Source: Kineothrix sp. MB12-C1 (GTDB taxonomy: Bacteria > Bacillota > Clostridia > Lachnospirales > Lachnospiraceae). Taken from it: a stretch of DNA of 64,000 bases. The notes under the pieces were generated by a model, which saw only the letters and a program-made list of their open reading frames with translations, made no database searches and was not told the origin of the DNA. The position numbers and the translations under genes were made by a program. The stretch is from positions 2,542,001-2,606,000 of the forward strand of contig NZ_CP132957.1 in the NCBI RefSeq assembly GCF_030863805.1. Reading direction: 5' to 3'. The first letter of the stretch is position 1. Each line of letters opens with the position of its first letter. Positions 1 through 64,000 of this stretch are shown here, piece by piece.

Positions 1-1342
1 GGTGAATGGATATGAACTGGACGTAATGCAACAAATGTTACAAGAAAAGGGATATAATATTGTATCTTTTGATGAATGGGCGGATATATATATCGTTAAT
101 ACATGTACTGTGACAAATATTGCAGATAGAAAGAGCAGGCAAATGCTCCATAAAGCACGCAAATTGAACCCTAAGGCAGTGGTGGTAGCTGCAGGCTGTT
201 ATGTGCAGACCGGCAAGGAAGATATTATCAAAGATGTGGGCGTAGATTTGGCGATTGGGAATAATAAAAAGAAAGAGCTTGTCTCTATTCTGGAAAAATA
301 TCTGGAAGAGTGCGGCAAGGGAGAAAGTGGAAAAGCAAACGAAAAAACGAATGAAGAAACAGAAGTCGGACTCTGGAATGAAAAGACGCTGGATGATACG
401 ACGATTATCGATATAGGAAGCATTAGTGAATTCGAAAATATGGAGCTGAAAGAGACTTCCGGGAATACCCGCGCTTATATTAAGGTGCAAGATGGCTGTA
501 ATCAGTTCTGCTCTTACTGCATTATTCCTTATGCGAGGGGCAGAGTGAGAAGTCGAAGACAAGAAGATGTTCTTCAAGAAATCACAGGGCTTGCAAAGCA
601 TGGTTATAAAGAAGTAGTGTTAACAGGAATTCATATCAGCTCTTATGGCGTTGATTTCGGAGCGCCTGCGCTTCCGGAACTTATAAAAGCCATTCATGAA
701 GTGGAAGGAATTGAAAGAATTCGTTTAGGTTCCCTGGAACCCGGAATTATTACGGAGGAGTTTGCAGAGAAACTGCGTATACTTCCTAAGTTCTGTCCGC
801 ATTTCCACTTGTCTCTTCAAAGTGGCTGTGATGAGACTTTGAAAAGAATGAATAGGAAATATACCTCAGGGGAATACTACGAAAAAGTGAAGCTTTTACG
901 TCGGACCTTTGATAATCCGGCTATTACTACTGATATTATCGTAGGATTTCCGGGAGAAACAGAAGAAGAATTCCAGATCACAAGAGCATATTTAGAGAAG
1001 ATAAAGCTCTATGAAATTCATGTTTTCAAGTACTCCAAGAGAAAAGGCACCCGTGCGGCGGAAATGGAACATCAGGTAACGGATGAAAAAAAGACGCAGA
1101 GAAGTAATATACTTTTGGCAATGGAGAGAGAGAATTCTACAAGTTATAGAGCGGAATACATAGGAAGAGAAATAGAAGTACTGTTCGAGGAAGAGAAAGA
1201 GATAGATGGAGTGCTCTACCAGACAGGCCATACTGCACAATATGTAAAGGCGGCGAAGAGGGCTGAAGGGACCTTATCCAATCAATTGATAAGCGGTAAA
1301 GCAGTAGGCTTTTTGCAGGGAGATATCTTGCTCATGGAATAA
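1..1342 (+). CDS. mtaB: tRNA t6A37 methylthiotransferase MtaB (5' end cut off)
   Basis: Radical-SAM enzyme that adds a methylthio group to t6A37 of tRNA. The frame is open to the left edge and the apparent GTG at base 2 is really the Val of the CKVN motif, so about ten N-terminal residues and the first cluster Cys lie outside the window. The other two N-terminal cluster cysteines are seen in NTCTVT and AGCYVQ, the radical-SAM triad in CNQFCSYCIIP, and a TRAM-like tail follows from about residue 380. The MtaB family is distinguished from MiaB by the N-terminal CKVN(G/S)YE context. Ends 66 nt before the first dispersed repeat. Confidence 0.9.
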   Translation, partial: VNGYELDVMQQMLQEKGYNIVSFDEWADIYIVNTCTVTNIADRKSRQMLHKARKLNPKAVVVAAGCYVQTGKEDIIKDVGVDLAIGNNKKKELVSILEKYLEECGKGESGKANEKTNEETEVGLWNEKTLDDTTIIDIGSISEFENMELKETSGNTRAYIKVQDGCNQFCSYCIIPYARGRVRSRRQEDVLQEITGLAKHGYKEVVLTGIHISSYGVDFGAPALPELIKAIHEVEGIERIRLGSLEPGIITEEFAEKLRILPKFCPHFHLSLQSGCDETLKRMNRKYTSGEYYEKVKLLRRTFDNPAITTDIIVGFPGETEEEFQITRAYLEKIKLYEIHVFKYSKRKGTRAAEMEHQVTDEKKTQRSNILLAMERENSTSYRAEYIGREIEVLFEEEKEIDGVLYQTGHTAQYVKAAKRAEGTLSNQLISGKAVGFLQGDILLME

Positions 1343-1408
1343 AGAAATCATTAAATTAGTGTAAATTGATTGAATTTTCCAGATGGATGGGGTAATATTA
1401 AAAGATAA

Positions 1409-1555
1409 TAACTATTCAACAGGTTTGCGCATTTACTGCGCTGACCGTAAGAATACGTGGAACAGTAAGTGAAAATCCCACCACCGAAGGTGATTTTAAT
1501 GGATTTTCATAAAGCAATCTTTGCTTTTGTAACGGAGAGGGGACCGAACTGTTAC
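1409..1555 (+). repeat. Dispersed repeat, full A-C-B form
   Basis: Three modules in order: A (1409-1468) begins TAACTATTCA and carries the GCGC...GCGC hairpin; C (1473-1508) is a nested hairpin with AAAATCC/GGATTTT outer arms and a CACC-GAA-GGTG inner stem; B (1529-1555) runs from GTAAC to GTTAC in 27 nt. The same A-C-B order occurs in reverse orientation at 37760-37892. Together with a 41-nt tail it fills most of the 254-nt gap between mtaB and ireB. No gene is seen in this gap. Confidence 0.75.
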
Positions 1556-1596
1556 ATGATAGGACGTAATGCAACAGTAGATAAGGGCGTGGTGAT

Positions 1597-1866
1597 ATGC
1601 AGGATTTTGGTAATACACAATTTTTTAACGTGGAGACGGAACCGGAGACAGGTGTGGAAGTAGTTTTGTCTACCGTATATGAAGCATTGACTGAGAAGGG
1701 GTACAACCCTGTGAATCAGATTGTAGGGTATATTATGTCCGGAGACCCAACATATATTACGAGCCATAAAAGTGCGAGAAGCCTTATTATGAAAGTGGAG
1801 CGAGATGAATTAGTAGAAGAGCTGCTTACCAAATATATTGAGGCGAAGCGCTGGAAGAATGGTTAA
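1597..1866 (+). CDS. ireB: IreB family regulatory phosphoprotein (UPF0297/YrzL)
   Basis: 89-residue small cytoplasmic protein beginning with the family hallmark GNTQFFNVE and containing [19 protein letters not shown]. In enterococci IreB is phosphorylated by the PASTA kinase IreK and modulates cephalosporin resistance; here the same role is inferred only from family membership. The length equals the family norm. It is the first of the conserved ireB-ruvX-DUF1292 trio. The ribosome site upstream (ggtg) is weak, but the ATG matches the conserved N-terminus. Confidence 0.9.
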
Positions 1867-1932
1867 GCATTCGAAATGAATTATAATATTCAATGAATAA
1901 AGAACATTCGTGGAAGGATATAAGGTGAATCC

Positions 1933-2367
1933 ATGCGTATTATGGGCTTGGATTTCGGGTCGAAGACGGTAGGAGTGGCAATTAGCGATGCGTTGTTACT
2001 CACTGCTCAGGGCATTGAAATCATAGAGAGAAAAGAAGAAAATAAATTACGTAAGACGATGGCTCGTATCGAAGAGTTGATTGAGGAATATGAAGTACAA
2101 GAAATTGTCCTTGGGCTGCCTAAGAATATGAATGATACTCTTGGAGCCCGCGCGGAGCTTTCCATGGAATTCAAAGAGAATCTGGAGCGCAGAACAGGCC
2201 TTCATGTAAAGATGTGGGATGAGAGGCTTACTACTGTTGCGGCAGATAAAGTGATGATGGAAGCAGGAATCCGCCGGGAGAATAGGAAGCAGCATGTAGA
2301 TCGAATTGCAGCATGCTTTATTTTGCAAGGGTATTTGGATTACCTTAAGAACGAGGAGAATAAGTAG
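1933..2367 (+). CDS. ruvX: Putative pre-16S rRNA nuclease / Holliday junction resolvase-like YqgF
   Basis: 144-residue RNase H-fold protein. Seen: N-terminal [16 protein letters not shown] with the first catalytic Asp, central [18 protein letters not shown] with the acidic residue, and HVDRIAA near the C-terminus with the last Asp. The family trims the 16S rRNA 5' end in E. coli and has been proposed as a Holliday resolvase. It overlaps the next gene by one base (TAG/GTG), which supports translational coupling. Family-typical length. Confidence 0.92.
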
Positions 2368-2621
2368 TGGATAAAATAATCTTTAAACCGGAGAATGAAG
2401 AGCCGGTTGAATTTTACGTGTTAGAACAAACGAAAATAGGAGGCTGCCAATATATTCTTGTAACAGAACAAGAAGAAGGCGATGCGGACGCATTGATATT
2501 GAAAGACGTTTCGGCACCGGAAGAGACGGAAGCGATATATGAAATCGTGGAAGATGATACAGAGCTTAGTGCGGTTGCGGCAGTTTTTGAAAATATACTG
2601 GAAGATATCGAACTCTCGTAA
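2367..2621 (+). CDS. DUF1292 domain protein (YrzB-like)
   Basis: 84-residue acidic protein with GTG start sharing a G with the ruvX stop. Pattern EFYVLEQTKIGGCQYILV followed by an acidic C-terminal half fits DUF1292 (UPF0473). Function unknown; the assignment rests on family and on the conserved ireB-ruvX-yrzB order. Its TAA stop (2619-2621) is formed by the first bases of the next dispersed repeat, so the repeat junction sets the C-terminus. Confidence 0.85.
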   Translation: MDKIIFKPENEEPVEFYVLEQTKIGGCQYILVTEQEEGDADALILKDVSAPEETEAIYEIVEDDTELSAVAAVFENILEDIELS

Positions 2622-2679
2622 CCATTCATCAGGTCTGCGCATTTACTGCGCTGACCGTAAGAATATGTAGAATAGTTAC
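2618..2679 (+). repeat. Dispersed repeat, short A form
   Basis: GTAACCATTCA start, GGTCTGCGC/GCGCTGACC hairpin, end AATAGTTAC. The first bases provide the stop codon of the upstream gene; the end lies 33 nt before the Fur-family start. Confidence 0.75.
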
Positions 2680-2712
2680 GTTTTAGTGCAGTTGTAAAAG
2701 GGATGGGGATAC

Positions 2713-3168
2713 ATGGTAGTGAATAGGGAGCAATTTATGCAATTGCTGAAAGATAAAGGCTTAAAGGTAACAACTCAAAGGCTTCTTGTTCTGGAAGCTC
2801 TTGCTTCATGCCCCGACGAACATCTAACTGCAGAAGAAATTTATGAAATGGTAAAAGCGGACTATCCAGAGATAGGACTTGCTACTGTTTATAGAACAAT
2901 ACAGATACTTTGGGATTTACACTTGATTGATCGCATTAGTTTGGACGACGGATTTGTCCGTTATGAAATCGGAAATGTGGGAATGGGTACGGCAAAACAC
3001 CATCACCATCATTTGATTTGCACAAAATGTGGTAAAATAAATTCCTTCGAGGACGACTTACTGGAGGAATTAGAAGATAAAATTACAAGGACGACCGGAT
3101 TCCATGTGATGGATCATGAAGTGAAACTCTACGGGTACTGTGAAGAATGTGGAGGAAAAACCGATTGA
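2713..3168 (+). CDS. Fur family metal-dependent transcriptional repressor
   Basis: 151 residues: N-terminal winged helix (TTQRLLVLEAL, GLATVYRTIQIL recognition helix, about residues 15-75) and a C-terminal metal/dimer domain with KHHHHHLICTKCG and YGYCEECGG, giving the four cysteines of a structural zinc site. Fur, PerR and Zur cannot be separated from the sequence alone, so no symbol is given. GGGATGGGG precedes the ATG. Its last codons overlap the RNase J start, an unusual pairing of a metal regulator with an RNase. Confidence 0.9.
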   Translation: MVVNREQFMQLLKDKGLKVTTQRLLVLEALASCPDEHLTAEEIYEMVKADYPEIGLATVYRTIQILWDLHLIDRISLDDGFVRYEIGNVGMGTAKHHHHHLICTKCGKINSFEDDLLEELEDKITRTTGFHVMDHEVKLYGYCEECGGKTD

Positions 3169-4838
3169 AAAAAAATGAAAAAGAGAGCAGTTCTAAGCTT
3201 AAGATTATTCCTTTAGGAGGCTTGGAACAGATTGGTATGAACATTACTGCCTTCGAATATGAAGACAGTATTGTTGTTGTGGACTGTGGATTATCTTTCC
3301 CGGATGATGATATGCTGGGAATTGATTTAGTAATTCCGGACACCACTTATCTGAAGGAAAATATAAATAAAGTAAAAGGATTTATGATTACTCATGGACA
3401 TGAGGATCATATCGGCGCGCTTCCTTATGTATTGCGCGAAATTAACGTTCCTATTTATGCGACAAAGCTGACGATGGGAATTATTGAGAACAAATTAAAA
3501 GAGCATAACTTAATGGGAAATACCAAAAGAAAAGTCGTTAAATTTGGTCAATCCATTAATTTAGGCCAGTTCCGTATTGAATTTATCAAGACAAATCATA
3601 GTATTGTAGATGCCGCTGCACTTGCTATTTATTCTCCTGCAGGAATCATTGTTCATACGGGAGACTTTAAGGTGGACTATACGCCGGTATTCGGTGATGC
3701 CATCGATCTGCAGAGATTTGCAGAAATCGGGAAAAAAGGTGTCTTAGCTCTTATGTGCGATAGTACCAATGCAGAGCGTCCCGGATTCACCCAGTCTGAG
3801 AAGACAGTGGGGAAGGCTTTCGATACGATTTTTACCGAGCATAAAGATACGCGAATTATTGTTGCTACTTTCGCATCCAATGTGGACCGCGTGCAGCAGA
3901 TTATCAATTCTGCCTATAAGTTCGGCAGAAAAGTAGTGGTGGAAGGCCGTAGTATGGTCAATATCATCGAGACGGCAACGACGCTTGGCTATCTGGATAT
4001 TCCGGATAAGACATTGATCGATGTGGAGCAACTGAAGAATTATCCTTTGGAAAAGACGGTAATCATCACTACGGGAAGCCAGGGGGAAAGTATGGCCGCC
4101 CTCAGCCGTATGGCGGGCGATATCCACCGAAAGATATCCATTGTTCCCGGAGATACAGTTATCTTTTCTTCGAATCCGATTCCCGGGAATGAAAAGGCAG
4201 TTACCAATGTTATTAATGAGCTTCTTATGAAAGGCGCCGACGTTATTTTCCAGGATGTGCATGTGTCGGGTCATGCTTGCAGAGAAGAAATTAAATTGAT
4301 TTATACCCTCGTGCATCCGAAATATTCCATACCGGTTCATGGAGAATATAAGCATCTGAAGGCTCACGCCAAAATCGCAAATGAACTCGGCATCCCGAAG
4401 GAGAATATTTTTATTTTGAATTCCGGCGATGTGCTGGAGCTTGGACAAGAGGAAGCTAAGGTTACCGGAAAAGTACCTGTGGGTGAAGTTCTTGTAGATG
4501 GTCTCGGTGTGGGTGATGTTGGAAATATTGTGCTTAGGGATAGACAACATCTTGCAGCAGATGGTATTCTTATTGTCGTTCTTGCGCTCGACCAACATAC
4601 GGATCAACTCGTATCAGGACCGGATATTGTTTCCAGAGGATTCGTATATGTAAGAGAATCCGATCAGCTTATGGATGAAGCGAGACATGTTGTGGACAGT
4701 GCAGTTCACGGCTGTCTGGATAGAGGTGTCAGCGATTGGGGCAAGATTAAGACAAGTATTAAGGATTCCTTAAGTGATTATGTTTGGAAGAAGACAAAAC
4801 GCAGACCAATGATACTTCCAATTATTATGGAGGTTTAG
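3165..4838 (+). CDS. rnj: Ribonuclease J
   Basis: Metallo-beta-lactamase/beta-CASP endo- and 5'-exoribonuclease for mRNA decay and rRNA maturation. HGHEDH (about residues 77-82) supplies the zinc ligands; VHTGDFK, the beta-CASP core and the PVHGEYKHL motif follow, with a C-terminal RNase J domain. I choose the TTG at 3165 because GGAGG lies nine bases upstream and TTGA overlaps the Fur stop; an in-frame ATG at 3147 has no such site. About 557 residues, normal for RNase J. One of usually two paralogues (rnjA or rnjB) in this group; which one is not decided. Confidence 0.92.
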   Translation: MKKNEKESSSKLKIIPLGGLEQIGMNITAFEYEDSIVVVDCGLSFPDDDMLGIDLVIPDTTYLKENINKVKGFMITHGHEDHIGALPYVLREINVPIYATKLTMGIIENKLKEHNLMGNTKRKVVKFGQSINLGQFRIEFIKTNHSIVDAAALAIYSPAGIIVHTGDFKVDYTPVFGDAIDLQRFAEIGKKGVLALMCDSTNAERPGFTQSEKTVGKAFDTIFTEHKDTRIIVATFASNVDRVQQIINSAYKFGRKVVVEGRSMVNIIETATTLGYLDIPDKTLIDVEQLKNYPLEKTVIITTGSQGESMAALSRMAGDIHRKISIVPGDTVIFSSNPIPGNEKAVTNVINELLMKGADVIFQDVHVSGHACREEIKLIYTLVHPKYSIPVHGEYKHLKAHAKIANELGIPKENIFILNSGDVLELGQEEAKVTGKVPVGEVLVDGLGVGDVGNIVLRDRQHLAADGILIVVLALDQHTDQLVSGPDIVSRGFVYVRESDQLMDEARHVVDSAVHGCLDRGVSDWGKIKTSIKDSLSDYVWKKTKRRPMILPIIMEV

Positions 4839-4839
4839 A

Positions 4840-5169
4840 ATGACCGGCAGTATAAATGATGCGGCGAAGGAGTTTGTGGGTGCAGTCAGGAATTCATCCG
4901 AGTATCGTGAATATGTCATGCAGCTTAACAAGATAAAGAACCAGCCGGAATTATATGAAAAGGTCAATGAATTCAGACGAAAGAACTTCATTTTCCAGAA
5001 CGAGGAGGAGTCCGATGACCTTCTGGACCGTTTGGAGGAACTTGACAGGGAATACGAAAGCTTATATGATATTCCGCTAGTGGCAGATTTTTTCGAGGCA
5101 GAGACTTCCTTTTGCAGGATGATGCAGGATACCACGACACTGATTGTAAACGAACTTGATTTTCAATAA
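4840..5169 (+). CDS. YlbF family regulator
   Basis: 109-residue, mostly helical cytoplasmic protein, starting one base after the rnj stop with the ribosome site inside rnj (GGAGG). The pattern INDAAKEFVGAVRNSSEY...NQPELYEKVNEFRRKNF fits the YlbF/YmcA (Com_YlbF) family. In Bacillus, YlbF with YmcA and YaaT modulates RNase Y and the development phosphorelay; tight coupling to RNase J makes a role in RNA decay plausible here, but that is inference. Confidence 0.8.
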   Translation: MTGSINDAAKEFVGAVRNSSEYREYVMQLNKIKNQPELYEKVNEFRRKNFIFQNEEESDDLLDRLEELDREYESLYDIPLVADFFEAETSFCRMMQDTTTLIVNELDFQ

Positions 5170-5194
5170 GGTTGTGAAAGGAGCATTTTAGAGT

Positions 5195-5671
5195 ATGAAT
5201 ACCAGACAATTGATAGGGACTGTGTTCGATACGGTTTTGAAAATAGTAATAATAATAGTGGTGGTCATGTTCACTTATAAATATGCGACAGAATCTTATG
5301 ATTTCGGATATCGGATATTCGCTGAAGAGCCGGTATCTTCAACAGAAAATGCAAGAATTATCAGTATTGGCATTACCGAAGAAGCTACAGTGATGGATAT
5401 TGGCGAAGTGCTTGAAGAAAAAGGGTTAATCAATGACGCACGTCTCTTCTATGTGCAGGAGCTGATTTCCAGATACCATGGAGAATTGAAGCCGGGAATT
5501 TATGAGCTTAGCAGCGATATGACGGCAAACGAGATGATGGAAGTTATGTCAGCGGAAGATGTGCAGCAAGAAGCCGATTCGGAAGAGGAGAGCACAGAGG
5601 AAACAGGTGGACCGGAAGAATCGGTTGAGGGCGAAAGCGTGGGCGAGGATTCGGTAACAGATGCGGAGTAA
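5195..5671 (+). CDS. Short MltG/YceG-like membrane protein without catalytic domain
   Basis: 158 residues: N-terminal membrane segment (about 12-30, VLKIVIIIVVVMFTY), then a LysM-like module of the MltG N-terminus (EATVMDIGEVLEEKGLI...ARLFYVQE...LKPGIYELSSDM, about 60-120), then an acidic Glu/Ser-rich tail. The catalytic YceG domain of real MltG lytic transglycosylases (over 300 residues) is absent. Position just before trmR-trhP matches yrrL (mltG) in Bacillus, so it is probably the orthologue reduced to its anchor and LysM module. AAGGAG lies upstream. Confidence 0.7.
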   Translation: MNTRQLIGTVFDTVLKIVIIIVVVMFTYKYATESYDFGYRIFAEEPVSSTENARIISIGITEEATVMDIGEVLEEKGLINDARLFYVQELISRYHGELKPGIYELSSDMTANEMMEVMSAEDVQQEADSEEESTEETGGPEESVEGESVGEDSVTDAE

Positions 5672-5679
5672 GAACGAAA

Positions 5680-6321
5680 ATGATTACGGATGAAAGAATC
5701 AGTGTCTTTATTAATTCCTTCGATAAAGGAAATACAGAATTTCTAAATGAAATAGAAAATGAGTGCAGAAGAACAAATGTCCCCGTGATTCGTACGCAGA
5801 TGCAAAGCTTACTTCGCCTGCTTTTAGCGATGAATCGCCCCACCTCTATCTTGGAGGTGGGAACGGCCATTGGTTTTTCTGCACTTCTTATGAGTGAATA
5901 TGCGCCGGAAGATTGCCGGATTACGACAATAGAAAAGTATGACAAGAGAATACCCCTTGCCAAAGAGAATTTCCGCAGAGCGGGCAAAGAGGATGTAATC
6001 ACTTTATTGGAAGGTGACGCTGCGGAAGTTTTGAAGGGGCTTATGGAAACCTATGATTTTATTTTTATGGATGCGGCGAAAGGCCAGTACATTAAGATAT
6101 TGCCGGAAGTATTGCGTCTGTTAAAGAAAGGCGGCTTGCTCGTATCGGATAATGTATTACAGGACGGAGATGTTATCGAATCCCGGTTCGCAGTAACGAG
6201 AAGGAATCGAACGATCCATTCCAGGATGAGAGAGTATCTCTATGAATTGAAGCATAACGAGCAATTGGAGACAGCAATTTTACAAGTGGGTGACGGGGTT
6301 ACTGTCAGTGTGAAGTTATAA
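5680..6321 (+). CDS. trmR: tRNA 5-hydroxyuridine O-methyltransferase TrmR-like
   Basis: 213-residue class I SAM-dependent O-methyltransferase. SAM motif ILEVGTAIGFSALLM (about 57-71), acidic TTIEKYD, metal-binding FIFMDAAKGQY and LLVSDNVLQDG. The family includes catechol-type methyltransferases; the adjacent U32 gene and synteny with yrrM-yrrO of Bacillus point to TrmR, which methylates 5-hydroxyuridine at tRNA position 34 to mo5U. TrhP next door makes the hydroxyl group, so the two genes form one pathway. Confidence 0.82.
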   Translation: MITDERISVFINSFDKGNTEFLNEIENECRRTNVPVIRTQMQSLLRLLLAMNRPTSILEVGTAIGFSALLMSEYAPEDCRITTIEKYDKRIPLAKENFRRAGKEDVITLLEGDAAEVLKGLMETYDFIFMDAAKGQYIKILPEVLRLLKKGGLLVSDNVLQDGDVIESRFAVTRRNRTIHSRMREYLYELKHNEQLETAILQVGDGVTVSVKL

Positions 6322-6332
6322 AAGAAGAAAGG

Positions 6333-6362
6333 GTAATTATTCAGTAGGTGCTGAACAGTTAC
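6333..6362 (+). repeat. Dispersed repeat, minimal TIR-TIR form
   Basis: GTAATTATTCAG ... CTGAACAGTTAC, arms of 12 nt separated by 6 nt. It looks like the two ends of the larger element joined. Lies between the trmR stop and the trhP start, 21 nt before the chosen ATG. Confidence 0.7.
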
Positions 6363-6383
6363 AAGAAAGGTATGGTTATTGTA

Positions 6384-7661
6384 ATGAGAAAACCGGAACT
6401 TTTGATTCCTGCAGGGAGTCTGGAAGTGCTGAAAACAGCGGTTACGTTTGGAGCGGATGCCGTATATATCGGCGGAGAGGCCTATGGACTTCGTGCCAAA
6501 GCGAAGAACTTCAGTATGGAAGATATGGCAGAAGGAATTCGGTATGCTCATGAGCATGGAGTAAGAGTTCATGTAACGGCGAATATTTTGGCGCATAATG
6601 AAGATCTGGAAGGTGTAAGGGAGTATCTTCAGGAATTAAAGGGGATGAAACCCGATGCTCTCATTATTGCGGATCCCGGTGTCTTTATGATGGCAAGAGA
6701 AATCTGTCCGGAAATCGAAATTCATGTGTCCACCCAAGCCAATAATACGAACTACGCTACCTATAATTATTGGTATGGACAGGGAGCGAAAAGGGTGGTA
6801 TCGGCGCGCGAGTTGTCTCTTGCAGAGATAAAGGAAATTAGAAAAAGAATACCGGATGATCTTGAAATAGAAAGCTTCATTCATGGAGCGATGTGTATTT
6901 CTTATTCCGGAAGATGCTTGCTTAGCAGCTATTTTACAGGCAGAGATGCCAACAGAGGTGCATGCACTCATCCATGCCGCTGGAAATATTCATTAGTGGA
7001 AGAGAAAAGACCCGGAGAATATATGCCGGTATATGAGAATGAAAGAGGAACATATATCTTTAATTCCAAGGACTTATGTATGATCGAATATATTCCGGAG
7101 CTGCTCGATGCCGGAATCGACAGCTTTAAGATAGAAGGAAGAATGAAAACCGCTCTCTACGTGGCGACAGTAGCACGAACCTATAGAAAGGCAATTGATG
7201 ATTACCTGGAATCGGAGGAAAAATATCGCGCTAATATGGATTGGTATCGTGCGGAAATTGCAAAATGTACTTACAGGCAGTTTACCACAGGCTTTTACTT
7301 CGGCAAGACAGATGAGAACTCACAGATATATGATTCCAATACTTATGTAAATGAATATATCTATTTGGGAACGGTATCGGAAGTGGATGAGAAGGGGTAT
7401 GCCCGCGTGGAGCAGCGCAATAAATTTTCAGTAGGTAATCGTATTGAGATTATGAAGCCGGATGGAAGTAATGTATTGACCACAGTTCTGTCTCTTATGA
7501 CGGAAGCGGGTGAGCAAGTAGAAAGCGTTCCTCATTCGAAACAAATATTTTATGTACAGTTAGACGCAGAAACAAAGGTTGGAGATATCCTTAGAATTGA
7601 AGCACCGAAACAAGGCTCTGATTCCCTAAATGACATGGATTGCTCTCGTTGTATAAAATAA
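6384..7661 (+). CDS. trhP: U32 family tRNA 5-hydroxyuridine synthesis protein TrhP-like
   Basis: Peptidase U32-family protein, about 425 residues. Signature region ESFIHGAMCISYSGRCLLS and the Cys-rich NRGACTHPCRW, which fit the Cys ligands of the iron-sulfur cluster known in this family. TrhP proteins hydroxylate U34 of tRNA using prephenate. Start ATG 6384 gives the usual MRKPELLIPAG N-terminus, with GAAAGG 13 nt upstream; ATG 6372 and GTG 6348 are alternatives with poor spacing. Operon with trmR supports the tRNA role over a protease. Confidence 0.85.
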   Translation: MRKPELLIPAGSLEVLKTAVTFGADAVYIGGEAYGLRAKAKNFSMEDMAEGIRYAHEHGVRVHVTANILAHNEDLEGVREYLQELKGMKPDALIIADPGVFMMAREICPEIEIHVSTQANNTNYATYNYWYGQGAKRVVSARELSLAEIKEIRKRIPDDLEIESFIHGAMCISYSGRCLLSSYFTGRDANRGACTHPCRWKYSLVEEKRPGEYMPVYENERGTYIFNSKDLCMIEYIPELLDAGIDSFKIEGRMKTALYVATVARTYRKAIDDYLESEEKYRANMDWYRAEIAKCTYRQFTTGFYFGKTDENSQIYDSNTYVNEYIYLGTVSEVDEKGYARVEQRNKFSVGNRIEIMKPDGSNVLTTVLSLMTEAGEQVESVPHSKQIFYVQLDAETKVGDILRIEAPKQGSDSLNDMDCSRCIK

Positions 7662-7681
7662 ACAGTAAAACGACGAAATAT

Positions 7682-7722
7682 CCCCTATTTTTTATGAAAT
7701 TAAATAAACTTAAAAATAGGGG
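7682..7722 (+). promoter_or_regulatory. Leader hairpin upstream of glnN
   Basis: Perfect 11-bp inverted repeat CCCCTATTTTT / AAAAATAGGGG with a 19-nt loop, in the gap between trhP and glnN. No U-tract follows, so it is not a classical terminator for the forward strand; it could be a leader structure or weak terminator. Function not known. Confidence 0.45.
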
Positions 7723-7857
7723 GTTGCAATTTTGCAAACGATAGAGTATCTTAAAGAAAACGAAGGGCGACCTTCAGATGATATCATGCATCTTGAACGA
7801 AGATGTTCCAAAAGTTTTTTTGGGACATTTTTTTATACCAAGAAATGGAGCGAAAAG

Positions 7858-9969
7858 ATGGGCGAAATGTTAAATGTAGAAAAGATTTTTGCAGAAAATG
7901 TATTTACCCTCGGTAAAATGAAGGAACGTTTACCAAAAAATGTGTTCAAAGAAGTGAAAAAGGTGATGGATCAGGGAGGAGAACTTTCACTCGCAGCGGC
8001 CGATGTCGTTGCAAAGGCAATGAAGGATTGGGCAATAGAAAAAGGCGCAACTCACTATACGCATTGGTTTCAGCCGCTAACGGGCATTACCGCTGAGAAA
8101 CATGATTCTTTCGTTGCTCATCCGGATGAAGAAGGCAAAATGTTGATGGAATTCTCCGGAAGAGAGTTAATTAAAGGTGAACCGGATGCATCGTCATTTC
8201 CTTCAGGCGGACTTCGTTCCACTTTCGAAGCGAGAGGCTATACCGCATGGGATATTACTTCGCCGGCATTTCTGAAAGAAGCAGGAACTGGCGTAATTCT
8301 TTGCATCCCTACCGCATTTTGTTCTTATAAGGGAGAGGCATTGGATAAAAAGACTCCCCTATTAAGGTCTATGGAAGCGATCAGTGAACAGGCGCTTAGA
8401 ATTGTTAGACTGTTCGGCAATACGGAAGCTACGAAAGTAGCAGCAAGCGTAGGAGCGGAGCAGGAATACTTCCTTGTGGATAAAGATAAATATTTACAGC
8501 GCCCCGATCTTATTTTCTCAGGACGTACGTTATTCGGTGCACCGGCTCCTAAGGGACAAGAGATGGAGGATCATTATTTCGGTGTTATCAGAGAGCGCAT
8601 AGGCGCATATATGAAGGATCTGAATGAAGAACTTTGGAAGCTTGGCGTAACGGCTAAGACTCAACATAATGAGGTTGCTCCGGCACAGCATGAGCTGGCT
8701 CCTGTATATGAAACTGCTAATATTGCGGTAGACCATAACCAAGTCGTTATGGAGACGATGAAAAGAGTGGCGATTCACCACGATTTGAGATGTCTGCTTC
8801 ATGAGAAACCTTTTGCCGGTGTGAACGGCTCGGGCAAACATAATAACTGGTCATTGGGAACGGATAATGGTGTGAATATGCTCGATCCCGGCGATACACC
8901 GAATGAGAACATACAATTTCTTCTCGTGCTCGCTTGTATTATGAAGGCGGTGGATACTCATGGAGATTTGCTTCGCCAGAGCGCGTCGGATGTAGGAAAT
9001 GATCATCGATTAGGGGCGAATGAAGCTCCTCCGGCAATTATTTCCATTTTCCTCGGCGAGCAGTTGGAAGATGTGGTAAAGCAGCTGGTAGAGACGGGAA
9101 TGGCTCAGACCTGTAAAGAAGGCGGCGTATTAAAGACAGGAGTATCTTGCCTTCCGGATCTTGTGAAGGATGCTACCGATAGAAACAGAACCTCACCCTT
9201 TGCCTTTACGGGGAATAAGTTCGAATTCCGTATGGTAGGATCTGCCGATTCTGTTGCCAGCCCTACGACAACTATCAATGCAATTGTGGCTGAGGCTTTT
9301 TGTGAAGCGGCAGATATCTTGGAAAAAGCGGATGACTTCGACTTGGCGGTACACGATTTAATCAAAGAGTATATGGGTAAATATCAGAGAATTATCTTCA
9401 ATGGCGATGGATATTCGGAAGCATGGGTGGAAGAAGCGCGGCGCAGAGGACTTCCTAATATTAAGAGTATGGTAGAGGCAGTGGATACTTTGACTACGGA
9501 GAAGTCAGTGAAGTTATTCGAGAAGTTCGGTATATTCACGAAGACCGAACTGGAGTCGAGGGAAGAAATTCTCTATGAAACATATGCGAAGACTATCAAT
9601 ATCGAAGCTCTTACTATGATAGATATGGCTTCCAGACAGCTTATCCCAGCCGTTATGAAGTATACGAAGACACTTGCGGATACGGTAATTGCAGTAAAGG
9701 AAGCCGGTGCGGACGCTTCCGTTCAGTCAGAATTACTAGCTCTCGTATCGAAGAAATTAGTGGAAATGCGAACAGCACTTGTTCGGCTGGAAGAAGTGGA
9801 GAAGCAGGCGAGCGCAATGCCTGAAGGAAGAGAACAGGCATTTTTCTATAAAGAGCAGGTCGTGGCAGCGATGGATAATTTAAGAGCACCGGCCGATGAG
9901 CTCGAAAGGCTTGTCGATAAGGATGTGTGGCCGATTCCTACTTATGCTGATTTGCTGTTTGAAGTATAG
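7858..9969 (+). CDS. glnN: Glutamine synthetase type III
   Basis: ATP-dependent synthesis of glutamine from glutamate and ammonia by the large GSIII type. About 703 residues from ATG 7858, which has GGAG seven bases upstream and gives the family length; the open frame extends to a TTG at 7732 but the extra 42 residues do not resemble the GSIII N-terminus. Seen: [19 protein letters not shown] start, [19 protein letters not shown] typical of [18 protein letters not shown] nucleotide/ammonium region and [16 protein letters not shown]. Monocistronic, ended by the terminator at 10026. Confidence 0.95.
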
Positions 9970-10025
9970 AAGCTTAGAACATAATATATAAAAGATATCG
10001 GGGTCAAGAGTTATTAAAATTAAAG

Positions 10026-10071
10026 AAGAAATTAGCCTATATTTGTTGAATATAAGCTAATTTCTTTTTTT
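10026..10071 (+). terminator. Rho-independent terminator after glnN
   Basis: GAAATTAGC/GCTAATTTC arms plus inner TATATT/AATATA, followed by a run of seven T. Confidence 0.9.
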
Positions 10072-10094
10072 ATTGTGAAATTCATATGTTCATG

Positions 10095-10123
10095 TTGACA
10101 GAAATTTATACAAGTAATATAAT
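10095..10123 (+). promoter_or_regulatory. Consensus sigma-A promoter of the arabinoside operon
   Basis: TTGACA, 17-bp spacer, TATAAT: a perfect match to the vegetative consensus, about 430 bases before the solute-binding protein start. A strong promoter of this kind is expected to need a repressor; the palindrome at 10135 and the LacI gene in the operon fit that. Confidence 0.85.
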
Positions 10124-10134
10124 TACAATCATGA

Positions 10135-10146
10135 GTACACGTGTAC
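10135..10146 (+). promoter_or_regulatory. Palindromic operator candidate (LacI type)
   Basis: GTACACGTGTAC is a perfect 12-bp palindrome with a central CG, starting 12 nt after the -10 box, that is at about the transcription start. LacI-family operators are usually even palindromes centred on CG. The likely ligand is the LacI protein encoded at 15361; this is inference. A weak cre-like site (10229-10242) lies further down. Confidence 0.6.
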
Positions 10147-10172
10147 GCAATGTCAAGTTGCATAATAAAGTT

Positions 10173-10202
10173 GTTGCTCACAGTGGAGGTGTGAACAGTA
10201 AC
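10173..10202 (+). repeat. Dispersed repeat, diverged minimal form
   Basis: Runs GTTGCTCAC ... GTGTGAACAGTAAC; ends resemble the B module but are diverged. Located in the leader of the arabinoside operon. Confidence 0.5.
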
Positions 10203-10241
10203 ATAATAAGTGCGTGTATGAAAATGAATGGAAACGGATTC

Positions 10242-10522
10242 TAACTATTCAATAGGTCTGTGTATTTACTGCACAGATCGCAAGAATACGTGGGAAAGCA
10301 AGTGAAAAATAGAATTGCCGGTGAGAGGAAAGGAAAAGGCATAAAAAATACCCTGACAATTTGTTGTTTGCAGCGAACAAGACCAATAAATCATCAGGAT
10401 ATCTCAAGCACTACTATTCTAAATGAATTAGCAGGAAAAGTAAAGGTTTCTTTTCATTGTAAGTAGGTAGTAAGTAGATAGGATGTTATTTATGAGTAAC
10501 TGTGAGGATACTGAACAGTTAC
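10242..10522 (+). repeat. Dispersed repeat, long A...B form with unique interior
   Basis: Starts with module A (TAACTATTCA, hairpin stem CTGTG/CACAG instead of GCGC/GCGC) and ends with a 27-nt B module (10496-10522). About 190 nt of interior sequence are not shared with other copies except a short AGTGAAAA after A. It fills most of the operon leader; no convincing gene is seen in 9970-10550 (a 68-codon frame at 10260 crosses the repeat and has no ribosome site). Confidence 0.65.
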
Positions 10523-10550
10523 CTATTTATGAGAAAGGTATGGTAAGAAG

Positions 10551-11891
10551 ATGAAAAGAAAAGCATTAGCGACTTTATTGACTTTAGCGATGGTAGCTAC
10601 GCTTGCTGGATGTAATACGGCTTCCCCGATGGCACAGGAGGAAGAGCCACAGGCTCAGGAGGTGCAGGAGGAAGCAGCAAAAGAAAGCTCTGAGGAGCAG
10701 AACACCGCAGTGCAGGCAGAGGCTGAACCGATAACAATTCAGTTCTGGAATGCATTCACAGGTACGGATGGAGATGTTCTTCGTGAAATCGTAGATCAGT
10801 ATAATGAAGAAAATGATAAAGGAATTACGATAGAAATGGATATTATGCCAGCGGCCAGCCTGGAAGAAAAGTTGCCGGCAGCCATTGCGTCTAAGACGGC
10901 TCCAGCATTAATTATCAGAGGTAACTTCGATACGGCAACTTATACGAATAATGGAATTATTTCTCCGCTCGATGACTTCTTTGAAGTAACAGGAACGGAT
11001 AAGGGCAATTTCAATGAAGCTCCCATTGAAGCATTACAATATAATGGAAGTCAGATGATGATTCCTATGCAGGTGCATTCCACATTTTTATATTGGAATA
11101 AAGAGCTTTTCGAAGCAGCAGGATTGGATCCTGAGACTCCTCCTGCCACATGGGATGAAGTAGCAGAATATGCGGGCAAAGTTGCTGACCCTTCAAGAAA
11201 AATATATGGGGTGGGCTTCCCTATAAGCGGTGCTCCCAGCTATTTCAACGCAATGTTTAAAGCAAATGGTGGTGATGTATTCTCAGAAGATGGAACGAAG
11301 TCGGTACTCGATAGTGCTGAGAACTTGAAAACACTCGAATACATACAGGGACTTGTGAAGGAAGGATATGCGCCGGTAGGTTCTACAGGTGCGGATACGG
11401 ATAACTTGATGTTGGCAGGGCAAATGGGAATCTATTGCAGCGGACCGTGGTTAATCAATGGATTACGGGAAGCGGAAATTGATTTCGGAGTAACGGGAAT
11501 GCCTGCAGGTGATGAACGTGCAGCAGGAGTGATCGAGGTACAGGGCTTCGCTGTTACTTCCACTTCCAGCGAAGCGGAAAAAGCAGCAGCTTATGATTTT
11601 ATCGCTTATTGGAATACAGATAGAATCTGTAAAGAATGGTCCATGCGTAATGGTTTTCCTCCTTATTTGAAATCCTTGGCAGAAGATGCGGATCTTCAGG
11701 CGGACGAGATAGTAAATGCATTATCTTCTATTTCTGACTTCGGATTCTCTTTTGCACCGGGCGTGACAGTAGTAAAACAGGTGAATGGTAATGTTCTCTT
11801 CCCTATGATAGAAAATGTAGTAGCCGGCAACGATCCGCAGGATGAGTTGACAAAGGCTTCGGCAAGCATAGATGAAATCCTTGCGAAATAA
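10551..11891 (+). CDS. Sugar ABC transporter substrate-binding lipoprotein
   Basis: 446 residues, family 1 extracellular solute-binding protein. Lipoprotein signal MKRKALATLLTLAMVATLAGC with lipobox LAGC gives a membrane-anchored mature protein; residues 22-60 are an acidic Glu/Gln linker. ITIQFWNAFTGTDGDVL and later GIYCSGPWLINGLREAEIDFG are typical of carbohydrate-binding family 1 (MalE/UgpB-like). Likely ligand is an arabinose-containing oligosaccharide, inferred from GH51 and GH43 genes in the operon. Ribosome site GAAAGG upstream. Confidence 0.9.
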   Translation: MKRKALATLLTLAMVATLAGCNTASPMAQEEEPQAQEVQEEAAKESSEEQNTAVQAEAEPITIQFWNAFTGTDGDVLREIVDQYNEENDKGITIEMDIMPAASLEEKLPAAIASKTAPALIIRGNFDTATYTNNGIISPLDDFFEVTGTDKGNFNEAPIEALQYNGSQMMIPMQVHSTFLYWNKELFEAAGLDPETPPATWDEVAEYAGKVADPSRKIYGVGFPISGAPSYFNAMFKANGGDVFSEDGTKSVLDSAENLKTLEYIQGLVKEGYAPVGSTGADTDNLMLAGQMGIYCSGPWLINGLREAEIDFGVTGMPAGDERAAGVIEVQGFAVTSTSSEAEKAAAYDFIAYWNTDRICKEWSMRNGFPPYLKSLAEDADLQADEIVNALSSISDFGFSFAPGVTVVKQVNGNVLFPMIENVVAGNDPQDELTKASASIDEILAK

Positions 11892-11913
11892 AGTAATATT
11901 GAGGTGAAATAAA

Positions 11914-12810
11914 TTGGAAACAATCAAAACATGGAAGCGGTATTGGAATAAACCGGATAAAGTAGCGTATATCTTTATGCTCCCATCCTTACTCGTGCTG
12001 CTCATCTTTGCGGTAATCCCGCTTGTAACATCGCTTATTATCAGTCTGTTCGATATGAATATATTCTTCACGGATACAGCATTTGCGGGAGTTACTAATT
12101 TTGCACGGATATTTCAGGATAAAAGGTTTTGGAATGCTTTGCTTAATACAGTAGTGTTTGTTGTTTTTGAGGTGCCACTGCAGATCGTAATCGGTCTGCT
12201 GGTGGCAAATGCCCTCGTAAAAGCAACATTTTTCAATAAGGTGGCCCGTTCTATATTTTTTCTTCCCGTAGTTTGTTCTATGGCTGCAGTAGGTATTGTC
12301 TGGTCCATTCTTTTGGATACGAATATCGGATTTGTTCCATACCTTTTGGAGCAGGTAGGTATTCATAATGCTACCTTTTTCAGAAATGCAAAGACAGCTA
12401 TGCCTACGGTAGTGGCTATGACGATATGGAAGAACTTCGGCTATACAATGTCTATCTTAGTGGTGGGGATACAAGGTATCTCAAGAAGCTATTATGAAGC
12501 AGCGGAGATTGATGGTGCAGGAAGGATGGCACAATTTTTCAGAATTACGTTGCCGCTGCTGCGCCCCACATTGGGATTTTGCATGATTACTAATACGATA
12601 GGATCCTTGCAGGTGTTCGATCAGGTATATGTGACAACACAGGGCGGCCCTCAGTTCAAAACAGAAACACTGGTACAATATATTTATAAGACAGGATTCA
12701 ATGATCCATACGATTTGGGATATGCCTGTGCACTTTCGGTTATTCTTCTTTGCGTAATACTGGTAATTTCCCTTCCTATGTATAAGAAGATGTTTATGGA
12801 CCGCAATTAA
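11914..12810 (+). CDS. Sugar ABC transporter permease (MalF/UgpA type)
   Basis: 298 residues with six predicted membrane segments (first at about 24-46, LPSLLVLLIFAVIPLVTSLII). The ABC-permease EAA loop is seen as YYEAAEIDGAGRMAQFFRITLPLL. TTG start with GAGGTG upstream, 22 nt after the binding-protein gene. Forms the membrane channel with the next permease. No ATPase gene is present in the operon. Confidence 0.92.
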   Translation: METIKTWKRYWNKPDKVAYIFMLPSLLVLLIFAVIPLVTSLIISLFDMNIFFTDTAFAGVTNFARIFQDKRFWNALLNTVVFVVFEVPLQIVIGLLVANALVKATFFNKVARSIFFLPVVCSMAAVGIVWSILLDTNIGFVPYLLEQVGIHNATFFRNAKTAMPTVVAMTIWKNFGYTMSILVVGIQGISRSYYEAAEIDGAGRMAQFFRITLPLLRPTLGFCMITNTIGSLQVFDQVYVTTQGGPQFKTETLVQYIYKTGFNDPYDLGYACALSVILLCVILVISLPMYKKMFMDRN

Positions 12811-12811
12811 T

Positions 12812-12871
12812 ATGATACCACAAAGTGCGTAACAATCCGTAGGTATCATGGGGCAAAATACTTTTTGCCCC
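12812..12871 (+). promoter_or_regulatory. Two intercistronic hairpins between permease genes
   Basis: ATGATACC/GGTATCAT (12812-12849, 8-bp perfect arms) and GGGGCAAAA/TTTTTGCCCC (12850-12871). The second has no long U-tract after it. They could stabilise or partly terminate the mRNA so that upstream genes, including the binding protein, are made in excess; inference. Confidence 0.5.
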
Positions 12872-12905
12872 CAGCATCATTAATATTATTATACGGAGAA
12901 ATTAG

Positions 12906-13748
12906 ATGAATAGAAAAAACAAATACGGCGTTACACCGGCCGGATTATTAAAAATGGTGATTATGCTGGCGATGATTGCCGTAGTACTATTCCCGTTAAT
13001 ATGGCTTGCGGCAGGTTCCCTCAAGGTGGAGAAGGAAATTATAGGATATCCCCCTTCATTGCTTGGGACCAAGTACACCTTAAAGTCATTTCAGCGGATA
13101 TTTAAAACAATACCGATGGCAATCTATATTAAGAATACGGTAATCTTTGCCGGAGGGGCGACCTTCTTATCGGTAATCTTCGATTCCATGACAGGATATG
13201 CTTTTGCAAGACTTGAGTTTAAAGGGAAAAATCTATTGTTTATGTTAGTGCTTATGACGATGATGGTACCTTTTCAGGTAATGATGATCCCGTTGTTTTT
13301 AGAGTCCAACTTTTTGGGGCTGCTGGATACCTATACAGGGCTTATATTACCCAAAGCGACGTCAGCTTTCGGAATATTTATGATGCGTTCTTATTTTGCT
13401 GCATTGCCCAGAGACCTGGAAGAGGCGGCGAGAGTGGATGGCATGAGTGAGTTTGGGATATTTACGAAGATTATGTTTCCCCTTGTACTGCCGGGTGTTC
13501 TAACACTCACTATCTTTCATTTGATGCAGAACTGGAATAATCTTTTATACCCTCTTATGATGACCAGTAGTACGAGAATGAGAACGTTGTCTGCGGGACT
13601 TGCGCTTTTTGTAGGAGAGCATGCAACGACTTACTATGGTCCGCAGCTTGCGGGAGCGCTACTCTCTATTTTGCCGCTGCTTATTATTTATATTTTCTTC
13701 CAGAAGTATTTTATTGCCAGCGTGGCGACGAGTGGACTGAAAGATTAG
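12906..13748 (+). CDS. Sugar ABC transporter permease (MalG/UgpE type)
   Basis: 280 residues with about six membrane segments (first at 14-36). EAA loop LPRDLEEAARVDGMSEFGIFTKIMFPLV. Second half of the permease pair; the family normally couples to an MsmK/UgpC-type ATPase, which must be supplied from elsewhere in the genome. ACGGAGAA lies before the ATG. Confidence 0.92.
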   Translation: MNRKNKYGVTPAGLLKMVIMLAMIAVVLFPLIWLAAGSLKVEKEIIGYPPSLLGTKYTLKSFQRIFKTIPMAIYIKNTVIFAGGATFLSVIFDSMTGYAFARLEFKGKNLLFMLVLMTMMVPFQVMMIPLFLESNFLGLLDTYTGLILPKATSAFGIFMMRSYFAALPRDLEEAARVDGMSEFGIFTKIMFPLVLPGVLTLTIFHLMQNWNNLLYPLMMTSSTRMRTLSAGLALFVGEHATTYYGPQLAGALLSILPLLIIYIFFQKYFIASVATSGLKD

Positions 13749-13752
13749 AAGG

Positions 13753-13768
13753 GTAACAGAACTGTTAC
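13753..13768 (+). repeat. Dispersed repeat end, short palindrome
   Basis: GTAACAG-AA-CTGTTAC, 5 nt after the permease stop and 13 nt before the GH51 start. Probably a remnant of the dispersed family. Confidence 0.5.
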
Positions 13769-13781
13769 TTAGGAGGACGTT

Positions 13782-15293
13782 ATGCATAAAGCAAGAATTG
13801 TAATAAATAAAGACTATAAATTAGGTACCATTGATGATAGAATTTATGGTAGCTTTGTAGAACATATGGGAAGAGTGGTATATTCCGGTATCTATGAACC
13901 GGGTCATCCCGAAGCGGATGAAGACGGATTCAGGAAGGATGTACTGGCTGCGGTAAAGGAAGCGGGCATCACGAATATTCGTTATCCCGGAGGTAATTTC
14001 GTGTCCTGCTATCATTGGGAGGACGGAATTGGGAAAAAGGAAGAACGTCCCAGGAGATTGGAACTGGCATGGAGAGCGATAGAAACGAATGAATTCGGCA
14101 CTGATGAATTCATGAAATGGTGTGAAAAAGCAGGAACAGAACCGCTGCTTGCGGTGAATCTGGGTACGAAGGGATTGGAGGATGCCGTTCATTATTTGGA
14201 ATACTGCAACTTCCCTGGAGGGACTTCCTATAGCGATAGAAGGATTGAAAATGGCAGAGTAGAACCATATAATGTGCGTATGTGGTGTCTTGGAAATGAA
14301 ATGGATGGACATTGGCAGCTTGGACATAAAAGCGCGAGTGAATATGGACGTCTGGCGAGGGAAACGGCTAAGGCGATGAAGTTGATCGATCCGGACATCG
14401 AGCTCGTATCTTGCGGAAGCTCGCTAAATACAATGGCTACATTTCCACAGTGGGAAGAAGACTCGCTGGAAGAAACATATGAGTATGTAGATTATATCTC
14501 TTTGCATCAATATTTTGATGGGCATGAGAAAACGACGGAAGAATTCCTGGCGCAGGCGGATGCTATGGATGAATATATCAAGATAGTCATCGCGGCCTGT
14601 GACTTTATAAAAGCGAAGAAACGCTCCGATAAAACGTTAAATATTAGTTTTGATGAGTGGGGAGTATGGACAAGGCATTCCGATGAAACGGTTCGGGAAT
14701 GTGATATCAGCCCATGGCAGCAGGCACAGCCGATTAGCGAGATGATATACAGCTTTAAGGATGCTCTGCTTTTTGGAGGGATGCTTTTAGCAATTCTTAA
14801 AAATGCGGATAGGGTCAAAGTCGCATGCCAATCTCTTCTTACGAATATCAGTGCGATGATTATGACTGAAAAAGGCGGTGAGATGTGGAAGCAGACGATT
14901 TACTATCCTTTTGCGGATGTTGCTCAGCTCGGTCATGGAGAGGTACTTGACAGCCGTGTTATCTGCCCGGAATATGCAACGAAGGATAAGAAGTCGCATG
15001 TTCCGCTGATCGATACAGTTACGGTGAAAAATGGCAATGAAATTGTTCTGTTTGCAATCAATAGAAGCAGTGAAATAAGCATGGAAATAGAGATGGAGTT
15101 ACAAGGTTTTGAAGTGGAAGAAGTGATAGAACACAGAGTTCTCTGTGCGCAGGATATTGAGGCCGATAATAGTGTGATGCATAATCTCGTTAAAACAAGT
15201 ACGAGAGAAGATGTTTCATTGGAAGAAGAGAAGGCGGCCTGTGTATTGGATAAACTCACATGGAATGCGATACGCTTCAGAATTAAAGAATAA
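13782..15293 (+). CDS. abfA: Alpha-N-arabinofuranosidase, GH51
   Basis: 503-residue intracellular glycosidase that releases terminal alpha-L-arabinofuranose from arabinan or arabinoxylan oligosaccharides. TIM-barrel GH51 hallmarks: YPGGNFVSCYHWEDGIG, acid/base Glu173 in CLGNEMDG and nucleophile Glu292 in FDEWGVW, positions that match characterised GH51 enzymes. No signal peptide, so it acts on imported oligosaccharides. AGGAGG upstream of the ATG. Contains the C-terminal beta-sandwich domain. Confidence 0.95.
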   Translation: MHKARIVINKDYKLGTIDDRIYGSFVEHMGRVVYSGIYEPGHPEADEDGFRKDVLAAVKEAGITNIRYPGGNFVSCYHWEDGIGKKEERPRRLELAWRAIETNEFGTDEFMKWCEKAGTEPLLAVNLGTKGLEDAVHYLEYCNFPGGTSYSDRRIENGRVEPYNVRMWCLGNEMDGHWQLGHKSASEYGRLARETAKAMKLIDPDIELVSCGSSLNTMATFPQWEEDSLEETYEYVDYISLHQYFDGHEKTTEEFLAQADAMDEYIKIVIAACDFIKAKKRSDKTLNISFDEWGVWTRHSDETVRECDISPWQQAQPISEMIYSFKDALLFGGMLLAILKNADRVKVACQSLLTNISAMIMTEKGGEMWKQTIYYPFADVAQLGHGEVLDSRVICPEYATKDKKSHVPLIDTVTVKNGNEIVLFAINRSSEISMEIEMELQGFEVEEVIEHRVLCAQDIEADNSVMHNLVKTSTREDVSLEEEKAACVLDKLTWNAIRFRIKE

Positions 15294-15295
15294 TT

Positions 15296-15322
15296 GTAAC
15301 TGTGAGGATACTGAGCAGTTAC
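15296..15322 (+). repeat. Dispersed repeat, 27-nt B form
   Basis: GTAACTGTGAGG ... CTGAGCAGTTAC, starting 3 nt after the GH51 stop and ending 38 nt before the LacI start. Differs by a single base from the copy at 10496-10522. Confidence 0.75.
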
Positions 15323-15360
15323 GAATAATTACGAGCCGAAGATAACGAGGAGGGGAATTT

Positions 15361-16347
15361 ATGGGTGTCACAACGAATGATATAGCAAGAATCTGCAATG
15401 TGTCGAGAACCACAGTAATTCGAGCCTTGAATGATCAGGGGAGAATCAGCAGTGAAACGAAGGAGCGAATTCTTAATACGGCAAAAGAGCTTGGGTATCG
15501 TCCTGACTTATTGGCAAGAGGGCTTGTAAAGGGCAAGACGATGTCCATAGGCGTCGTGGTGTATGATGTGAGAAATCAGTATTTTGCCCAGATGCTGAGT
15601 GCTATTGAAGAAGAGGCTCAGACGAGAGGTTATTGTGTGAATATCACCCTCCATGGAAAAGATAGGGAAAGGGAAATAGAGCTGATTAGGCGGTTGGTGG
15701 ATTATCGTGTAGACGGTCTTATCCTTTCTCCTGTTAATAAAGGGCGGGAATTCGGAAGATTCCTGAAAAGTCTCAACACCCCCCTTGTTGTGGTAGGTAA
15801 TCGAATATCTGACACAATTCCTTTTGTGGGAATTGATGAAAAGAAAGCGGCAAAGGAGGCAGCGCAAAAGATACTCGCCTCAAGTTATGAGCGCGTTGTA
15901 TTTGTATGTCCTCCACTTGCCGAAAAGGAAATGGGAAATATATATACCCATGAGCAGCGTTTAGAAGGATTTGAAGAGGTAATGAAGAATTATCCGGGGA
16001 TAGAGAAGGTTGTAATAGGAGCCTTCGGTTATGAACAGGAGGTACTCGGATTGCTTGAAAATAGTAAGAAAAGAACTGCTTTTTTCTGTTCCGGAGATAT
16101 CTTCGCATTGGATATCATAAAGGTATTAAAACGGGCAGGTAAAAGGGCCCCTTCGGATTATGGAATTATGGGATTTGATAATTTGGAGCTTTTAGAATAT
16201 ATGGAACCCAGCCTTTCTACCATCCATAACTCGGTGCCGGAGGTGTCGAGAAAAGCAGTCGAGCTGTTGTTTGACAAGATGGAAGGAAGGGAGATTCCCT
16301 TGAAAACCTATGAGAATTATCGGCTGATTCATGGAAATACGATTTAG
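15361..16347 (+). CDS. LacI family transcriptional regulator
   Basis: 328 residues. N-terminal LacI helix-turn-helix (TTNDIARICNVSRTTVIRALNDQG, hinge helix ETKERILNTAKELGYRPDLLAR) and a periplasmic-binding-like effector domain. Encoded inside the arabinoside operon, so it is probably the local repressor acting at the palindrome at 10135 and responding to an arabinose-derived sugar. GAGGAGGGG is a very strong ribosome site. The next gene begins 14 nt later. Confidence 0.92.
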   Translation: MGVTTNDIARICNVSRTTVIRALNDQGRISSETKERILNTAKELGYRPDLLARGLVKGKTMSIGVVVYDVRNQYFAQMLSAIEEEAQTRGYCVNITLHGKDREREIELIRRLVDYRVDGLILSPVNKGREFGRFLKSLNTPLVVVGNRISDTIPFVGIDEKKAAKEAAQKILASSYERVVFVCPPLAEKEMGNIYTHEQRLEGFEEVMKNYPGIEKVVIGAFGYEQEVLGLLENSKKRTAFFCSGDIFALDIIKVLKRAGKRAPSDYGIMGFDNLELLEYMEPSLSTIHNSVPEVSRKAVELLFDKMEGREIPLKTYENYRLIHGNTI

Positions 16348-16361
16348 TAAAGAGGATGGCT

Positions 16362-18764
16362 ATGAACAGAGAGAATTTTGTAAAGACAGAGTATAATATA
16401 CCATTAATAGAAAAGCGAGCGGACCCGTATGTATACAGGCATATAGACGGGTCCTATTATTTTACAGCGTCGGTACCGGAGTATGACAGGATTATACTAA
16501 GAAAGAGCGATACCATCAGAGGGCTGGCACAGGCAGAGGAACGGACTATATGGAATTGCCATGAGAATGGGCCTATGAGCTGCCATATTTGGGCACCGGA
16601 GATACATTTTATAGATGGTGCATGGTACATATACTATGCGGCGGGTGAGAAAGAGGATGTTTGGAAGATACGTCCTTACGTTCTTAAGTGTGAAGGCGAT
16701 CCGATGGAGGATGAATGGCAGGAATTAGGGCAGATGAAGCCGGCACAAGGGGATAAATTTTCCTTCCAAGACTTCTCTCTCGATATGACCGTTTTTGAAC
16801 ATAAAGAGAAGAGATATTGTGTTTGGGCAGAAAAGGTAAATGTGGGCAAGAAAATATCCAATCTGTATATTGCGGAGATGGAAGCGCCTGATAAATTGAA
16901 AACAGCCCAGATTCTTCTTGCTGCGCCCGATTACGGCTGGGAGAGAGAAGGATATTTTGTGAACGAAGGTGCGGCTGTTATTAAGCGCGGAGAAAGGACA
17001 TTTCTTACCTATTCGGCCAGTGCCACGGGGGCATGCTACTGCATGGGGCTTTTAACGCTGAGAGAAGGGGGAGATCCCTTGGACCCGGCGGATTGGAAGA
17101 AGAGCAAGAACCCGGTACTTACAACCGATACGGTGAAAGGTATCTATGGACCCGGACATAACTCGTTTACGAAGTCAGAGGATGGGAAAAGGGATGTGAT
17201 GGTATTCCATGCAAGGCAATATGATGAAATCATAGGGGATCCTTTATATGATGAGAATCGACATGCTTATTATATGGAAGTAGCGTGGGATGAGGATGGG
17301 ATGCCGGTATTCGAATATAAGAAGAGCCGCAGACCAAATATCCTTATGCTGGTAGCAGATCATCAAGCCTTTTATGGACACCCTCGGGTGAATACTCCGT
17401 ATTTTGACAGACTAAAGGAGGAAGGCGTTTTTTTTGAGAAAACATATTGTACCAGCCCCCTTTGTATGCCTTCGAGAAAAAGCATTCTCACCGGATTGTA
17501 TCCGCACAATCACGGGCAGAGTGATAATTCCTTCGAAGTGCCTTTCGACAGCCATGAAACTTACATCGATGTATTGAAGGGTGAGGGATATCGGAGTTAT
17601 TACTTCGGCAAATATCATGCAGGTACCGGTAAACCGGAAGACTTAGGATGTGAAGGTGTGTCCTACCCCGATTACTCCAATCCGTACCATCAGAAGGAGT
17701 ATAAGGAATATATTGAACGGAACCATCTGCCGGCGGCAAGGATGCGGATTGAAAAGAATATGTGCGAAAAAGGATGGATCGATGATGTGGAAGAGGGAGA
17801 TATCTATGATTTCCCCCGGGACTTAATCAACGAGGCTCTATCGGGGGTTCTTATAGGCCCGAAAGAGAGCCACGAGGCATACTATGTGGCGGATATGGCG
17901 AAACGTCAGTTAGAAAGGATAAAAGAAGAAGGAAGCGGAGAGCCGTTTATGGTACGGGTAGATTTCTGGGGGCCTCATCAGCCATATAGCCCGGCGGAAG
18001 AATTTGCGGCGATGTATCCTCCTGAGAGCATTGAGGAGTATCCAAGCTTTTCGGATGATCTGACGGGAAAACCGGAATCCTATCACTTTGATACGGGAAG
18101 GGAAACGAGTGAGGATAGAAAATTACGCTATCCCAATTCTATGCCGTGGAGCGAGTGGCAGAAAATGCTATCCAGATGTTACGGACAGATTACGATGGTG
18201 GATGAGGCTGCCGGACAGATTATAGATAAGATTAAGGAACTCGGTATGGAAGAAGATACGCTTGTTATATGGACGGCGGATCATGGGGATGCCCTGGCCT
18301 GTCATGGCGGGCATTTCGATAAAGCCTTCTATCTGCCGGAGGAAGTGATGCGAATTCCTCTTGCTATGTCATATCCCGGCGTACTGCCTGCAGGTACGGT
18401 ATGCAACGAATTAATTACCAATGCGGATATCGCACCTACGATTGCTTCGGCAGCAGGAGGCCAATTCGAACAGAAAGTCGATGGAGAGGATATTCTTAGT
18501 ATATATAGTGAACAATCCCCTTCCTGGCGCAAATCACTATTTGCGCAGACACATGGGCATTTGGCTCCATGGAAAGCTAGAGTAGCAGTGTGGGATCGAT
18601 ACAAATATATAGAAAATAAAGGGGATATTGAGGAATTATATGATTTGGAACAAGACCCTTACGAGTTGACTAATCTGGCTTTGGATGATGAATATGGAGA
18701 GATCCTTAAACTTATGAGAAAGAAGCTGTTGGAATTGAAGGATTTGTATCACGATACTATCTGA
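16362..18764 (+). CDS. GH43-like glycosidase fused to a Cys-type sulfatase
   Basis: 800 residues in one uninterrupted frame. Residues about 15-320 form a five-bladed propeller of GH43 type: candidate catalytic Asp21 (RADPYVY), Asp141 (FSLDMTVF) and acid Glu202 (FVNEGAA). From about 323 a sulfatase begins without a linker (RRPNILMLVADHQ); C-x-P-S-R formylglycine motif is CMPSR with Cys368 followed by KSILTG; WTADHGD and C-terminal DLEQDPYELTNLA are also typical. No signal peptide. Would desulfate and debranch imported oligosaccharides in the cytoplasm. A Cys-type sulfatase in an anaerobe needs anSME, not seen here. Start ATG 16362 has AGAGG six bases upstream; ATG 16356 abuts it. Confidence 0.85.
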   Translation: MNRENFVKTEYNIPLIEKRADPYVYRHIDGSYYFTASVPEYDRIILRKSDTIRGLAQAEERTIWNCHENGPMSCHIWAPEIHFIDGAWYIYYAAGEKEDVWKIRPYVLKCEGDPMEDEWQELGQMKPAQGDKFSFQDFSLDMTVFEHKEKRYCVWAEKVNVGKKISNLYIAEMEAPDKLKTAQILLAAPDYGWEREGYFVNEGAAVIKRGERTFLTYSASATGACYCMGLLTLREGGDPLDPADWKKSKNPVLTTDTVKGIYGPGHNSFTKSEDGKRDVMVFHARQYDEIIGDPLYDENRHAYYMEVAWDEDGMPVFEYKKSRRPNILMLVADHQAFYGHPRVNTPYFDRLKEEGVFFEKTYCTSPLCMPSRKSILTGLYPHNHGQSDNSFEVPFDSHETYIDVLKGEGYRSYYFGKYHAGTGKPEDLGCEGVSYPDYSNPYHQKEYKEYIERNHLPAARMRIEKNMCEKGWIDDVEEGDIYDFPRDLINEALSGVLIGPKESHEAYYVADMAKRQLERIKEEGSGEPFMVRVDFWGPHQPYSPAEEFAAMYPPESIEEYPSFSDDLTGKPESYHFDTGRETSEDRKLRYPNSMPWSEWQKMLSRCYGQITMVDEAAGQIIDKIKELGMEEDTLVIWTADHGDALACHGGHFDKAFYLPEEVMRIPLAMSYPGVLPAGTVCNELITNADIAPTIASAAGGQFEQKVDGEDILSIYSEQSPSWRKSLFAQTHGHLAPWKARVAVWDRYKYIENKGDIEELYDLEQDPYELTNLALDDEYGEILKLMRKKLLELKDLYHDTI

Positions 18765-18781
18765 TATTCGGATGATAGAAG

Positions 18782-18858
18782 GAAGATATTTTAAAGATGC
18801 AGGAGCTGCCGTACTGAGTATATAAAAGTATAGCGGCAGTTCCTCATAAATATCTTTT
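18782..18858 (+). terminator. Terminator of the arabinoside operon
   Basis: Long stem: GAAGATATTT outer arm pairs with AAATATCTTTTTC, inner AGGAGCTGCCG pairs with CGGCAGTTCCT, followed by a T-rich tract. Confidence 0.75.
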
Positions 18859-18910
18859 TCGCTCTTAAATGACAGTTCATAAATTAATGCAAAAAATTAA
18901 AAAATAGTAC

Positions 18911-18939
18911 TTGCAATCCTATAATGATTCGTGTATAAT
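18911..18939 (+). promoter_or_regulatory. Promoter of tRNA-Gln
   Basis: TTGCAA, 17-bp spacer, TATAAT, 45 nt before the tRNA. Confidence 0.8.
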
Positions 18940-18984
18940 ACCAAAATGTAGCGTGTGAATAACGAAGCGCTACGAACATAATAT

Positions 18985-19056
18985 AGGGCTATCGCCAAAC
19001 GGTAAGGCAACGGACTCTGACTCCGTCATCTCAAGGTTCGAATCCTTGTAGCCCTG
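18985..19056 (+). tRNA. tRNA-Gln (anticodon CTG)
   Basis: 72-nt cloverleaf without encoded CCA. Acceptor AGGGCTA/TAGCCCT, D arm GCC/GGC, anticodon stem ACGGA/TCCGT with loop CTCTGAC giving anticodon CTG (reads CAG), T arm CAAGG-TTCGAAT-CCTTG, discriminator G. The pattern GGGCTATCGCCAA is typical of tRNA-Gln. Own promoter and terminator, so an isolated tRNA gene. Confidence 0.95.
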
Positions 19057-19060
19057 CTTG

Positions 19061-19098
19061 AAGAACTCAGTTGAGAAATCAACTGAGTTCTTTCTTCT
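19061..19098 (+). terminator. Terminator of tRNA-Gln
   Basis: AAGAACTCAGTTGA-GAAA-TCAACTGAGTTCTT, a perfect 14-bp stem followed by TCTTCT. Confidence 0.92.
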
Positions 19099-19188
19099 AT
19101 AGGAAAAGCTTAGGTGGCGAGGCAGGAGCCTTAGGATGTACCTACCATGTTTTTGACAATTACAAATCCATAATACTTACAGAACGAT

Positions 19189-19247
19189 AAAAACAGACCT
19201 TCAAATTGATGTAAAATAAAATTACTCAATTTGTAGGTTTGTTTTTA
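19189..19247 (+). terminator. Terminator-like hairpin
   Basis: AAAACAGACCTTCAAATTGA pairs imperfectly with TCAATTTGTAGGTTTGTTTTT; A-rich before and T-rich after, so it could act in both directions. It separates the tRNA from the PTS operon. The rest of 19099-19453 holds the promoter below and no gene. Confidence 0.7.
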
Positions 19248-19315
19248 TGAAAAATGCTATACTTTCATTGTGGCAAAATAATTATTTTGTGCAAAACGTG
19301 TGCAATGGATTGGTA

Positions 19316-19343
19316 TTGTACTTTACTATGAATAAATTATAAT
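19316..19343 (+). promoter_or_regulatory. Candidate promoter of the PTS operon
   Basis: TTGTAC, 16-bp spacer, TATAAT, about 110 nt before the regulator start. No BglG-type RNA antiterminator hairpin pair is recognised here. Confidence 0.6.
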
Positions 19344-19453
19344 AAAAAGTGGGTACACAATTATGATTTATCATTACAGTTTGCATAGACTTAAGGTTAG
19401 GCCTTGTCAGGGGAGCGAACCGCCGGACTTTAGCAGGAGAATGGTTTAAATAT

Positions 19454-21379
19454 ATGAAAAAAAGAGAAAATAGTATCCTGAGTTTTATTTTTTATAATGA
19501 TGGTGCGGGATTGCAAGAACTGTTGGATCGCTTTCAAGTTTCCAAGCGGACGCTGTACTATGATATCGAGAATATCAATGGACAGATTAAAAGCTGCGGC
19601 CAGATTCGGAGAGTCGGACAGAAGTTCACCTATGTTGGCAACTATAATATGCTGCGTAGATTTATAAACGGAACCGGTTTGTTAGACCCTTATGCAGTCT
19701 ATAGCAGACAGAGCTATATCCTCGGTAAGATTCTGGAAAATAAGCCTTTCACACTTGAGAAACTAGCCGATGAGATGGGAATTAGTAAAAACACATGTAT
19801 AAATGATATGAAAGAGGTAAAGTTCTTACTAAAGGAAAAAGGTCTTTATCTTCATACAAAACCACAGTTTTCTATAACCGGTGATGAAAGAAAGATTCGT
19901 GAACTTTATCTGTCGCTTATGCAGGAAAATGTAGATTTGCTTCACCAGATTTCAAAGCAGGTCATTGATTTTAACAAGAAGTGGAATCTCCAATTGACGG
20001 ATTATTCTCTGGGCAATCTCTCTGCATTTCTCGTATTTTCAAAGAGCAGGATTGATAAAGGAGAGTTCGTACAACCGGGGGAGGATTTCTCGGAAGCGGA
20101 GCAGTTCCCCTATTGTGCGACCCTTTCTGAATTGCTTGGGACGGAGCGTTTGGAAGAGCGGCAGTATCTTTCCGCTTATATTTCATCCCTTCCCAGCCGG
20201 AATTATCAAGTGGATGACGGGCGGATTGAGCGCTATGTGGATTGGCTGATTGAAAAGTTCGAATCCAGGACCGCGATGACAATCGAGTCCAAAGAGGAGT
20301 TTAAAAGTAATATAAAAGGTCATTTGCTTTCATCCTATTACCGCATCCGTTTTCATTTTCCGATTAATAATCCTTGCTTGACGGAAATTACGATACAGCA
20401 TGGTGCGCTTTATAAGATTATTCGCTCTATCGTGACGGAGGGCGGGGAGGAGTTTCCGGAGCTCGCCGACATGAGTGATGAAGAAATCGGATTCCTTGCG
20501 GCGTATTTCGGCGGATATCTTTCCGGAAGCAGAAGCGGTAAAGGAAGCAAAAATCGTGTATTGCTCGTTTGCCCCAACGGTCTGATGGTGTCTAAAACCT
20601 TGAAAATACAGCTTTATAAATATATTCCTACTGTGAAAGTGGTTGATACCATTGCATTGAGCAGCTTGGAGGATTATTTACAAGAGTACGATTACATTAT
20701 ATCTACCATTGAACTTCGCGGCTATGACAATGTGATCGTGGTAAATCCGATTTTCACCCAAAGGGATATTCAGCTCATTATGAACAAATTGTTGGATTTT
20801 TCGGGTACGGCACATATGTTTGATATGGAGATGCTCATTCATGTGATTCGTAAAAGTGCGGATATCTATGATGAAGAACAGCTCCGTCAAGACTTGAATG
20901 TATTGATGTACCAGAAGACAGAAGAAAATAAGGAGGAAAAAAATCCTGTGCTAAAAGACTTAATTTATGGAGATAGAATAAATATTGTGCCTCATGTGGA
21001 AAGTTGGCAAGATGCGATCACATTAGCAGCGAAACCATTGCTCGATGATAATTCCATTGAACCATCCTATATCGATGCGATGATTGAAAGCGTGAATCGA
21101 TTTGGGCCTTACATTGTACTCGATGAATATTTTGCTCTTCCTCATGCCAGGTTGGAAGGCGGCGTAAATCGCCTTTCTATGTCGTTGCTTATAGTAAGGA
21201 ATGAAGTGGACGTGCTTGGGGAGGCTGTAAATGTATTTCTCGTGCTTGCTACAGTGGATGCTTCTTCGCATTTGGATGCGTTGGCTAATTTGTCAGACAT
21301 TCTTGGAGACCGGGAAAATATTCATATACTTCGTTCAGGAGATAAAGAGGAGATTCTTAATCTTCTTAGGAGATATTAA
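19454..21379 (+). CDS. PRD-containing PTS-regulated transcriptional activator with EIIB- and EIIA-like domains
   Basis: 641 residues: N-terminal HTH (ILSFIFYNDGAGLQELLDRF...SKRTLYYDIENIN) and a second HTH (LADEMGISKNTCINDMKEV, about 98-116), two PRD modules (about 180-360), EIIB-like domain with Cys373 (VLLVCPNG), and a type-2 EIIA domain with the phosphorylatable His564 (FALPHAR). This is the LicR/MtlR/UlaR-type DNA-binding activator, controlled by phosphorylation from HPr and the transporter. It heads the operon; AGGAGAATGG is the ribosome site. No separate IIA gene follows. Confidence 0.88.
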   Translation: MKKRENSILSFIFYNDGAGLQELLDRFQVSKRTLYYDIENINGQIKSCGQIRRVGQKFTYVGNYNMLRRFINGTGLLDPYAVYSRQSYILGKILENKPFTLEKLADEMGISKNTCINDMKEVKFLLKEKGLYLHTKPQFSITGDERKIRELYLSLMQENVDLLHQISKQVIDFNKKWNLQLTDYSLGNLSAFLVFSKSRIDKGEFVQPGEDFSEAEQFPYCATLSELLGTERLEERQYLSAYISSLPSRNYQVDDGRIERYVDWLIEKFESRTAMTIESKEEFKSNIKGHLLSSYYRIRFHFPINNPCLTEITIQHGALYKIIRSIVTEGGEEFPELADMSDEEIGFLAAYFGGYLSGSRSGKGSKNRVLLVCPNGLMVSKTLKIQLYKYIPTVKVVDTIALSSLEDYLQEYDYIISTIELRGYDNVIVVNPIFTQRDIQLIMNKLLDFSGTAHMFDMEMLIHVIRKSADIYDEEQLRQDLNVLMYQKTEENKEEKNPVLKDLIYGDRINIVPHVESWQDAITLAAKPLLDDNSIEPSYIDAMIESVNRFGPYIVLDEYFALPHARLEGGVNRLSMSLLIVRNEVDVLGEAVNVFLVLATVDASSHLDALANLSDILGDRENIHILRSGDKEEILNLLRRY

Positions 21380-21408
21380 AAAATATTGAGAAAAGGAGGT
21401 GAATTACT

Positions 21409-21690
21409 ATGAAGATTTTAGCAGTTTGCGGATTTGGCTGTGGCTCGTCCATGATATTGAAAATGAGTCTGGATAAAGTATGTAAGCAGTTGGATATTGA
21501 CTGTGAGGTGGAAGCGACAGATATTAACTCGGCCCGAGGAGCCGCATGCGATGCCATTTTTACCAGTGCTGAACTAGCACAAGAGCTTAAGAGTTCATGC
21601 AATGTACCTATTTACAGTGTGAAAAAGTATATGGATCTAACGGAAATAAGAGAAGCATTTGAAAAATTTTTAGACGGTACCAATGCTTAA
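21409..21690 (+). CDS. PTS sugar transporter subunit IIB (ascorbate/galactitol type)
   Basis: 93-residue cytoplasmic phosphocarrier. Active-site Cys7 in the P-loop AVCGFGCGSS; overall pattern fits UlaB/SgcB. AAAGGAGGTG ribosome site close to consensus. Passes phosphate from IIA to the sugar entering through the IIC encoded next. Confidence 0.9.
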   Translation: MKILAVCGFGCGSSMILKMSLDKVCKQLDIDCEVEATDINSARGAACDAIFTSAELAQELKSSCNVPIYSVKKYMDLTEIREAFEKFLDGTNA

Positions 21691-21748
21691 TCCCTATGAA
21701 TTAGGATAAGCATACAGATAAAATTATGAGAAGGGAAAGGTGACTTAT

Positions 21749-23002
21749 ATGATGGATTTTATTACAACAAACATTTTACGCAATCCTCCGATTCTACTCG
21801 GTTTGATTGCTATGCTGGGCCTTATACTCCAGAAAAAGGGATTTACGGAGATAATAAAGGGAACTCTGCTGGCAGCATTTGGTATGATAATTCTGAATGC
21901 AGGTGTTTCTATGCTTGTCGGCTCTATTTTACCGATTAACTCAGCGTTTCAATCCCTTTCAGGGGCCGTTGCTTCAGAAGGACTCAATGATGTAACCTTC
22001 ACTGGTTCTTATGGAGGTGATGTAGGTCTTGCGATGTTCATTGGCCTTGTTCTGCACATCCTGATTGCCAGATTTACACCGATTAAAACTATTTTCCTTA
22101 CCGGACATATGCTTTGGTGGTTCCCCTTCATCTTTGTTGCAGCAGGAGTGGAAGCGGGCTTAAGCGGTGCACTTTTGATTGGTATCAGTGCAGTTTTCTC
22201 CGCTCTTTACTGGTCCTTGATGCCTTGGCTGCTGCGTAAATATGTATTTGCGGTTACAGAAGATGATTCCTTTACGCTCGGACATCCGACTGGTATCTTG
22301 AGTTTGATTGCTGGCTTTGTAGCGAGCAAGACAGGAAATAAAGAAAAATCAACGGAGAGCCTTAATCTTCCCCAAAATCTTTCTTTCTTCCGTGAGATAT
22401 CCATAACCGGTGCTATCGTTATCTTTATTATGTTTATTGTTGTTGGGATTACGGTTCCTTCTTCTGTCGCAGAAGGACAGAATATGTTTATGACTGCTGT
22501 TAACCAGGGCCTTAACTTTGGTGCAGGCTTAATTATTATGCTGCAAGGTGTTCGTATGCTGATCAATCAGATTGTTCCTGCTTTCAAGGGTATTTCTGAG
22601 AAGCTCGTTCCCAATGCGCTTCCGGCTCTTGACTGCCCGGTTATCTTCAATTATAAACCGAATGCTGTGCTTATTGGCTTCGTAACAGCAATGATCACAT
22701 CCACTATTTTAATTATGATTTGTAATACAGCTAATGTATTCCATCTTATGCTCATTCCGTTAGTAATTACATCTTTCTTCGAATGTGGCGCGGCAGCGGT
22801 TATCGGTGAAGGACAGGGAGGGCTTCGCGGATGTATTATCGGTACTGTTGTAGCAGCGGTCGTTATGGTTGCCTTAACCGGTATCTCTGCTGTTATGTAT
22901 TCCGGAACGATTCAGAACTGGATGCTCATTTTCGGGGGTAATGACCTTTCGCTTTTTGGCATTATTGCTAACCTTATCGATAAGCTTTTGGGGGTATTCT
23001 AA
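21749..23002 (+). CDS. PTS transporter subunit IIC, UlaA/SgaT family
   Basis: About 417 residues, ten or so hydrophobic segments; TNILRNPPILLGLIAMLGLILQKKG is the standard UlaA-type N-terminus and GLRGCIIGT is seen near the end. Family members transport L-ascorbate or other sugar acids/pentitols, so the substrate cannot be fixed. Start ATG 21749 has GGAAAGGTG upstream; the frame is open to GTG 21740. Confidence 0.9.
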   Translation: MMDFITTNILRNPPILLGLIAMLGLILQKKGFTEIIKGTLLAAFGMIILNAGVSMLVGSILPINSAFQSLSGAVASEGLNDVTFTGSYGGDVGLAMFIGLVLHILIARFTPIKTIFLTGHMLWWFPFIFVAAGVEAGLSGALLIGISAVFSALYWSLMPWLLRKYVFAVTEDDSFTLGHPTGILSLIAGFVASKTGNKEKSTESLNLPQNLSFFREISITGAIVIFIMFIVVGITVPSSVAEGQNMFMTAVNQGLNFGAGLIIMLQGVRMLINQIVPAFKGISEKLVPNALPALDCPVIFNYKPNAVLIGFVTAMITSTILIMICNTANVFHLMLIPLVITSFFECGAAAVIGEGQGGLRGCIIGTVVAAVVMVALTGISAVMYSGTIQNWMLIFGGNDLSLFGIIANLIDKLLGVF

Positions 23003-23003
23003 T

Positions 23004-23744
23004 ATGGAATTTCTTTATTTCAAAGAGATACGCCGTCTTCTGGATCAAGTGGAACAGGAGGAATCGGGCGCAATGGAAGCGGCTGTTACAGCTTTGACGG
23101 ATGCCATACTTAAGAAAAATACAATTTATGTGTTCGGCGCAAGTCATGCGGGGATTCTGGCGGAAGAGCTCTTTTACCGTGCAGGCGGGCTGGTAGTTAT
23201 TAACCCGATTTTCGGAAGAGAATTGATGCTTGATACTTCCCCGATCACACATACGAGCAGGATGGAACGCCTGGAAGGGTATGGTACTCTTTTGGTAGGG
23301 AAGACCTCCATGAAAAAAGGAGATGTTCTTATCGTTCATTCTGTCTCGGGAAGGAACGCTGTGGCGATTGAGGCAGCCCTCGAAGCGAAGAAAAGAGGGG
23401 CTCTCGTAATCTGCCTTACGAATCTCAGCTATTCGAAATCTGTTAGTTCCCGTCATACTTGTGGAAAGAATCTGTACGAGATTAGCGATATCGTGATCGA
23501 TAATCACGGAGAAAAAGGAGATGCCTGTGTGGCGATAGAAGGAATAGAACAGAAAGTAAGTCCAACGTCAACCGTTATTGGTGCGTCTATCCTTAATTCT
23601 ATCGTTGCCGCTACCGCGCAAGCCTTGGTGGAAGCCGGGGTGGAAACACCACCGATTTTCTACAGTGCCAATGTGGATGGAGGCGATGAGTTAAACCGCA
23701 GGATTTATGAGGAATATAAAGAAAATATTCATTATAATTTTTAA
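23004..23744 (+). CDS. SIS domain sugar-phosphate isomerase-like protein (UPF0309 type)
   Basis: 246 residues with a SIS fold: TIYVFGASHAGILAEELFYRAGG, then LIVHSVSGRNAVAIEAALEAKKRGA and SPTSTVIGASILNSIV. SIS proteins bind or isomerise phosphosugars; as last gene of the PTS operon it probably processes the imported sugar phosphate. Start ATG 23004 follows the IIC stop by one base, with GGGGG inside the IIC gene; a longer frame reaches back to 22941. Confidence 0.85.
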   Translation: MEFLYFKEIRRLLDQVEQEESGAMEAAVTALTDAILKKNTIYVFGASHAGILAEELFYRAGGLVVINPIFGRELMLDTSPITHTSRMERLEGYGTLLVGKTSMKKGDVLIVHSVSGRNAVAIEAALEAKKRGALVICLTNLSYSKSVSSRHTCGKNLYEISDIVIDNHGEKGDACVAIEGIEQKVSPTSTVIGASILNSIVAATAQALVEAGVETPPIFYSANVDGGDELNRRIYEEYKENIHYNF

Positions 23745-23752
23745 GAATTGTT

Positions 23753-23833
23753 ATTTTAGTATAATATTACTAAAATATTATATGATGAGTGCTCCTTCCG
23801 ATAGATTTTTCTGTCAGAAGGAGCACTTTTTTT
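23753..23833. terminator. Terminator region between convergent operons
   Basis: First an AT-rich inverted repeat TTTTAGTA/TACTAAAA, then GTGCTCCTTC/GAAGGAGCAC (23789-23826) followed by seven T for the forward strand. The subtilase stop on the other strand lies at the edge of the T-run. Confidence 0.88.
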
Positions 23834-25505
23834 AGAAAAGAGCAAGCCGCTCGAATACTCCGTTCACATCAATCTGTCCATATCCCCATATATTATTAGG
23901 GTATGTATTGTTAGGACTGCGTGAGGCTCCGCGGATAAGAAGCTGATTGATATCAACTCCTGTGATGGAGGTATAATTACCTCTGGTAACGGCCCATTCG
24001 AAGATGAGAGCGATGATACCACAAGTATGAGCTGTGGCAGCGCCTGTACCGGTAAGGGTACCGTATCGGTTATTAGGAAGAGCGCATGTCAATTCATAGC
24101 CGGGAGCTGCCAGGCTGGGTTTCGGGAAGCCGGTACGGGTATACCCTCTGCTGGAATCAATTAATATGCTGCCGCTATCTTGGTTGTAGGCGGTAACTGT
24201 CAGCGTATGTATGGAGTTACCCGGGGAGGTAATCGTAGTATCCGGATTAGGCTGAAGGAAATAGGTGTTTCTGGAAAGGGCGTCTCCCGATGGAAGCCAG
24301 GCATGGAAAGAAAACGGTTCATCTTCCAGATTATGGACAATAAAGCGCCATATGCCTTCCGCAGGGTTGTCAAAACGAAGCAATATGAGCTGTTCGCCGG
24401 TCTCCTCTTCAAAGCTGATATTATTGACCCATATCACCCCCGTACTGAATACGAAGCTAAATCGTTCGCAAGTATTGATGCGGGGATAAATTGGCGAAGT
24501 GGATTCTCCGCTGGGTGAGATGATATCGATGGAGAGTCGGCTCGGTGCATAGGGCCAAATTTCTATAGAGAATAAGCGGTCTTCTATACCTACCCGCAAT
24601 TCAAATTCGCTGTTATAAGGTGATGCGGTAATATTGCCGTAATAATGTCTGCCGCTATTCCCTTCATTTCCGGCGGAAATGGCAATACATACGCGGGAGA
24701 GCCGGGCGATGTAATCGTAGTAGCTGCTTAGCGCGCTCTGTCCGTCATGGCTGCCATCATTGCTTCCTAGGGCTGTGCATATTGTGATAGGTCTGCCTAA
24801 TCTATCGGCAACGGACAGAAGATAACGTGCGGCCAGCATAATATCCGATTCCTGATAGCAGATTACATCGTCAGGAACGAAAACAACGCGCCGCAGATTA
24901 TTTTTTGCCTGTTTTAATTTGACAACGACTAATTCTGCATCCGGAGCCACACCGGAAAAGTCTTGGCCGGTATTGGGGTTTCCGGCTGCAATGCTTGCTA
25001 ACGCTGTGCCGTGTCCCACCTCATCTTGGCTGGGAACGACGGATAAGGGTTCGCTGGATTGCAAAGCGAGATTGATAAGTTCTTTTGTGTATTCCGAACC
25101 AAAAGTCATTCCTTGCGGAGGCTCTCCGGTCTGAATAGTTTGATCCCATATGGAGACAATTTGTGTACTTCCATCGTTACGCTTAAAAGCGGGATGCATA
25201 TAGTCCACACCCGTATCGATAATCCCTATAAGCGCTCCTGTGCCAAATAAGTTCAAAGCGGGATTGCGCTGAACTGCAGTAACGCCGGATGCCTCGAGGC
25301 TAATTGTTGAGGTTAAGGTGTAGATAGAGGGAAAGCGATGATAAGGAGAGGTTCCCAGGTCACAAGCATCTACCTGCCCGCTCAAAACGTGCAGCAAGGA
25401 ATGGCGATCGTTGAGATAGGTGATATTGTTACCGATATCGTAGGAGGGAACGAGAATGTTATCTATAATCAAGTCATAATAATTTTCATCGAGTATTTTT
25501 TCCAT
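23832..25505 (-). CDS. Csp-like subtilase lacking the catalytic serine (copy 2)
   Basis: 557-residue S8-family protein of the clostridial Csp (germination protease) type, without signal peptide. Asp97 (GIIDTGVDY), His165 (GHGTA) and the oxyanion Asn280 (SAGNEGN) are kept, but the serine of the GTSxAxP motif is Gly488 (GTGAATAHTCG, codon GGC). A proteolytically dead pseudoprotease is therefore predicted, comparable to C. difficile CspC, which senses germinants. The residues 205-430 insertion/jelly-roll region is typical of Csp proteins. GAAAGGT ribosome site. Lies 21 nt after its paralogue. Confidence 0.85.
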   Translation of the reverse strand: MEKILDENYYDLIIDNILVPSYDIGNNITYLNDRHSLLHVLSGQVDACDLGTSPYHRFPSIYTLTSTISLEASGVTAVQRNPALNLFGTGALIGIIDTGVDYMHPAFKRNDGSTQIVSIWDQTIQTGEPPQGMTFGSEYTKELINLALQSSEPLSVVPSQDEVGHGTALASIAAGNPNTGQDFSGVAPDAELVVVKLKQAKNNLRRVVFVPDDVICYQESDIMLAARYLLSVADRLGRPITICTALGSNDGSHDGQSALSSYYDYIARLSRVCIAISAGNEGNSGRHYYGNITASPYNSEFELRVGIEDRLFSIEIWPYAPSRLSIDIISPSGESTSPIYPRINTCERFSFVFSTGVIWVNNISFEEETGEQLILLRFDNPAEGIWRFIVHNLEDEPFSFHAWLPSGDALSRNTYFLQPNPDTTITSPGNSIHTLTVTAYNQDSGSILIDSSRGYTRTGFPKPSLAAPGYELTCALPNNRYGTLTGTGAATAHTCGIIALIFEWAVTRGNYTSITGVDINQLLIRGASRSPNNTYPNNIWGYGQIDVNGVFERLALF

Positions 25506-25526
25506 AAATAATCTATACCTTTCGCA

Positions 25527-27200
25527 TTAAAAAATAATGAGCCGGTCGAAGACTCCGTCAACATCTAGCTGTCCATATCCCCATATATTGTTCGGATAAG
25601 TGAGCTCCGGACTACGATATGCTCCTCTGGTAAGAAGGCGGCGTATGTCGGTACCTGTTATTGAAGTATAGTTTCCACGGACGACAGCCCACTCCAAAAG
25701 CATGGCGACAATACCGGTGGCATAAGCTACAGCGGCCCCGGTTCCGGTAGCGGAGCAATAACGGTTGCCCGGAAGCGGACAGTTAAGTTTATATCCGGGA
25801 GCGGCGATATCCGGTTTCACCTGATTTGTGCGGGTGTAACCTCTGCCGGAGTTAATCCATATGTTACCGTCCAGAGGGTTATATGCAGTAACTGTCAAAG
25901 GGCGTGTGGCGTTGCCGGGAGAGGTAATTGTCGTATCCGGATTAGAATCCGGGAAGTAAGTTTCGAGAGAGATTAAATCGCCCGAGGGAAGCCATGAGTG
26001 GAAGGAGAAAGGACCTTCCTCGATGTTGTGAAGATTAAAACTCCATGTGCCGGGAGCGGGATTTTGAAAACGAAGTAGTATGAGTTGTTCGCCGGTCTGT
26101 TCCTCAAAGTTAATATTGTTGGTAAAGAGAGTCCCCTGATCGAAACGGAAGTTGAATTGTTCACATATATTAAGCCTTGGATACATAATGGGTGTGGTTT
26201 CGCCGCTGGGAGAGGTTACCTCTATCGAGAGGTGGCTGGGGGCATAGGGCCATATTTCCATGGCGAACATCCGATCAGGACTTCCTACCTGCAGTTCGAA
26301 AGTGGCATCTTGAAAAGGAGAGACGATATCGCCAAAATAATGTCTTTTGTTGTTTCCTTCATTTCCGGCAGCAATAGAAACACACATCTGCGGCCTGGAA
26401 GTAAGAGTATCCAGGTATCCGGTGGTAATTCCGTGTTCGTCACGGCCGCCCTGACTTGTTCCGAGAGTCACACAGATGGCCAGGGGGCGGCTCAACTTAT
26501 AGGCAATGGATGATAAATAGCGCGCTGCAAAAATAACATCCGATTCTTGATAACAGATGGCATCTTGGGGTACAAAAGCAATTCTTCTCAGACTTGATTT
26601 GGTTTCTTTTAGTTTTACGATGACGAAGTCTGCTTCCGGGACGATTCCGCTGAAATTCTCGGCAGAGTTGGGCTTTCCGCCTATGATTCCGGCAACTGCG
26701 GTGCCGTGCCCCAGGTTATCCTCTGAAGGAACGATGGTCTGAGTCTCTCCGGACATGAGCGCGAGGTTAATAAGCTCCCGGCTGTATTCGGAACCAAAAG
26801 TGAAGCCTTCCGGCGGTATACCTGTCTGTATGGTTTGATCCCATAGAGAAAGGATTCGTGTGCTTCCGTCATTATGCCGAAAGGCAGGATGGGTATAATC
26901 GATGCCGGTATCTATGATTCCGATAATAACCCCTCTTCCGTATAGTGAGAGCGATGAGGTATGATTTATTTGCATAGTTTTGGATTCTTCACCGTTAATT
27001 AAAGCAGATAAGGTAAGAAGAGAGGGAAAGCGGTGGTACGGATGTATGCCGAGATCACAGGCATTGTCCGGGCCACTTGGAATGTGCAGCAAGGAAAATC
27101 TTTCATTTAAAGGGGTAGTATTATTATCGGTATCATAATGTGGCAAAAGGATATTATCAATAATCAAATCATAGAAATCTTCATCGAGTATTTTATTCAT
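25527..27200 (-). CDS. Csp-like subtilase lacking the catalytic serine (copy 1)
   Basis: 557 residues, colinear with the following paralogue over its whole length (shared starts ILDE-x2-YDLIIDNIL, shared YPNNIWGYGQ end), so a tandem duplication. Asp97, His165 and the Asn of SIAAGNEGN are present, while the Ser position is again Gly (GTGAAVAYATG, codon GGG). The two copies use different Gly codons, so this is not a simple recent copy. AGAAAGG lies before the ATG. A role in spore germination is inferred from the family; related S8 proteins of unknown role also exist in Lachnospiraceae. Confidence 0.85.
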   Translation of the reverse strand: MNKILDEDFYDLIIDNILLPHYDTDNNTTPLNERFSLLHIPSGPDNACDLGIHPYHRFPSLLTLSALINGEESKTMQINHTSSLSLYGRGVIIGIIDTGIDYTHPAFRHNDGSTRILSLWDQTIQTGIPPEGFTFGSEYSRELINLALMSGETQTIVPSEDNLGHGTAVAGIIGGKPNSAENFSGIVPEADFVIVKLKETKSSLRRIAFVPQDAICYQESDVIFAARYLSSIAYKLSRPLAICVTLGTSQGGRDEHGITTGYLDTLTSRPQMCVSIAAGNEGNNKRHYFGDIVSPFQDATFELQVGSPDRMFAMEIWPYAPSHLSIEVTSPSGETTPIMYPRLNICEQFNFRFDQGTLFTNNINFEEQTGEQLILLRFQNPAPGTWSFNLHNIEEGPFSFHSWLPSGDLISLETYFPDSNPDTTITSPGNATRPLTVTAYNPLDGNIWINSGRGYTRTNQVKPDIAAPGYKLNCPLPGNRYCSATGTGAAVAYATGIVAMLLEWAVVRGNYTSITGTDIRRLLTRGAYRSPELTYPNNIWGYGQLDVDGVFDRLIIF

Positions 27201-27266
27201 AAAATAAGCGAACCTTTCTAGCCTTATGCTATATTTTATATTCTATGAGTAAAAATCTTTAATAGA

Positions 27267-27449
27267 ACAAAAGTGTGCTTCGCCCACTTTCGTGGTTAAA
27301 AGCTTTGGCAGCACAGCTTTTGTTTCGCGCGCGTAGCTGCGCATTGCTTGCCCGCAGGGCTTTATTCTATAGGATTAACACTTTTATATTTTATTGTAAC
27401 AAGGTCTTTCCTATAGAAAAACAAAAGTGTGCTTCGCCCACGCTCGTGG
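27267..27449. repeat. Direct repeat pair in the gap upstream of the subtilases
   Basis: ACAAAAGTGTGCTTCGCCCA occurs at 27267-27286 and 27421-27440, each followed by a CGTGG word, with GC-rich text between (27320-27360) unlike the neighbours. No gene is seen in 27201-27514; a 73-codon frame at 27275 lies across the repeats without a ribosome site. Confidence 0.6.
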
Positions 27450-27514
27450 CCGAATCCCAATACAGAAAAAAAGTGGCTAGGGTAAAGTTTTTGTAGGATA
27501 TTAATTGAATAAAA

Positions 27515-29112
27515 AGAGAACGCCTCTTTGTGTTATGATTTTAACGACTAAGAAAAAATCGGACACAAAGGAAGGTGCTCTCTATGATTAAAAGTATACA
27601 ACAGTTTGAAGAAAATGGGGCAAAAAATTTAACAGGAGTTCTGGAAAAGTTTTTGAAAGATCCTCAACAACAAGCAGAGTTTATCTATGGAATTACAGAT
27701 AGTGTAGTACAGTTAGGACTGGACATGATTGCGGAGACTTTTGAAAGTATGGATGAAGAACTGAGAAACAGCGGATACAGAAGGAGAAACTGGGTCATAA
27801 GCAGACGAGATGAAACATCCCTGATTACCAGCCTTGGAACTGTGAGATATTGCAAGACACTGTTTAAGAACAAGAAGACTGGAGCCTGTGAATATCTGCT
27901 AGATCGGATCATGGGATTAGAAAGCCATGTAAGGATGACAGAAGATGCACAGGCGCAGATGCTTGAGGAAGCGGTCGACAGTAGCTATCGCAAAGGAGGA
28001 ATCAGAGCCAGTCTTTCCGAAAAAGTCAGCAAACAGACAGTAAAAAATAAGATACATGATCTGAAATTTCATACAAAACCAGAAAAAATAGAGAATAAAA
28101 AACAGGTTTCCTATCTTTATATTGATGCAGATGAAGATCATGTGTCATTGCAGTATCTCGAGAAAAAGGGAGATATCACGAAACCTCGAAGCAACACCAG
28201 TATGCCTAAAATAGCCTATGTATATGAAGGTGCGGAATCAGAAGCGCCTAAAAGCGAAAGGTTTAAGCTGATCAATCCGAAGTACTTTGGGGGCATATAT
28301 GAGGGAAGCAAAGGAGTAGAACAGTTCTGGCGAGAGATTTATGAGTATATCAGCGCCACCTATGACATGGATGCCATAAAACAGATTTATATTAATGGAG
28401 ATGGTGCAGCCTGGATAAAAAGCGGACGTAAATTTATAGCCGGATCAACCTTCGTACTGGATAAATTCCATATGCAGAAATATATCACAGCAGCAACTTC
28501 GCATTTAATGGATTCGTCAGAGGATGCAAGAAGTGAACTGTATGGTGCCATACACAAGAGAGCGAAATGGATGGCATCCGAGACCTTTGAAAAAATCCTG
28601 AATATAACAGAAAACGAAGCACAAAGGAAAAAGGTAGAAAGTAGTATGGCTTATATCCTAGGGCATTGGGATGGGATCATGCAGGGTTTGAGAAATAAAG
28701 AAACACAAGTGGGATGCAGTGCAGAAGGACATGTGAGCCATATCTACGCAGACAGGATGAGTTCCAGACCATTAGGGTGGAGTAAGCATGGAGTTCACCA
28801 AATGGCAAAGCTAAGGATTTATAAAGCAAACAAAGGAAATATGTTGGAGTTGGTGAGAATGCAAAAGCAGGAGTTGCCCATAGCAGTGGGTACAGAAGAA
28901 AGAATCTATTTAAGCAGCGAGATGTTTCGATCGGAAAGCAAGCGACTGACAGAGGAACAACGCTATGTAGAAAGGATAACTCATAGCATTCCCTTTCCAG
29001 AAGTGAAAAAGATAGCTTATTTTAAAAACCACATTTGGGGATTGTAAAAAGAATAGAAAGTAGGTATATTGTGAAAAGAGGTTAAATCTAAAACACATCA
29101 AGGGGATTCTCT
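27515..29112 (+). mobile_element. ISLre2-family insertion sequence
   Basis: About 1.6 kb with one transposase gene. Imperfect terminal inverted repeats of about 30 bp: left AGAGAACGCCTCTTTGTGTT..., right (reverse complement) AGAGAATCCCCTTGATGTGT..., both ending TTTAAC or TTTTAAC. Target duplication not identified. The element appears intact. Confidence 0.8.
27584..29047 (+). CDS. ISLre2 family transposase (UPF0236)
   Basis: 487 residues from ATG 27584 (GGAAGG seven bases upstream). Seen: RRRNWVISRRDETSLITSLGTVRYCKTLF, YLYIDADEDHVSLQ with an acidic DxDxD cluster, IYINGDGAAWIKSG, FVLDKFHMQKYI and a late YADRMSSRPLGWSKHG; all are characteristic of the ISLre2/UPF0236 group with a DDE-like core. 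No frameshift or stop inside, so possibly active. The only transposase in the window. Confidence 0.9.
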   Translation: MIKSIQQFEENGAKNLTGVLEKFLKDPQQQAEFIYGITDSVVQLGLDMIAETFESMDEELRNSGYRRRNWVISRRDETSLITSLGTVRYCKTLFKNKKTGACEYLLDRIMGLESHVRMTEDAQAQMLEEAVDSSYRKGGIRASLSEKVSKQTVKNKIHDLKFHTKPEKIENKKQVSYLYIDADEDHVSLQYLEKKGDITKPRSNTSMPKIAYVYEGAESEAPKSERFKLINPKYFGGIYEGSKGVEQFWREIYEYISATYDMDAIKQIYINGDGAAWIKSGRKFIAGSTFVLDKFHMQKYITAATSHLMDSSEDARSELYGAIHKRAKWMASETFEKILNITENEAQRKKVESSMAYILGHWDGIMQGLRNKETQVGCSAEGHVSHIYADRMSSRPLGWSKHGVHQMAKLRIYKANKGNMLELVRMQKQELPIAVGTEERIYLSSEMFRSESKRLTEEQRYVERITHSIPFPEVKKIAYFKNHIWGL

Positions 29113-29162
29113 ACCCAATTAAATCCTACAGTAAATTTACGCTATCAAAAAAGTGGGAACGT

Positions 29163-29192
29163 TTGCAAAGGCGAGTTGTCCTGTGATATAAT
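29163..29192 (+). promoter_or_regulatory. Promoter of the thioesterase gene
   Basis: TTGCAA, 18-bp spacer, TATAAT, just after the IS and 19 nt before a dispersed repeat that would lie in the 5' leader. Confidence 0.7.
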
Positions 29193-29210
29193 TAAACTAT
29201 TAATACGAAA

Positions 29211-29267
29211 TAACTATTCAGTAGGTCTGCCCATTTGCTGCGCTGACCGTAATAATGTATGGTAAGA
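29211..29267 (+). repeat. Dispersed repeat, A form
   Basis: TAACTATTCAGTAGGTCTG start and the GACCG side of the hairpin; one stem mismatch (GCCC opposite GCGC). Ends 17 nt before the thioesterase ATG. Confidence 0.7.
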
Positions 29268-29284
29268 TAAGGTGGTAATGGTGG

Positions 29285-29998
29285 ATGTATAAATTTGACG
29301 GGCGCATACGCTACAGTGAGGTGGACAGCGAAGGAAAGTTATCTCTGGAAGCGCTTTTGAATTATTTTCAGGATTGTTCGACATTTCATTCCGAAGAAAT
29401 TGGAGTAGGACTGAAATATTTGGTGGATAGACAGATGGCATGGCTTTTGTCGGCATGGCAGATTGTTGTCAAGAGGTATCCGGTACTTTGTGAGAAGGTG
29501 ATTATCGGAACGGCACCTTATGAATTCAAAGGTTTTATGGGATGCCGTAACTTTTTGATGGAAACGGAGAGCGGAGAGCGGCTTGCTTATGCTAATACGG
29601 TATGGACACTAATGGATATGGAGCATATGCGTCCCGCCAGAATTCCTAAGGAGTTGCAAGATGCCTATGTTCTGGAAGAGAGGCTTACGATGGATTATGC
29701 ACCCCGCAAGATAGCCCTTCCCCGGATGGAGGGGGAGCTTAGAGAGAATCTGGAAGTAAGGCAGCACCACCTCGATACGAATCTCCATGTGAACAATGGT
29801 CAATACATACGGATGGCTATGGAATATTTACCGGAGGGGTTTAGTATATGGCAAATGCGGGCAGAATATAAGCAACAGGCCCATCTCGGCGATATTATTA
29901 TGCCGAAGGTATACATGCCGGAGGAGGAAGTCTGTCTGATTGCGTTGAATAATGAAGAGGGGCAGCCTTACTGCATTACGGAATTTTTGTGTCGGTAG
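29285..29998 (+). CDS. Acyl-ACP thioesterase
   Basis: 237 residues with two hot-dog domains. First domain YKFDGRIRYSEVDSEGKLSLEALLNYFQDCSTFHSE; second begins EVRQHHLDTNLHVNNGQYIRMAMEYLP, the FatA/FatB-type region with catalytic Asp/Asn/His residues. Hydrolyses acyl-ACP to free fatty acid in the cytoplasm. GGTGGTAATGGTGG precedes the ATG. Confidence 0.88.
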   Translation: MYKFDGRIRYSEVDSEGKLSLEALLNYFQDCSTFHSEEIGVGLKYLVDRQMAWLLSAWQIVVKRYPVLCEKVIIGTAPYEFKGFMGCRNFLMETESGERLAYANTVWTLMDMEHMRPARIPKELQDAYVLEERLTMDYAPRKIALPRMEGELRENLEVRQHHLDTNLHVNNGQYIRMAMEYLPEGFSIWQMRAEYKQQAHLGDIIMPKVYMPEEEVCLIALNNEEGQPYCITEFLCR

Positions 29999-30032
29999 AA
30001 CCGGCAGGTCTGAAAGGAATACGGATAGAGAT

Positions 30033-30875
30033 ATGATAAAATTGGGAGAGATACAGAACCTGGAAGTTGTAAAAAAAGTAGATTTTGGTGTATACCTTGC
30101 GACAGAAGGTGAAAATGCGGAAGAAAGGGTACTTCTTCCGGAAAAGCAGGTTCCTGAAGGAACTGAAATCGGAGATACCGTACGGGTGTTTATATACAGG
30201 GATTCTAACGACCGGCTCATTGCTACGACTAGAGAGGCGGCACTTACTTTGGGAGAGGTAGCTCTTTTGAAAGTAGCCCAGGTAGCTAGGATCGGTGCCT
30301 TTTTGGATTGGGGACTCGAGAAGCAATTGCTGCTTCCCTTCAAGGAACAGACTTGGCAGGTGCGAGAGGGCGAAGAATGTCTGGCGGCGCTTTATATCGA
30401 CAAGAGCAACAGACTGTGTGCGACGATGAAGGTATATCATTATCTGGATACGAATAGTCCTTATAAAAAGGATGATCGTGTTACCGGGCGTGTTTATGAG
30501 ATTAGTAGGGAGTTCGGTGCCTTTGTAGCGGTAGATGATAAATACTCGGGCTTGATTTCTGTAAAAGAGATGTACGGACCGGTTCGCGAAGGGGATATTG
30601 TGACTGCGAGGGTCGCAAGTGTGAAGGAAGACGGGAAACTCGATCTTAGCATTCGTGAGAAGGCATATATTCAGATCGGTACCGATGCGGATCAGATCAT
30701 GGAAGTAATTGAGAGCAGAGGAGGCGAGCTTCCTTTTAATGATAAAGCGGATCCGGAGACTATTAAACGAGAAATGGATATGAGTAAGAATGAGTTCAAG
30801 CGTGCGGTGGGACGACTGCTGAAGGAAGGCAAGATAACGATCGGTGATAGTTATATAAAAAAATGTGACGTATAG
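30033..30875 (+). CDS. CvfB-like S1 RNA-binding protein
   Basis: 280 residues with tandem S1-type domains (KLGEIQNLEVVKKVDFGVYLA; ARIGAFLDWGLEKQLLLPFKEQ; GRVYEISREFGAFVAVDDKYSGLI) and a C-terminal winged helix (MSKNEFKRAVGRLLKEGKITI). Fits the CvfB/YitL family, which affects virulence factor and RNA metabolism in staphylococci. Start ATG 30033 chosen for GAAAGGAAT and the family N-terminus; the open frame extends into the thioesterase gene. Confidence 0.88.
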   Translation: MIKLGEIQNLEVVKKVDFGVYLATEGENAEERVLLPEKQVPEGTEIGDTVRVFIYRDSNDRLIATTREAALTLGEVALLKVAQVARIGAFLDWGLEKQLLLPFKEQTWQVREGEECLAALYIDKSNRLCATMKVYHYLDTNSPYKKDDRVTGRVYEISREFGAFVAVDDKYSGLISVKEMYGPVREGDIVTARVASVKEDGKLDLSIREKAYIQIGTDADQIMEVIESRGGELPFNDKADPETIKREMDMSKNEFKRAVGRLLKEGKITIGDSYIKKCDV

Positions 30876-30883
30876 GTTATCTG

Positions 30884-31024
30884 GTAACAGTTCAGCCATC
30901 AACACCGCGAGGTGTTTTGGTGAGCGAAGATCATAGAAAACCCGAGTTTGGCAAGCGCGAAATACTGCTATGGAGTATTTCTGCGCATAAATTGTTGCTA
31001 GGAAGCCGTAGGCTGAATAGTAAC
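30884..31024. repeat. Dispersed repeat, 141-nt form
   Basis: Ends GTAACAGTTCAGCC and GGCTGAATAGTAAC are inverted repeats (12 of 14 match) and the rest of the element folds further (ACACC/GGTGT, AATACT/AGTATT). The start word TTCAGCCATCAAC recurs at 56379-56391. It begins 9 nt after the CvfB stop. No gene in 30876-31174. Confidence 0.7.
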
Positions 31025-31041
31025 GTTATCTGATAATTAGC

Positions 31042-31070
31042 TTGCATATTCACTGTAAAATAAGTATAAT
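31042..31070 (+). promoter_or_regulatory. Promoter of the small unknown gene and CPBP gene
   Basis: TTGCAT, 17-bp spacer, TATAAT, ten bases before the next dispersed repeat, so the repeat forms the start of the transcript. Confidence 0.75.
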
Positions 31071-31080
31071 CATGATGTAA

Positions 31081-31141
31081 TAACTATTCAATAGATCTGC
31101 GCATTCACTGCGCTGACCGTGAGAATACGTGGAACAGTTAC
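31081..31141 (+). repeat. Dispersed repeat, A form
   Basis: TAACTATTCAATAG start, GCGC/GCGC hairpin, GGAACAGTTAC end. Lies in the 5' leader, 33 nt before the start codon. Confidence 0.75.
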
Positions 31142-31174
31142 AATAAAAGACTTAATATTAGAAGGGAGAATAAA

Positions 31175-31408
31175 ATGAAAGTACAAAATATTAGAGATAT
31201 TGATAAGTTCTTTAAAGTAGTAGATAGCTGTGTAGGTAAGGTGGAATTGGTAACGGGAGAGGGAGACAGATTGAATCTGAAGTCTAAGCTTTCTCAGTAT
31301 GTATCTATGGCGAATATTTTCTCTGATGGAACGATTGCAGAGCTTGAGTTAATTGCTTATGAGCCGGAAGATATTACGAAATTAGTTAACTTTATGATGG
31401 AGAATTAG
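31175..31408 (+). CDS. Conserved small protein of unknown function (77 aa)
   Basis: 77 residues, ATG with AGAAGGGAG upstream, behind a good promoter. No membrane segment or signal; sequence has VELVTGEGDRLNLKSKLSQY and ends in NFMMEN, a compact alpha/beta pattern. I do not recognise a characterised family. It sits 14 nt before the CPBP gene and is probably co-transcribed with it. Confidence 0.7.
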   Translation: MKVQNIRDIDKFFKVVDSCVGKVELVTGEGDRLNLKSKLSQYVSMANIFSDGTIAELELIAYEPEDITKLVNFMMEN

Positions 31409-31422
31409 GATAAGGATAGTAA

Positions 31423-32334
31423 ATGAACAGTAAAAAGGTAAATAGGATTTTCCTGGCAATAATTTTAATCCATATTGTGGTCGTTGTACTGCTTGGAATG
31501 GTAAGTCCTTTTTTTACATTGTCAATCGTGCCTAACTTTATATTTAGTCAGATAATCGTGCTGGCTCCGGCTCTTATTGGTGTAGCGCTTTCCGGAGAAA
31601 ATCTCATTAAGCTTTCCGGTTTTCGAAAGATAAAGATATCTTCGGTGCTGATGATTATTCTTTTTACGTTTCTGGCTATGCCTTTGACTACTGTAATCAA
31701 TGCAATTTCCATGTTATTTGTGGATAACACGGTAGCAGCAATTAGTGGGGATATCTTAGGAGTCCCCTTTTTTGTTATGCTTTTCATTATTGGTATTTTA
31801 GGTCCATTCAGTGAAGAACTGATTTTTAGGGGTATTATCTATCAGGGCTATAAGAAATCGGGAACAACGTTTATGTCACTTTTGTTGTCGGCGTGCCTGT
31901 TTTCCCTTATGCATATGAATTTTAACCAGGCGGCTTACGCGCTCGTAATCGGTATGATTCTCGCGCTTCTTGTAGAAGCTACGGGCAGCCTGTGGAGTTC
32001 CATTCTGTTCCATATCATATTCAATTCTCAGCAAGTGTGTCTTATGTATTTATACGATATTATGGGTGGGGGAAGTTTAGAAGAGATGCAGACGGGATTT
32101 ACTACGGATATGATGGTTATGGCAATTAGTGCTTATCTCATCATTGCAGCCGTGACGACAACCTTAGCGGGCTGTGTGCTCGCGTGGATTGCTAAAAATG
32201 AAAAGCGCGAAGAAAATCTCCGCGCTGTGTGGGCCGATAGGAAGAATAAAACAGGTAATCCTATGGTTACTGTGCCGCTTTTAGTAGCAATTGTTCTGGC
32301 ACTTTTCTATATGAGTCTTGATTTTGTCATATAG
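31423..32334 (+). CDS. CPBP family intramembrane glutamic endopeptidase
   Basis: 303 residues with about seven to eight membrane segments. Catalytic motifs: SEELIFRGIIYQ (EExxxR), LMHMNFNQ and HIIFNS. Members process prenylated or other membrane proteins; some give bacteriocin self-immunity. No bacteriocin gene is seen nearby, so the role is open. ATG start; the upstream site is weak (AGGATAAGG). Confidence 0.88.
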   Translation: MNSKKVNRIFLAIILIHIVVVVLLGMVSPFFTLSIVPNFIFSQIIVLAPALIGVALSGENLIKLSGFRKIKISSVLMIILFTFLAMPLTTVINAISMLFVDNTVAAISGDILGVPFFVMLFIIGILGPFSEELIFRGIIYQGYKKSGTTFMSLLLSACLFSLMHMNFNQAAYALVIGMILALLVEATGSLWSSILFHIIFNSQQVCLMYLYDIMGGGSLEEMQTGFTTDMMVMAISAYLIIAAVTTTLAGCVLAWIAKNEKREENLRAVWADRKNKTGNPMVTVPLLVAIVLALFYMSLDFVI

Positions 32335-32347
32335 TGATAGAATCTAT

Positions 32348-32374
32348 GTAACAGTTCAGTAGCCTCACTGTTAC
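32348..32374 (+). repeat. Dispersed repeat, 27-nt B form
   Basis: GTAACAGTTCAG ... CACTGTTAC, 13 nt after the CPBP stop. Followed by a GC-rich hairpin CTTGTCCGC-AA-GCGGACAAG (32386-32405). Confidence 0.65.
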
Positions 32375-32437
32375 GAATTATACCTTGTCCGCAAGCGGAC
32401 AAGATATGTTTCTTGCACACTCGCTTTGCTCGGCGCA

Positions 32438-32462
32438 GTATAATATTGTTAAAATATTATAC
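32438..32462. terminator. Palindrome at the end of the yjfB-like gene
   Basis: GTATAATATT-GTTAA-AATATTATAC, perfect 10-bp arms, immediately downstream of the minus-strand stop. AT-only stem without strong U-tract; weak terminator candidate. Confidence 0.4.
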
Positions 32463-32463
32463 A

Positions 32464-32652
32464 CTATACAAATAAATCAATATTTCCGCCAATGGCGGGA
32501 TTTACCGATAATTCCATGGAGGACTTCATCATGTCCACCATTTCACCACCGACAGATTCCATGCTGTCTAATGACTTGGAAAGCATGGCAACACTTACAT
32601 CAGACATTGTCTGCACTTGTGCAAGTGACATTGATAATGCAGGAATATCCAT
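32464..32652 (-). CDS. YjfB-like putative motility protein
   Basis: 62 residues from ATG 32652 with GGAGG eight bases upstream. The family pattern is clear: MDIPALSMSLAQVQ start, VAMLSKSLDSMESVGGEM middle, and the hallmark end SVNPAIGGNIDLFV. YjfB proteins are under the motility sigma factor in Bacillus; their biochemical role is unknown. Consistent with the flagellar genes at 45-51 kb. Lies divergently before the GT26 gene. Confidence 0.82.
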   Translation of the reverse strand: MDIPALSMSLAQVQTMSDVSVAMLSKSLDSMESVGGEMVDMMKSSMELSVNPAIGGNIDLFV

Positions 32653-32804
32653 AATTACCACCTCCGTATATTGTAGTTGTTATTCTTATGTATATTAATA
32701 TTGCAAGTATATCATATTTTTGCTATACTTGACAAGTCGGGAAAAGACGGAAGATATTGCCGGGGAATTATATTTGGAGCATATGGAGAAATGATGGTGA
32801 AGAT

Positions 32805-33488
32805 ATGCAGAAAATGGATATTTTAGGAATTACACTTACCGATTATTCTCTCAAGGAATCGCTTTTTCTGGTGGATAGTTTTATGAAAAAAGGTGCGCTC
32901 AGTACAATTCTTTATGTGACGACACCAATGCTCATATTGGCAGGAAAAGATGAATGCGAAAAGGAACGGATAGAATCCATGGATATGACGCTGTGTGGAG
33001 AAGCCGATATCTTGCGAGTAGCAAAGATTGATTCCAAAAGTCGTTTGTACGAAGTGGAACATCTCGTTTTTTTGAAAGAATTCTTAAGACGAATTGCGCG
33101 AAATGCCCAGACTGTATATTTACTTTCCGATTCGCCGGAGGATATAGAGAATCTGAAGCGTGAATTGAAGGATTTCCAGAGGGGAATTGTAATCAGTGGC
33201 CTTCAGATTATTGATGGGTCGACTCGGAAGGTAGAGGATGTTGTGAACAATATTAACGATATTGCTCCTTCGGTCATTATCTCAAGGATGCCTTGGGGAA
33301 TGCAGGAAAAGTGGATGCAAGATGCAAAGCCGTATATTAACGCCGAAGTATGGCTCGGGATTTCACGCGATATGAAGTTGGGAGAACATCGTGAATCTTT
33401 ACAGAAGAAAGCAGTGAGCCGAATTTACAAGAAGATGTTCCATAAACGTGTGAACAGATACAATGGAGAAAATGAAAAGAATCGGTGA
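32805..33488 (+). CDS. WecG/TagA/CpsF family glycosyltransferase (GT26)
   Basis: About 227 residues. MDILGITLTDYSLKESLFLVDSF and YVTTPMLILAGKD at the start, RLYEVEHLVFLKEFLRRIA, VYLLSDSPEDIENLK, and SVIISRMPWGMQEKWM near the C-terminus fit the family, which transfers ManNAc or related sugars to lipid-linked glycan precursors for wall polymers. The G-x-PxQE loop of classic TagA appears as MPWGMQEKW, slightly changed. Start ATG 32805 preceded by GGTGA; longer frame from 32757 is possible. Confidence 0.8.
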   Translation: MQKMDILGITLTDYSLKESLFLVDSFMKKGALSTILYVTTPMLILAGKDECEKERIESMDMTLCGEADILRVAKIDSKSRLYEVEHLVFLKEFLRRIARNAQTVYLLSDSPEDIENLKRELKDFQRGIVISGLQIIDGSTRKVEDVVNNINDIAPSVIISRMPWGMQEKWMQDAKPYINAEVWLGISRDMKLGEHRESLQKKAVSRIYKKMFHKRVNRYNGENEKNR

Positions 33489-33528
33489 GCAGATTTGAAA
33501 TGGAAAAGTTTCAAGTCTGCCTTTTTTA
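33489..33528 (+). terminator. Terminator after the GT26 gene
   Basis: GCAGATTTGAAA / TTTCAAGTCTGC stem with one mismatch and a CTTTTTT tract. The rest of 33529-33752 is AT-rich with no gene. Confidence 0.85.
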
Positions 33529-33752
33529 TGTAATAGGAAGCACACTTTTATTTTGCTTGTGGAAGTTGACGAGGGAATAAAAAGTGTTTATATTATAAAA
33601 GACATAAAAAATACACAAAAAAGTCAAGAATTAGTATGGATTTTTTTGTAGTTTTAAATTAAGATAGAAAGTGGGTGTAGAAAAAACAGATTTCTATCTA
33701 AATTATGCTTTGTATAAATTGTATATAAAGCTAAAAAAGAAGGAGTGGGGAA

Positions 33753-34841
33753 ATGATTTCAAATCAAATACTACAAAACACAATTGAGGGTCTTAAAGCA
33801 ATTACCAGAGTGGAATTATGTGTAATGGACGTGGATGGCAAGGAGATTGCATCTACAACTGCAGGAATGGAAAGCTGCAGTGCACCGTCTGTTGAATTTG
33901 CCTCTTCACCGGCGGATTCACAGGAGATACAAGGGTATCAATATTTTAAAATTTTTGATGAGCAGCAGCTCGAATATATCTTAATTGCCGGAGGCGCGGG
34001 TGAAGATGTATATATGGTTGGCAAGATGGTGGCTTTCCAGATACAGGGGCTTTTAATCGCTTATAAGGAGCGCTTCGATAAGGATAACTTCATTAAGAAC
34101 CTTTTACTGGACAACTTGCTTTTGGTGGATATTTATAGCCGTGCGAAAAAGCTTCATATCCAGGCAGATGGTAAGAGAGTTGTTATGATTATCGAGACGG
34201 AGAACGGAAAAGACAGCAATGTTCTGGAACTGATGAGAACATATTTTGGAAATAATAGCAAAGATTTCATTACCGCAGTCGATGAAAATAATGTTATAGT
34301 AGTAAAGGACTTATCGGAAGGGGATAGTAGCAAGGAAATCGATAAGACGGCCAGACATGCGGAAAGTTATTTGGTGAAAGAAGGAATGAATAACATTAGG
34401 ATCTCATATGGTACTACAGTCAATGAGATTAAAGAGGTGAGCCGCTCTTACAAGGAAGCGAAGATGGCGCTGGATGTAGGTAAGATATTCTTTAATGAAA
34501 GGGATATTATTGCTTATAGTGAACTTGGAATCGGCCGCTTGATTTATCAGCTTCCTATTCCTCTTTGCAAGATGTTTATTAAAGAGATTTTTGGAGGGAA
34601 GAGTCCGGATGATTTCGATGAAGAAACTCTTACTACCATTAATAAGTTCTTTGAGAACAGCTTGAATGTGTCGGAGACATCGAGACAGCTGTTCATTCAT
34701 AGGAATACACTTGTTTACCGATTGGACAAGCTGCAAAAGAGTACAGGGCTGGATCTGCGTGTCTTTGAGGATGCGATTACCTTCAAGATTGCGCTTATGG
34801 TCGTGAAGTATATGAAATATATGGAAACTTTTGAATATTGA
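33753..34841 (+). CDS. CdaR/PucR-type helix-turn-helix transcriptional regulator
   Basis: 362 residues. N-terminal sensor-like domain (about 1-110, ELCVMDVDGKEIAST), a central GGDEF-like fold region, and a C-terminal PucR/CdaR HTH (LNVSETSRQLFIHRNTLVYRLDKLQKSTGLD, about 307-337). Such proteins sense sugar diacids or other metabolites; the ligand here is unknown. It precedes ftsE by 39 nt, so it might be co-transcribed with the division genes. AAGGAGTGGGG ribosome site. Confidence 0.85.
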   Translation: MISNQILQNTIEGLKAITRVELCVMDVDGKEIASTTAGMESCSAPSVEFASSPADSQEIQGYQYFKIFDEQQLEYILIAGGAGEDVYMVGKMVAFQIQGLLIAYKERFDKDNFIKNLLLDNLLLVDIYSRAKKLHIQADGKRVVMIIETENGKDSNVLELMRTYFGNNSKDFITAVDENNVIVVKDLSEGDSSKEIDKTARHAESYLVKEGMNNIRISYGTTVNEIKEVSRSYKEAKMALDVGKIFFNERDIIAYSELGIGRLIYQLPIPLCKMFIKEIFGGKSPDDFDEETLTTINKFFENSLNVSETSRQLFIHRNTLVYRLDKLQKSTGLDLRVFEDAITFKIALMVVKYMKYMETFEY

Positions 34842-34880
34842 TATTACTACGGGATAAAATAATTAGGTGGGTGAATAACT

Positions 34881-35627
34881 TTGGTGGATAAAGAAAGAAA
34901 AAGACGAAGAGGGAAGAAACAGGCTGACCTTGGGAATGAAATTATTACTCTTGAAAATATCAGCAAGGCATATGCGACAGGCGCGCCGGCATTAAATGGC
35001 GTCACCTTACATATTAATAGAGGAGAGTTCGTTTTTATTGTAGGTGATAGTGGTTCTGGGAAATCTACTCTGATTAAGCTTCTTCTTAGGGAACTGACAC
35101 CGACTTCGGGGAATATTAATGTGATGGGATATGATCTTGTGAAGGTCAGACATAGGAAAATCCCCAAGTTCAGAAGAAATCTTGGTATTGTTTTTCAGGA
35201 TTTCAGACTGTTAAAAGATAGGAATGTATACGAAAATGTAGCGTTTGCACAGCGTATTATTCAGGTATCCAATAAAGATATAAAAAGAAATGTACCGAGT
35301 ATTCTTGCAATGGTAGGGCTTGCAGGAAAATATAAGGCGAAGCCAAGACAGCTTTCAGGAGGAGAGCAACAGAGAGTTGCTCTGGCGAGAGCGCTTGTGA
35401 ATAAGCCGACGATACTGCTTGCCGATGAACCCACCGGTAATCTGGATCCTAAGAATTCATGGGAGATTATGAAGCTTCTGGAACAGATTAATGAGAATGG
35501 AACAACAGTTATTGTTGTAACACACAATAGAGAAATCGTGAATTCCATGCAGAAAAGAGTTATTACAATGAAGAGAGGAATCATTGTAAGCGACGAAGAA
35601 AAAGGTGGTTATATCGATGAGAATTAA
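34881..35627 (+). CDS. ftsE: Cell division ATP-binding protein FtsE
   Basis: ABC ATPase, about 248 residues. Walker A GDSGSGKS, Q-loop FQDFRLL, signature LSGGEQQR, Walker B ILLADEPTGNLD, and switch His in VVTHNRE. An extra basic N-terminus (KERKRRRGKK) precedes the usual start. TTG 34881 or GTG 34884 is the start, with AGGTGGGTG upstream. Works with FtsX to activate the wall hydrolase encoded two genes on. Confidence 0.93.
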   Translation: MVDKERKRRRGKKQADLGNEIITLENISKAYATGAPALNGVTLHINRGEFVFIVGDSGSGKSTLIKLLLRELTPTSGNINVMGYDLVKVRHRKIPKFRRNLGIVFQDFRLLKDRNVYENVAFAQRIIQVSNKDIKRNVPSILAMVGLAGKYKAKPRQLSGGEQQRVALARALVNKPTILLADEPTGNLDPKNSWEIMKLLEQINENGTTVIVVTHNREIVNSMQKRVITMKRGIIVSDEEKGGYIDEN

Positions 35628-36513
35628 TACGTTTTTTTATACGATTGGACAGGGATTTCGCAATATCATAAGAAACAAATGGTTTTCTTTGGCATCCATT
35701 GCGACTATTGGTGCATGTCTGTTTCTTTTTGGCCTGTTTTATGCAATCATTACTAATTTCCAGCATATTGTGAAGACGGCGGAGGAAGGCGTATCTGTAA
35801 CCGTATTTTTTGAAGAGGGAATTGATGATGCGAAAGTATCCGCAATTGGTGATATGATTTCGAAAAGAGTAGAAGTTGCCAATCTCGAGTTCGTTTCGGC
35901 AGAAGATGCCTGGGAAAGCTTCAAAGAAGATTATTTGGGAGAATATGCAGATGGATTTACGGAGAATCCGCTGGAGAACTCTTCTCATTATGAGATTTAT
36001 TTAAATGATGTTTCTCTCCAGCCGGCTCTTGTCACTTACCTCGAATCGGTAGAGGGAATACGGAGAATTAATAAATCTGAGATAACGGCTACGACTTTAA
36101 GCGGGATCAATGCGTTAATTGCTTATGTTTCCATTGGAATTATCGGTATTCTTTTTGCGGTATCTATATTCCTTATCAGCAATACAGTAACGATAGGAAT
36201 TTCCGTTAGAAAAGAAGAGATTAACATCATGAAATATATAGGAGCGACTGACTTTTTTGTTCGATCTCCTTTTGTCATTGAGGGAATGCTAATTGGCATA
36301 ATCGGTTCTCTCATCCCACTCGGGTTAATATATTTCATATACAACAATATCATTGTTTATGTGGCAGAGCGATTTGCTATGTTGTCACAACTTTTGAACT
36401 TTTTACCGGTAGAGGTGATTTTCAATACACTGGCTCCTGTATCTGTTCTGATGGGTGTCGGTATCGGCTTTCTAGGAAGTATCGCAACTGTCAGAAAACA
36501 CTTAAGAGTATAG
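35617..36513 (+). CDS. ftsX: Cell division permease FtsX
   Basis: 298 residues with four membrane segments (about 20-45 and three in the C-terminal half) and an extracellular loop of about 120 residues after the first segment. C-terminal FtsX-like domain with VRKEEINIMKYIGATDFFVRSPFVIEG. Start ATG 35617 overlaps ftsE by 11 nt and has AAAGGTGG; GTG 35605 is an alternative. Transmits FtsE ATP hydrolysis to the extracellular hydrolase. Confidence 0.93.
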   Translation: MRINTFFYTIGQGFRNIIRNKWFSLASIATIGACLFLFGLFYAIITNFQHIVKTAEEGVSVTVFFEEGIDDAKVSAIGDMISKRVEVANLEFVSAEDAWESFKEDYLGEYADGFTENPLENSSHYEIYLNDVSLQPALVTYLESVEGIRRINKSEITATTLSGINALIAYVSIGIIGILFAVSIFLISNTVTIGISVRKEEINIMKYIGATDFFVRSPFVIEGMLIGIIGSLIPLGLIYFIYNNIIVYVAERFAMLSQLLNFLPVEVIFNTLAPVSVLMGVGIGFLGSIATVRKHLRV

Positions 36514-36525
36514 GGAATATTGACT

Positions 36526-37755
36526 ATGAAACAGTGGAAGAGGATGCTGTGCGCTTTGCTTTGCATTTTATTAGCTGCTCTGGTGGTTCCGGCCGTATGG
36601 CCCGGACCGATGGGAGTGAAGGCTTCCGAGCTTACAAATGAGGCGATTAAGCAGAAGGAAGATGAAATCGAAAGTGCGCGGCAACTGAAAAAAGAACTGC
36701 AATCGAACCTTACGAATGTTAAGAAGATAAAGGAAGAGTTGGAAGCATCGAAAAATAATCTTACTGCTTATGTGACAAAACTGGATGGAGAACTTACTAC
36801 TGTTCAGAGTAAAATAGCTGATTTAATGGAGAAAATAGCAGAAAAAGAAGAAGAAATTGCACTGACCGAGGAAGAGCTTACAGCAGCGATTGCAGATCAG
36901 GAGAATCAATACGAAGCCATGAAAAAGAGGATTAAATTCATGTATGAGAAAGGTGATAACCTATACATGGAGCTGCTTTTTTCTTCCTCTACTTTTGGCG
37001 AAATGTTAAATAAAGCGGAGTACATCGAATTGCTTTCCTCTTATGACCGCAAGATGCTGGATGATTATGTGGCTACGAGGAAGCTGATTGAATTGTATAA
37101 AGAGCAATTAGAGGAAGATAGAGAGTATCTGGAGGAAGCCAAAGCCGGTGTAGAGAAGGAAGAGGCGTCACTTAATGCTTTAATTAATGAGAAACAGCAG
37201 ACGATAACAGCAGTATCCACGGATATTACGAATAAAGAAGCGGCTATTGCCGAATATGAAGCAGATATTGCAGATCAAAATGCAACGATTGCCGCTTTGG
37301 AAAAGGTAGTGGCGGAGGAGAAGGCAAGGCTTGCGGAAGAGAATGGAATAAAGTACGATGGCGGTATGTTTTCATGGCCGGCACCTTCCTATTCAAGGAT
37401 AAGCGATGATTACGGCAATCGAATTCATCCTATTCTGGGAGTTCCTCAATTTCATAACGGGGTAGATATGGCTGCACCCGGAGGTTCCGCGATTGTGGCA
37501 GCCTATGATGGGAATGTAGTAGCATCCGATTATAGCGGTTCTATGGGAAATTATATTATGATAGATCACGGTGATGGGCTATATACGATTTACATGCATG
37601 CTTCTGCACTCTATGCTTCAAAGGGGGATTTCGTAACGAAGGGACAAAAGATTGCTGCGGTCGGTTCCACCGGCCGTTCGACCGGCAACCATCTCCATTT
37701 CAGCGTGCGTTTGAATGGAAGCTATGTTTCGCCTTGGAATTACTTAAGTAAGTAA
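36526..37755 (+). CDS. EnvC/PcsB-type murein hydrolase activator, M23 family
   Basis: About 409 residues: signal peptide (LLCILLAALVVPAVW, mature after about KAS), long coiled coil (about 40-265) as in PcsB/EnvC partners of FtsX, and a C-terminal LytM/M23 domain. Zinc motifs are intact: HNGVDMAAP and GNHLHFSV, so it can be an active endopeptidase rather than only an activator. Follows ftsX by 12 nt, which supports FtsEX control of division-site wall cutting. Confidence 0.9.
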   Translation: MKQWKRMLCALLCILLAALVVPAVWPGPMGVKASELTNEAIKQKEDEIESARQLKKELQSNLTNVKKIKEELEASKNNLTAYVTKLDGELTTVQSKIADLMEKIAEKEEEIALTEEELTAAIADQENQYEAMKKRIKFMYEKGDNLYMELLFSSSTFGEMLNKAEYIELLSSYDRKMLDDYVATRKLIELYKEQLEEDREYLEEAKAGVEKEEASLNALINEKQQTITAVSTDITNKEAAIAEYEADIADQNATIAALEKVVAEEKARLAEENGIKYDGGMFSWPAPSYSRISDDYGNRIHPILGVPQFHNGVDMAAPGGSAIVAAYDGNVVASDYSGSMGNYIMIDHGDGLYTIYMHASALYASKGDFVTKGQKIAAVGSTGRSTGNHLHFSVRLNGSYVSPWNYLSK

Positions 37756-37759
37756 AATG

Positions 37760-37892
37760 GTAACTGTTCAGTACCTGCCCAGTTACGAGCAAAAATCCAT
37801 TTCAAATCACCTTCGGTGATGGGATTTTTACTTGTTATTCGATGTTATCGTACGGTCAGTGCAGTAAATGCGCAGACCTACTGAATAGTTAC
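37760..37892 (-). repeat. Dispersed repeat, full A-C-B form in reverse orientation
   Basis: Read on the minus strand: A (37892 down to about 37839), C hairpin (about 37833-37790) with the same CATCACC-GAA-GGTGAT core as at 1473-1508, then B (37786-37760). Starts 5 nt after the envC-like stop. In the forward direction the C module gives AAAAATCC...GGGATTTTT, which may act as a terminator. Confidence 0.75.
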
Positions 37893-37899
37893 GTAAAAT

Positions 37900-37932
37900 G
37901 TTACTATTCACGGCTTCGTCATGAACGGTAAC
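37900..37932 (+). repeat. Dispersed repeat, GTTACTATTCACGGC form
   Basis: 33 nt from GTTACTATTCACGGC to CATGAACGGTAAC; a near copy lies at 52714-52746. Ends 22 nt before the CtpA start. Confidence 0.7.
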
Positions 37933-37954
37933 AAAATAATTGGAGATGATGGAA

Positions 37955-39265
37955 ATGGAATATAACCTAAATAACGATTCAAACTCAAATTCAAAAGAGA
38001 AAAGAAAAAGGAACCCGGAAGGAAGGAAGCGGAGTGGTTTTCTTAGTGGTATTTTTACGGGTGTACTTCTCAGCCTTCTGATTGCGAGTTGTATCTTTAC
38101 GGTAAGACAGATTTATACGATTTATCAGCTAAGAGAAGCGAATGAAGTTTCCAATGCGGACCTGTCATCGCCGAAAGAAATCGTGAGTGACTTAACAATG
38201 TCGAAGCTTCGTGCTATTGAAGAGGCCATTTCCACCTACTATTATGAGGAAGATGTGGATACGCAGACTATGATAGATGGAATGTATGAAGGGGTTGTAG
38301 CTTCTCTCGGAGATCCTTATTCCACTTATTATACGGAAGCGGACGTGAAACAGCTTATGGAGCAGACGGAAGGAATTTACTACGGTATCGGTGCCTATGT
38401 AGGTATAGATGAAGAGACCGGGCTCGCATATATAAGCGGAGTTTTCGAAGGAACCCCGGCGCAGGAAGCAGGGCTTCGTGACGGAGATGTTATCTATAAG
38501 GTGGACGGAGAGGATATGGGGGAGCTGGAGCTTTCAGAAGTTGTGGCTAAAATCAAAGGTCTGGAAGGGACTACAGTGCATCTCACCATTTATAGAGAAG
38601 GGGAAAATGATTATCTGGAATTCGATATTGAGCGCAGGAAGATAGAAAGTCCTACGGTAAAATATGAGATGCATAACGGCAATATCGGTTATCTGCAGAT
38701 TACAGAATTCGATGACGTTACGCTGGATCAATTTACAGAAGCTTTGGCGGTATTGCGGGGACAGGGAATGCAAGGATTGGTTCTCGATCTGCGTTCGAAC
38801 CCCGGCGGTAATCTGAATACAGTGACGGAGATCGCCAGACAGATGCTTCCGAAAGGTTTAATTGTATATACAGAGGACAGAGAAGGAAATCGAACAGAAT
38901 ATTCCAGCGATGGAACGAAAGTATTCGACTTACCTCTTGTCGTGTTGATTAATGGGTATTCGGCCAGCGCATCGGAGATATTGGCAGGAGCCATCAAGGA
39001 TTATGATTTGGGCGAATTGGTGGGAACTACCACCTTTGGAAAAGGAATTGTCCAAAGAGTTTTATCCTTATCCGATGGAACAGCGCTTAAACTTACAGTG
39101 AGTACCTATTTTACCCCTAATGGCAATAACATTCACGGTATTGGTATTGAGCCTGATGAGGTGTATGAATTCGACGGCGACAGATATTATAATGATGGAT
39201 ATGATAATCAGTTGGAGCGGGCGAAGGAAATTATTACCGAGAAAATTTCTGCATCTGCATCATAA
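37955..39265 (+). CDS. S41 family C-terminal processing peptidase (CtpA-like)
   Basis: About 436 residues: one N-terminal membrane segment (GIFTGVLLSLLIASCIFTV), a PDZ domain (about 130-210, AYISGVFEGTPAQEAGLRDGDVI), and an S41 domain with catalytic Ser in GYSASASEILAGA and Lys in TTFGKGIVQ. Extracellular serine protease anchored in the membrane; often trims wall hydrolases, which fits its position after ftsEX-envC. ATG 37955 has GGAG nine bases upstream; TTG 37940 is open too. Confidence 0.9.
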   Translation: MEYNLNNDSNSNSKEKRKRNPEGRKRSGFLSGIFTGVLLSLLIASCIFTVRQIYTIYQLREANEVSNADLSSPKEIVSDLTMSKLRAIEEAISTYYYEEDVDTQTMIDGMYEGVVASLGDPYSTYYTEADVKQLMEQTEGIYYGIGAYVGIDEETGLAYISGVFEGTPAQEAGLRDGDVIYKVDGEDMGELELSEVVAKIKGLEGTTVHLTIYREGENDYLEFDIERRKIESPTVKYEMHNGNIGYLQITEFDDVTLDQFTEALAVLRGQGMQGLVLDLRSNPGGNLNTVTEIARQMLPKGLIVYTEDREGNRTEYSSDGTKVFDLPLVVLINGYSASASEILAGAIKDYDLGELVGTTTFGKGIVQRVLSLSDGTALKLTVSTYFTPNGNNIHGIGIEPDEVYEFDGDRYYNDGYDNQLERAKEIITEKISASAS

Positions 39266-39305
39266 GCTATAAAACTGTATAAAATAAAAATATAAACGTA
39301 AAAGA

Positions 39306-39345
39306 GTACAGAACAAATGTTCTAATTTGTTCTGTACTTTCATTA
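39306..39345 (+). terminator. Terminator hairpin containing a LexA-type box upstream of uvrB
   Basis: GTACAGAACAAAT-GTTCTA-ATTTGTTCTGTAC, a perfect 13-bp stem followed by TTTCATTATTTTTT. The left arm and loop contain GAACAAATGTTC (39311-39322), matching the Gram-positive LexA/DinR core GAAC-N4-GTTC. A -10-like TAGAAT follows at 39356-39361. Confidence 0.85.
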
Positions 39346-39407
39346 TTTTTTGTGGTAGAATAGAAAGCGGACAGATAACAGATAACTTTTCCGTGGAGGA
39401 GAATTCG

Positions 39408-41411
39408 ATGGATCATTTTCAATTAGTGTCGGAATATGCTCCTACCGGCGACCAGCCTCAGGCAATCGCTGAATTGGTAGAGGGATTTAAACAGGGCAAT
39501 CAATTCCAGACCTTGCTCGGTGTCACCGGTTCGGGCAAGACGTTTACGATGGCGAATATTATAGCGGCGCTGAATAAGCCCACTCTTATTATAGCCCACA
39601 ACAAAACATTAGCAGGGCAATTATATGGAGAATTCAAAGAATTTTTTCCGAATAATGCGGTGGAATATTTCGTATCCTACTATGACTATTATCAGCCGGA
39701 GGCTTATGTCCCTTCCTCCGACACTTATATTGCCAAAGATTCTTCTATTAATGAAGAAATAGACAAGCTGCGCTTATCCGCGACAGCATCTTTAACAGAG
39801 AGAAGAGACGTGGTTGTAGTGGCCAGCGTTTCCTGTATTTATGGTTTAGGTAGCCCCGATGATTATCAGGAGATGATCGTATCTCTACGTCCGGGAATGA
39901 CGAAGGATCGAGACCAAGTAATTCGGGAGCTGATCGAGATACAATATGACAGGAACGATATGGATCTTGCGAGAGGATGTTTTCGTGTACGGGGAGATTG
40001 CGTGGAGATTTACCCGGCACAAGGGGGCGATTATCTGATAAGGGTAGAGTTTTTCGGCGATGAGGTAGAGCGGATTGCTGAAACGGATCCCCTAACCGGG
40101 CAGGTTCATACAACTTTAGATCATATTGCTATTTTCCCGGCCTCTCATTACGTAGTATCTCCGGAGAAGATTGGTGATGCATGTAAGAATATAGAAGCGG
40201 AGCTGGAGGAGCGGGTGCGTTATTTTAAGGGAGAGGATAAGCTGCTTGAAGCCCAGCGCATCTCAGAACGTACCAACTTCGATATTGAAATGTTGAGGGA
40301 GACCGGATTCTGTTCCGGTATTGAGAACTATTCCAGACATTTGAATGGCATGGATGCAGGCGCCACCCCTCTTACGCTTATGGATTATTTTAAGGATGAT
40401 TATTTAATTATTATTGATGAGTCCCACATGACAGTTCCCCAGATAAGGGGGATGTTCGCAGGAGACCGTTCCCGTAAGACTACCTTGGTGGAGTACGGCT
40501 TCCGTCTTCCATCGGCGCTGGACAACCGTCCTCTTAATTTCGAGGAATTTGAGGGACATATTGATCAGCTTCTGTTCGTTTCTGCAACGCCCTCTGTTTA
40601 TGAGGGGGAACATGAACTTTTACGTTCAGAGCAGATTATTCGCCCTACAGGACTTTTAGATCCTGAGGTGGATGTACGTCCGGTGGAAGGGCAGATCGAT
40701 GACCTCATTTCAGAAGTGAAAAAGGAAGTGGAGAGAAAGAATAAGATTCTTGTCACTACGCTGACGAAGCGTATGGCAGAGGATTTAACTGATTATATGA
40801 AGGAAGTTGGTATTCGGGTGAAATACCTCCATTCCGATATCGATACGTTGGAACGGGCAGAAATCATTCGTGATATGCGTCTGGATGTTTTTGATGTATT
40901 GGTAGGAATTAACTTGCTGAGGGAAGGACTGGATATTCCTGAGATATCATTGGTAGCTATTTTGGATGCGGATAAGGAAGGTTTCCTTCGTTCTGCGACT
41001 TCCCTGATACAGACGATAGGGCGTGCGGCGAGAAATGCACAGGGGCATGTTATTATGTATGCGGATGTCATAACAGATTCTATGCGGGCTGCTCTTACGG
41101 AGACAGAGCGCCGTCGCGAGATTCAGCAGAAGTACAATGAAGAACATGGAATTACACCGCAGACTATTAAGAAAGCGGTAAGGGATTTAATCAGCATATC
41201 CAGGACGATTGCCAAAGAAGAGCTTAAATTCGAAAAAGATCCTGAATCCATGAACAGGAAGGAATTAGAGAAGTTAATCGGAGATATTCAGAAGAAAATG
41301 AAGCAGGCGGCTGCAGATTTGAATTTCGAAGCGGCAGCGGAGCTTCGCGATAAAATGGTAGAGCTGAAAAAACAATTGGCATCTTTAGATGATGAAGATA
41401 AAGGAAATTAA
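39408..41411 (+). CDS. uvrB: Excinuclease ABC subunit B
   Basis: 667 residues. Nucleotide excision repair helicase. Walker A GVTGSGKT, beta-hairpin [27 protein letters not shown] box, [24 protein letters not shown], and the C-terminal UVR domain ([29 protein letters not shown]) that binds UvrC/UvrA. Start ATG 39408 with GGAGGAG. LexA-type site upstream suggests SOS induction. Its TAA stop is formed by the start of a dispersed repeat. Confidence 0.96.
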
Positions 41412-41465
41412 TTATTTAATAGGTCTGCGCATTTACTGCGCTGACCATAAGAATACATGGAAAGA
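41409..41465 (+). repeat. Dispersed repeat, A form between uvrB and uvrA
   Basis: TAATTATTTAATAGGTCTGCGC hairpin copy; its first TAA is the uvrB stop codon. Ends 23 nt before uvrA. Confidence 0.72.
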
Positions 41466-41488
41466 AGCGATAGGGAGGCCTAACGGAG

Positions 41489-44398
41489 ATGGAAAGCGAG
41501 AATAAGAAAATGCTCCCCAGAAGGGAATATATTAAAATACGGGGAGCAAGTGAACATAACTTGAAAAATATAGATGTGGATATTCCCAGAAATGAGCTGG
41601 TAGTTTTAACGGGCTTATCCGGGTCGGGAAAGTCCTCTCTGGCATTCGATACAATTTATGCCGAAGGGCAGAGGAGATACATGGAATCCCTATCTTCCTA
41701 TGCAAGGCAGTTTCTCGGGCAGATGGAGAAGCCCAATGTGGAGAAGATAGAAGGACTTTCGCCTGCGATTTCTATCGATCAGAAATCGACGAACCGCAAC
41801 CCTCGTTCCACGGTGGGAACGGTTACGGAGATTTACGATTATTTTCGTTTGCTCTATGCGAGAATCGGTATTCCGCATTGTCCTTGCTGTGGAAAGGAAA
41901 TAAGAAAACAGACTGTGGATCAAATGACAGATCAGATTATGGGACTCCCGGAAGGAACGAGAATTCAACTTTTGGCGCCGGTGGTAAGAGGGCGTAAGGG
42001 CGAACATGCGAAAGTGTTCGACAGGGCTAAAAGAAGCGGATACGTGAGAGTGCGCGTGGACGGTAATTTATATGAACTGTCGGAAGAGATTAAACTGGAT
42101 AAGAATATAAAGCATAGTATTGAAGTAATTGTGGACAGGCTTGTTGTAAAGCCTGGAATTGAAAGGCGTTTGACTGATTCTATAGAAAATGTTTTGGAGT
42201 TGGCAGAGGGGCTTTTAGTTGTGGATGTTCTGGAGGGTGAGCCGATGAATTTCAGTCAGAGCTTTTCCTGCCCTGACTGTGGAGTGAGTATTAGTGAGAT
42301 AGAGCCAAGAAGTTTTTCCTTTAATAATCCTTTCGGTGCCTGCCCGGAATGTTTTGGACTCGGCTACAAGATGGAATTCGATGTGGATTTGATGATTCCG
42401 GATAAAAGCCTGAGTATCAAGCAGGGAGCGATTAAAGCGATGGGCTGGCAGTCCTGCAGCGATCCGGGAAGCTTTACAAATGCGGTATTGCAGGCGTTGT
42501 GCAGAGAGTATGGATTTGATCTGGATACGCCATATGAGAAGTATTCAGATAAAGTGAAGTATGTATTAATTCAAGGCACAGACGGTAAAGAGGTGAATGT
42601 GCATTATAAAGGTCATAGAGGAGAGGGTGTATATCCGGTGGCCTTCGAGGGTCTTGTTAAGAACATGGAACGTCGTTACCGTGAAACGGGATCTGAGACG
42701 ATGAAGCAGGAGTATGAGACCTTTATGAACATTACTCCCTGTAAGAAATGTAAGGGAATGAGACTTAAGGAAGAAGCCTTAGCAGTTACAGTCAGCGACA
42801 AGAATATTTATGAAATCACTTCTTTCTCCATCGGCAGTCTGCATCAGTTTCTAAGCGGAATGGAATTGACAAAACAGCAGGAGCTTATCGGTAAACAGGT
42901 ACTTAAGGAGATAAAAGCAAGAGTAGGATTTCTCATCGATGTAGGATTGGATTATCTCTCTCTTTCAAGAGCCACAGGAACACTTTCCGGAGGAGAGGCT
43001 CAAAGAATTCGCTTGGCAACGCAAATCGGCTCGGGACTTGTAGGTGTTTGCTATATTCTGGATGAGCCGAGCATCGGACTTCATCAACGTGACAACGATA
43101 AGCTGCTCAATACATTGCGCAATCTGAAGGATATGGGGAATACTCTTCTGGTAGTAGAGCATGATGAAGATACGATGATGGCAGCCGATTATATTGTGGA
43201 TATCGGGCCGGGTGCCGGTTCTCACGGTGGAAAAGTGGTGGCTTGCGGAAATGCGCAAGAGGTAATGGATACACCGGAATCGGTGACCGGACAGTATTTG
43301 AGCGGAAGAATACAAATACCCATTCCGGAGAAAAGAAGAGAACAAACGGGCGAACTATTTATTAAAAAGGCGCAGGAAAATAACTTAAAGGGTATTAACG
43401 TTAAGATTCCTTTGGGAGTGTTAACTTGTGTGACCGGCGTATCCGGATCGGGGAAAAGTTCTTTGGTCAATGAAATACTGTATAAACATTTGGCCAGGGA
43501 TTTGAATCGCGCGCGGACTATTCCGGGGAAACACGCCGGTATTGATGGCATCGATCAATTGGATAAGGTAATCGATATCGATCAGTCTCCGATTGGAAGG
43601 ACACCACGCTCTAATCCGGCTACCTATACCGGTGTTTTTGATCAGATTCGGGATTTGTTTGCAACCACCTCGGATGCCAAGGCGAAAGGATATAAAAAGG
43701 GTCGTTTCAGCTTCAACGTAAAGGGAGGAAGGTGTGAGGCCTGCAGCGGAGATGGAATCATTAAAATAGAGATGCACTTCCTCCCCGATGTCTATGTTCC
43801 TTGCGAGGTCTGTGGCGGTAAGCGATATAATCGAGAGACCCTGGAGGTAAAATATAAGGGAAAAAGCATCTATGATGTACTGGATATGACGGTAGAGGAA
43901 GCGGTAGGATTCTTCGAAAATGTACCTTCTATTCGTCGAAAAATAGAAACACTGAATGATGTAGGTCTATCTTATGTGAAACTTGGACAGCCCTCCACCA
44001 CATTGTCGGGAGGCGAGGCGCAGAGAATTAAGCTGGCTACTGAGTTGAGCAAAAGGAGTACCGGCAAGACCATTTACATTCTGGATGAGCCGACGACAGG
44101 GCTTCACTTTGCGGATGTTCATAAATTGACAGAAATATTGCATAAACTGGCAGACGGCGGCAATACAGTGGTGGTCATCGAGCATAATCTGGATGTGATT
44201 AAGACGGCAGACTATATTATAGACATAGGACCGGAGGGTGGAGATAAGGGAGGAACTGTTATTGCACAGGGAACTCCGGAAGAAATCTCGAAAAATGAGA
44301 AGTCCTACACAGGTTTTTATGTGAAAAAGATGTTGGAACGATATGAAAAGAATAAAAAACATCTTAAGGAATCGACAAAATCATCCGATATCATATAA
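41489..44398 (+). CDS. uvrA: Excinuclease ABC subunit A
   Basis: 969 residues, the damage-sensing ATPase. Two ABC modules with Walker [15 protein letters not shown] and [10 protein letters not shown], signatures [14 protein letters not shown] and [14 protein letters not shown], and zinc cysteines CPCCGKE, CPDCG...[14 protein letters not shown]...CEVCGG. GGGAGGCC upstream of ATG. Operon with uvrB across the repeat. Confidence 0.97.
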
Positions 44399-44419
44399 AA
44401 TATAACAAGCATGGATGCG

Positions 44420-44468
44420 GCAAATGAAGCGGAAGGAACCGCTTTCATTTGCTGTGTCTGATTTTTTT
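44420..44468 (+). terminator. Terminator after uvrA
   Basis: GCAAATGAAGCGG / CCGCTTTCATTTGC stem with one bulge, then TGTCTGATTTTTTT. The T-run lies eight bases beyond the stem. Confidence 0.75.
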
Positions 44469-44489
44469 ATAAAATTTTCGGAAACCCCT

Positions 44490-44517
44490 TTGAAAATCAT
44501 AATCTTTAAGGTATAAT
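44490..44517 (+). promoter_or_regulatory. Promoter of mbl
   Basis: TTGAAA, 16-bp spacer, TATAAT, about 95 nt before the mbl start. Confidence 0.7.
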
Positions 44518-44613
44518 AGCAATGTGTGTTTAGCTTTAGGATGTTTATAAAATTTATAAAAAATGAAGATAGATATTGAGCATAAGCGGATAAGAAGAAA
44601 GGGGTTCAAATAT

Positions 44614-45606
44614 ATGCAGTACACAGACATAGGAATTGATTTGGGAACAGCCAGCATTTTGGTATATATCAGGGGAAAGGGTGTTGTGTTAAAGGAACCT
44701 TCTGTAGTGGCTTTCGACAGAGATACGGACAAGATAAGAGCGATTGGTGAAGATGCGAGATTGATGCTTGGAAGGACTCCCGGCAATATCGTAGCGGTAA
44801 GACCGCTCAGACAGGGTGTTATTTCCGATTATCGTGTAACTGAGAAGATGATGAAATATTTCATTCAGAAGGCTCTGGGCAAGAAGACCTTCCGTAAGCC
44901 GCGCATCGCTGTATGCGTGCCGAGTGGAGTAACGGAAGTGGAGAAGAAGGCGGTAGAAGACGCAACCTACCAGGCTGGAGCAAGAGAAGTATCCATTATT
45001 GAAGAACCCATCGCAGCAGCAATCGGAGCAGGTATTGACATTTCCAAACCCTGCGGCAACATGATCGTGGATATCGGCGGCGGAACTTCGGATATTGCTG
45101 TTATTTCGTTGGGGGGTACGGTAGTGAGTGCATCCATCAAGATAGCAGGAGATGACTTTGATGAAGCCATCGTGCGTTATATGAGGAAGAAACATAATCT
45201 GCTGATCGGTGAAAGAACAGCGGAAGATTTGAAAATAAAGATAGGCTCTGCATACAAACGTTCTGAAGTGGATTATATGGATGTAAGGGGACGTAACTTG
45301 GTGACAGGCCTTCCGAGAACGGTGCAAGTATCCTCAGAAGAGACAGAAGAGGCACTTCGCGAAACGACGGCGCAGATTGTGGAAACCATTCATAGTGTGC
45401 TTGAGAAGACGCCGCCGGAGCTTGCAGCGGATATCGCTGATAGAGGAATTGTTCTTACAGGCGGAGGCAGTTTGCTTCGCGGTCTGGAGGATTTAATTGC
45501 ATCTAAGACAGGTATTAATACGATGACGGCTGAGGATCCGCTGACAGCAGTTGCTATCGGGACAGGAAAATATGTAGAATTTCTAGCGGGATATAAGGAA
45601 GATTAA
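44614..45606 (+). CDS. mbl: Rod shape-determining protein Mbl/MreB family
   Basis: 330-residue bacterial actin. YTDIGIDLGTASILVYIRGKGVVL at the start, IVDIGGGTSDIAVISLGG phosphate-binding loop and LTGGGSLLRGLEDLI. Guides lateral wall synthesis under the membrane. The Mbl rather than MreB identity is inferred from the following flhO-flhP pair, as in Bacillus. Start ATG 44614 has AAAGGGG; the longer frame from 44563 adds an unrelated basic stretch. Confidence 0.9.
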   Translation: MQYTDIGIDLGTASILVYIRGKGVVLKEPSVVAFDRDTDKIRAIGEDARLMLGRTPGNIVAVRPLRQGVISDYRVTEKMMKYFIQKALGKKTFRKPRIAVCVPSGVTEVEKKAVEDATYQAGAREVSIIEEPIAAAIGAGIDISKPCGNMIVDIGGGTSDIAVISLGGTVVSASIKIAGDDFDEAIVRYMRKKHNLLIGERTAEDLKIKIGSAYKRSEVDYMDVRGRNLVTGLPRTVQVSSEETEEALRETTAQIVETIHSVLEKTPPELAADIADRGIVLTGGGSLLRGLEDLIASKTGINTMTAEDPLTAVAIGTGKYVEFLAGYKED

Positions 45607-45607
45607 G

Positions 45608-45634
45608 GTAACAGTGAGGGTACTGAACGATTAC
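45608..45634 (+). repeat. Dispersed repeat, 27-nt B form
   Basis: GTAACAGTGAGG ... CTGAACGATTAC, two nt after the mbl stop and 48 nt before flhO. Confidence 0.7.
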
Positions 45635-45682
45635 AGATTAAGGGAAGCGTAAAATACTGAGGGTTGATAAAGGAGTAGTTGA

Positions 45683-46465
45683 ATGCTTAAGGGTCTATAC
45701 ACTGCCTATACAGGTATGGTAAATGAACAAAGAAGAATGGACGTCCTTACGAACAATCTGGCCAATGCCAATACGAATGGCTATAAGAAAGAGGGAGCGA
45801 CAAGTCAGGCTTTTGATGATGTGCTCGCTTTCAAGATTAAGGATATGTCAGAAGGGCGCGGGAGTGCGAGAGCACTCGGCATAAACAACTTGGGGGTAAA
45901 GATTGGGGAAGGTTACACGGATTATTCTCAAGGACCGGTGAAGGGAACAGAAAATCCTTTTGATTTGGCATTATCGGGTGAAGGCTTTTTTGAAGTACAG
46001 TATATGAATAGAGAGGGCGAGACCTCTACGAAATATACGAGAGATGGAAGCTTTACCATGAATGCACAGGGCTATCTCGTAACCCATGACGGAGATTTTG
46101 TCATCAATACTACGGGAGCGCGGATTCGGTTGGATCCTGAACTCGATTTCAGAGTGGATACATCGGGCAATATTATGCAAGGAGATGAGAATTCTCCTGT
46201 GACTACAATACGAATTCGAGATTTTGTAGATTATGATTATTTGGAGAAATTCGGTGAGAACTATTATCAGACAGTGGATGGCTATCGGTTTCAAGATGCC
46301 ACAGCCAAGGTAAATCAGGGATATCTGGAGACCTCCAATATTTCGGTAGTTACAGAGATGACGAATATGATAAATGTATCGAGAGCTTATGAAACGAATC
46401 AGAAGGTGATTCAGACTTACGATAGCAGCCTGGAAATTGCTGTTAACCAGCTTGGAAAGCTGTAG
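45683..46465 (+). CDS. flhO: Flagellar hook-basal body rod protein FlhO/FlgF-like
   Basis: 260 residues. N-terminal rod motif MLKGLYTAYTGMVNEQRRMDVLTNNLANANTNGYK, central DGSFTMNAQGYLV, and C-terminal SNISVVTEMTNMINVSRAYETNQK, shared by FlgF/FlgG-type distal rod proteins. Secreted by the flagellar export system without a signal peptide. Located behind mbl like flhO in Bacillus. Confidence 0.88.
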   Translation: MLKGLYTAYTGMVNEQRRMDVLTNNLANANTNGYKKEGATSQAFDDVLAFKIKDMSEGRGSARALGINNLGVKIGEGYTDYSQGPVKGTENPFDLALSGEGFFEVQYMNREGETSTKYTRDGSFTMNAQGYLVTHDGDFVINTTGARIRLDPELDFRVDTSGNIMQGDENSPVTTIRIRDFVDYDYLEKFGENYYQTVDGYRFQDATAKVNQGYLETSNISVVTEMTNMINVSRAYETNQKVIQTYDSSLEIAVNQLGKL

Positions 46466-46476
46466 GAGGATAAGAG

Positions 46477-47295
46477 ATGATTAGAAGTTTATGGTCAGCA
46501 GCAACCGGAATGAATGCACAGCAGACGAATGTGGACACTATTGCCAATAATCTGGCGAATGTGAATACAGTAGGTTATAAATCACAGGTTGCACAGTTTA
46601 AAACATTGCTATACCAGACATTACAGACTAAGACGACTACGGCTAATGGAGATCCGAAGCCGGTAACTTCTCAAGTAGGGCTAGGTGTGCGTAACGCTTC
46701 TATTAATCAGATATTTACACAAGGAAGTCTGATTGCTTCGGAGAGTAATACCTCATTTGCGATTGAAGGCGAAGGATATTTCGCAGTTAGAAATGAAAAT
46801 GATGAAATTAATTATACACGTAACGGTGATTTTACATGGGCGTTAGGGGCAGGAAATACAATTATGCTCACGACAACAGATGGCAATCCTGTTTTGGATG
46901 CTCAGGGAAGAAGTATTCTTCTGTCCAGTGGATTCATGACGAATCGAATTGCCATTAGTTCAGACGGAACGCTCAGTTATCCCGATGAGAATAATAATTT
47001 ACAGTCTCTCAATATTACAATTGGTACCTATCAGTTCCGTAATCCGGCAGGATTAGAAAGACAGGGAGATTCTCTTTGGGCGGTGACCGGTGCGAGCGGA
47101 GCTGCAATCAATGAATCTACGGCGGTAGGCGTTACGAGGAGTAAAGTAGTACAAGGGTATCTGGAAGGATCTAATGTAAAGGTTGCGGATGAGATGGTGA
47201 ATCTTATCGTTGCACAGAGAGCTTATGAAATGAATTCCAAAGCGATTACGACATCCGATGAGATGCTGCAGCAAGCGAATAACCTGAAGCGTTAG
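46477..47295 (+). CDS. flhP: Flagellar basal-body rod protein FlhP/FlgG-like
   Basis: 272 residues, paralogue of the preceding protein: MIRSLWSAATGMNAQQTNVDTIANNLANVNTVGYKSQ, then SNVKVADEMVNLIVAQRAYEMNSKAITTSDEMLQQANNLKR, the typical FlgG end. Distal rod component. 11 nt after flhO, with AGGAGGATAAG upstream. FlgG or FlhP naming depends on the whole flagellar set of the genome. Confidence 0.9.
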   Translation: MIRSLWSAATGMNAQQTNVDTIANNLANVNTVGYKSQVAQFKTLLYQTLQTKTTTANGDPKPVTSQVGLGVRNASINQIFTQGSLIASESNTSFAIEGEGYFAVRNENDEINYTRNGDFTWALGAGNTIMLTTTDGNPVLDAQGRSILLSSGFMTNRIAISSDGTLSYPDENNNLQSLNITIGTYQFRNPAGLERQGDSLWAVTGASGAAINESTAVGVTRSKVVQGYLEGSNVKVADEMVNLIVAQRAYEMNSKAITTSDEMLQQANNLKR

Positions 47296-47340
47296 TGAAG
47301 CTACGAGGATAAGGAACAGTTAAGGTAACTAATCAGTTAC
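47296..47340 (+). repeat. Dispersed repeat, diverged double B form
   Basis: A degenerate B copy (CTACGAGGATAAGGAACAGTTA) followed by GTAACT-AATC-AGTTAC. Begins directly after the flhP stop and ends 20 nt before the FlgJ-like start. Confidence 0.55.
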
Positions 47341-47360
47341 GAACGAAGGGGGTACATAAT

Positions 47361-47708
47361 ATGGATATTGGAAGTGGTGTTTCTTCTGCATATACGAGTT
47401 ATTTGTCATCTCAAGCATCCTCTAAGCTGAATAGCCGCATCAAGACGAAAGATTATTCTCAGTCTTCAGAAGATGAACTGTTAGCAGCATGTAAAGAGTT
47501 CGAGTCATATTTTATGGAACAGATTTACAAAGAAATGCAGAAAACAGTGGATGTATTCAAGGAGGATAAGACAAGCCCGAACGATACATTGGTAGACTTT
47601 TTCAAGGATGGTGCGATACAAGATTTGGCGAGCACATCGACTGAAAATGAAGGGCTTGGTCTGGCACAGATGCTCTATGAGCAGATGAAAAGAAATTATA
47701 ATTTGTAA
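47361..47708 (+). CDS. FlgJ-type rod-binding protein
   Basis: 115 residues. LAACKEFESYFMEQIYKEMQKTVD and the C-terminal LGLAQMLYEQMKRNYNL match the FlgJ N-terminal rod-binding domain; the muramidase domain of enterobacterial FlgJ is absent, as usual in Gram-positives. GAAGGGGG before the ATG. Probably acts as a rod-assembly scaffold. Confidence 0.85.
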   Translation: MDIGSGVSSAYTSYLSSQASSKLNSRIKTKDYSQSSEDELLAACKEFESYFMEQIYKEMQKTVDVFKEDKTSPNDTLVDFFKDGAIQDLASTSTENEGLGLAQMLYEQMKRNYNL

Positions 47709-47726
47709 GATGATTATTGAATGACG

Positions 47727-47753
47727 AGGCTGCTTAAAAAAGCAGCCTTTTTG
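47727..47753 (+). terminator. Terminator of the mbl-flagellar cluster
   Basis: AGGCTGCTT-AAAA-AAGCAGCCT followed by TTTTTG. Confidence 0.92.
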
Positions 47754-47821
47754 TATATTAAAAATATGTTTTTAAGATAATAATCGCATGTTTTTACGCA
47801 AAATTGAAAGGGAATAGATGG

Positions 47822-50077
47822 ATGGAAAGCGTAAAGGGATATGTAGAGCATATTATATATCGGAATGGCGAAAATGGCTATACGGTTATGAATATGATGA
47901 GCGGGCGGGAAGAAATTATCTGTGTCGGTGTGTTTCGAACCATTGATGAAGGTGAGACGCTTGAAGTGAAAGGCAATTATGTGGATCATCCTGTATATGG
48001 CAAACAACTTAAAGTGGATGATTATCATATCACTGCCCCCGATGATGTAGTGAGTATGGAAAGATATCTTAGTTCCGGTGCTATCAAAGGGATAGGAGAA
48101 GCACTTGCGGCTAGAATTATAAAGATGTTTGGGGAAGATAGCTTCCGTATTATTGAAGAGGAACCGGAACGCCTATCGGAAGTAAAAGGAATTAGCGAGA
48201 GGAAAGCGCGGGAAATAGCCCTCCAAATGGAAGAGAAAAAGGATATGAGAGAGATTATGGTATTTCTCCAGAAATATGGAATCTCCGGTACCCTTGCCAT
48301 GAAAATATATAATACCTACGGAATGGGGATCTATGGAATATTAAAAGAAAATCCTTATAAGTTGGCGGAGGATATTGCCGGAGTAGGATTTAAAATTGCG
48401 GATGATATAGCCAATAAGGTAGGAATTCATATAGATTCCGACTATCGTATTCGAAGTGCTGTGTTGTATGTACTCCTACAGGCAACGATGGAGGGGCATG
48501 TGTATCTGCCGGAAGAAATACTTCTAAGAAGAGCAGCGGAGCTTCTTGGAGTAGAAAGCGCATTGATAGAGCCGCAGCTTCTTAATTTGGCGATAGATAG
48601 GAAGATTGTAATAAAGCTTCCTTCATCGGGTGAGGAGACGAACCTGAAAAAGGTATATGCCGCCACTTATTATTATGAGGAGCTGAATTGTGCCAAGATG
48701 CTTCATGAATTGAATATATCTATTCACAAAGAGGAAGGGCTCCTTCCGGCGGAAGAAGAAAGAATTCGAAGCCGTATTAAAAGCATCGAAAAAGAGCAAG
48801 GGATTGAACTCGATGAATTACAACGTAAGGCTGTAACAGAAAGCATTAAAAATGGTTTATTCATTCTTACCGGAGGCCCCGGAACCGGTAAAACTACGAC
48901 CATTAATACAATTATTCGTTATTATGCGCAAGAGAATATGGATATTTTTCTTGCGGCACCTACGGGACGGGCGGCGAAGAGAATGACAGAGACAACAGGA
49001 TATGAAGCGCGGACGATTCATCGTCTGTTGGAATTGAGCGGAGCGGTAGCAGAAGAAAATAAAAAGGCGAAGTTTGAAAAAAATGAAGAAAATCCGTTAG
49101 AAGCAGACGTTATTATTGTGGATGAAATGTCGATGGTCGATATTCATCTGTTTCAGTCGTTGTTAAAAGCAATAATGCCCGGGACAAGGCTCGTTATGGC
49201 AGGGGATATCAACCAGCTTCCCTCAGTAGGCCCGGGACAAATATTGAAGGATCTGATTGATAGTCAATGTTTCCCGGTCGTTATGCTACAGAAGATATTC
49301 AGGCAGGCGGAGGAAAGCGATATTGTTATCAATGCCCATGCCATCAATAAGGGTGAACAGATAGAATTGAATAATAAAAGTAAGGATTTTTTCTTTTTGG
49401 AGCGCAGCGATGTGAACGTAATCTATAAGCATATGGTACAGCTTATCTGTGAGAAGCTCCCTCCATATGTGAATGCCAATCCCTATGATATTCAGGTACT
49501 CACTCCTATGCGGAAAGGGAGTCTTGGGGTTGACGTTCTGAATGGAATTCTACAAGAATACTTGAATCCGCCCGATAGCTCCAAGGTGGAGCATCCCTCT
49601 GCAGAAGGTGTGTACCGGGTAGGGGATAAGGTAATGCAGATTAAAAATAATTACCAGATAGAATGGGAGGTAGTGAGCAAATACGGGATTCCTATTGACC
49701 GGGGAATGGGGGTATTCAATGGGGATATCGGAGTGATCAAGGAAATTAATGATTACGCACAGGAAATAATTGTAGAATTCGATGAGCATAGAAGAGTGCG
49801 CTATCCTTTCCACCAGATAGATGAGATTGAATTGGCTTATGCGGTGACTATCCATAAATCACAAGGAAGCGAATATCCCGCAGTTATCATGCCGCTGTTA
49901 TCAGGACCGCGTATGCTGTTTAATCGTAATTTGCTGTATACAGGCGTGACCAGAGCGAAAAATTGTGTAACGATTCTGGGGAGTAGGCATACGGTGAATG
50001 AGATGATTGCAAATGAGAACCAGAATAGGAGATACACCAGCTTGTGTGAGAGAATCCGGGAATTGGATGCTATATAG
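47822..50077 (+). CDS. recD2: ATP-dependent RecD2-like DNA helicase
   Basis: 751 residues. N-terminal OB-like region (VKGYVEHIIYRNGENGYTVM), helix-hairpin-helix modules (GIGEALAARII, EVKGISERKAREIA), Walker A LTGGPGTGKTTT, Walker B IIVDEMSMVD, and late YAVTIHKSQGSEYP motif. RecD2 is the RecBC-independent 5'-3' helicase of Firmicutes. Start ATG 47822 with AAAGGGA upstream; the frame opens at TTG 47804. Confidence 0.93.
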   Translation: MESVKGYVEHIIYRNGENGYTVMNMMSGREEIICVGVFRTIDEGETLEVKGNYVDHPVYGKQLKVDDYHITAPDDVVSMERYLSSGAIKGIGEALAARIIKMFGEDSFRIIEEEPERLSEVKGISERKAREIALQMEEKKDMREIMVFLQKYGISGTLAMKIYNTYGMGIYGILKENPYKLAEDIAGVGFKIADDIANKVGIHIDSDYRIRSAVLYVLLQATMEGHVYLPEEILLRRAAELLGVESALIEPQLLNLAIDRKIVIKLPSSGEETNLKKVYAATYYYEELNCAKMLHELNISIHKEEGLLPAEEERIRSRIKSIEKEQGIELDELQRKAVTESIKNGLFILTGGPGTGKTTTINTIIRYYAQENMDIFLAAPTGRAAKRMTETTGYEARTIHRLLELSGAVAEENKKAKFEKNEENPLEADVIIVDEMSMVDIHLFQSLLKAIMPGTRLVMAGDINQLPSVGPGQILKDLIDSQCFPVVMLQKIFRQAEESDIVINAHAINKGEQIELNNKSKDFFFLERSDVNVIYKHMVQLICEKLPPYVNANPYDIQVLTPMRKGSLGVDVLNGILQEYLNPPDSSKVEHPSAEGVYRVGDKVMQIKNNYQIEWEVVSKYGIPIDRGMGVFNGDIGVIKEINDYAQEIIVEFDEHRRVRYPFHQIDEIELAYAVTIHKSQGSEYPAVIMPLLSGPRMLFNRNLLYTGVTRAKNCVTILGSRHTVNEMIANENQNRRYTSLCERIRELDAI

Positions 50078-50106
50078 CAGAACGTTTTCACACATCTTAA
50101 TTTGTG

Positions 50107-50124
50107 TGCGTGCTAAAGCACGCA
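50107..50124 (+). other. GC-rich hairpin before comF
   Basis: TGCGTGCT-AA-AGCACGCA perfect 8-bp arms, immediately before the GGGAG ribosome site of comF; could mask it or block read-through. Function unknown. Confidence 0.4.
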
Positions 50125-50138
50125 GATGGGAGCCATAT

Positions 50139-50855
50139 ATGATTGTTTACTTATGGAGGAAGCTTCTTGATTTGATTTTTCCAAGAAGGTGTCCGATTTG
50201 CGATGAAGTTGTCGGTGGGACGAGACAATTAATTTGTGAAGGATGCAAAGGTGTGGTTACGTATGTTACAGGGGCAGTTTGTATGAAGTGCGGCAAGAAG
50301 CTTGCAGCAGAGGAAGATGAGTATTGTTATGATTGTGCGAAGAGGCCGCATTATTATAAGAGTGGTACAGCTCCTTTTGAATATAAAAGTGTGTCATCGG
50401 CTATTTATCGGTTCAAGTATAAGGGAAGACAGGAGTATGCCGACTTTTTCGGCGAGGAGCTGGCGAAGCATTTGAAAGGATATCTTAGGGAGTGGAAGCC
50501 TGATGCTCTCGTTCCGGTCCCCATCCATGCATCGAGAAGGAACAAGAGAGGATATAATCAGGCGGAGGTATTAGCGAGAAGGCTAAGCGAGCATACCGGT
50601 ATTCCCATGCGGACAGATATTATAAAAAGGGAGAAAAAAACGGCTCCGCAAAAGAATCTGAACGTTAAGGAACGGCAAAATAATTTGAAAAAAGCTTTTA
50701 AAATCCATAGAAATGATGTAGAATTAAATACGATTGTAATTATTGATGATATATATACAACGGGGAGTACCATTGATGCGGTTGCACTCAAGCTTCGCAA
50801 AGCGGGAGTTGCAAATATTTATTATGCTGCTTTATCTATTGGTAAAGGACTATGA
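50139..50855 (+). CDS. comF: ComF family protein (phosphoribosyltransferase-like)
   Basis: 238 residues. N-terminal zinc site (CPICDEV, CEGCKG, CMKCGKK, CYDCAKRP) and a PRTase fold with the TIVIIDDIYTTGSTIDAVA loop; VPVPIHASRRNKRGYNQAEVLA is the ComFC hallmark. Family members act in DNA uptake and recombination. Start ATG 50139 with GGGAG upstream; the longer frame from 50007 runs through recD2. Neighbour yvyF matches the Bacillus order. Confidence 0.9.
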   Translation: MIVYLWRKLLDLIFPRRCPICDEVVGGTRQLICEGCKGVVTYVTGAVCMKCGKKLAAEEDEYCYDCAKRPHYYKSGTAPFEYKSVSSAIYRFKYKGRQEYADFFGEELAKHLKGYLREWKPDALVPVPIHASRRNKRGYNQAEVLARRLSEHTGIPMRTDIIKREKKTAPQKNLNVKERQNNLKKAFKIHRNDVELNTIVIIDDIYTTGSTIDAVALKLRKAGVANIYYAALSIGKGL

Positions 50856-50872
50856 AATTGGAGGAAGGATAA

Positions 50873-51286
50873 ATGGATGTACGCAATTGCAGAAAATGTA
50901 ACAGACTCTTTAATTATGTAATGGGCCCGGTTATTTGTCCGCAATGTAAGGAATTGCTAGAGGCTAAGTTTCAAGAGGTGAAAAAATATATATGGGAACA
51001 TAAAGGCTGTGGTATTGCCGAGGTCGCAGAAGAGTGTGATGTAACGCCACAGCAAATAAGGCAATGGCTGAAGGAAGAACGGCTTGAGTTTTCTGCAGAT
51101 TCTGCAACGGGGCTGGAGTGTGAAAATTGTGGTGTATTAATTCGCAGCGGACGCTTCTGTGATAAATGTAAGTCAGGTATGGTGAGTCATCTGCAGTCTG
51201 CCTATAAGAAAGAGCCGGTGCCGGAAGTTCCCAAAACAAAGGAAGTAAAAGATGCCAACGCTAAAATGAGGTATCTTGATCGTTAG
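50873..51286 (+). CDS. YvyF-like flagellar operon protein
   Basis: 137 residues. Two zinc ribbons (CRKCNRLFNYVMGPVICPQC and CENCGVLI...CDKCKSGM) enclose a helix-turn-helix-like stretch (GIAEVAEECDVTPQQIRQWLKEERL). Fits the TIGR03826/YvyF family found between comF and flgM in Bacillus. It may control flagellar genes, but no function is established. GGAGGAAGG ribosome site. Confidence 0.82.
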   Translation: MDVRNCRKCNRLFNYVMGPVICPQCKELLEAKFQEVKKYIWEHKGCGIAEVAEECDVTPQQIRQWLKEERLEFSADSATGLECENCGVLIRSGRFCDKCKSGMVSHLQSAYKKEPVPEVPKTKEVKDANAKMRYLDR

Positions 51287-51297
51287 GAGAGAGAACA

Positions 51298-51687
51298 ATG
51301 CTGAATAGAGACAGAATTATTCTGATGACGAAGATGGCATCTTATGAGGAAACGGAAGGGAAGAAGAATTCTTCCGTTATGAACTATTTTCGTGGAGATT
51401 ATGTCTGGTTTCAGGTGCTAAAGTCAGTAATATATGGAACAATAGCATTTGGAATTGTATTTGGAATGTATATTTTTTATGATTTTGAAGTATTTATGGT
51501 TGATATTTATAAAATGGATTTGTTTGAATTCGGTAAATCTATTTTAATAAGGTATTTGTTTGTAATAGGAATATATGCAATTATTTCCTATGCAATATAT
51601 GCTTACCGCTACGCGAAGGCGAAGAAAAGAGTGAAGCTTTATATGAGTAATTTAAACAGGCTCAGCGGTATGTATGATAAAACATGA
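51298..51687 (+). CDS. Small membrane protein of unknown function
   Basis: 129 residues, 11 nt after yvyF, with GGAGAGAG. Two hydrophobic segments (about 42-64 and 79-102) and a basic C-terminus (RYAKAKKRVKLYMSNLNRLSG). I do not recognise the family. Close spacing indicates it is co-transcribed with yvyF and the next membrane protein. Confidence 0.75.
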   Translation: MLNRDRIILMTKMASYEETEGKKNSSVMNYFRGDYVWFQVLKSVIYGTIAFGIVFGMYIFYDFEVFMVDIYKMDLFEFGKSILIRYLFVIGIYAIISYAIYAYRYAKAKKRVKLYMSNLNRLSGMYDKT

Positions 51688-51720
51688 GGCAGGAGTTATA
51701 AGGCCTGAGAGGAAATTATT

Positions 51721-52707
51721 ATGACATCATTACTTGTTGCAAAACAATATTTAAGAAAGATTTATGGAAAATATGAAGTATATTTAACACCATTATTTAA
51801 GTTTTTGATTTCATTTATTTGTTTTTTAGCGATTAACGCCCAATTGGGCTATATGGGCAGAATTGATAACATTGCGGTCGTATTGGTGTTGGCGCTTATG
51901 TGTTCTTTTATGCCCTCTAATTTTGTAATCGTGATTTCAGCGGCACTCGTGCTCGCACATTTATATTCACTTTCTTTTGAATGTGCGGCTGTAGCCTTAG
52001 TACTTTTTTTACTTATGTTTTTACTTTACTTTAGGTTTTCTCCCAAGGATATGCTGGTAGTAGTTTTTACCCCTATTTGTTTCTGGCTTCGAATACCTTA
52101 TGTGATACCTATTACGATGGGACTTGTAGGAACGCCTGCATCGGTAATATCCGTCTCATGCGGAGTGGTAGTTTATTATCTGATCGCCTACATAAGAGAA
52201 AGCAGTGCGACTTTGGTTTCTATGGAAGTAGAAGACGTAATTGTAAAGTTCAGGTATTTAATTGATGGTATTTTAAATAATGAAGGAATGATTGTAACGT
52301 TGGCGGCTTTTTCGGTTACTATTATTATTGTATATCTGATTCGAAGACTTTCCATCGATCATTCATGGACAATTGCTATTGCAGCGGGTGCATTGGTGAA
52401 TGTCATGGTTCTTTTAGTGGGTGATTTGATGTTCGATACGAATGTATCCATCGGTGGCGTAATTGTCGGGACTGTCTTTTCGGCGGCAATAGCGGTGGTA
52501 ATCCAATTCTTCGAATTCAATGTAGATTACAGCAGGACGGAGAAGGTACAGTTTGAGGATGATGAATATTATTATTATGTGAAAGCGGTGCCTAAGGTAA
52601 CAGTGGCAACACCGGAACGTAAAGTAAAACAAATCAATCCGCAGAAAAGGACGCGGCCGTCACAAGGCACACGGACGGTGGAGACAAGAAGCACACCGAG
52701 GAAGTAA
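51721..52707 (+). CDS. Multi-pass membrane protein of unknown function
   Basis: 328 residues with about eight to ten hydrophobic segments (from residue 24 to 270), including LVLALMCSFMPSNFVIVISAALVLAHLY and IAIAAGALVNVMVLLVGD. The cytoplasmic tail (from about 275) is basic and Thr/Arg-rich (KRTRPSQGTRTVETRSTPRK). No known family recognised. GAGAGG upstream; between the small membrane protein and cdaA. Confidence 0.75.
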   Translation: MTSLLVAKQYLRKIYGKYEVYLTPLFKFLISFICFLAINAQLGYMGRIDNIAVVLVLALMCSFMPSNFVIVISAALVLAHLYSLSFECAAVALVLFLLMFLLYFRFSPKDMLVVVFTPICFWLRIPYVIPITMGLVGTPASVISVSCGVVVYYLIAYIRESSATLVSMEVEDVIVKFRYLIDGILNNEGMIVTLAAFSVTIIIVYLIRRLSIDHSWTIAIAAGALVNVMVLLVGDLMFDTNVSIGGVIVGTVFSAAIAVVIQFFEFNVDYSRTEKVQFEDDEYYYYVKAVPKVTVATPERKVKQINPQKRTRPSQGTRTVETRSTPRK

Positions 52708-52713
52708 AAAGGT

Positions 52714-52746
52714 GTTACTATTCACGGCTTCACCATGAACAGCAAC
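52714..52746 (+). repeat. Dispersed repeat, GTTACTATTCACGGC form
   Basis: 33 nt, identical to the copy at 37900-37932 in 28 positions. Begins 6 nt after the upstream stop. Confidence 0.7.
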
Positions 52747-52808
52747 AGAATGCGCGCAAAATGCAAATAAAATGCATTTGGTGCTTGTAGATATTATGAA
52801 AGACTGGA

Positions 52809-53681
52809 ATGGTTAAGATGCGGCAAATTACAGAGATTTTAGACACATATTTCAGGCGGATGCCCAGTATTAGATGGACAGATGTTGTGGAGATAATCAT
52901 TATCTCCTTCTTGTTGTACCATATTTTGGTGTGGATAAAGAATACAAAGGCATGGTCCTTGTTGAAGGGCGTTGTAGTAATCGCCATATTTTTGCTAATA
53001 GCAGCCGTATTCAGAATGAATACCATTCTGTGGATTGCACAAAATGTAGTAGGGATAGCAGCGACTGCAATTATCGTTATTCTACAGCCGGAGCTGAGGA
53101 GAGCTTTGGAAGAACTCGGACGTAAAAATATTATTTCTTCTCTTTTCCCTTTCGAATCCGGGAAGCCGGAGCTCGGACTTTTTTCAGACCGCACAATTCA
53201 AGAGATTGTAAAAGCATCTGTAGAGATGGGAAAGGTGAAGACCGGAGCACTTATTGTAGTGGAACAGACACAGTCTCTTGCCGAATATGAAAGAACGGGA
53301 ATAGAGGTAGATGCCGTTGTTTCCAGCCAATTATTGATTAATATTTTTGAACATAATACACCGCTCCATGACGGTGCTGTTGTTGTACGTGGTAACCGTA
53401 TTGTTTCGGCCACCTGTTACTTACCTCTATCCGATAATATGGAACTGAGTAAAGAATTAGGAACCAGACATAGGGCAGCGGTAGGTATCTCCGAGGCGAC
53501 AGATTCCATGACCATTATTGTTTCAGAGGAAAGCGGGAATATTAGTGTAGCCTATGACGGAGCATTGTACCGCCATCTGGATGGAGACAGTCTGAAAGAA
53601 AAGTTATCGATGATTCAGAATAAGCCTTTGGAAGAAAAGAAGCGTAAGCTTTGGAAGGGAAGGGCAAAAAATGAAAAATAA
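52809..53681 (+). CDS. cdaA: Diadenylate cyclase CdaA
   Basis: 290 residues. Three membrane segments (about 24-85) followed by a DAC (DisA_N) domain with HDGAVVV and GTRHRAAVGISE, the conserved DGA and RHR motifs. Makes c-di-AMP, an essential osmotic and wall signal. Heads the classic cdaA-cdaR-glmM operon. ATG 52809 and ATG 52818 are both possible; neither has a strong ribosome site. Confidence 0.95.
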   Translation: MVKMRQITEILDTYFRRMPSIRWTDVVEIIIISFLLYHILVWIKNTKAWSLLKGVVVIAIFLLIAAVFRMNTILWIAQNVVGIAATAIIVILQPELRRALEELGRKNIISSLFPFESGKPELGLFSDRTIQEIVKASVEMGKVKTGALIVVEQTQSLAEYERTGIEVDAVVSSQLLINIFEHNTPLHDGAVVVRGNRIVSATCYLPLSDNMELSKELGTRHRAAVGISEATDSMTIIVSEESGNISVAYDGALYRHLDGDSLKEKLSMIQNKPLEEKKRKLWKGRAKNEK

Positions 53682-54948
53682 CCTAATGAGTAATTGGGGT
53701 CTTAAAATGGGCTCTATCCTTTTCGCAGCCATATTATGGCTTCTTGTTACGAATATCAACGATCCAGCAACGGAACGTAAGTTTTCTAATATTCCTGTAG
53801 TCATTAAGAATGCGGAAGTGATTACCAGTCAGGGGAAGGTATATGAGGTGCTTGATAATACCGATGTGATCGATTCGGTTGTCGTAGTGGCGCCCAGATC
53901 TATTATCGATACGATTAGTGTGGATAATATTGTTGCAGTAGCCGATATGAATGAACTGACCAATGTGAATACAATTAGTATTAAGCTAGCCACGAATCGA
54001 TACAATGATAATCTGGACAGTATAAGAGGCAGTATTGAAAATGTAAAATTAAATATCGAGAATAAAGAAAGCGTATCTCTTGCCCTGAAGGCATCGGTAT
54101 CCGGGGAGGTTGAGGCGGGTTATATGATAGGGGATGTGACAACGGAGCAGAACTTGGTAAGAGTATCCGGCCCTGAGTCTGTCGTATCTTCTATAAATAA
54201 GGCAGAAGTCAACGTATCAGTAACCGGATTTACCAGCGATATTGGAACTGTTGAGGAAATCAAGCTTTATGATGCGGAAGGAACAGAAATATCTAAGAGT
54301 AAATTAAATCTTAATATTAATATGGTTCGTACCAACGTGGAAATACTTGCTACGAAACAGATTCCATTACACTTTATCTCATCAGGGGTGCCGGCGGAAG
54401 GTTATCGTGTGACCGGAGTGATAAGCAGCGACCCGGAGTCAGTATTACTTGCCGGTAAAGCGAGTCTTCTTAAGAATCTCTCAACTCTGGAGATTCCGGA
54501 TACGATTCTCGATGTTACAGGGCGGAGTGAGAATCTTATAACGACAGTAGATTTGAAGGAATATTTACCCGGAAATGTAGAGTGGGGAGATAAGACATTC
54601 AATGGAAGCGCCACAGTAACAGTATTCATTGAGCGTGAGATCGGAAGAAACTTTATTGTTCCCAAGGGAAGTATTGCTATTGAGAATTTACCGGAAGGAT
54701 ATGAGGCTACAGTGTCTACCTTTGAGGAAGACTTCCCCATTCAGGTAGTAGGGCTTGCTGCAGATATCAATGCAATTAATGCGGCAGATATTAGAGGAAG
54801 TGTGGATATTTCTACGCTATTAGAACGTGGGATTCTTGAAGAGGTGGCAGAAGGCCATTATGATGTGCCCTTGTCCTTTAATCTTCCGGAAAATGTAAGT
54901 TTACGTGAAAATATTACGGTAAGATTGACGATAGAGAAAGAAGAATAG
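53671..54948 (+). CDS. cdaR: CdaA regulatory protein CdaR (YbbR domains)
   Basis: 425 residues. N-terminal anchor (GLKMGSILFAAILWLLVTN), then four YbbR-type repeats (each with a VKLNI/VNVSV-like strand end) on the outer side of the membrane. Overlaps cdaA by 11 nt with AAGGGAAGGG. Binds CdaA and modulates c-di-AMP synthesis. Confidence 0.93.
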   Translation: MKNNLMSNWGLKMGSILFAAILWLLVTNINDPATERKFSNIPVVIKNAEVITSQGKVYEVLDNTDVIDSVVVVAPRSIIDTISVDNIVAVADMNELTNVNTISIKLATNRYNDNLDSIRGSIENVKLNIENKESVSLALKASVSGEVEAGYMIGDVTTEQNLVRVSGPESVVSSINKAEVNVSVTGFTSDIGTVEEIKLYDAEGTEISKSKLNLNINMVRTNVEILATKQIPLHFISSGVPAEGYRVTGVISSDPESVLLAGKASLLKNLSTLEIPDTILDVTGRSENLITTVDLKEYLPGNVEWGDKTFNGSATVTVFIEREIGRNFIVPKGSIAIENLPEGYEATVSTFEEDFPIQVVGLAADINAINAADIRGSVDISTLLERGILEEVAEGHYDVPLSFNLPENVSLRENITVRLTIEKEE

Positions 54949-54950
54949 CC

Positions 54951-54977
54951 GTAACAGTGAAGGTGCTGAACGGTTAC
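54951..54977 (+). repeat. Dispersed repeat, 27-nt B form
   Basis: GTAACAGTGAAG ... CTGAACGGTTAC, starting two nt after the cdaR stop and ending 30 nt before glmM. Confidence 0.75.
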
Positions 54978-55007
54978 GAATAGCCAAGACTTAACAGGAG
55001 GTTTTAC

Positions 55008-56357
55008 ATGGGCAGATTATTTGGTACAGATGGAGTAAGAGGAGTTGCAAATGAAGAATTGACGCCGTTCCTGGCAATGCAATTAGGGCAGGCAGGAGCG
55101 TATGTACTTACGAAAGAGAACGAACATAAACCGACGATTATGGTAGGTTGTGATACTCGTATGTCGGGAGATATGTTGTCTAACGCTCTGATGGCAGGAG
55201 CGTGTTCCGTGGGAGCGAACTGCGTCTATGTAGGAGTTCTTCCGACGCCTGCAATCGCATATCTTACGAGAAAATATAAGGTAGATGCAGGAGTTGTGAT
55301 TTCTGCCTCCCATAATCCTGTGGAATTCAACGGTATTAAATTTTTTGACGGCAATGGATATAAGCTATCCGATTCCCTAGAGGATGAAATCGAGCAGTTG
55401 ATTAAGAATGGGATGAAGGATGTGAAATTTCCCACCGGCAGCAGCGTAGGTAAGATTAAGTATCGTACAGATGCCAGGGAGGAATATATCAACCATTCCA
55501 TCAAGGCTGTCAATGTAGACTTCCGTGGTATAAAGATTGTGGCTGACTGCGCAGAAGGAGCGGCTTATTATACTTCGGTGGAAGCCTTGAAGGAGCTTGG
55601 CGGGGAAGTTGTGGCAATTCATAACAATCCTGACGGAACAAATATTAATGCGAATTGCGGCTCTACCCATATTGAGGAGCTGCAAGCAAGAGTAGTATAT
55701 GAGAAAGCGAATGTAGGTCTTGCTTTTGATGGAGATGCTGATCGATTAATGGCTGTAGATGAGTTGGGAAATATGTTGAATGGCGATCAGATTCTGGCTA
55801 TTATCGGAAATCATATGAAGGAAAAAGGCAAGCTGGCAAAAAAAATGATTGTGGCTACAGTTATGAGCAATCTTGGATTTTTCCTGATGGGAGAGAAAAA
55901 TAATATCAAGATAGAGCAGACGAAAGTGGGAGATCGTTATGTGCTGGAACGTATGAAGGAAGTGGGAGCTAATCTGGGAGGAGAGCAGTCGGGACATATT
56001 ATCTTTTTGGATGAAAACACGACAGGAGACGGGCTTCTTAGTGCAATTCATTTGTTGGAGGTTATGGTGGAGACTGGGAAACCATTATCCGAGTTATCTA
56101 AGATAATGGAAATGATGCCGCAGGCGCTGGTTAATGCCAAGGTACCCAATCACAAAAAAGAAAATTATATGGATTATCCGGAGGTTGCTGACGCGATTAC
56201 GAAGTTGGAGAAGACATTTGCCGGAGAAGGACGTGTACTTATCAGGCCGTCGGGAACGGAGCCTATGGTACGCGTTATGATAGAAGGAAAGGATAAAGCA
56301 CAGATTGATAAGGAAGCAAAAGCACTTGCTGAACTCATTCAAAACAGTATGCTTTAA
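55008..56357 (+). CDS. glmM: Phosphoglucosamine mutase
   Basis: 449 residues. Converts glucosamine-6-P to glucosamine-1-P for wall precursor synthesis. Catalytic Ser101 in VISASHNP, metal loop AFDGDADRLMAVD, sugar-binding GEQSGHIIF and phosphate-binding RPSGTEPMVRVMIEG. AGGAGG before ATG. Third member of the c-di-AMP operon; GlmM inhibits CdaA in other Firmicutes. Confidence 0.97.
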   Translation: MGRLFGTDGVRGVANEELTPFLAMQLGQAGAYVLTKENEHKPTIMVGCDTRMSGDMLSNALMAGACSVGANCVYVGVLPTPAIAYLTRKYKVDAGVVISASHNPVEFNGIKFFDGNGYKLSDSLEDEIEQLIKNGMKDVKFPTGSSVGKIKYRTDAREEYINHSIKAVNVDFRGIKIVADCAEGAAYYTSVEALKELGGEVVAIHNNPDGTNINANCGSTHIEELQARVVYEKANVGLAFDGDADRLMAVDELGNMLNGDQILAIIGNHMKEKGKLAKKMIVATVMSNLGFFLMGEKNNIKIEQTKVGDRYVLERMKEVGANLGGEQSGHIIFLDENTTGDGLLSAIHLLEVMVETGKPLSELSKIMEMMPQALVNAKVPNHKKENYMDYPEVADAITKLEKTFAGEGRVLIRPSGTEPMVRVMIEGKDKAQIDKEAKALAELIQNSML

Positions 56358-56371
56358 CCGTGTGCCCTTAC

Positions 56372-56391
56372 GTTACAATTCAGCCATCAAC
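56372..56391 (+). repeat. Partial dispersed repeat
   Basis: GTTACAATTCAGCCATCAAC matches 18 of 20 positions of the left end of the 141-nt element at 30884. The right end is not found; AGCCAAGAAGG follows. Starts 14 nt after glmM. Confidence 0.55.
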
Positions 56392-56475
56392 GTCCTTGGA
56401 AAAGCCAAGAAGGCACTTGAGAAGTAAGGGAAAAGATGGTATAGTAAATATGTGGAACGTATGCCATTCATTAAA

Positions 56476-56521
56476 AGCAATGCTATTTGATTATCATGCA
56501 ATATCATAGCAATGCTATAAT
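56476..56521 (+). promoter_or_regulatory. Repeated inverted sites at the HPr promoter
   Basis: AGCAATGCTAT at 56476-56486 and again within ATAGC-AAT-GCTAT at 56506-56518; the second overlaps a TATAAT (56516-56521). Centres are 32 bp apart, about three helical turns. No good -35 box is seen at 17 bp. Confidence 0.5.
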
Positions 56522-56546
56522 AGCATATGAAATTGGAGGAGAAAAT

Positions 56547-56810
56547 ATGGTAAGCCAAAAGGTAGTTATTAAGAATCCGACAGGGCTACATCTAAGACCG
56601 GCAGGTATCCTATGTAAAGAGGCGATGCAGTTTAAATCGTTAATTACATTTTCATTTCGTGAGAATACAGCAAATGCGAAGAGTGTACTCAGCGTATTGG
56701 GCGCATGTGTAAAGTGTGGTGACGAAATAGAGTTTGTCTGTGAGGGCGAAGATGAAGAGATTGCATTAAAAGCTTTAGTTCAGGCGATTGAAAGCGGTCT
56801 CGGAGAATAA
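56547..56810 (+). CDS. HPr family phosphocarrier protein
   Basis: 87 residues. Active His15 with Arg17 in NPTGLHLRPAG and regulatory Ser46 in NAKSVLSVLG, the HPr kinase site used for catabolite repression. General PTS phosphodonor; would serve the PTS at 21-23 kb and its PRD activator. Start ATG 56547 with GGAGGAG; own terminator. Confidence 0.92.
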   Translation: MVSQKVVIKNPTGLHLRPAGILCKEAMQFKSLITFSFRENTANAKSVLSVLGACVKCGDEIEFVCEGEDEEIALKALVQAIESGLGE

Positions 56811-56829
56811 TCTACATAATCAGGTAATC

Positions 56830-56855
56830 AGCCGACTCTCGGAGTCGGCTTTTAT
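56830..56855 (+). terminator. Terminator of the HPr gene
   Basis: AGCCGACTC-TCG-GAGTCGGCT perfect 9-bp stem followed by TTTTAT. Confidence 0.9.
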
Positions 56856-56915
56856 GTTATTCATAGATGAATATATGTAAAACAATACAGATGGAAAGAA
56901 GCGGGAGGAATCATT

Positions 56916-58607
56916 ATGTTAAATTATACAAGATATGAACGTAATCCGGTAATGGATTATCCGGGAAGAAAATGGCCGAATAAAGAAGTGGAAAAGGCTC
57001 CCATCTGGTGCAGTGTGGATTTGAGGGATGGGAATCAGGCATTAATTGACCCTATGGTGGTAGAAGAGAAGATTGAGATGTTCCAGTATTTGATTAAGCT
57101 GGGATTTCGGGATATAGAGATTGGATTTCCGGCAGCGAGCCAGATAGAATATGATTTTCTTCGTCAACTGGTAGATCGTAAGATGATTCCTGACGATGTA
57201 AGAGTGCAGGTATTAACACAGTGTAGAGAAGAATTAATTGATAGAACCTTCCAAGCGATTGAGGGCTGTAAGCAAGTGATCGTACATATTTATAATTCCA
57301 CTTCTAGCTTGCAAAGAGATGTGGTATTTGGTATGGACCGTGAGGAAATTATAAACATTGCGGTACAGGGAACGAAGTGGGTAAAGGAGCGGGCTGCACA
57401 TTTTCCGGGAAAGATTATTTTAGAATACTCTCCGGAAAGCTTCACCGGTACTGAGCTTGATTTTGCCCTGGATATTTGTACGGCAGTACAGGAGACATGG
57501 GGAGCAACGAAGGAAGAGCCTATTATTATCAATTTGCCCTCAACCGTAGAAATGACAACGCCTAACGTCTATGCGGATCAGATAGAATGGATGAATGAGA
57601 ACTTTAAAAATAGAGAGAGTATTATTCTAAGCGTACATCCTCATAATGACAGAGGAACAGGAGTGGCCAGCACTGAACTCGCTCTTTTGGCAGGAGCAGA
57701 GCGCGTAGAGGGAACTCTTTTCGGAAATGGAGAGAGAACGGGAAACGTAGATGTGCTTAATGTGGCTTACAATATGTTTTCTCAAGGAATCGATCCGAAG
57801 CTGCATATAGAGAGAATTAATGAAAGTATAGAAATCTATGAGAGATGCTGTAAAATCCCTGTGCATCCCAGGCATCCTTATGCAGGAAAGTTAGTATTTA
57901 CAGCCTTTTCCGGTTCGCATCAAGATGCGATTAACAAAGGTGTGAAGGCTATGAAGGAAAGGGAAAGCAAGATTTGGAAGGTACCCTATCTGCCTATCGA
58001 CCCGGCGGATATCGGAAGAGAATACGAACCGATCGTAAGAATTAATTCCCAGTCCGGTAAGGGCGGTGTAGCTTTTATTATGGATACTTATTTTGGATTC
58101 AAGCTTCCTAAGGGAATGCATAAGGAATTCGCTAACGCTATTCAACATATATCGGAGAAGCAAGGAGAAGTATCTCCTGATCAGATCATGGAGAAGTTCA
58201 GAGAAGAGTACTTGGAGCAAAAGGAACCGATTCACTTCAGAAAGCTGAAGGTGGACGATTTAAGCGAAGAGACCACATCACGATTCGATACGAAGGTTAC
58301 GGTTACTTACACTGATTACGGTGTGGAGAAAGTCTTCGAAGCAGTGGGCAACGGACCTATCGATGCGGTGAAACGCGGACTTCAAGAGGTGCTCGGAGAA
58401 GAAATGAAGATACTCGATTACGAAGAGCACGCATTGCAGAGCGGTTCCAGCTCTCAGGCAGCAGCTTATATTCACCTGCTGGATGTGGATTGGGGAAAAG
58501 TTACTTATGGCGTCGGCGTAAGTTCCAATATTACAAGAGCCTCCGTAAGAGCTATTTTCTCAGCAATAAACCGCCTTGGAATCGGCAGAAAAAATAGAGA
58601 GAATTAA
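56916..58607 (+). CDS. leuA: 2-isopropylmalate synthase
   Basis: 563 residues, the long LeuA type. First step of leucine synthesis: acetyl-CoA plus 2-ketoisovalerate. CSVDLRDGNQALIDPM start motif, metal-binding HPHNDRGTG and GNGERTGNVD, then the C-terminal allosteric LeuA_dimer domain (about 430-555). GGGAGGA upstream. No T-box or other leader is seen in the 60 nt before it; the other leucine genes are not in the window. Confidence 0.95.
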   Translation: MLNYTRYERNPVMDYPGRKWPNKEVEKAPIWCSVDLRDGNQALIDPMVVEEKIEMFQYLIKLGFRDIEIGFPAASQIEYDFLRQLVDRKMIPDDVRVQVLTQCREELIDRTFQAIEGCKQVIVHIYNSTSSLQRDVVFGMDREEIINIAVQGTKWVKERAAHFPGKIILEYSPESFTGTELDFALDICTAVQETWGATKEEPIIINLPSTVEMTTPNVYADQIEWMNENFKNRESIILSVHPHNDRGTGVASTELALLAGAERVEGTLFGNGERTGNVDVLNVAYNMFSQGIDPKLHIERINESIEIYERCCKIPVHPRHPYAGKLVFTAFSGSHQDAINKGVKAMKERESKIWKVPYLPIDPADIGREYEPIVRINSQSGKGGVAFIMDTYFGFKLPKGMHKEFANAIQHISEKQGEVSPDQIMEKFREEYLEQKEPIHFRKLKVDDLSEETTSRFDTKVTVTYTDYGVEKVFEAVGNGPIDAVKRGLQEVLGEEMKILDYEEHALQSGSSSQAAAYIHLLDVDWGKVTYGVGVSSNITRASVRAIFSAINRLGIGRKNREN

Positions 58608-58623
58608 AAAGAAGCTACTTAGT

Positions 58624-59046
58624 TTAAAAAAAGGATTTATACTTGTAGTCTTTCCAGTCTGGAAGCGGTTGATTTGCTTCCAGACTTTTTTTAATATCCC
58701 CATAATAATGTAATTTTCTAAGTATATGAGCATAATCGCTCTGCAACTGGTTGATTTGCTCGACGGTATATTCTTTCTGAGCATTTAAAAGGGATATAAT
58801 ATCATCAATATGTTCTTGTTCCGCAGATTCATAAATGAAAAAACTCTTTAACTGTGCGATTGTCATTCCCGTATTCTTAAAACAGCATATCGTTTTAAGG
58901 CGGTTAACATGAGCATCGGTGAAAATTCTCTGTCCGGAAGAAGTTCTCGCAATGTTTGTGAGAATACCGATTTCTTCATAATACCTCAAAGTTGATGACG
59001 GCAAGTGAAATATCTCAGATATTTCCCGAATACCATACTCTGCCAT
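58624..59046 (-). CDS. MerR family transcriptional regulator
   Basis: 140 residues. N-terminal MerR winged helix (YGIREISEIFHLPSSTLRYYEEIGIL...RTSSGQRIFTDAHVNRLKTI), helical dimer region and no Cys-rich metal site. Transcribed divergently from the aldo/keto reductase and probably controls it through the palindrome at 59148. Ends 16 nt from leuA (convergent). Confidence 0.9.
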   Translation of the reverse strand: MAEYGIREISEIFHLPSSTLRYYEEIGILTNIARTSSGQRIFTDAHVNRLKTICCFKNTGMTIAQLKSFFIYESAEQEHIDDIISLLNAQKEYTVEQINQLQSDYAHILRKLHYYGDIKKSLEANQPLPDWKDYKYKSFF

Positions 59047-59143
59047 TTTATTTTCCTCCCTGCCGAATCTTTATTGGATAACTTCAAATAACTTCAAATT
59101 ATTCACTCAATTTATTCGTTTTACAAAAACATTTCAAAAAATA

Positions 59144-59174
59144 TTGACTTCAAGTATACTTGAAGGGATAGACT
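59144..59174 (+). promoter_or_regulatory. MerR-type promoter with palindromic operator
   Basis: TTGACT and TAGACT separated by 19 bp, with the perfect 18-bp palindrome CTTCAAGTATACTTGAAG (59148-59165) in the spacer. The over-long spacer with a central dyad is the hallmark of MerR-activated promoters. Two further CTTCAAAT half-sites lie at about 59083-59100. Confidence 0.85.
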
Positions 59175-59206
59175 ATGTAAAGTAAAAAGAATTAGGAGGG
59201 AATATA

Positions 59207-60202
59207 ATGTATAATGCATCATCGACACGTTACCAATCCATGAGCTATTTCCGTTGTGGTAACAGCGGATTGCTGCTCCCGGCCATTTCTCTGGGATTTT
59301 GGCATAATTTCGGAGATACAGCTTCCTATGATAATATGAAGCAGCTCTGCTTTACAGCGTTTGATCATGGGATCACTCACTTTGATTTGGCAAATAATTA
59401 TGGACCGGCTCCGGGTAGTGCGGAAAAAAACTTAGGTCGTATTCTTAAAGAGAATTTTGCGGTTTACCGCGATGAATTAATTGTCAGTACAAAAGCCGGT
59501 TATGAAATGTGGGATGGACCTTATGGTAATTGGGGAAGCCGGAAATATATTGTCGCAAGTCTTGATCAGAGTTTACAGCGCATGGGATTAGAATATGTAG
59601 ATATTTTCTATCATCATAGAATGGATCCTAATACGCCGTTGGAAGAAACTATGGGAGCGTTAGCGCAGGTTGTAGCAAGTGGTAAGGCATTGTATGTGGG
59701 ACTTTCCAATTATGATGGTGCAACTTTGAAAAGTGCTGCATCAATCTTAAAGGATTTACATTGCCCCTTTATCATTAACCAAAATCGTTATTCTATTTTT
59801 GACAGAACTATTGAACAAAATGGATTGAAAAAGTCTTCAGAAAAACTAAATAAGGGAATTATTGCATTTAGCCCCTTAGAGCAGGGGATGTTAACGAATC
59901 GATACTTACATGGGATTCCGGAAGATAGTAGGATAAAGACAGACGGACGGTTTTTGAGCGAATCGTCCTTGACAGAAGAGCGCCTGACCAAAATAAGCAA
60001 GCTCAATGAAATTGCGTCCAAGCGTGGGCAAACTTTGGCAGAGATGGCTTTAAGTTGGATACTCCGCGATGGTATCGTAACAAGTATCTTAATTGGTGCA
60101 TCTAAACCGTCACAAATTATTGATAATATTGGAGCATTGGGAAATACGGTATTTACAAAAGAAGAGTTGGATGAGATTGACAGCCTTTCTGTAGAAAATT
60201 AA
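59207..60202 (+). CDS. Aldo/keto reductase (YghZ-type)
   Basis: 331 residues. (beta/alpha)8 barrel with catalytic tetrad residues visible: Asp and Tyr in HFDLANNYGPAPGSAE, Lys in IVSTKAGYEMWDG, His in DIFYHHRMD; NADPH-binding ILIGASKPSQIIDN near the end. Close to the E. coli YghZ group, which reduces L-glyceraldehyde-3-phosphate and methylglyoxal; substrate here unknown. AGGAGGG ribosome site. Induced via MerR, probably by reactive aldehydes or a similar stress. Confidence 0.9.
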   Translation: MYNASSTRYQSMSYFRCGNSGLLLPAISLGFWHNFGDTASYDNMKQLCFTAFDHGITHFDLANNYGPAPGSAEKNLGRILKENFAVYRDELIVSTKAGYEMWDGPYGNWGSRKYIVASLDQSLQRMGLEYVDIFYHHRMDPNTPLEETMGALAQVVASGKALYVGLSNYDGATLKSAASILKDLHCPFIINQNRYSIFDRTIEQNGLKKSSEKLNKGIIAFSPLEQGMLTNRYLHGIPEDSRIKTDGRFLSESSLTEERLTKISKLNEIASKRGQTLAEMALSWILRDGIVTSILIGASKPSQIIDNIGALGNTVFTKEELDEIDSLSVEN

Positions 60203-60257
60203 TAGGATTCATCAGTGTCTTCTGACTATTTATTGCAACACCGTGTTCCTATAATAT

Positions 60258-60317
60258 GAAAGAGGGTGTCGCAAAATCACCAAAATAGAGTGATGATGCG
60301 ATGCCCTCTTTCTTTTT
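60258..60317 (+). terminator. Terminator between convergent genes
   Basis: GAAAGAGGG-TG-TCGCA paired with TGCGA-TG-CCCTCTTTC, followed by TTTTTAA; the other strand has an A/T-rich tail as well. Confidence 0.85.
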
Positions 60318-60340
60318 AATCACTTATTAATTTCATATCT

Positions 60341-61519
60341 TTATTTTGCGGATGACTTTAAAGAAGTTCCGTCCACATCGAAAGAATCTCCTTCTTCCAC
60401 GATGCAGATCATGGTTTTACCTGTATTGATTTCGATTTCGTTTCCGTTATCGTCGTAATACTTGGTAGGTTCATAATCTGCAGTTTTCTTCCATGTTACA
60501 TGGATGCCTTTTCCGTTGGTGAAGTAATAACCGTCTCTGGTAGTATCATGTACCTGGAAAGCGAGATAACCTTTCTGGTCTCTCACCTCGTGATAGGTGA
60601 ACTGTACTAATACATTCTTGAACGACAACTGCTGTTCATCATTAGCAGCATCTACATCCGGCTTATCGTACATATAACGATAATATAAACCGTCTTCTTC
60701 GTTATAGGTAAAAGATGTTTTAGTAACAGGGTAAGCCGGCCTCATATCGATTTTCTTTGCAACGATGGAATCGCTGTATGCTTCCAAAGTATTCGGTGAC
60801 TTAGAAGAAGCAAAAGTAAAGTGGTCTGCTTTATAGTAACCGTTGCGGTATGTTTTGGAATATCCGAACTTGTCGATACCTTTAGCAATTCCCTCTGCGC
60901 TTGCATATGCATTTTGAGGCGCTTTTTTATCGGTAGAGCGGTAGAATGCTCCCTCGAATAAAGCATCCGTTCTTTTATCCCCATAGGAAGAACCTGTAAT
61001 ATGATCGGTATCCGCTTTTTCTACGATATCGTTAATGTAATAGGGACCGCCGAAATGAAGATAAATGGAATCCCACTCGAAAGACCAATATACGAAATAG
61101 TCGCGGCAGCTTCTTACGTTACCGATACGATCCAGTTTCTGCCAATCCTTGATTACAGCCATACTTCTTGTAATGCTTCCCTCTACCGGACATTCATAAA
61201 GAATATCTGCTTTGGAAAGATTATAATGAGGTAATGCTGCGGAGTCGTTAGGAACCATAATGGAAATAGGACGTATGTCCTCTAAATCGCCGTCAATCCA
61301 TTCATTTGTGAGGGTGCTTCTCACCATACCCTCTTCGGGCGGCACATCGTCATCGACAGATGTTTCTTCAGTGGTAGTCGCCCCGCCCTGTCCAAGATCA
61401 GGCTGAGGTTCAATCACCTGTGCAACGACAGGCTCTTCAACTTCTTCTTTCTTTCCACAACCGGTTAATAGCAATGTGGAGGATAAAGCGATAAGAAGAA
61501 GGACTTGTAATCGTTTCAT
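60341..61519 (-). CDS. DUF3048 domain lipoprotein (YerB-like)
   Basis: 392 residues from ATG 61519 (GAGG nine bases upstream); the frame is open to 61618 without a signal. Lipoprotein signal MKRLQVLLLIALSSTLLLTGC, acidic linker (about 24-60), then two DUF3048 regions (RPISIMVPNDSAALPHYNLSKADILYECPVEG; KNVLVQFTYHEV). Anchored on the outer membrane face. Function unknown; the family occurs in Bacillus as YerB. Confidence 0.88.
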   Translation of the reverse strand: MKRLQVLLLIALSSTLLLTGCGKKEEVEEPVVAQVIEPQPDLGQGGATTTEETSVDDDVPPEEGMVRSTLTNEWIDGDLEDIRPISIMVPNDSAALPHYNLSKADILYECPVEGSITRSMAVIKDWQKLDRIGNVRSCRDYFVYWSFEWDSIYLHFGGPYYINDIVEKADTDHITGSSYGDKRTDALFEGAFYRSTDKKAPQNAYASAEGIAKGIDKFGYSKTYRNGYYKADHFTFASSKSPNTLEAYSDSIVAKKIDMRPAYPVTKTSFTYNEEDGLYYRYMYDKPDVDAANDEQQLSFKNVLVQFTYHEVRDQKGYLAFQVHDTTRDGYYFTNGKGIHVTWKKTADYEPTKYYDDNGNEIEINTGKTMICIVEEGDSFDVDGTSLKSSAK

Positions 61520-61716
61520 AATATAATCCTCGCTTTCAATAAATAAAATGGGCTTCATATGGGTAAAAAATGTGTAAAAACCCTTATTAAAAGCACCACA
61601 AGGCAAATTATAGCACATAATATTGGTGTAGTCACTAGAAAGAGCTGAAAAATATGCATAAAAATCTTAAGAATTTATTACAGAAATAGTTACAGAATTA
61701 TTACAGGAAAGTTTGC

Positions 61717-61745
61717 TTGCATATTTAGATAGTGGGTTGTATTAT
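61717..61745 (+). promoter_or_regulatory. Promoter of rfbD
   Basis: TTGCAT, 17-bp spacer, TATTAT, about 70 nt before the rfbD start. Confidence 0.65.
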
Positions 61746-61813
61746 GGTAATAATCTGGTTTATCATATAGATATGATATGAAACGCAACAGGAAAGGAGA
61801 ATTACTATAAATT

Positions 61814-62677
61814 ATGAAAAAAGTAATCGTAACAGGAAGTAACGGACAATTAGGAATTGCCATTAATAAACAATATAGAGGAACTGCAGATATCGAACTT
61901 ATCAATACGGATGTGGCGGAGTTGGATATTACAAATATCGATAAAGTAATGGAGATGGTACGGGAAGTAAAGCCTTATGCTATTATTAATTGTGCGGCTT
62001 ATACGAATGTGAATGCTTGTGAAACGGATGTTGACAATGCATATAAAATTAATGCGATCGGCCCCCGTAACTTAAGCATTGCAGCAACCCAAGTAGGGGC
62101 AAAGCTCGTTCAGGTTTCCACAGATTATGTATTATCGGGAGATGGGAACAGACCTTATACGGAGTTTGATCCGACCGGTCCTAAAGGAGTTTATGGTACT
62201 TCGAAGTTGGCTGGGGAGAACTTTGTAAAGGAATTTGCGAAAGATTATTTTATTATTCGTACTGCGTGGCTGTATGGAGAAGGTAAGAATTTTGTTAAGA
62301 CTATGTTACATTTATCGGAAAAGATGGACAGGATAACGGTAGTCAACGACCAGTTTGGAACTCCTACGAGTGCGGAAGAACTGGCAAAAGCTATTCATTA
62401 CTTGCTTCCCACTGAGAATTACGGTCTGTTTCACGGTACCTGCGAAGGTTCTTGTCATTGGGCGGAATTTGCAAAAGAGATATTTAGGCTGGGCGGTAAG
62501 AACACAGTGGTGGAAGAAGTGACAACGGCACAATACGAGGCATCCAATCCTGCCTCAGCACCCAGACCGGCATATTCTATTCTGGATAATTACATGCTTA
62601 AGCTGACGACTGATTTTCAGTTTGCTGAATGGCACGATGCTATCGAAAAATATATGGGAAGCCTTTCCTCACTTTAA
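61814..62677 (+). CDS. rfbD: dTDP-4-dehydrorhamnose reductase
   Basis: 287 residues, SDR fold. Last step of dTDP-L-rhamnose synthesis. VTGSNGQLGIAI nucleotide-binding start, AYTNVNACETD, STDYVLSGD and YGTSKLAGE (YxxxK). Other rfb genes are absent here, so it is a detached member of the pathway. Confidence 0.93.
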   Translation: MKKVIVTGSNGQLGIAINKQYRGTADIELINTDVAELDITNIDKVMEMVREVKPYAIINCAAYTNVNACETDVDNAYKINAIGPRNLSIAATQVGAKLVQVSTDYVLSGDGNRPYTEFDPTGPKGVYGTSKLAGENFVKEFAKDYFIIRTAWLYGEGKNFVKTMLHLSEKMDRITVVNDQFGTPTSAEELAKAIHYLLPTENYGLFHGTCEGSCHWAEFAKEIFRLGGKNTVVEEVTTAQYEASNPASAPRPAYSILDNYMLKLTTDFQFAEWHDAIEKYMGSLSSL

Positions 62678-62722
62678 AGAATGGATATAAATAGAGAGGG
62701 ATGGGGAAGTAAGGAAGAAAAG

Positions 62723-63175
62723 ATGGAATTTTTGACTGATTTAGTAAATAACCGTATTTTTATGGCTTCGGTGACCGGATGGCTTGTAGCTCAAGTGCTT
62801 AAGACGTTAATATACATGTGGTTCAACCGTAAGTTTGTAGCAGAGCGTCTCGTAGGGAGCGGCGGAATGCCAAGCTCCCACTCTTCCACAGTCTGTGCAC
62901 TTGTGACCGCAACGGGATTTGAATATGGAGGCGGCAGCTTTCCGTTCGCTATTGCCGCCATATTTGCAATTATCGTTATGTATGATGCAATGGGGGTACG
63001 CCGGGAGACTGGTATACAGGCCAAGGTGCTCAATGAAATGATGGAGTTATTCATGCACATGGGAAAAGAGATGAGTGTGGAAGAGAAACTCAAGGAATTC
63101 GTGGGGCATACACCTCTTCAAGTGCTGATGGGAGCGTTGCTCGGTATTATAATCGCTGTGTTAATGTACATATAA
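62723..63175 (+). CDS. Divergent PAP2 family protein
   Basis: About 150 residues with four membrane segments. SGGMPSSHSSTVCALVTATG and MYDAMGVRRETGIQAKVLNEM fit the divergent PAP2 (DUF212, YuiD) family, which contains only part of the phosphatase motifs. Start ATG 62723 with AAGGAAG; ATG 62681 has no ribosome site. Probably in one transcript with rfbD. Confidence 0.88.
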   Translation: MEFLTDLVNNRIFMASVTGWLVAQVLKTLIYMWFNRKFVAERLVGSGGMPSSHSSTVCALVTATGFEYGGGSFPFAIAAIFAIIVMYDAMGVRRETGIQAKVLNEMMELFMHMGKEMSVEEKLKEFVGHTPLQVLMGALLGIIIAVLMYI

Positions 63176-63189
63176 TAGGAACAAGTAAT

Positions 63190-63227
63190 TGGTAATCGCC
63201 GGATATTTGGCAGATTACCATTTTTTT
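63190..63227 (+). terminator. Terminator after the PAP2 gene
   Basis: TGGTAATC / GATTACCA stem with a run of seven T; it overlaps the stop of the convergent AraC gene. Confidence 0.88.
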
Positions 63228-64000
63228 CGGTATTCTAATGGAGTCATATTTTCCAGACTGCGGAAGACCTTGATAAAATAACCGGAATCTTGAAAGCCTA
63301 CTGCGATGGCAATGGATTCAATCGAAGCGTCGCTGAAACGCAGCATAGATTTTGCGTGGGAGATACGCATTGCAGTCAAGTCGTGGAAAAGGGTGATTCC
63401 ATATATCTTCTTATACTCCCTTGAGAGATGAAACTTACTGATGAAAAAGCGTTCTGACAATGTCTCCAAAGTGATTTTCTCATGATAATGCTGCTCCAGA
63501 TAAGCGTGAACCTGCACCAGTTTTTCAGGAATAGAATATTCCCCTTCGTACTCGGTTTTGTTCTCTGTAAAACAGAGAGTAATAATATCGGTAAGATATT
63601 TGTGGGATAAAAGCTCCATATAAACAGATTTTGTCTGTTGAGTCCGATATAACTGAGAGAGTGTGTCAGTGAAATTGACAAGGTTTCGCGGGCGGAATAG
63701 AAAGGAATTATACTGGCGGATGAAGCTTGTGTAGAAGGATTTTGCCATAGCTCCATAAAAATGTACCCACATAAGACTCCATGGATTGTCCGCACTGCTT
63801 TCGTGAGAGTAGGGGCGGGTACAATCCAGCCAGACACAGTCTCCCGCAGAAATGCGGTATTTTTTATTTTCATAGGAAACCTCTCCTGCTCCATCTAGCA
63901 CAATAAAGAACAAATAAGAATTAAGGTTCTGTCTTTTACTGATATGAGGTTCCAGACTTTGCAGCGTACCGACCTCCTGGACGAAGATATAATGCTCTTT
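63215..64000 (-). CDS. AraC family transcriptional regulator (5' end beyond window)
   Basis: The frame stays open from the TTG at 63913 to the window edge (SLEPHISKRQNLNSY upstream), so the gene runs off the right side. Cupin-like sensor domain (ENKKYRISAGDCVWLDCTRPYSHE), then two HTH motifs at the C-terminus (LETLSERFFISKFHLSREYKKIYG and IESIAIAVGFQDSGYFIKVFRSLENMTPLEYRKKW). This class usually regulates sugar genes. Target unknown. Confidence 0.9.
   Translation of the reverse strand, partial: KEHYIFVQEVGTLQSLEPHISKRQNLNSYLFFIVLDGAGEVSYENKKYRISAGDCVWLDCTRPYSHESSADNPWSLMWVHFYGAMAKSFYTSFIRQYNSFLFRPRNLVNFTDTLSQLYRTQQTKSVYMELLSHKYLTDIITLCFTENKTEYEGEYSIPEKLVQVHAYLEQHYHEKITLETLSERFFISKFHLSREYKKIYGITLFHDLTAMRISHAKSMLRFSDASIESIAIAVGFQDSGYFIKVFRSLENMTPLEYRKKW

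Follow-up and report, generated by a model that had tools for sequence, protein, structure and literature searches.

The analysed window (64,000 nucleotides of the genome of Kineothrix sp. MB12-C1) contains a row of plus-strand genes composed of the sugar-binding protein and two permeases of an ABC importer, a GH51-type alpha-L-arabinofuranosidase, a LacI-family regulator and, in the last position, a gene that joins a GH43-type glycosidase to a sulfatase; a tRNA-Gln follows. The genes from the sugar-binding protein to the fusion form an apparent operon. The features referred to below are:

10095..10123, plus strand: promoter-like site TTGACA-17-TATAAT (12/12) upstream of the operon, a pattern match only
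10551..11891, plus strand: sugar-binding protein of the ABC importer (SBP_bac_8)
11914..12810, plus strand: ABC permease (BPD_transp_1)
12906..13748, plus strand: ABC permease (BPD_transp_1)
13782..15293, plus strand: GH51-type alpha-L-arabinofuranosidase ArfA (Alpha-L-AF_C; NCBIfam NF051901, 692.6 bits, cut-off 625)
15361..16347, plus strand: LacI-family regulator
16362..18764, plus strand: GH43-sulfatase fusion gene, one uninterrupted 800-codon frame (800 aa), with an alternative start at 16356
16395..17306, plus strand: GH43 domain (predicted GH43_26 type), residues 12-315, catalytic D21, D141 and E202
17301..17303, plus strand: candidate internal start, an ATG at codon 314 that is in frame, preceded by a GAGG-like stretch and close ahead of the sulfatase domain
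17334..18740, plus strand: S1-type sulfatase domain with SGSH_C part, residues 325-793
17463..17477, plus strand: CMPSR motif with the formylglycine precursor C368

The original prediction had placed the fusion beside an importer and a GH51 enzyme, and the importer genes and ArfA are indeed found upstream in the same gene row. The gene order is the same in Hungatella effluvii and, as far as the locus extends, in H. hathewayi (the contig of Candidatus Pelethocola starts just before the fusion gene), and GH51 and one importer accompany the fused clade in all three genomes having readable upstream genes. Elsewhere in the genome of the window there are araA and a second locus of arabinan type, which has two GH51-type genes and two GH43 genes, one of them a stand-alone GH43_26; no sulfatase match lies within that locus.

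Architecture of the fusion protein

The frame can open at ATG 16356 or at ATG 16362, and we have preferred the latter, judging the spacing of its AAGAGG to be better. As had been claimed, a glycosidase and a sulfatase share one protein: the frame is intact and encodes two complete Pfam domains, GH43 (PF04616, residues 12-315, E 3.5e-56, profile positions 2-288 of 288) and Sulfatase (PF00884, residues 325-699, E 3.9e-43, profile positions 1-300 of 301), with SGSH_C at residues 650-793. Both catalytic domains of a glycosidase-sulfatase hybrid are therefore present in one chain. Since the two main profiles are only nine residues apart, the linkerless join proposed at about residue 322 is right. 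The structure prediction that had been called for (an AlphaFold model, pTM 0.75) gave two complete folds, whose relative placing is unsure; the loop before D141 has a pLDDT of 62. No hydrophobic stretch is found at the N terminus (the highest 15-residue hydropathy within the first 65 residues is 0.21), from which the predicted lack of a signal peptide is probable and the protein is probably located in the cytoplasm.

The GH43 domain was recognised as a five-bladed propeller. Its residues D21, D141 and E202, already predicted to be kept as catalytic, align with D168, D283 and E344 of AtAbf43C, given as the mutated catalytic triad in the available text of PMC12493170. The structures 9nxj and 9nxg (AtAbf43C) and 3akf (SaAraf43A) are among the four best PDB sequence matches of this half, and the same text names both enzymes GH43_26. 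Judged by sequence, the GH43 half is thus best assigned to GH43_26, of the exo-1,5-alpha-L-arabinofuranosidase type. When fusion-specific changes were sought in the active site only six positions were obtained, none of them catalytic, and this half appears to resemble an ordinary GH43_26, with no evident adaptation to a charged substrate. SaAraf43A (3akf) and AtAbf43C (9nxg), although likewise GH43_26, carry a CBM42 and no sulfatase, and AtAbf43C is likely extracellular (PMC12493170, available text), in contrast to the probable cytoplasmic location of the fusion. Another stand-alone GH43_26 (65%) is encoded in H. effluvii together with a GH127 beta-L-arabinofuranosidase and an importer binding protein (L116:7825-13960); it has an Asp-Met-Thr sequence in common with the fused clade.

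The sulfatase half comprises both the sulfatase fold and the C-terminal subdomain, and C368 is, as predicted, the first residue of CMPSR. Conservation was examined in an alignment of 42 rows, 34 of which span the checked sulfatase positions. D333, H334, P370, R372, K417, H419, H539, D640, H641 and K654 are identical in 34/34 and H651 is His in 30 (four rows lack it), while position 368 is Cys in 32/33 and Ser in the remaining one. The checked residues (D333, H334, K417, H419, H539, D640, H641, K654 and others) are those we take to be metal or sulfate ligands, and K417 and H419 align with GKWH of the sulfatase 5g2v. Against the NCBIfam profiles this half reached no cut-off. The S1 sulfatase PsS1_NC (6pt4, 6ptk), an exo-2S-iota-carrageenan enzyme, is 28% identical to it; unlike the fusion, it is a single-domain entry and acts on a red-algal glycan.

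Occurrence and origin of the fusion

A pattern-based scan of a genome collection with the sulfatase half retrieved 58 loci; it finds relatives of this sulfatase only, and unrelated GH43-sulfatase hybrids could therefore escape it. A GH43_26 relative was also present at four of the 58, namely L029, L031, L085 and L084 (flanks are below 5 kb per side at several loci). The search for proteins of the same architecture, as originally suggested, yielded the fusion gene in three other genomes, one copy being interrupted. The fusion of H. effluvii (L029; 800 aa) is 73% identical over its whole length and 73-74% in both halves, and that of Candidatus Pelethocola (L031; 800 aa) is 65% identical overall, 70% in the GH43 half and 63% in the sulfatase half. 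In H. hathewayi DSM 13479 two loci (L085 and L030) represent one fusion gene split by an insertion. These three genomes rule out a frameshift or assembly error, and the conservation of full-length copies in H. effluvii and Pelethocola indicates that the fusion is not a product of chance or assembly.

The break in H. hathewayi (L085:5051-5300, L030:4850-5060) falls a few codons before the catalytic-Cys codon, and the insert measures about 70.5 kb, with ParA/ParB, DUF6017 and Bro-N/KilAC genes at one end versus two phage-type integrases at the other; judging from these ends, it is probably an integrative element. Bacillus sp. SD088 (L084) has, behind a GH51, a GH43 gene and next to it a separate, decayed sulfatase gene; both glycosidases are intact. 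There the sulfatase beside the GH43_26 has lost its middle part (L084:3976-5701), and 2.3 kb beyond it, on the opposite strand, there is a second GH43_26. That the sulfatase was lost because no maturation enzyme was available is not supported, since the genome gave no anSME match but does have an FGE. A further candidate fusion, a 792-codon open frame in genome G066, was in fact a normal sulfatase ORF of 483 aa preceded by open frame.

With the whole protein as query at least 44 of 98 relatives were matched (own genome counted) and, among the matches listed, only its own row spans both domains. The sulfatase half matched 12/397 genomes of the family at 1e-45, with a fused frame in two (its own and H. 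effluvii) and the interrupted one in H. hathewayi, 3/392 of the order at 1e-80, its own alone being fused, and 1/398 of the phylum, again its own (the three sets overlap). Among 72,556 plasmid records 22 matched at 1e-60 and none covered 80% of the query, so that no plasmid-borne fusion was found. Within the genomes sampled the fusion is rare and limited to Lachnospiraceae.

The four fused genes group together both in a tree of 26 GH43 rows and in one of 75 sulfatase rows (support 95/97, and an SH-aLRT of 99 in a quick tree). Within the group Pelethocola is outermost in either tree, followed by the window gene and then by the two Hungatella. Because the fused genes form one clade in each half, a single origin of the fusion would fit. 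Stand-alone GH43_26 proteins stop one to seven residues past a conserved P-V-F stretch and most stand-alone sulfatases can begin a few residues ahead of an RPNI-like stretch; loss of a stop plus a short intergenic gap would therefore yield about this join. Neighbours of this kind, 50 bases apart, are seen in Bacillus SD088, although its GH43 lies on another branch. Raw nonsynonymous change is 0.17-0.26 per site in both halves against a synonymous change of 0.73-0.87, which is near saturation, and at the junction (46 codons) the contrast is weaker (0.21-0.31 against 0.53-0.79). These values give a strong purifying signal in both domains.

Relatives and maturation of the sulfatase

The stand-alone relatives in the alignment are part of the 58 loci and come from Chloroflexota, Asgard-type archaea, Armatimonadota, Clostridia and other groups; apart from H651, they have retained the ligands that were checked. 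An ABC permease gene is located directly upstream on the same strand at 17 of the 58 loci; these are not 17 independent cases, since 15 belong to one Chloroflexota group. Along these lines, import followed by predicted cytoplasmic desulfation appears as a recurring arrangement among the relatives. The 26 neighbour proteins recovered at 12 loci include more sulfatases, transporter parts, two-component systems and a Gfo/Idh/MocA oxidoreductase, with GH2 and GH78 beside the relative at one locus; arabinose enzymes are represented by one GH43 and no other arabinofuranosidase. With neighbours this mixed the sulfatase family itself does not name arabinose; it is GH43_26 and GH51 that do. Two side observations come from the same material. 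In genome G160 a GH43 gene and a distant sulfatase relative (35-37%) are divergent and 289 bases apart (L094:282-2991), and three Lokiarchaeota loci (L039, L045 and L060) have two copies each of this DHQA-type sulfatase; desulfation by Lokiarchaeota may merit attention.

The anSME on which the original prediction depended was searched for in the genome and has not been lost: one protein, with radical SAM and SPASM domains, scores 398.4 bits, above the cut-off of 349.45, and its gene adjoins another sulfatase and a lacto-N-biose phosphorylase. FGE had no match in this genome. An anSME above the cut-off occurs in 4/4 genomes with the fusion gene versus 29/98 relatives (own counted). It is not specific for the fusion, however, since both Clostridium genomes with a stand-alone sulfatase relative carry one too and, being expected in an anaerobe with sulfatases, it permits the model that we propose below and does not prove it. 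As to the other sulfatases of this genome, a row of ABC permeases, lacto-N-biose phosphorylase, sulfatase and anSME (L111, C1:1545000-1556000) looks like a locus for the uptake of sulfated host-glycan units, and a sulfatase match divided between open frames of 211 aa and 280 aa (L023/L024, C1:2981545-2982481) is perhaps a broken gene.

The single Ser against 32 Cys rows in this Cys-type family belongs to the fusion of H. effluvii (L029:4029-6431), which reads SMPSR instead of CMPSR. Both an anSME and one FGE-family match are found in the genome of H. effluvii. According to the available part of a review (PMC3920027), FGE acts on Cys, anSME takes both Ser and Cys, and Ser-type sulfatases are typically periplasmic. 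The SMPSR motif agrees with the action of anSME on Ser and clashes with the periplasmic rule, the protein having no signal peptide.

Proposed function and related hybrids

We lean, with little more than even confidence, towards a bifunctional cytoplasmic enzyme for imported sulfated oligosaccharides containing alpha-L-arabinofuranose. The ABC importer would take up small oligosaccharides of this kind, and the host anSME would convert Cys368 to formylglycine, maturing the C-terminal S1 sulfatase. The latter would strip sulfate, most probably at the non-reducing end or beside it. A sulfate blocking the deep exo pocket of GH43_26 would in this way be cleared first by the fused sulfatase, after which the GH43_26 domain would free the exposed arabinofuranose and the GH51 ArfA would take the remaining side chains or links. 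We infer from sequence that both domains are active on one shared substrate, in that order, with the sulfate on or beside the arabinofuranose; the substrate would be a sulfated arabino-oligosaccharide. The arabinofuranose side is supported by the GH43 type and the GH51 neighbour, and for the position of the sulfate and the sugar that bears it the sulfatase fold is the sole pointer.

The closest analogy is P36 (FA22250) of the ulvan pathway of Formosa agariphila, a GH78|S1_25 hybrid in which, according to the available text of PMC8511951, the sulfatase domain desulfates terminal Rha3S and GH78 then removes that rhamnose. P36 differs in being a rhamnosidase hybrid of a marine Bacteroidete, as opposed to a GH43_26-type one of Lachnospiraceae with an ABC importer, and other sulfatase structures match our sulfatase better. 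S1 sulfatases fused with GH10, GH32 and GH29 are described in Kiritimatiellales and others (PMC6388578, in part), and 34 and 21 multi-domain sulfatases in marine (red-algal) Planctomycetes, where many GH43 and GH117 domain matches within sulfatases, the GH43 ones given without a subfamily, were read as distant relatedness (PMC4807772, in part). These are S1-glycosidase gene fusions too, likened here by description, but marine, and those of the Kiritimatiellales strains are mostly predicted to be exported, in contrast to the probably cytoplasmic fusion. Since PMC4807772 reports GH43 matches inside sulfatases, in the part available, the GH43-sulfatase pairing as such is not new, and we do not hold it to be wholly unpublished. 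A GH43_26-type fusion that lacks a signal peptide and belongs to a Lachnospiraceae operon with an ABC importer did not turn up in our literature search, nor did any description of sulfated arabino-oligosaccharide use by this bacterial group, nor a sulfated arabinofuranoside of gut origin (most subscription journals lay outside the search). In a study of Maribacter and arabinogalactan, sulfatases were expressed equally on all four substrates, with no arabinose link (PMC11036162, available text), and the available text of PMC10405439 has nothing on sulfated arabinan.

Several observations weigh against a shared substrate. The stand-alone relatives have tandem sulfatases around them and, at one locus, GH2 and GH78, so the sugar desulfated by this family need not be arabinose; the GH43 half is like an ordinary GH43_26, and the second arabinan-type locus has a stand-alone GH43_26 and no sulfatase match. 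They would suit two active domains that work on separate molecules, or on distinct sugars within a larger glycan; the fusion would then mainly secure equal cytoplasmic co-expression, with no need of product transfer between the sites. We consider this unlikely, if the most serious of the alternatives, as the fused clade keeps GH51 and one importer wherever upstream genes are readable and P36 offers an earlier example of two steps in succession. The decayed sulfatase beside intact GH43 and GH51 in Bacillus SD088 and the interrupted copy of H. hathewayi also speak against the shared-substrate model and, taken further, could mean that the fusion arose by chance or misassembly, or that the gene is decaying and functionless, which is hardly credible given full-length copies in three species, the purifying signal in both domains and the catalytic residues kept.

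Two other readings concern the sulfatase half. An internal start at codon 314 could give a separate sulfatase besides the full fusion, which would then be partly a translational arrangement: GAGG-like stretches precede both ATG 314 of the window gene and ATG 315 of the Pelethocola gene, and H. effluvii has a GTG 319 behind GAGGAG. The purine stretch is, however, also given by the codons of a common GH43 stretch, Asp-Glu-Asp-Gly, and H. effluvii lacks the Met, so we regard two products as improbable. Phosphonate hydrolases have Tyr and Thr in place of the sulfatase Lys and His. We consider it improbable that the C-terminal half is instead a hydrolase of phosphodiesters or phosphonate monoesters within the formylglycine superfamily: K417 and H419 are invariant in the aligned rows, and its best fold matches (VIA-align) are carbohydrate sulfatases.

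We keep to the bifunctional enzyme as our preferred reading. When the fusion of two enzymes is conserved, this is good evidence of linked steps, and it thus suggests that gut-type Lachnospiraceae feed on a sulfated sugar containing arabinose. More tentatively, and with somewhat less than an even chance, the fusion may mark an intracellular route that anaerobic Lachnospiraceae reserve for a sulfated alpha-L-arabinofuranoside not described so far, be it dietary, algal or a plant glycoside conjugated by the host; desulfation and arabinose release would be coupled in one protein. If true, the fusion would be a Gram-positive equivalent, probably located in the cytoplasm, of the marine hybrids of glycosidase and sulfatase.
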